From IMG/VR virus record IMGVR_UViG_3300021964_000718, positions 1-20,445 of that record: DNA of 20,445 bases; one strand, given 5' to 3'. Below the pieces are notes generated by a model. The model searched no databases and was not told the origin of the DNA. It saw nothing but the letters and a program-made list of their open reading frames with translations. The position numbers were made by a program, and so were the translations under genes. Below, in pieces: positions 1-20,445 of this stretch (positions within the stretch are counted from its first letter, which is position 1; the number at the start of each line of letters is the position of its first letter). This DNA comes from a virus.

Positions 1-3000
1 ATAAACGCAGACACAACGCCTGACAAGAAACTACCTGCAGCAGAACTGTAAGCTGCATCCTCAGCAGAATCCGCTTGTATCTGTGCTTTAAGCAACTCGT
101 GATCACGATCCATTTGCTTCTCAGAGCTAGTCCAAGCGAAGTCCATCAAGTCACGCTCTTGTTGCCACAACTCAGCTAAGCCTTGTAGTGTCAGGTTGTT
201 TTGCGCCATAACTTCAGCCATGTTAGCCTCATTAAGTGCCGCCGTATTAGCTGTAGCTATAGTCTGTCTCCATACTGTGTTAGCTTGTGCAATAACCAGT
301 TCGTTCTGTGCGTTAAACAGATCACGCTGATTATCAAGTTCAGCTTGAAACTTGGTCATTGTGTTTTCTTCACCAGCGTTAAACTGTTCCATAGCGTTAC
401 TCTGCGCTACGTTGAACTGGCTAATCTGTGTTGCCATACTTTCATAGAACTGATTAACTTGGTTGATACTCTCAGCGTTAAACTGTAGTTGAGCATTCTC
501 TGCAGCTTGATCTGAGAATATACTTTGCACAAGAGACTGTGCCTCAAACATGGTAGCTTGTTGTTCGTTATCTAAGTTAGCCATGTCCATCTGCAAGAAG
601 GCTTGTGCTTGCTGTGCTGCAGCCTGTTGACGGTTGTTGAGGTTAGCCATGTCAACGTCTGCCATAGCCGCTACATCAGCCATAAGCTTAGCTTGTTCGT
701 TGCTTAGGTTAGCCAAGTCTACAGACATAGCCATCTCAGAGTTACGCAGTGCTCTTGTTTGCGCCTCTGTGAAGTTCATGTTCGCTATCTCAGCAACACG
801 CTCAGCTTTAATAACAGCAACTTGTTGTTTATTTGTAAGCTCTTGCCCTTTCATTGCAGCTTCAATCTGTGCATTAGCGAGAGCAGTTTGCTGTCTATTA
901 GACAAGTTAGCCATATCAATAGTCATCTTGTTAGACATATTGAAGATAGCAGTCTGTTGTTCGTTGTTAAGTTCTATCTCACGTTCTGACATTACGTTAG
1001 AGATATTGAATAGAGCAGTCTGTTGTTTATTGTCTAAGACACGGCCTTCCATAGCTGCACGGGCAACAGCGTCTTGGATGAATGCTTGCTGTCTATTCGT
1101 AGCGTCTTGCATGTTAGCTTCAAACGCTTGTGTACTTTCAAGCACAGCCATCTGTTGATCATTAGACAACTCTTGGCCCATCATTGCAGCTTTAACTTGT
1201 AAGTTAGACAGGGCAGTCTGCTGTGCGTTAGACAGGTTAGCCATCTCTACTTCTAAGTTTTGTGTAGATTTAAGTATAGAGGTTTGCTGTCTGTTTGTCA
1301 AGTTAATATCGTTGACTGCAGCGTAACGTGCGGCATTAGCAAGTGCAACGTTAGCGCTAATACTTAGTTCTTGACCTTGAAGTGCAGCCTTAAACTGTGC
1401 ACTAGCAAGTACAGCTTCTTGTTCGTTTGATAAGTTCTTTAGTTGAAGGTTAGCATTATTCATGCTGTTCTGAATACGTACAGCTTGTTCGTTGGATAAG
1501 TTAGCTAACTCAAAGTTCTGTGCTGCAGCAGCATTAGCTAGAGCTACAGCCTGTGCATTACGAACATTCTCCATATCCATTGCAGCATAGGTAGCAGCAT
1601 CTGCTTGTGCCATAGGTATAGTCGCTTCCATAGCAGCCTGTACTATTGCAGCACCTGCCATAGAACTACCAGCTAAACCACGAGCAGCCATAGCAGCATT
1701 AGCTTTACGTAGAGCACCTGCAGCCCACGCTGGCGTACCATTATCAAACTGCTTCATAAGTTTTTCCATTTGGAATGAAACAGTAGATGCAGCAGATACC
1801 TCGCCTTTTACAGCTTTAGCTTCTAGCTGTTGTGTAAACGTAGCAGTTGCAGCCTTTGCAGTAGAGGCTTCGTTAAGAGCTTCTAGTGTCTTAGCTGTGA
1901 CAATAATTTCTTCACCATTAAGGATGTCATTTACATCAGCTAGTTCATCCTCACTAACAGTTGTTTGTTCTGCAGTTACATCAGGTTTAAACTCAGATTT
2001 CTTTTCATCTGCAGATGCATACTCATTAAAGTTAGCTGCATCTTCCACCTTACTCTTTTCAGATTCTGCCACTTGTGTAGGTGGTAAGTTGTAGTCTGTC
2101 TCAGCTTCTGCTTTAGGAGTTGTTGTTTCAAACTTAGCAGGATCAACCTCACCTACCTCACCCTCAAAGGTAACATCAGGTGCTGTCGTATATTTATCAA
2201 AGAGTGCCGCATCTGGCATCTCTCCATCTTCTATGTTACGGACTACCTGTGTTACTTCACGTATAGTATCTAAAGTAGCTGGATCTAAGTCTAACTGCGC
2301 TAACTCTTCAGGGTCCATCGTTGCAGCATCCATCAAAGCATCTTCTGATGGTGAACCTGTAGCTGCAGCAAAGTCAGCCAATGCTGATTTAACGTCAGCG
2401 TTAGACTCTATAGCATCGTATGTTTCTGTTGTAGCTTTTACTGCATCCTGTTCAATCTGAGTTTGCTGTGCTGCATAGTAGTCATTCATTGACTTTACAA
2501 TAGATTCAGGTAAAGGCTCTACCATAGGAATAGGACCATAAGGAGGGTACTTTTCCATACGCTCTTCAAGAGACAAACCTTGAAGGTACGCTTTTGATTT
2601 CTTAACTGCAGGGTTCTCTATTTCATCTGCAGCTTGTGCTTGCTTAACTAAAAGAGTAAGCGCATCAGCTACCTGACCTGTTGTACTATCAATAAGCTGA
2701 TCATCTTTAACTTCCAAGCCATACACTGTAGGCTGAGATAGGATAGCACTAGGTGTGGATATAGCTTTACCTAAGGCTTCACCAGTAGAGGGTACGTCTG
2801 TAGTCTCGAATCTTTTTTGGGCTGTGCTTACAGCAGCCTGTGTTTGTGTAACTGAAAGTTCAGCATTTGCTACTGCTTCTTCTAGAGCTTTGTATGCATC
2901 TTTGTCTGCTTGAGGTGCGTCATCTGCAGGTATAGTTGCACCACTCAAAGCTTGTTGTGCATCTGTAAGAGCACCCATAGCTGTGCTGTAGGCTTTCTGT

Positions 3001-3893
3001 GCTTCATCTAAAGCTGTAGCAGCTTCGCTAACTTCAGGGCTAGGCGTACCTTGCTTTAAGACAGGACCAGGTTGAAAAGCTTCTTGTACGGCTGCACCCG
3101 TATCTTGCACTGCTTTAAACTCAGGTGTGTTTTTTAATGCAGCCTCAAGCTGTTGGCCTTGCTGTGGCGTCATACCTTGTTCAGGTATACCAAGCTCACT
3201 ACGTATACGTGCAGTAGCTGTATTATAAGCAGTACCTGCTTTTTCGTTTTCAAGTATTAGACGTCTTTGCTCTTCCGTAGTGTTAGGGTATTTTTCTGCT
3301 ATGGCTAACATACGTTTAAATTCATTATCTTCGTCAGACTCGCCTTCCATCTGTGCAACGCCAAGCGCTTCGATCTGTTGTAATGAAACTCTCTCATCTT
3401 TTGGATCTAACTCAGGTTGATCTTCTTGTTCCTGCTCTTGTTGTTGTTCTTGTTGTTGCTCTACACCATTACCTGTATCTTGTGTTGTAGTAGTTGTTGT
3501 AGGTGTAGTAGTTGTTGTAGGTGTAGTAGTTGTTGTAGGTGTAGTAGTTGTTGTACTACTCAAAGGGCCAAAAGATGCTGCACCGCCACTTGTATTATAA
3601 TGATGCAGGGCAGACGTGTAATCTTCAAAGGTGGACTCGCCTACTTTATAGTAAGTACCGTTACCGCTTTGTATAGTCTGTATGCCCCCACCATCAGCAA
3701 ACCCTGTAGGAGCTAAGGGTCCACCTTCTATGCGTTGCCTAGCAATATCTGCATAACGTCCTAACTTAGAAGCAGCACTAGGGCTAGACGCAAGGAACGC
3801 ATCCATGTCATCCTTCTGCGCTGGGCCTGTGTAGCCCATCTCTTTTAGAAGGGTATGTGTTTGCTGATTGGTAAAACCTTTAAACTTTTTCAT
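1..3893 (-). CDS. Very large repeat-rich virion (internal/ejection-type) protein, C-terminus cut by window edge
   Basis: I checked this frame codon by codon from the ATG at 3893 to base 1 and found no stop, so at least 1297 residues are encoded and the gene runs out of the window. The ATG lies two bases past the previous gene's TAA, with AGGAAC upstream. Visible order: an N-terminal region starting MKKFKGFTNQQ; a Thr/Pro linker (residues 112-137) followed by a Gln/Glu-rich stretch; a long Ala/Glu/Asp-rich, probably helical middle; a small-residue-rich segment containing GTPAWAAGALRKAN and GLAGSSMAGAAI near residues 710-745; sixteen 22-residue repeats (776-1127); then a diverged tail of the same period ending SAAGSFLSGVVSAF. 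There is no enzyme motif. I recall similar LSN-x-QQ proteins in marine phage genomes, annotated only as structural. Size and position fit an internal or ejection protein, but that role is inference; a tail or fibre component is the alternative. Confidence 0.85.
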   Translation of the reverse strand, partial: MKKFKGFTNQQTHTLLKEMGYTGPAQKDDMDAFLASSPSAASKLGRYADIARQRIEGGPLAPTGFADGGGIQTIQSGNGTYYKVGESTFEDYTSALHHYNTSGGAASFGPLSSTTTTTPTTTTTPTTTTTPTTTTTTQDTGNGVEQQQEQQQEQEQEDQPELDPKDERVSLQQIEALGVAQMEGESDEDNEFKRMLAIAEKYPNTTEEQRRLILENEKAGTAYNTATARIRSELGIPEQGMTPQQGQQLEAALKNTPEFKAVQDTGAAVQEAFQPGPVLKQGTPSPEVSEAATALDEAQKAYSTAMGALTDAQQALSGATIPADDAPQADKDAYKALEEAVANAELSVTQTQAAVSTAQKRFETTDVPSTGEALGKAISTPSAILSQPTVYGLEVKDDQLIDSTTGQVADALTLLVKQAQAADEIENPAVKKSKAYLQGLSLEERMEKYPPYGPIPMVEPLPESIVKSMNDYYAAQQTQIEQDAVKATTETYDAIESNADVKSALADFAAATGSPSEDALMDAATMDPEELAQLDLDPATLDTIREVTQVVRNIEDGEMPDAALFDKYTTAPDVTFEGEVGEVDPAKFETTTPKAEAETDYNLPPTQVAESEKSKVEDAANFNEYASADEKKSEFKPDVTAEQTTVSEDELADVNDILNGEEIIVTAKTLEALNEASTAKAATATFTQQLEAKAVKGEVSAASTVSFQMEKLMKQFDNGTPAWAAGALRKANAAMAARGLAGSSMAGAAIVQAAMEATIPMAQADAATYAAMDMENVRNAQAVALANAAAAQNFELANLSNEQAVRIQNSMNNANLQLKNLSNEQEAVLASAQFKAALQGQELSISANVALANAARYAAVNDINLTNRQQTSILKSTQNLEVEMANLSNAQQTALSNLQVKAAMMGQELSNDQQMAVLESTQAFEANMQDATNRQQAFIQDAVARAAMEGRVLDNKQQTALFNISNVMSEREIELNNEQQTAIFNMSNKMTIDMANLSNRQQTALANAQIEAAMKGQELTNKQQVAVIKAERVAEIANMNFTEAQTRALRNSEMAMSVDLANLSNEQAKLMADVAAMADVDMANLNNRQQAAAQQAQAFLQMDMANLDNEQQATMFEAQSLVQSIFSDQAAENAQLQFNAESINQVNQFYESMATQISQFNVAQSNAMEQFNAGEENTMTKFQAELDNQRDLFNAQNELVIAQANTVWRQTIATANTAALNEANMAEVMAQNNLTLQGLAELWQQERDLMDFAWTSSEKQMDRDHELLKAQIQADSAEDAAYSSAAGSFLSGVVSAF
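513..1568 (-). repeat. Sixteen in-frame 66-bp (22-residue) repeats within the large virion protein
   Basis: Reading the frame by eye gives sixteen consecutive units of exactly 22 codons, residues 776-1127 of the large protein. The unit begins N/E-L-S/T/D/N-N-x-Q-Q, then a small or hydrophobic residue pair, and ends in patterns such as M-A or G-Q. Twelve units in a row keep a recognisable head motif and the first four are looser. A further five 22-residue blocks follow (to about nt 183) without the motif but with aromatic and Asn landmarks in register. The DNA is diverged between units, so the repeat is a protein-level pattern rather than a fresh DNA expansion. Confidence 0.85.
3483..3560 (-). 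repeat. 18-bp tandem repeat encoding a Thr-Pro linker
   Basis: An 18-base unit repeats about three to four times and encodes Pro followed by five Thr, giving a 26-residue low-complexity linker (residues 112-137 of the large protein). It is followed at once by a Gln/Glu-rich stretch. The units are nearly identical in DNA, unlike the 66-bp repeats, so this tract looks young and able to slip. It probably joins a small N-terminal domain to the helical body. Confidence 0.85.
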
Positions 3894-3895
3894 TG

Positions 3896-4357
3896 TTACC
3901 TAGTTCCTATCCATACAAAGCCGACGATAGCGCCAACGCCTAAAACAAATAAAGCAAACCCTGCTGTCCATTCGATGATTGCTTGTTTGATTTCCATCTG
4001 CCTGTGTTCGTGTTCTCTTTTTTGTTTACGTAAGTCTGCTTCGATTGCCAATATTTCTTGCCACTTTGATGGGCCATACATAACAGATATGTAGTCTTTT
4101 AGCTCCTGCCTCATGGCTGCAGCCTTCTGCTTGGCTGCAAAGATTTCCATAGCTTGAGCTTGTACGCCACCACCTAATGTCTTATACCATGCTGGCTTCT
4201 GGTTCTGCTTGTCAGCAAAGTCTAAGTCCGCTATTGCTCCTGCCCACTTAGAGAGTTGACCACCCATGTCCTGCAGATCTTTGCCAACAGCTATGCCTTT
4301 CTTGAGCATACTAAAAGCGGTGGTGGCTGCTGTAATCGCAGTCACTGGATCAATCAT
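3896..4357 (-). CDS. Small phage protein with C-terminal membrane segment
   Basis: 153 residues from the ATG at 4357. An ATG two codons upstream (4363) directly abuts the GGGAG ribosome site, while the chosen one sits six bases from it. The N-terminus (IDPVTAITAATTAFSMLKKG) is an Ala/Thr-rich, probably amphipathic helix. The middle is charged and helical (AKQKAAAMRQELKDY; ADLRKQKREHEHRQMEIKQ). Residues about 128-150 form one clear transmembrane segment ending in WIGTR. The gene sits between a second small membrane protein and the giant repeat protein, reached from the promoter at 4889-4916. I recall similar small proteins in marine phages without an assigned function. Possible roles are a membrane-interacting ejection component or a spanin/holin-type lysis protein; no lysis motif decides between them. 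Confidence 0.85.
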   Translation of the reverse strand: MIDPVTAITAATTAFSMLKKGIAVGKDLQDMGGQLSKWAGAIADLDFADKQNQKPAWYKTLGGGVQAQAMEIFAAKQKAAAMRQELKDYISVMYGPSKWQEILAIEADLRKQKREHEHRQMEIKQAIIEWTAGFALFVLGVGAIVGFVWIGTR

Positions 4358-4381
4358 AAGCATCTCCCTATTGCTTATAAA

Positions 4382-4636
4382 TTATTTACCGAAGGTCATC
4401 CAAACTGCTGTAGCTATAAACGTTAGTACTGCCACTGTTCCCATCTTTACAGTAGTAGACCATATGCTTTTCTTGGTAAGTCTCCAAGCATCCAGCAGAC
4501 TACGCATTTCACGTAGATCACTAGCCGCATCGTCATCCTGTAAGCCAAGCTCACGAAGTGCTTCTGCTGCACCTCTCTTAGCTGCACGATCTAACATAGA
4601 CTCTAGTTCTTCTGATGTTAGCTTGGAGTCTGACAT
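4382..4636 (-). CDS. Small membrane protein, holin-like candidate
   Basis: 84 residues. The ATG follows the TAA of the upstream gene directly, so translation is likely coupled; an AGAGG-type site lies inside that gene's end. The N-terminal two thirds is soluble and helical (LTSEELESMLDRAAKRGAAE, then an acidic patch DDDAASD and LLDAW). Residues about 61-82 form one hydrophobic helix (VAVLTFIATAVWM) that ends almost at the C-terminus. It resembles small single-helix proteins of alphaproteobacterial phages (DUF6127-like from memory, not checked). One C-terminal helix behind a charged domain suits a tail-anchored membrane protein. A holin-like role is plausible from size and position only; no endolysin is in view. 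Confidence 0.85.
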   Translation of the reverse strand: MSDSKLTSEELESMLDRAAKRGAAEALRELGLQDDDAASDLREMRSLLDAWRLTKKSIWSTTVKMGTVAVLTFIATAVWMTFGK

Positions 4637-4852
4637 TTATGCTGCCTCTTGATCTTTCTCTAAGTCATTCGCAAGATCAACAGCAAATGCCTCACGTCCT
4701 ACGATAAGTTGATCTAGGTTAAAACGTGTAGTGTTAATCTTACGTTCTAAATCCTGTACATGTGCAAGCATAACTTTCTGCTTATCTGTCATGTCATCAA
4801 CGTTGTACTCTTTTTCGTTGACTGTAATGACGTTCTTTTGTTTCTCTGCCAT
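4637..4852 (-). CDS. Small conserved phage protein, function unknown
   Basis: 71 residues, with a strong AAAGGAG site seven bases before the ATG. The start NVITVNEKEYNVDDMTDKQK looks like a short beta hairpin carrying an xY-xxDD-xTD-x-QK pattern, followed by one long charged helix (AHVQDLERKINTTRFNLDQL) and an acidic tail (DLEKDQEAA). Similar short proteins occur beside structural genes in marine phages (DUF6447-like from memory, not checked). It is the first gene after the promoter at 4889-4916 and is joined end to start with the membrane protein downstream. No catalytic or binding motif is visible; a virion-associated or small assembly role is possible. Confidence 0.85.
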   Translation of the reverse strand: MAEKQKNVITVNEKEYNVDDMTDKQKVMLAHVQDLERKINTTRFNLDQLIVGREAFAVDLANDLEKDQEAA

Positions 4853-4876
4853 GTTAGTCTCCTTTGTTTAACAGAT

Positions 4877-4899
4877 ATGTGTAACATAATTATACACAT
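4877..4899. promoter_or_regulatory. Inverted repeat over the -10 box, possible operator
   Basis: Seven-base arms ATGTGTA (4877-4883) and TACACAT (4893-4899) are perfect inverted repeats around nine bases. They cover the -10 box and the expected start site of the promoter. A dimeric repressor site is possible, but in AT-rich DNA a repeat of this size can arise by chance, and no regulator gene is in the window. Confidence 0.35.
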
Positions 4900-4916
4900 T
4901 TTTATGTAAATGTCAA
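4889..4916 (-). promoter_or_regulatory. Consensus sigma70-type promoter ahead of the left-end gene set
   Basis: On the minus strand TTGACA (4916-4911) is followed by a 16-base spacer and TATAAT (4894-4889). Both hexamers match the bacterial sigma70 consensus exactly. The -35 box overlaps the TGA stop of the chaperone-like gene, and the first ATG downstream is at 4852, leaving a leader of about 30 bases. It would let the host polymerase transcribe the small proteins and the giant repeat protein separately from the fibre genes. Confidence 0.75.
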
Positions 4917-5425
4917 GGTTTATTAGGCCAAGTTACACTAAAAGGAAAGCCACTCTGTGCTGGTACATCCCTTAGTGCTTGCCTGTAAGTAGTCATTTCA
5001 CTCGACATAGTTACATCTGATAAAGCCATCCAGTCAGTCTCTTGCAATAAGCTATCACGTTTAGCTCTTACGTTAGACTCTGCCGTGGCTTGTTCCATGT
5101 TCTGTGCAGTGTAAGATACTTCCCACTCGTTGCCGTACAGGGGTTGTCCTACCTGATCTGTATCTACCTCACCTGTCTCAGGGTCAGTACAGTCAGCCTC
5201 AGTCTTTATACGAATGACTTCCCGTGTAGGTGTACCCACTACAAGTGTCTGCACTAATGGATCATATGAAGGCTTATCTAATTCAGTAACCTCATAGACT
5301 GCATACCTACGCAAGATCGTGTTAGGTATCTGTGCAGGGAAAGATGTGTTTGGGTTATCACGGCGAAATTGTCCAATCGTGTATGGAAATTGATCGACAT
5401 TACCGTTTGTAAGTTTTACGAACAT
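4913..5425 (-). CDS. Tail/fibre assembly chaperone-like protein
   Basis: 170 residues, with an AAGGAG site before the ATG. The N-terminus (MFVKLTNGNVDQFPYTIGQF) and the region to about residue 100 look like a small beta-rich domain. The C-terminus carries the pattern R-x-x-RD-x-LL-x-x-TDW, then EM-x-x-YRQALRDVP and GFP-x-x-VTWP (residues about 120-168), which I recognise as the phage tail assembly chaperone family (Phage_tail_APC). Proteins of this family are found next to tail-fibre genes and are thought to help fibres fold or attach; this gene closes the adhesin block. Residue differences between copies in related phages would be expected to track the fibre they serve. Confidence 0.8.
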   Translation of the reverse strand: MFVKLTNGNVDQFPYTIGQFRRDNPNTSFPAQIPNTILRRYAVYEVTELDKPSYDPLVQTLVVGTPTREVIRIKTEADCTDPETGEVDTDQVGQPLYGNEWEVSYTAQNMEQATAESNVRAKRDSLLQETDWMALSDVTMSSEMTTYRQALRDVPAQSGFPFSVTWPNKP

Positions 5426-5434
5426 AGTTTCTCC

Positions 5435-6133
5435 TTAAAAGTTTGGAAATGGTGCTGTAGGGACAGTAAAGTTGGAAGTGTAACGAGCTACGCCTTTAGT
5501 AACACGAACATCATCCAAATAACCTTGAAAAGGAGAGCCGCCAACAGAATTAGCTCCTATAGATAACGCACTAGTAGATGTTGATACACTGCCTGTAAAT
5601 GTTGTTGAATAAACACTTGTGCCGTTTAAGTAGAGAGAAACTGTATTGCTTTCCCTAACAAAAGCACAATGATTCCAAGAATTTAAGCTTAAAGCAGATG
5701 TGCTTACATAGTCATTAAATAATCCATTATACAATAATCCTCGCAGGTATCTATTACCATCATTCGAGAGCAACAATACCCAAGCATAACTACTCGTCCA
5801 CTGCCCAATAATAATTGGTTGGGCGGGAGAAGCAGTTGGATATACCCAAGTCTCAATGGTAAAATCACTACTACCCAAATCCCATGCTGCATCATCTGGT
5901 GCGGTCAGGTAATCACCAGTTCCGTCAAACTCTATTGAACCAGTTCCAAACTTCTTAACGGCTGTATCTATTTGTGTATTACCACTAACAGTCATAGATA
6001 CTGAATTAGAACTACTATCCGTAATAGTCGTGCTGCCACTTGTTCCATCACCGTGAAGGAGAAGTTCTACATTAGCAAAATTAGGATCTCTTTCGCCAGC
6101 GCCACCCATCTGCATTAAACGTGATACACTCAT
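5435..6133 (-). CDS. Laminin-G/concanavalin-like lectin domain protein
   Basis: 232 residues. The ATG overlaps the upstream stop by four bases (ATGA), so translation is probably coupled. After a 20-residue lead (MSVSRLMQMGGAGERDPNFA) nearly the whole protein is one LamG_3-type jelly roll: VELLLHGDGTSGSTTITDSS near 23-42, then GSIEFDGTGDYLTAP, DFTIETWVYPT, WNHCAFVRESNTVSLYLNG and a closing GYLDDVRVTKGVARYTSNF (residues about 205-223). The last segment is typical of the family's final strands. Such domains bind carbohydrate or cell-surface polymers. The short lead is probably the attachment part. Role in host adhesion is inferred from fold and position; which sugar it binds cannot be read from sequence. 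Confidence 0.85.
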   Translation of the reverse strand: MSVSRLMQMGGAGERDPNFANVELLLHGDGTSGSTTITDSSSNSVSMTVSGNTQIDTAVKKFGTGSIEFDGTGDYLTAPDDAAWDLGSSDFTIETWVYPTASPAQPIIIGQWTSSYAWVLLLSNDGNRYLRGLLYNGLFNDYVSTSALSLNSWNHCAFVRESNTVSLYLNGTSVYSTTFTGSVSTSTSALSIGANSVGGSPFQGYLDDVRVTKGVARYTSNFTVPTAPFPNF

Positions 6134-8058
6134 GCCATTGCATCCCCTGCTCTAAAACCTTGGTAGGTAGTTCCACCATCGTCCGTGTAGAATACCAACA
6201 CATCTGTTTCATCTATTGCTGGGCCAGCAGGAGCTATGCCGCTAGGGAACTTCACTGATGAAGGGTATGTGAAGGTGGCTGCTGCTGTGGAGCCTGTGGA
6301 GTATTGGTAGATGGTACCCCCCTGATCAAGAATATACATTTTTGTGCCATCAGACTTAAATCTAATACTAGATGAACTTGATGCCTGAGATGCAACAGAA
6401 AAGCTAATGCTATCATATGATGCCGTACTTATATCCCATGCCGTTGAAAGGCTATATTGGAAAACACTGTCTGATGTAAGACCAACCATCCAAAACTTGT
6501 CACCATCTGGATTAAATGAAAGTGAATTAGGGTTAAGTTCTTCGGTAGCAACATTAAAGTTTGCAGCATAAGATGCAGTAGATACATCCCAAGCTGTACT
6601 TAATGAATACTCATTAACCTCATCTGCAGCAATGCCAGTAATATACATTTTTGTACCATCAGGCTTAAAACATACATCTCTTGGGTTTGATTCTTCAGTA
6701 TTAACTGAAAAAGAAACACTATCATATAAAGCAGTTGATACATCCCAAGCTGTGCTCATGCTGTATTGGTATACAGTTTTACGCTGATAACCAAGAAGAT
6801 AAAATTTAGAGCCATCTGGTTTGAAGAAAAGTCCAGTTGGGGTGTTTTCTTGGGTAGCTGTACTAAAACTAACACTGTCATATGATGCTGTAGATATGTC
6901 CCATGCCGTACTAAGAGAATATTGATAAATTCTATCGTTAGTAACTCCTATTAAATAAACCTTAGTTCCATCATCCTTAAAGAATATTTCTTGGGCATTT
7001 GTTTCTTGAGAAGCTACACTAAAGCTAACACTATCATAACTAGCATTAGCCAGATCATAAGTCTCAGCCGCATTACCACCAGTAAGTGCCAAAGCAAAAC
7101 CTGCTGCTGTGCCTGATGCTGGGGCGTTATTAAAGGCAAACAGAGTGTTTACTGAGGGAGTGTGACTGAAGTAGTTGCCTGTGGATAGATCAAGGGTAGT
7201 GGCTGTACCTGTAGAGTATTGGAAGACAGTATCAGTGGCATTACCAATGGCATACATTTTGCTTCCATCATTTTTAAATGTGAAGCCCCAAGGGGTTGTT
7301 TCTTCTGAAGCTAAACTAAATGAAACAGAGTTATACGTTCCAGTTGAAATATCGTAATTTGTAGATAAATCATATTTATATACAGTATCCGTCCCTAGAT
7401 TGTTAATATAAACTGCTGATCCATCGGGAGATACATAGATTGCACTTGTGCTAGAACCTCTTGCAGATACATCTAAAGACTTACTATCAGATGAAGCTGT
7501 CGAAACATCCCATGCAGTTGACATGGTAAATTGCTGAATTATACCACTGAGATTACTAGCCCACAGCTTGGTGCCATCAGTAGAAATGCTCAAACCTCTC
7601 GCATTTGTAAGCCCAGTGCTTAGAGTTTTGTTTGCATAAGAAGCCGTGCTTAGATCATATGCTGTTGTTAAATCATATTGATAAACAGTACTGTTAGTTG
7701 TTCCAACAATGTAAAATGAAGTACCGTCTGATTTGAAGACAACTGTGATTGGGGACGATTCTTGAGTGCTAACACTAAAGCTGACACTATCATATGTTGC
7801 TGAACTTGGGTTCCATGCTGTAGATAAACTATATTGATAAACACTGTACCCAGTAACACCAAGAACAAACATTTTTGATCCGTCAGAACTAAATGCAACA
7901 GATCGTGGGTTGTTGTCTTGCGAAGCAACACTAAAGCTCACACCATCATAACTAGCTACAGCAAGGTTATACGGGCCAGTACCAGCCGTAACTGTACCCA
8001 CACTCTTAGCCTGTGGTGCTGAGAATACGCCGCCGCTGTAACTAATGTCTAAGCTCAT
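6130..8058 (-). CDS. Adhesin paralogue with two 5-repeat propeller cassettes (10 repeats)
   Basis: 642 residues. The ATG overlaps the upstream stop as ATGA, and a GGAG site lies inside the previous gene's last codons. Layout: carrier lead (1-29, IDYS-like), five repeats (30-286), carrier piece TLDLSTGNYFSHTP onward (287-333), five more repeats (334-590), and a C-terminal carrier piece (591-642, TYPSSVKF to GFRAGDAMA). Repeats are 49-53 residues: D-x-STASYDSVSFS, then F-x-x-DG-x-KMY-x-x-G, then VYQYSLSTAW. The DG-x-K-x-Y pattern is that of beta-propeller blades in lactonase/YncE-like proteins, without catalytic residues I can identify. Both cassettes are 257 residues, consistent with two five-bladed propellers. 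It is likely a virion surface adhesin; ligand unknown. Confidence 0.85.
   Translation of the reverse strand: MSLDISYSGGVFSAPQAKSVGTVTAGTGPYNLAVASYDGVSFSVASQDNNPRSVAFSSDGSKMFVLGVTGYSVYQYSLSTAWNPSSATYDSVSFSVSTQESSPITVVFKSDGTSFYIVGTTNSTVYQYDLTTAYDLSTASYANKTLSTGLTNARGLSISTDGTKLWASNLSGIIQQFTMSTAWDVSTASSDSKSLDVSARGSSTSAIYVSPDGSAVYINNLGTDTVYKYDLSTNYDISTGTYNSVSFSLASEETTPWGFTFKNDGSKMYAIGNATDTVFQYSTGTATTLDLSTGNYFSHTPSVNTLFAFNNAPASGTAAGFALALTGGNAAETYDLANASYDSVSFSVASQETNAQEIFFKDDGTKVYLIGVTNDRIYQYSLSTAWDISTASYDSVSFSTATQENTPTGLFFKPDGSKFYLLGYQRKTVYQYSMSTAWDVSTALYDSVSFSVNTEESNPRDVCFKPDGTKMYITGIAADEVNEYSLSTAWDVSTASYAANFNVATEELNPNSLSFNPDGDKFWMVGLTSDSVFQYSLSTAWDISTASYDSISFSVASQASSSSSIRFKSDGTKMYILDQGGTIYQYSTGSTAAATFTYPSSVKFPSGIAPAGPAIDETDVLVFYTDDGGTTYQGFRAGDAMA
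6289..7059 (-). repeat. Second propeller cassette, five ~156-bp repeats
   Basis: Residues 334-590 of the 642-residue protein, made of five units of 53, 52, 52, 51 and 49 residues. It sits between the carrier segment ending LALTGGNAAET and the segment beginning with the TYPSS strand. The matching cassette of the 379-residue paralogue sits at the same point. Confidence 0.85.
7201..7971 (-). repeat. First propeller cassette, five ~156-bp repeats
   Basis: Residues 30-286 of the 642-residue protein, made of five units of 53, 52, 49, 52 and 51 residues. It interrupts the carrier domain between its VGTVT strand and the TLDLSTG strand, a position left uninterrupted in the two neighbouring paralogues. 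Confidence 0.85.
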
Positions 8059-9194
8059 GCTAGTGCATCTCCTACTTGAAATCCGTAATACGTTGTACCG
8101 CCATCGTCCGTATAGAATGTGTACACATCAGTCTCACCGTTGGCAGGTGTTGTGGGTGTTATGCCGCCTGACCAAATGACAGATGATGGGTAAGTGATTG
8201 TTGCTAGTGCAGTTGAGCCTGTGGAGTATTGGTAGACTGCTGGTGGAGACGCCTGTGATAAGGCGTACATCTTGTCTCCAGCAAAGCTAAAAACCAGATC
8301 AAGAGGCCAGTTCATTTGTGAAGAAACGCTAAAGCTAATGCTAGCATAAGATGCCGTAGATAAATCAAATGGGGTAGAAAGACTATATTCAAATACGGTG
8401 TCACTGTTATAGCCCAAGATAAACATCTTATTGCCACCAGAAGAAAAAGCTAAACCCTCTGGGGCAGTCTCTTGCGAACTAACACTAAAGCTAACGCTAT
8501 CATATGTTGCTGTAGACAAATCAAAAGCTGTAGAAAGGCTGTATTGATAGACGGTAGAACCCTCCACACCAAATAATCTTGTACCTCCTGCATTAAATAC
8601 AACATCTCTTTCATTAAAAGAGCTTAGGCTAACGCTATCATAAGAGGCTGTAGACAAATCAAAAGCTGTAGAAAGGCTGTATTGATAGGCGGCACCTGTA
8701 GTTCCACCAGAAACATACATTTTAGACCCCGTATTATTAAATGCAATACCTAATGGGGATGTATCTTGCGAATTAACACTAAAGCTAACGCTATCATAAG
8801 AAGCTGTAGAAACATCCCAAGCTGTAGAAAGGCTGTATTGATAAACTGATGAGTTAGGGCCGTCAAGTAAATACATTTTATCGCCATCAACACTAAAGGC
8901 TAGTCCTCTAGCGTCTGAGGTTTGACTTGCAAAACTAAAGCTAACACTGTCGTAGGAAGCATTGGCTAAATCATAACCAGTAACAACATTAGCCCCTGTC
9001 AGCTTTAATGTTGCACTAGAAGCTGTACCTGATGCTGGGGGATTGCTGAATGCAAAGGTGGTATTAGCAGTAGGCGTATGGCTAAACACAGAGCCTGTCG
9101 ATAAGTCTAGCGTAGCATTGCCTGTAACAGTACCAACACCATCACCTTCTGTAGTCTCAAAGAACCCTTTGGTATAATCAATAAGCACAGTCAT
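8055..9194 (-). CDS. Adhesin paralogue with one 5-repeat propeller cassette
   Basis: 379 residues, start coupled to the upstream gene by an ATGA overlap. Residues 1-73 are the carrier lead (VLIDYTKGFFET, GTVTGNATLDLS, FSHTPTANTTFAFSNPPASG) and match the 120-residue neighbour closely. Residues 74-327 are five propeller-type repeats of about 51 residues; the third is shortened to about 46. Residues 328-379 are the closing carrier half (ITYPSSVIWSGG to TTYYGFQVGDALA). The cassette lies between carrier strands that are adjacent in the short paralogue. It is likely a virion surface protein of the fibre block. A pentameric-repeat lectin (tachylectin-like) fold is one possible model; no enzyme motif is seen. 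Confidence 0.85.
   Translation of the reverse strand: MTVLIDYTKGFFETTEGDGVGTVTGNATLDLSTGSVFSHTPTANTTFAFSNPPASGTASSATLKLTGANVVTGYDLANASYDSVSFSFASQTSDARGLAFSVDGDKMYLLDGPNSSVYQYSLSTAWDVSTASYDSVSFSVNSQDTSPLGIAFNNTGSKMYVSGGTTGAAYQYSLSTAFDLSTASYDSVSLSSFNERDVVFNAGGTRLFGVEGSTVYQYSLSTAFDLSTATYDSVSFSVSSQETAPEGLAFSSGGNKMFILGYNSDTVFEYSLSTPFDLSTASYASISFSVSSQMNWPLDLVFSFAGDKMYALSQASPPAVYQYSTGSTALATITYPSSVIWSGGITPTTPANGETDVYTFYTDDGGTTYYGFQVGDALA
8214..8975 (-). repeat. Propeller cassette, five repeats
   Basis: Residues 74-327 of the 379-residue protein: five units with the pattern D-L-STASYDSVSFS, F-x-x-x-G-x-K-M-Y and VYQYSLST. Several units share near-identical DNA stretches around the ASYDSVS and YQYSLSTA codons, so recombination between units is plausible. 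Confidence 0.85.
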
Positions 9195-9553
9195 GCCATT
9201 GCATCTCCTGCTTGAAAACCGTAGTACGTAGTGCCACCATCAAGCGTGAAGAAGTTGTACACATCCTTCTCGCCACTAGCAGGTGCAGATGGTGCAGTAC
9301 CCCCAGCCCATTTTACTGAGGAAGGCCAAGTAAGTGTAACCGTTGCAGAAGGTGCTACCTTCAATGTAAAGTCATATGCACTGCCTGTAGTAGGTGGATT
9401 GCTAAACACGAAAGTTACATTAGCCGTTGGTGTATGATTAAAAAGATTACCTGATGTTAAATCTAATGTAGCATTACCTGTGATTGTACCAACAGTTTCA
9501 CCTGAAGGTACAGCTTCAAAGACACCATTTGAGTAATCAATTACAAGGCCCAT
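9191..9553 (-). CDS. Minimal carrier-domain adhesin, no propeller
   Basis: 120 residues, with an AAGGAT-type site before the ATG. The whole protein is the bare carrier domain of its two larger paralogues: LVIDYSNGVFEAV, VGTITGNATLDLTSGNLFNH, FVFSNPPTTGSAYDFTLKV, then VTLTWPSSVKWAGG and GGTTYYGFQAGDAMA. Predicted strands alternate with loops, suggesting a small beta sandwich. The LKVAPSATVTLTW junction is where the 379- and 642-residue proteins carry five propeller repeats. It could be the ancestral unit, a hetero-oligomer partner for the others, or a deletion product. It starts the three-gene series, each joined to the next by ATGA. Confidence 0.85.
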   Translation of the reverse strand: MGLVIDYSNGVFEAVPSGETVGTITGNATLDLTSGNLFNHTPTANVTFVFSNPPTTGSAYDFTLKVAPSATVTLTWPSSVKWAGGTAPSAPASGEKDVYNFFTLDGGTTYYGFQAGDAMA

Positions 9554-9562
9554 AGTGTATCC

Positions 9563-9868
9563 TTATACTGCTGTAGAACCTGCCATGTCATCCTGAGCCA
9601 TCACCCAAGAGTAGCACTTATCAAGGAAAGCATCTCCTGATGAAGCATTGATAGCATCCCAATCTGCGTGATACCGTTTAAAGTCTACCTCACGAGTATC
9701 ATCTGTAGGTGTGCTTGTAGCATAAGCTGACAAGTCAATCATTACAGAAAACTTAGGGTCAGTGCCACGTTGCCGTGATACACTTGCAGTTACAATGCGG
9801 TAGTATGCGTTATTAAAGGCGATACCATATTGGCTTGCCCCTTCTGCGATATTATTTTGAATAGCCAT
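9563..9868 (-). CDS. Small phage protein of unknown function in the fibre block
   Basis: 101 residues, with a strong AAAGGAG site ten bases before the ATG. The N-terminus reads AIQNNIAEGASQYGIAFNNA, followed by a beta-looking stretch YYRIVTASVSRQ and KFSVMIDLSAYAT, then a helical end FLDKCYSWVMAQDDM. I do not recognise the family. The balance of beta N-terminus and helical C-terminus, the lack of a signal or membrane segment and its place between the fibre-tip paralogue and the carrier-domain series suggest a small virion or adaptor protein. It is clearly a real gene by spacing and ribosome site. Confidence 0.8.
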   Translation of the reverse strand: MAIQNNIAEGASQYGIAFNNAYYRIVTASVSRQRGTDPKFSVMIDLSAYATSTPTDDTREVDFKRYHADWDAINASSGDAFLDKCYSWVMAQDDMAGSTAV

Positions 9869-9882
9869 TGTTAGTTTCTCCT

Positions 9883-11103
9883 TTAGGCGTAAGTTACTTC
9901 AGATGTGTGGATCGTAGCGACCCAGCGAATGTTTGTAGAGGCTGCACCAGTCACTGTGATTGCCAAGCCACCGTTTGTTGTGTCAGCACTTAGAGCCATG
10001 CCCCACGATGGTGTGTTGTCTAGGACAGTTGTTGCACTATTGACTAGCACCGTTGTACCAGCAGAACCTTCCCTGCGTATCAAGCCTTCTACCTTCCATG
10101 CGGCACTCGCTGTACCACCAGATGCTTGCTGACGTGCTACGATGGTGCCGTGGAAGGCATAGGCAGCATTATTAGCTAAGATAATTTGGTTGTTAGATGA
10201 AACGGTACTTCTATTAGTGGTAAGAGCTTCTGCTGTAGCGTCTGTAGTATCAGCCAAAAGAACATAAATACCTGTTTGACTATAAAGAGAACTAGCACCA
10301 AAATCTGCGGCAGCATAAGCCAACTTACCAATTAACTCAGCTTTTGCGTTCCTACCAATGGCAGTGGAATATTCCCCTGATGCCAGTGATTGATACCCCA
10401 ACGCCGTAGATTGACTTCCAGATGCTACGCATGATCTACCAACAGCTACAGAGTTTCCTGCTGTTGCTTGAGTTTGATACCCTATTGATGTTCCAAAAGT
10501 TCCACTTGCCTTTGCTCGCCACCCCAGCGCAATACTATTAGAACTAGTAGCACCATAGCTAGAGGTGTTGTTGTCAATAACAGCAGCAAAACTGTCTGTT
10601 CCACCAGCCCTTGAATTACCTAGTGCAATAGAGTCTATCCCTGCTGCTTGTGCGTTATAACCAAAAGCAGCGGCGTTAGTACCAGTAGCGTCCGTGTTAT
10701 ATCCAATCGCAAAACTATCTGCTGCAGATGCTAAACTGTTTTCACCAATTGCAACACTGTCCTGACCTTGCGAACGAGCAGCTTCACCCATAGCAATTGA
10801 TCTATTTCCAACAGCACCATAGGCAGTATTACCGCCCCCATTGATTGCACAGAAAGCACCATCACCAGCGGCACTGCCAACACCAATAGCTATAGCACCA
10901 GACCCACCAGCATTAGACCCACTACCTATCGCAACGCCATTTGTGCCGCCAGCAAGGGGAGTCGTTGGCGTAGAAGGATTTTCAGCATAAAGCTCTAAAG
11001 CAGAACCACCAACCGCTGTACCCCCAAGTAAGAGGCTAGTACCGTCAGAGCTTAGAGTAATGCCCCCACCAGAGCCTGTGTGATCTATCTCGATTTTACC
11101 CAT
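9883..11103 (-). CDS. YadA-head-like fibre protein, paralogue of the main fibre's C-terminal third
   Basis: 406 residues. The start overlaps the fibre gene's stop by one base (TAATG), and a GAGG site lies in that gene. The lead KIEIDHTGSGGGITLSSDGT is a short beta stretch. Residues about 50-250 carry YadA/Hep_Hag-type head repeats (VAIGSGS, AIAIGVGSAA, SIAMGEAA, SVAIGENSLA, SIALGWRAKA). Residues 253-406 are a C-terminal domain ending LSADTTNGGLAITVTG, WVATIHTSEVTYA. Residues 37-406 align by eye with residues 968-1334 of the neighbouring fibre, with a nearly identical core containing NNTSSYGAT and SIALG. Such repeats form trimeric left-handed beta rolls. It is probably a second trimeric fibre or tip. 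The C-terminal domain may be the receptor-binding or trimer-closing part. Confidence 0.85.
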   Translation of the reverse strand: MGKIEIDHTGSGGGITLSSDGTSLLLGGTAVGGSALELYAENPSTPTTPLAGGTNGVAIGSGSNAGGSGAIAIGVGSAAGDGAFCAINGGGNTAYGAVGNRSIAMGEAARSQGQDSVAIGENSLASAADSFAIGYNTDATGTNAAAFGYNAQAAGIDSIALGNSRAGGTDSFAAVIDNNTSSYGATSSNSIALGWRAKASGTFGTSIGYQTQATAGNSVAVGRSCVASGSQSTALGYQSLASGEYSTAIGRNAKAELIGKLAYAAADFGASSLYSQTGIYVLLADTTDATAEALTTNRSTVSSNNQIILANNAAYAFHGTIVARQQASGGTASAAWKVEGLIRREGSAGTTVLVNSATTVLDNTPSWGMALSADTTNGGLAITVTGAASTNIRWVATIHTSEVTYA

Positions 11104-14100
11104 TATGCGTTTACAACCTCACTTGTATGAACTGTAGCAACCCAATTAAGGTTTGTAGCTGCAATACCAGTTACTTCTATTTTAAGTCCACCGTTTGTGG
11201 TATCTGCTGAAAGTGCTACGGATGCACTTGCTAGTCCTGCTGTATGGTACAAACTATTTACTATGCCAACTCCAAGTGTAGTATCAGCAGCCGTACCCTG
11301 TCGCATTATTACACCTTTGATCTCCCAACCTGCATAGTCATCACCATCCGTTGCATCTTCACGTACAACCACTGTGCCTGTAAAGGTCATGGCAGATTCA
11401 TTTTGTAAAATAATTTGGTTAGTAGTTCCTGCTGTACCATTAGTTGCAGTAAGTGCTTCAGGGGTTGCATCTGTTGTATCACTTCTTAAAACATACATAG
11501 ATGCTTGGGCATCGCCTGTATTGGCAAATAAACCAGAAGCATGCGCCCATTGCCCCCGTATAGTTGCTTTAGCTCTTAACCCAGATGCAACTGTATATTG
11601 CTGACTAGTTTCATTTCGTTCACCACCTATAATTACAGAATACAAACCACCACTATTAATAGTATTGTTTTCACCACCAATTATAGCACCATTGTTTGCA
11701 CTAACAGTATTACTAAGCCCTCCACCAATAAAACTTCTTGAGGTAGTAACTGAGTTACCGTTACCTCCTATTACAGAACTTTCATACCCCGAAGCCCTAT
11801 TATTATACCCTAGTGCAATACTTCTAGTATTTGTAGCACCATAGCTTGATGTATTGTTTCCTATAGCTGCAGCAAAGCTGTCTGTGCCAGAGGCGTAAGC
11901 CTTACCTAATGATTGCGCCTGATTTCCAGCAGTAACACCGCCTGATGTAGCAAATGAACCATTACCCCCTGCAATTGAGCCGTTGCCTCCCGCATCAGAA
12001 CCTATTGCTATTGCATAATAAGATGCATTTGCCGTTGCATTAGTGCCAATAGCGCCATTGTAAGTTCCTGTTATCGCATCTGCGCTATACCCAATTGCAA
12101 AGTTTTGAGTATTGTTAGCAACAGCACTATCCCCAATAGCTATTGCATTGGCACCTGTCGCACTTGGCTGTGCAGTGGGAGAACTTTCGTTAGCAGCATA
12201 AAGGTCAGCGCCAGAAGCCATGTCCACAAAACTCAACACCCCAGAGCCATTTGTAGTTAGTACCTGCCCACTTGTACCATCAGTGATAGCTGCAGTAGGT
12301 GCAGTAGTAAATACAGCTACGTTACCTGTAGCATCAGGGAATGTAATTGTACGATCTGCTGTTGGGTTTGTAAAGGATACTGTAGTTTCGTTAGCATCTG
12401 CACTAGAACCTTCAACACTAAACCCTGAGTCACTTAAATACAAACCAGATACAGTTGGGCTTGTCAGTGTCTTATTAGTAAGTGTCTTAGTCGTACCTGA
12501 GAAGTATGTGTCAAGTAAGTCTACATCAAAGTAACCAATAGCTGATGCAGAAGAGTCAAACACTGCAATGCCATCGTTGTTAGCGATAGCAGTACTTGTG
12601 TCAATCGTAATAGCTGATACATCTGCTACAGCATTAAGTTCAGCACCTGTAGCTGTCAGACCAGTTACGTTGTTAGATACTCCATTAACTGCTTGGATAC
12701 GTGACTCTACGGCTGCTGCAGTTGGTAGCTCAGAGTTAGTAGATCCTGCACCTACACTGGTTACAATATCAGTTACACTGTCTGTACCATCTGACAGAGT
12801 ACCAAATGTAATTGTACCTGTAGTGGTGATAGCACTCGATCCATTATTAATAGAACCAAAGTTACTTGTAATGCTACCACTATCAAGAGCACCTACTGTA
12901 GTCACATTGCTCAGTGTATCTAGTGCACTCTCAAAGTATGTCTCAAAGTCAGTAAGTGCTACCTGCTTCATAGTGCCAGCATCATTAACTACAACTCTAT
13001 CTGCATCTGCAAGGGTAGTAGCCGTAGCTGCTGTATCACCATCCATGATGTTTATTTCAGTAGCAGTAGCAGTTACACCTGTAAGATCCGTAGGTGCAAT
13101 ACTGATGTTAGCTGTACCATCAAAAGACTGACCAGCAATTGTACGTGCAGTTTCTAAAGCAGTAGCTGTCGCAGCATTACCAGAGGTATCCTGATTACCT
13201 GCTGTATTAACACCGGGCAAGTTTATATTAGCTGTACCGTCAAAGCTAACGCCACCAATAGTACGAGCCGTTTGTAGTGCCGTTGCAGTATCTGCATTAC
13301 CTGTTAGATCACCAGTAACATTACCTGTTATATTACCTGTAACATTACCTTCAATGTTAGCTACAAGTGTACCTGTAGTAATTGTAAGATCACCTGTAGA
13401 TGCACCAGTAAATGTACCTGTACCTACAGTAAACTTATCTGCACTTTCATCCCAACCAATAAAGGCATTATCAGATGTACCACGTTCAATGACAATACCA
13501 GCATCATTAGAAGGTGTACCTGTAGTACCATTACCTAGTTCCATTAACAAATCAGCAACGACAGTGTTGGTTGTGCTAATTGTAGTAGTTGTTCCGTTTA
13601 CAGTTAAGTCACCGCCTACAATAACGTTACCTGTTGTAGTAATTGCGTCAATGTATCCATGTGACCAATAGTTAGAACTGTCACCTAAACTATATGTACT
13701 GTCTGCACTTGGTATGAGATTAGAGGCTACATCTGCTGTAATTGTAACAGTATCTGTAGCTGCATTACCAATAGTAGTGTTACCATTAAAGGTAGCTGCA
13801 CCTGATACAGTAATAGAACCAAAAGAGTTTGCACCCGTAGAAGTTACATTACCCGTAAGGTTGCCAGTTACATTACCCGTAACATCTCCTGTCAGATCTC
13901 CTGTTACATTACCAGTTACGTTTCCAGTTACATTCCCTGTGACATTACCTGTTAGGTTGCCAGTTACATCCCCTGTGACATCTCCTGTCAAGTCTCCCGT
14001 CACGTTACCCGTAACATTGCCAGTAACATTACCTGTTACGTTACCAGTGACGTTACCTGTCAGAGCACCTGTAATTGCAGTAATGTTGGCAGCATCACCA

Positions 14101-15107
14101 TAGATATTTGCCCAACGAATAGAAGTAGTACCTAAATTATATAAGCTATCAGATGCAGGGTTAAGGTTTTTAGCTGTTGAAGTTGTACCTACAAGATTAC
14201 CTGTAACGTCACCCGTTAAGTTTCCTGTTACATTACCAGTGACATTGCCCGTAACGTTACCTGTGAGATTTCCTGTTACGTTGCCTGTCACGTTTCCTGT
14301 AAGTGGACCTACAAGAGATGTACCTGTAATGGTTGTACCTGTGATGGCTGCTGCAGTAGTACCACCAATTACCGTGTTATCTATAGCACCACCATTAATA
14401 TCAACAGTAGTAAGTGTAGATGTACCTGTAGCTGTAAGGGTTGTAAACGTACCAGCAGCAGCAGTTGTTCCACCAATGGTAGCAGCATCAATTGTACCAC
14501 CGTTAATATCTGCAGTGTCAGCTACAAGGCTATCAATGTTAGCAATACCATCAATGTAAAGATTACGCCACTCAGAGCCTGTAGCACCTAAGTCGTATGT
14601 ATCGTCAGCAGAAGGAAGAAGTGCAGAAGCAATATCAGCAGTAAAGGTTACAGTGTCAGTAGCAGCATTACCTAAAGTAGCATTACCATTTACTGTAAGG
14701 TTGCCTGTAATCGTAGCATTCTCATCAACTTGCAGGGTATCAATAGTAGCAGTGCCATCTAGGTACAAGTTTTTAAATTCTACGCTAGATGTACCAAGAT
14801 CAATATCGTTATCTGTGACAGGAGTGATAAGACCATCTTGGAATCTAACTTGTTCTACGGCTGCAGCAGATACCTCTACAAATACACCAACACGATTATT
14901 TGATGTATCTATAACTACTTTATTAAGCGCATCTGAATCAGCAATAAGTGGTACGTATGCGCCCTCTGCTGCAGTACCATCGTGCTTGTGTCCAGTTGAA
15001 GCATTAAACGCAGCAAGTACTTGGTCAAACTCTAGGTTTAACGGGTTAGCCCGTACAACGGCTGTTGCCACAATGTCTGCTGAAGATTGTCTTGTATAAC
15101 CTGCCAC
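11103..15107 (-). CDS. Main tail fibre, GNVT-repeat and YadA-head modular protein
   Basis: 1334 residues, starting at a GTG (15107) with GGAG eight bases upstream. Residues 1-60 (NPLNLEFDQVLAAFN, GHKHDGTAAEGAYVPL) are a likely tail-attachment lead. Four copies of a DLG-x-x-x-x-W-x-NLYIDG type motif follow (near residues 100, 170, 330 and 460). Three GN(V/L)TG arrays lie at 269-307, 349-422 and about 582-602. Later come ELGNGTTGTPSNDAGIVIER, a T4 fibre-like TALQTARTIGGVSFDGTANI twice, YadA-like head repeats (from 968) and a C-terminal domain (1179-1334). The repeats would give a long, thin, probably trimeric beta-structured shaft. It follows the nozzle gene by three bases, as expected for the fibre attached to it. 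No chaperone-cleaved intramolecular domain or enzyme motif is seen. Confidence 0.9.
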   Translation of the reverse strand: MAGYTRQSSADIVATAVVRANPLNLEFDQVLAAFNASTGHKHDGTAAEGAYVPLIADSDALNKVVIDTSNNRVGVFVEVSAAAVEQVRFQDGLITPVTDNDIDLGTSSVEFKNLYLDGTATIDTLQVDENATITGNLTVNGNATLGNAATDTVTFTADIASALLPSADDTYDLGATGSEWRNLYIDGIANIDSLVADTADINGGTIDAATIGGTTAAAGTFTTLTATGTSTLTTVDINGGAIDNTVIGGTTAAAITGTTITGTSLVGPLTGNVTGNVTGNLTGNVTGNVTGNVTGNLTGDVTGNLVGTTSTAKNLNPASDSLYNLGTTSIRWANIYGDAANITAITGALTGNVTGNVTGNVTGNVTGNVTGDLTGDVTGDVTGNLTGNVTGNVTGNVTGNVTGDLTGDVTGNVTGNLTGNVTSTGANSFGSITVSGAATFNGNTTIGNAATDTVTITADVASNLIPSADSTYSLGDSSNYWSHGYIDAITTTGNVIVGGDLTVNGTTTTISTTNTVVADLLMELGNGTTGTPSNDAGIVIERGTSDNAFIGWDESADKFTVGTGTFTGASTGDLTITTGTLVANIEGNVTGNITGNVTGDLTGNADTATALQTARTIGGVSFDGTANINLPGVNTAGNQDTSGNAATATALETARTIAGQSFDGTANISIAPTDLTGVTATATEINIMDGDTAATATTLADADRVVVNDAGTMKQVALTDFETYFESALDTLSNVTTVGALDSGSITSNFGSINNGSSAITTTGTITFGTLSDGTDSVTDIVTSVGAGSTNSELPTAAAVESRIQAVNGVSNNVTGLTATGAELNAVADVSAITIDTSTAIANNDGIAVFDSSASAIGYFDVDLLDTYFSGTTKTLTNKTLTSPTVSGLYLSDSGFSVEGSSADANETTVSFTNPTADRTITFPDATGNVAVFTTAPTAAITDGTSGQVLTTNGSGVLSFVDMASGADLYAANESSPTAQPSATGANAIAIGDSAVANNTQNFAIGYSADAITGTYNGAIGTNATANASYYAIAIGSDAGGNGSIAGGNGSFATSGGVTAGNQAQSLGKAYASGTDSFAAAIGNNTSSYGATNTRSIALGYNNRASGYESSVIGGNGNSVTTSRSFIGGGLSNTVSANNGAIIGGENNTINSGGLYSVIIGGERNETSQQYTVASGLRAKATIRGQWAHASGLFANTGDAQASMYVLRSDTTDATPEALTATNGTAGTTNQIILQNESAMTFTGTVVVREDATDGDDYAGWEIKGVIMRQGTAADTTLGVGIVNSLYHTAGLASASVALSADTTNGGLKIEVTGIAATNLNWVATVHTSEVVNA
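13842..14063 (-). repeat. GNVT array, about 18 units of 12 bp
   Basis: Residues 349-422 of the fibre are built of four-residue units G-(N/D)-(V/L)-T without interruption. In DNA the units are 12 bases long, but Gly, Val, Thr and Asn codons vary from unit to unit, so identical runs are short. Confidence 0.9.
14187..14303 (-). repeat. GNVT array, about 9-10 units of 12 bp
   Basis: Residues 269-307 of the fibre: G-N-(V/L)-T units ending GNLVGTT. A short third array lies near 13300-13360. All three follow the same 12-base period. Confidence 0.9.
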
Positions 15108-15110
15108 TTT

Positions 15111-16874
15111 TTATCTCCTGTCGCCTGTGCCATACAGTATGGATACGGCCTGTATTGTATGACTTGGGCTTGTACTATTGGTAACGTAAGATACCGAAAT
15201 AGAATCCCCTGATCCACTTATATTCGTTGATCTTGTTGGTGATGGGTTACCATCATATATGTCTGTTGTATCATAGATTGTAGATGCGTTATCAAACAAA
15301 GAAGCTGCACCTGCAGTTGTCAATGAAAAGTTTTCTGGTGTAACTATCTCAGAGTCACCAAAGTTAAAGTCTATACCTACGTTAATTAAGGCTTCGCCTT
15401 CAGTTTTAAGAAAGGTCTTAACTTTATAAAATATCTTACGAACTTCTGGGTCACCCATAAAGTAATACGGAGTTTGGTACACACTAAAGATTTCAGAGCC
15501 AGCAAATGAATCACCTTCTTCTTGCTTATGCACCTTACCCGTACTGTCTCCATGTAATACAAACTCAAACTGACCTATGTAACCACTAGCTACTGATGTT
15601 GCTTCAACACCTACAAGCTGACTATATTCAAACGTAGACTGTGCAGTTGGGCCTTTACGTATAGCTGCCAGTAGTGACAAAGAAGTGTTAGCTTCAAAGA
15701 ACAACCTAAACTGTGACTTTCTTCGTATTACAAGAGCTTTAAGTTTAGTTACGTCCTCGTTAGCTGTGTAGTTCTCAAATGTCTTTTGTATTTCACGAGA
15801 AACAGTTTCAAGTTCAACGTCACCAATACGTGATGTACCTGAAATAGGACGAATACCATCTGGCCCTAAGAAGATAATGTCACCACCAAACTCTACCACA
15901 GTATCAGGTGCAACACAACCCAAGTCATTCGTTACGTTTTCTACTGTAAAGTTAGAATAGTTATCACCTATAATGCGTTTAATCTGGTTCTGACCAAATA
16001 CATAAAGTTGGTTACGAAAAGATTTTAACTGAGTTACAGTAAAGCCTATGTTGATTACACCTGCACCGTTTGCTGGATCAAAGTCTGTATCTGCATTAGG
16101 AGCAGAAAAATAGATGTTAAAGGGTTCTGTAGGATCGCCAGCTAACCAAAGGTGATTTGCAAAGGCACTAGCAAACTTAGGATCTGTTGGTGCATTTGCA
16201 TGGGTAATCTGCGTATATGTTGTACCGTTATACTTAGCTGCAGGATTAACACCATCAGTTAGTAGTAAGATTTCTTCTGTCCAATTATAACGTTCAAACC
16301 TTACTACGTCAACCCCTGTCATTGTAGGGCTACCTGCTGTAGTAACTGCAGTCCAACCTATTACAGTAGGAGTACTTGATACTGTACCTGTTGCACTAGA
16401 TGTACCACCTGTAAGTACGTTACCTGTAGCAAATACATTGTCTGGTAATCTTCCAAAGTTTACTACAATAGCATCTGCAGTTTTAGATATTACTGTACCT
16501 GATGCTGTAACCCCAGCCCCTGTAACAGTTTCACCAACAGTAAAACCTGAACCTTCTCCTGTACCTAATGGTACATCATAGTAGTGATTATACCAATGCA
16601 GATAGTTGCTACCAGAAGAAGGTGCTCTACACCCAAGTACACCCTGATTAATATCACCGTTGACAGAAAGTCCTAATACTTTACCTGTACCAGGAAGTGT
16701 ACCATAAGAGTTTTCAAAACCACTTATGCGTCTATACCCACCCTCAAGTGAAGGTTCCATGTTTACAAGACGTACCGCACTACCTGAGAAGTTGTTTGAC
16801 TGTGTAAGTGGATCAACGTTAGTTACAAGTCCACCAGCCATAACAGACACATATGTTTGTAATGCGTCAGACAT
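15111..16874 (-). CDS. Tail nozzle / tail tubular protein B-like protein
   Basis: 587 residues. The ATG is two bases past the previous stop; the GGA site is weak, so coupling to the upstream gene is likely. The N-terminus (YVSVMAGGLVTNVDPLT, VRLVNMEPSLEGGYRRISGF) is the pattern I know from short-tail nozzle proteins, which open with a mention of genes or symbols to plug, then a beta-rich body. Further marks: HLWLAGDPTEPFNIYFSAPN, LKSFRNQLYVFGQNQIKRII and DLGCVAPDTVVEFGGDIIFL, which look like beta-propeller strands (residues about 235-345). The C-terminus is beta-rich. In T7- and P22-like phages this protein forms the distal channel and carries the fibres, and the fibre gene follows directly. 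The assignment rests on pattern and order, not on a search. Confidence 0.75.
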   Translation of the reverse strand: MSDALQTYVSVMAGGLVTNVDPLTQSNNFSGSAVRLVNMEPSLEGGYRRISGFENSYGTLPGTGKVLGLSVNGDINQGVLGCRAPSSGSNYLHWYNHYYDVPLGTGEGSGFTVGETVTGAGVTASGTVISKTADAIVVNFGRLPDNVFATGNVLTGGTSSATGTVSSTPTVIGWTAVTTAGSPTMTGVDVVRFERYNWTEEILLLTDGVNPAAKYNGTTYTQITHANAPTDPKFASAFANHLWLAGDPTEPFNIYFSAPNADTDFDPANGAGVINIGFTVTQLKSFRNQLYVFGQNQIKRIIGDNYSNFTVENVTNDLGCVAPDTVVEFGGDIIFLGPDGIRPISGTSRIGDVELETVSREIQKTFENYTANEDVTKLKALVIRRKSQFRLFFEANTSLSLLAAIRKGPTAQSTFEYSQLVGVEATSVASGYIGQFEFVLHGDSTGKVHKQEEGDSFAGSEIFSVYQTPYYFMGDPEVRKIFYKVKTFLKTEGEALINVGIDFNFGDSEIVTPENFSLTTAGAASLFDNASTIYDTTDIYDGNPSPTRSTNISGSGDSISVSYVTNSTSPSHTIQAVSILYGTGDRR

Positions 16875-16876
16875 TG

Positions 16877-17626
16877 TTAGAATCCATCAGATACTGCACC
16901 TGGTCCAACCGTAGCGGTGTTAAGTTGCATGTTACTCACAGGGCGTTGGATTACAGTAGACCTTACGTTTACAGGGTGATCTATTATAAGTCTACGCATC
17001 ATAGCAATACCATCTGTAAACTTTTTCTCGTGCATAGCTGCACTCTGCTCGTTAGACCTAAACATCATCATGTACATCATAGCACCATCTATAATAACGT
17101 GTTTGAAACGATCTGGTACTAATGCAGTATCACTACTAGCAGTTAAGTCAGCAGGGTACTTCCAATATCTATACTCAATAACGTATGCTGCATTTGGGAT
17201 AGGAGTTACGCCAAACTTCTCTTCTTGCGTCATGTACACGTAGTCAGGGTCACTTCTTGCACCCTCGCCACCCAAGTCTTCTAAAGATTTAAATGTAGAT
17301 ATGTATTGATCAAATGTAATAAGAGAAAGTTTTTTAGGTGTGTTATTCTCAGAGGATAACTGCCTAATGTAAAATGTATCCCAATCCGCTTTGGAATAAT
17401 CTGCAGGAAAGTCATACGTTCCTGTTCCTGCAGCCAATGTTTGTGTTGTTGTAGTCAACGTAAAAGGCCACTCTTGAGCATCCTGTAACATCTGTCTTAT
17501 AGATGAGTTGATAGCATCTTTGGCAAGAGCTTGTACGTTCTTAACTGAAGTAAACTCAGATTCTGTAATCTGAACTTCATTAAGTCTACGTAACAGTTCG
17601 TTTGTCAGGTTGATGAAAGTAGCCAT
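16877..17626 (-). CDS. Head-tail adaptor / tail tubular protein A-like protein
   Basis: 249 residues. A helical N-terminus (LTNELLRRLNEVQITESEF, VQALAKDAINSSIRQML) is followed by W-PF, a beta section (TTQTLAAGTGTYDFPADY), YRYWKYPADLTASSDTALVP and a C-terminal helical part around RFKHVIIDGAMMYMMMFRSNE. This arrangement is that of gp11/gp4-like adaptor proteins of short-tailed phages, which join the portal to the nozzle. It precedes the nozzle gene by two bases. The ribosome site is weak (GAGA) compared with the capsid genes, and a strong hairpin lies just upstream, so expression is probably lower than that of the capsid. Confidence 0.7.
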   Translation of the reverse strand: MATFINLTNELLRRLNEVQITESEFTSVKNVQALAKDAINSSIRQMLQDAQEWPFTLTTTTQTLAAGTGTYDFPADYSKADWDTFYIRQLSSENNTPKKLSLITFDQYISTFKSLEDLGGEGARSDPDYVYMTQEEKFGVTPIPNAAYVIEYRYWKYPADLTASSDTALVPDRFKHVIIDGAMMYMMMFRSNEQSAAMHEKKFTDGIAMMRRLIIDHPVNVRSTVIQRPVSNMQLNTATVGPGAVSDGF

Positions 17627-17647
17627 GAGAATCTCTATTAGATAAGT

Positions 17648-17675
17648 GTAAGGGCCACCCGAAAGCAGCCCCTAC
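17648..17675 (-). terminator. Strong hairpin between head and tail genes (leaky terminator or processing site)
   Basis: On the minus strand GTAGGGGC pairs with GCCCTTAC (eight pairs, one G-U), and three more pairs (two wobble) extend it to an 11-pair stem with a six-base TTTCGG loop. It starts ten bases after the capsid-associated gene's stop and ends 21 bases before the next ATG. The trailing TTACACTT is a poor U-tract, so it may terminate partly or act as an RNase stop. Confidence 0.65.
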
Positions 17676-17684
17676 ATTATTTAG

Positions 17685-18170
17685 TTATGCAAGCGTATCA
17701 CGATCTACTTCTTGAGCAGACAGATCACCTACATCTGTGCAATCCATAAGAACTGCCCATACACGCATTTTACCTGTTGACAACGTACCTGTCAATGTAG
17801 CAATAGTTACATCAATGTTGTCGTCAGCTACAGCCATTACTGGCTGATATGCGGCTGGGTTTTGCGACAGTACACCTGCTGCAGATGTGCCATCAAAGCC
17901 ATCTGCAAATACGTCAGCATCAACACCTGTACCAAGGTCAAGAGTCAAAGCTGAAGCAGATGTAATTGCTGTGTCAACTTCAATACCAGCATTAAGGATC
18001 ATAGTTCCTTTTGGTACTGCAATTGCAGGAATAACATCGGCTGCTGCCAATGCGCTTCCTTTGTCTGACAAAGCAGTTGCTAAGTTCAATACGGTTTGTA
18101 CCATATAAGGGTTGCGTCCTCGCTGCGAAACGCCACGAGCGGAAGCAAGAGTATTATCACCAAGTGCCAT
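17685..18170 (-). CDS. Putative capsid decoration or head-associated protein
   Basis: 161 residues. GGGGAGGA directly follows the capsid gene's stop and lies nine bases before this ATG, the strongest ribosome site in the window. After a polar lead (LGDNTLASARGVSQRGRNPY) the protein looks all-beta: TVLNLATALSDKG, IPAIAVPKGTMILNAGIEVD, ALTLDLGTGVDADVFADGF, IDVTIATLTGTLSTGKMRVW. There are no membrane segments or enzyme motifs. A small jelly-roll-like protein encoded beside the capsid gene and with a ribosome site this strong suits a decoration protein present in many copies. A tail or head-closure protein is the alternative. I do not have a family name for it. Confidence 0.7.
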   Translation of the reverse strand: MALGDNTLASARGVSQRGRNPYMVQTVLNLATALSDKGSALAAADVIPAIAVPKGTMILNAGIEVDTAITSASALTLDLGTGVDADVFADGFDGTSAAGVLSQNPAAYQPVMAVADDNIDVTIATLTGTLSTGKMRVWAVLMDCTDVGDLSAQEVDRDTLA

Positions 18171-18185
18171 ATCTCATTCCTCCCC

Positions 18186-19247
18186 TTATAGACCAGACGT
18201 ATAGATTGCATTAACAAGAGCTTCAGGGCGCAAGATTTTGCGACCGTAGAGGTGCATACCACGAACGATGTCAGCAAAGCTGTCAGGGTCACGATATGTT
18301 TCTGTCTTGTTAATTTGCTCAGCAGTAGCTGCTGCAGATGAATGTCCAGCAAGCAACACACCGTAGTGCGTAGAACCTGAAGATGTGGTTGAGGTTGGAC
18401 CGTCACCTACTTCAGGAAGGTTGTTAGACATGTAGACTTTAAAGCCGTGAATGTTGTTGAAGATCAACCCATTCTGCAACCCTGATCCACCAAAGTCTGC
18501 GTTCAGAAGACGTGAGTCTTCGTCTTTCAGAAGTTCAGCAAACACTGGATCAATTACGAGCCAACGATCATTCGTAGAAACATTCTGTTGGTCCAGCTTA
18601 CGTGACATACGTGCAATAACTTGCATTGGTGTCGCATTAGCTGCAGTGGTGTTCAACGTGTCTGCACCTGTACGAGGCTTGACAACGATAGAGTTACCAC
18701 CAGTACCAGCATTAAAGTCAGAAGCGTCTAGCTTCATGCTTGAAAGCAGTTCATCAGAACCAGCAGTCGTTACAGCTTTAGAACCATTTACGGTTGTGTT
18801 GGCTGTATTAGCTCTGCCGTGAATAGCTGTTTGCTTGAAGCCAGACATATAACCAAGAACATCTTGGTCAAACTGATCAGCCAAACGATAAGCTGCACGG
18901 TCAGATGCGATACTTTGGAAGTTCACATGTGAGTGAGCTTCTTCAATATCGTCAACCTTGAAGGCAAAGTAGTTTGCTTTATCAACGGTCAAAGAAAAAT
19001 CTTCATCGTCAAGGTCTTGTGGTGTGATAGTCGTGCCACGGGCATACGACTTCACGGTGATTTCAGGTTCTTTGATAATTTTCACGGAATCACCCATGTT
19101 AGCAATCTCTCCGAAATAATCAGAGTTTGTGATTGCTTCTACAATAGAGGACTTGCGGAAGGCAAGCTGTACCTGTTTACTGTAGATTACTGGACTAAAA
19201 TTACCGTTGGGTAAATTACCATAACCTGACGCTGTTGCGAAAGCCAT
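18186..19247 (-). CDS. Major capsid protein
   Basis: 353 residues from the ATG at 19247, which has GGAGGA seven bases upstream; an in-frame ATG at 19262 lies before that site and is not preferred. Sequence marks: KQVQLAFRKSSIVEAITNSD and GEIANMGDSVKIIKEPEITV (residues about 25-66), ITPQDLDDEDFSLTVDKANY, a helical stretch HSHVNFQSIASDRAAYRLAD (spine-helix-like), a central RWLVIDPVFAELLKDEDSRL and a C-terminus GRKILRPEALVNAIY. This follows the HK97-fold capsid pattern of N-arm, E-loop, spine helix and P-domain. It lies between scaffold and decoration genes, has its own promoter and leader, and is the most heavily expressed gene one would expect here. I see no frameshifted second capsid form. 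Confidence 0.85.
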   Translation of the reverse strand: MAFATASGYGNLPNGNFSPVIYSKQVQLAFRKSSIVEAITNSDYFGEIANMGDSVKIIKEPEITVKSYARGTTITPQDLDDEDFSLTVDKANYFAFKVDDIEEAHSHVNFQSIASDRAAYRLADQFDQDVLGYMSGFKQTAIHGRANTANTTVNGSKAVTTAGSDELLSSMKLDASDFNAGTGGNSIVVKPRTGADTLNTTAANATPMQVIARMSRKLDQQNVSTNDRWLVIDPVFAELLKDEDSRLLNADFGGSGLQNGLIFNNIHGFKVYMSNNLPEVGDGPTSTTSSGSTHYGVLLAGHSSAAATAEQINKTETYRDPDSFADIVRGMHLYGRKILRPEALVNAIYTSGL

Positions 19248-19335
19248 GATATAATCCTCCATAGATAGTTAGGCTTATTTACATTTATAAGCTGTAACAT
19301 CAGATAAGAGGCTGATCGTTCTAGGGTGCGACTTC

Positions 19336-19355
19336 AAAAAAGCTTGGCCTAGCTT
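19336..19355 (-). terminator. Weak intrinsic-terminator-like hairpin inside the capsid leader
   Basis: On the minus strand AAGCT pairs with AGCTT around AGGCCA, and the stem runs into six T residues. The stem has only five pairs, so termination would be partial at best. Lying between promoter and capsid gene, it could attenuate, or it could be chance. Confidence 0.35.
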
Positions 19356-19416
19356 AGAGTCTGTCGGGCCTATAATAGAACAGGTAAGTCTTAACGTATT
19401 TGTCTTCGCTTAGTCG

Positions 19417-19466
19417 AAAGCATAGGCATAGTAGCTGAAACGTCTAACAGGGTATACCTATGCTTT
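19417..19466 (-). other. 10-bp inverted repeat near the capsid mRNA 5' end
   Basis: AAAGCATAGG and CCTATGCTTT are perfect complements separated by 30 bases. The stem would begin about seven bases after the predicted transcription start, a position that often protects mRNA from 5' decay. Ten perfect pairs are unlikely by chance in a gap this short. Confidence 0.6.
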
Positions 19467-19479
19467 ATTAACATACACA

Positions 19480-19508
19480 GTTATAACATAGAGTTTGTGT
19501 AATGTCAA
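19480..19508 (-). promoter_or_regulatory. Sigma70-type promoter for the capsid gene
   Basis: On the minus strand TTGACA (19508-19503) is followed by exactly 17 bases and TATAAC (19485-19480), one mismatch to the -10 consensus. The -35 lies nine bases after the scaffold stop. It is one of two such promoters in the window; both begin TTGACATT and are followed by ACA within the next few bases. Confidence 0.75.
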
Positions 19509-19516
19509 TACCTTAT

Positions 19517-20398
19517 TTACCTCGCACCACCAGAAACATCATAGACAAACTTACCACTACGGATAGCTTCCATGATTTCATCTGAACGTTGCTCGTATTC
19601 TGAGGCACTCATACGTTGAACATCTGATTCACGTAGTTGCCCAGATACACCCTCACCGTCTGGTTTTGAGGTACGTTTTGTTTTAACAGCAGATGCTGCA
19701 TCTCTAGTACTCTTTCGTTGACCCTTAGTGTCCATACCCTTGTCAACCTTATATAGGTCAATCACACGGATCACTGATTGTGGATCGTCTTGGTTTTCAT
19801 ATAGTGCGTCTTGTACCCACTTGGGTTGTTCACCAGCCCAATCGTGGAAGTCATCACTTGCACGTAGATCATCGAAGTCGCTGTGCATAGCACGGATCTC
19901 ATTCTCAGCTTTTGTGCGCTGGGCTTTCTCGTTGATCTTGTCAATCTCTTTTAAACGCTCATCTGCATAGCTAAACTTTTCTTGCGCTTTCTTTTCAGCG
20001 ATAGTTTCAACTATGCCAGCAATCTCAGGATACTTAGCTGCCCAAGCTTCAATGCTTTCGTCTGAAGTAGGAGCACGTACCTTACCTGTCTTTTGTACTG
20101 TTTCAAGCTGAGCTTTAAGTTGTTTTAGTTCTTCAGCTTGCTTGTTTAAGTGATTACGTAGATCACTGTAGCGTTTCTTGTAGGTACGTTCTTCACCTGA
20201 TAGATCTTCTTCCTCAGGTTCTTTTGCAGGTTTAGCTTCTTGCTCTTCTGCTTTATCTTCAATCTCTTCAGTTCTAACTTTCATTAAAGCTTGTAGTTCT
20301 TCTTCCTCTCGTTTAATCTTTTCTTCTAGAGGTGTAGGTTTCTTTGGGTTTACGAAACCTGCTGTCTTTGGGGTTTCTACTTCTGCTAGTTCAGGCAT
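19517..20398 (-). CDS. Capsid scaffolding protein
   Basis: 293 residues, AAAGGA eight bases before the ATG. It is highly charged and mostly helical: Pro/Glu/Lys-rich lead (VNPKKPTPLEEKIKREEEEL), coiled-coil RYSDLRNHLNKQAEELKQLK (about 76-95), a second helical stretch KKAQEKFSYADERLKEID, an acidic-aromatic centre (HSDFDDLRASDDFHDWAGEQ) and a basic C-terminal region (TRDAASAVKTKRTSKPDG) before a short helix SASEYEQRSDEIMEAIRSGK. A low-complexity charged coil plus a basic C-terminal capsid-binding region, encoded directly before the capsid gene, is typical of internal scaffolds. No protease active site is seen. The frame stays open to the window edge, but the ribosome site supports this ATG. Confidence 0.8.
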   Translation of the reverse strand: MPELAEVETPKTAGFVNPKKPTPLEEKIKREEEELQALMKVRTEEIEDKAEEQEAKPAKEPEEEDLSGEERTYKKRYSDLRNHLNKQAEELKQLKAQLETVQKTGKVRAPTSDESIEAWAAKYPEIAGIVETIAEKKAQEKFSYADERLKEIDKINEKAQRTKAENEIRAMHSDFDDLRASDDFHDWAGEQPKWVQDALYENQDDPQSVIRVIDLYKVDKGMDTKGQRKSTRDAASAVKTKRTSKPDGEGVSGQLRESDVQRMSASEYEQRSDEIMEAIRSGKFVYDVSGGAR

Positions 20399-20421
20399 AC
20401 TGTATCCTTTCTTATATGGGG

Positions 20422-20435
20422 CCAGCCGTAGCTGG
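20422..20435 (-). other. Short hairpin with UACG tetraloop upstream of the scaffold gene
   Basis: On the minus strand CCAGC pairs with GCTGG around TACG, closed by a C-G pair, giving a stable UNCG-type loop. It lies 24 bases before the scaffold ATG. It has no T-run, so RNA processing or stability is likelier than termination. The upstream gene (expected portal) is outside the window. Confidence 0.4.
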
Positions 20436-20445
20436 GTAGCCTTAT

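Follow-up and report, generated by a model that had tools for sequence, protein, structure and literature searches.

Exchange of five-blade propeller cassettes between the slots of probable phage tail-fibre carriers

We describe a series of viral genes whose products probably represent a family of tail-fibre carriers, in which a domain with two loops (slots) could hold a complete five-bladed β-propeller in each. Taken jointly, it is likely that such two-slot carriers bear five-blade cassettes, that these cassettes are exchanged whole, that selection for ring closure fixes their blade number, and that they serve as receptor-binding heads. As judged from DNA alignments, whole cassettes move between slots, between paralogous genes and between phages, and the breakpoints coincide with their edges.

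Carrier genes and their neighbourhood

The window analysed here is the entire viral record IMGVR_UViG_3300021964_000718 (20,445 bases). The window shares 81% capsid-protein identity with Roseobacter phage CRP-345 and 76% with Puniceispirillum phage HMO-2011, and is therefore taken as a fragment of an HMO-2011-type podovirus. In the order of transcription on the minus strand, fibre genes with YadA-head repeats (11103-15107 and 9883-11103, from a domain search) are followed by a gene for 101 aa, by genes A, B, C and D, and by a gene for a phage tail assembly chaperone, that is, a fibre chaperone (4913-5425, minus strand; Pfam PF16778, E 5.7e-20; PHROG 4912).

Genes A, B and C, all on the minus strand, have one carrier domain in common. 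In the list of open reading frames (ORFs), gene A (9191-9553) encodes a bare carrier of 120 aa with both slots empty. ORFs, repeats and AlphaFold2 models together define gene B (8055-9194), a 379-aa carrier whose slot 2 holds a single five-blade cassette, and gene C (6130-8058), a 642-aa carrier with two such cassettes. The initial annotation had read these genes as a series of 0, 5 and 10 repeats inserted at two points of one domain. Both statements hold, since the three ORFs lie where it had placed them and carry 0, 5 and 5+5 repeats, with slot 1 between the VGTVT and TLDLS strands and slot 2 between LTG and TYPSS. The middle carrier segment of gene C (TTLDLSTGNYF...LALTGG; 7060-7206, minus strand) lies between its two cassettes. 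Gene D (5435-6133, minus strand), which had been missed, is part of the same overlapping series, and its 232-aa product consists of a short N-terminal anchor peptide, MSVSRLMQMGGAG, and a LamG (Laminin_G_3) domain (Pfam PF13385, E 1.2e-27). The four genes are chained by 4-nt ATGA overlaps (A/B, B/C and C/D), and the overlap of A, B and C may suggest a heteromeric assembly.

The carrier matches tail-fibre PHROGs 7760 (E 2.6e-11) and 9017 (E 1.1e-9), as well as annotated fibre proteins of Roseobacter phages CRP-603 and CRP-4 and of GAP31-like phages. The relationship to annotated fibre proteins and the fibre chaperone encoded alongside are the features expected of a phage tail fibre, and together with the PHROG matches they support a tail-fibre location. 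In the surveyed viral loci the bare-carrier architecture (12C) is widespread, and the contents seen in slot 1/slot 2 were empty/empty, empty/5, 5/5, empty/10, 5/empty, LamG/empty and LamG/5. The genome scan gave only four weak carrier matches, and a cellular origin of the carrier was not traced. The lectin LSLa, a single weak match (E 0.1) in a search of PDB sequences with the carrier profile, is not evidence of a relationship.

Other genes of the window are also repetitive. In the 1334-aa fibre (11103-15107, minus strand), long runs of the tetrapeptide (N/D)(V/L)TG precede the YadA-head repeats and are coded by tandem units of 12, 24, 36 and 96 nt at 13842-14347. An ORF of at least 1297 aa that runs off the record (3-3893, minus strand) contains NLSNxQQTAxxNAQ repeats, numerous and degenerate, as well as an 18-nt tandem repeat (3486-3555) that encodes a stretch rich in threonine and proline; its product is perhaps an internal virion protein.

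Predicted rings and the number of blades

With boundaries set at YDLANA/YNLAVA to YQYSTG, the three cassettes span residues 74-326 of gene B in slot 2 (253 residues; 8217-8975), residues 30-284 of gene C in slot 1 (255 residues; 7207-7971) and residues 334-589 of gene C in slot 2 (256 residues; 6292-7059), all on the minus strand. Lengths of 254, 257 and 257 residues had been given before, so that the near-constant size stands while the exact values shift with the boundaries. Gene B contains five repeats of 46-52 residues and gene C 5+5, and the underlying DNA repeats (12 copies of 52 nt and 9 copies of 108 nt) are far from chance.

We modelled both proteins with AlphaFold2. For gene C, from an alignment with 26 relatives, the propeller regions reached pLDDT 90-98, with the carrier mostly near or below 50. 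For gene B, from 53 sequences that added many bare carriers, carrier and propeller were modelled together at a mean pLDDT of 93.9 and a pTM of 0.85. Each cassette in the two models comprises one leading strand, four four-stranded units and then a three-stranded unit, and in the 46-residue third repeat of gene B the first strand is short. In these models, therefore, the last blade of each cassette is split, its outermost strand standing at the start of the cassette and its third strand at the end. Since the outermost strand of a propeller blade pairs only with the third strand of its blade, the leading strand (E80-87 in gene B) should have no partner other than the third strand of the last unit, giving five blades and a Velcro closure. 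On this reading of the strand list we infer that the cassettes close as five-bladed rings, and the earlier proposal of five-bladed propellers on a scaffold agrees with the predicted leading strand and five a-b-c(-d) units. Velcro closure also brings the two termini of the domain next to each other, and a cassette thereby fits into a carrier loop.

Foldseek comparisons of the gene B model returned several viral predicted structures at 1.4-2.8 Å over 249-280 columns, among them a baseplate wedge protein (1.4 Å over 249 columns), and a protein of Lentibacter phage ICBM2 at a TMq of 0.69. Against six- and seven-bladed propellers in the PDB, TMq was about 0.4 and the rmsd often about 16 Å. Whole-protein comparison of the two-propeller model with tandem propellers (e.g., seven-bladed ones) gave rmsd values above 18 Å, a result that says nothing on blade number.

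Relatives are numerous, with at least 595 confirmed in one scan of viral contigs. We searched viral contigs with seven queries and annotated 281 records, from the first six queries and the genome scan, by profile models; the count, taken without near-duplicates, covered 205 arrays that lie wholly within their contigs. As had been anticipated for the relatives, 193 of the 205 complete arrays are multiples of five (136 of five blades, 49 of ten, 7 of fifteen and 1 of twenty-five), a proportion to be read with the survey design in mind, because it was seeded with 5- and 10-blade queries, took the best 80 matches per scan and may favour similar lengths. Among the 12 remaining arrays, frameshifts (L242 twice, L269 twice) or blades that the models missed, as judged from length (L243, L116, L258 and L098), account for eight, and three belong to giant or divergent proteins (L039, L053 and L159), of which L039 and L053 do not count cleanly. 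The last is a genuine 5+3 array (L118:262-1620). A first block with six blades occurs in L028 (5067-6458), which stands outside the 205 because its ORF is incomplete. Both come from families with near-identical blades and are possibly fresh slippage products or assembly errors.

The isolate phages conform to the same count, with five blades in gp51 of Lentibacter phage ICBM2 and 5/5/5 in gp42 of Roseobacter phage CRP-9. The latter resembles the proteins of L139, L136, L138, L145, L140 and L227; these proteins, of 1175-1432 aa, each hold three five-blade cassettes, with about 90-120 residues of other sequence between one cassette and the next, and are distinct from the two-slot carrier.

Ten contiguous repeats in one slot (architecture 12b10C) could be thought to form a single ten-bladed ring instead of two five-bladed ones. 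We regard this as extremely improbable, since blades 5 and 6 are joined by a linker that departs from the usual one in 50 of 50 ten-arrays and resembles cassette starts in many of them, so that ten is five plus five, and since the two cassettes of gene C occupy different slots and the model gives a leading strand to each. An array that folds as a multiple of whole rings is known from WRAP, a recently amplified WD40 propeller of Nostoc, whose 14 blades form two closed rings of seven (PMC6805158; PDB 2YMU); in contrast to the arrays described here, WRAP is a single bacterial, seven-bladed protein without carrier or swapping. The present family amounts to a natural experiment on the question posed in PMC6805158, namely whether a repeated blade must reach the right number before folding: in roughly two hundred different natural arrays, many of them built of similar blades, the number is held to multiples of five.

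We propose that only closed five-blade rings would survive, and that the four- or six-blade products of misaligned recombination between similar blades would not persist. With slippage purged in this way, the whole cassette would become the heritable and exchangeable unit. Shared ancestry could in principle leave the same counts, if all arrays descended from one five-blade ancestor with too little time for change and no structural selection. The clustering of repeats by position, raised in the initial annotation, bears on this point and is mixed: blade 5 has kept a positional identity, as descent would have it, but blades 1-4 show much less and are hardly distinguishable by position, and most blades have a blade 1 as nearest neighbour. 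Blades of one cassette have a mean identity (0.47) no lower than that of blades from different cassettes, and the chance for slippage was thus ample. Rare 6- and 3-blade products do exist, and two cassettes in the same protein share only 38-57% identity, so that time for change was there. We therefore consider ancestry alone very unlikely and favour selection for closure.

Whole-cassette exchange

Direct evidence for the cassette as a unit is that DNA identity switches at its edges, which bears out the earlier suggestion that blocks, not single repeats, are gained and lost. Between gene C of the window and gene C of locus L006, carrier DNA is 82-100% identical (mostly above 90%; 93-97% in the middle carrier segment), whereas both cassettes are about 55% identical. 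The reverse pattern is seen when the slot-2 cassette of window gene C is compared with the cassette of L006 gene B (90-100% identity inside, 53-68% in the carriers outside). Similarly, the slot-1 cassette of L017 gene C and the slot-2 cassette of L018 gene C are 85-100% identical inside and 41-62% outside, while the gene C carriers of these two loci are mostly 90-97% identical to each other. A five-blade array (L032) and a ten-blade array (L033) share 95-100% identity as far as their first five-blade block extends; a second block then follows in L033.

The breakpoints lie within two sets of codons, those encoding SYDSVSFS in the leading strand and those encoding T[VI]YQYST in the closing strand. 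The latter belong to a right-edge repeat (TxYQYSTG codons) present at 8218-8241 in gene B and at 7208-7231 and 6293-6316 in the other cassettes, on the minus strand. At the synonymous level, conservation of the edge codons is 0.53 (left) and 0.56 (right) versus 0.37-0.48 for equivalent internal codons. This pattern fits recombination through the edges, and may in part reflect linkage (hitch-hiking) to the carrier. Exchange would proceed by homologous recombination through conserved edge codons.

None of 37,950 cassette pairs was a mosaic with at least two blades at ≥85% identity plus at least two at ≤65%. All five blades are at least 80% identical in 43 cassette pairs, many of them within a close 10-blade family, and outside that family only about five block moves are well resolved. 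Cassettes on conserved carriers are divergent: where two gene C carriers are at least 85% identical (28 pairs), the median cassette identity is 46% in slot 1 (maximum 59%) and 53% in slot 2 (maximum 61%).

Since almost all loci come from metagenomes and repeats assemble poorly, one may ask whether cassette moves and block counts are assembly artefacts. This is highly improbable, given that the cultured phages ICBM2 and CRP-9 show the same counts, that the DNA of the carriers flanking a moved cassette diverges by 30-45%, which would make chimeric joining difficult, and that the same architectures recur in independent samples. Exchange of real cassettes remains our reading, and their gain, loss and swapping is probably how marine phages change the cell surfaces that they recognise. 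More tentatively, and with some doubt on our part, translationally coupled two-slot carriers might provide a combinatorial display, their slots refilled through conserved edges from a population-wide pool of closed domains (propellers and LamG), by which phages could reach new receptors with no need of a dedicated recombinase or a retroelement. On inspection of the ORF list of this fragmentary record, no reverse transcriptase was noticed among the window ORFs.

Putative receptor heads and known systems

The propellers may be displayed on the virion as heads that bind the host surface, probably its glycans, a role that LamG would fill instead in slot 1 and on the anchor of gene D. That they bind receptors is deduced from their context. 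A rather unlikely alternative makes them enzymes (lactonase-like or glycan-degrading) or passive fibre spacers. Indeed, the 642-aa protein exceeds the Pfam cut-offs for Lactonase (PF10282, E 5.1e-14; 52.7 bits against a cut-off of 21.7) and SGL (PF08450, E 3.9e-10), and the blade sequence is recognisably of the YVTN/Lactonase/SMP-30 superfamily (e.g., PDB 1l0q). However, blade sequence similarity is common to many propellers, and the rings of these families are larger (seven-bladed in Lactonase) than the unit of five per cassette found here. Recognition also accounts better for divergent cassettes on conserved carriers, for the alternation with lectin-like LamG domains in one slot and for the downstream fibre chaperone. 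Receptor-binding heads thus remain the preferred function, and the cassettes a likely determinant of host range in abundant marine podoviruses of the HMO-2011 type and in many other viral contigs, where five-blade cassette proteins are today annotated mostly as hypothetical.

A five-bladed propeller is not new to phage receptor binding. The trimeric receptor-binding protein Gp45 of Staphylococcus phage phi11 has one, with proposed glycan binding, and PRD1 P2, as discussed in the same paper, has a distorted one (PMC4901313). As in phi11 Gp45, five four-stranded blades closed by an N-terminal strand are predicted in the gene B and gene C models, with the same Velcro closure. In Gp45, however, the propeller is an in-line platform domain of the trimer and not a cassette nested in a carrier loop, and neither a copy-number series nor cassette exchange is described there (PMC4901313). 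No sequence relationship between Gp45 and the window proteins was found in this analysis, and the 379-aa and 642-aa models lack a phi11-type helical (coiled-coil) stem or C-terminal tower.

The nearest isolate proteins, ICBM2 gp51 and CRP-9 gp42, are annotated only as hypothetical, and the papers on these phages do not mention propellers. Both have the blade family of the window cassettes. ICBM2 gp51 further has a carrier-like N-terminal part and adjoining tail chaperones, whereas CRP-9 gp42 replaces the two-slot carrier by spacers. Alteromonas phages A5 and V22 exchange host-recognition modules horizontally together with fibre chaperones (PMC10579305), but there entire recognition modules are swapped, not loop-inserted closed-ring cassettes between slots. 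The initial annotation knew of no comparable system, which has to be narrowed in view of phi11; the two-slot carrier and its cassette exchange in quanta of five appear undescribed, no description having been found in the literature searched, which left most subscription papers outside. The carrier itself can be viewed as a scaffold offering two loops that tolerate insertions.

Slot 1 contained LamG in three lineages only (L017, L018 with L019, and L255), either on its own or together with a slot-2 propeller. The first 60 aligned residues of the window gene D LamG and the L019 slot-1 LamG differ at two positions, and the rest diverges; this near-identical start places LamG cargo both on the anchor and in the carrier. 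In relatives, the gene D anchor peptide MS[IV][AS]RLMQM carries one or two five-blade propellers, and it is also found on free-standing propellers. At the gene D position of L019 (6399-7145), a 248-aa protein joins the anchor MSVSRLMQM to a third type of cargo without any Pfam match. In ICBM2 (L286, 2477-6879), three fibre-type genes are each followed by their own tail assembly chaperone gene, and the middle one holds a five-blade cassette.
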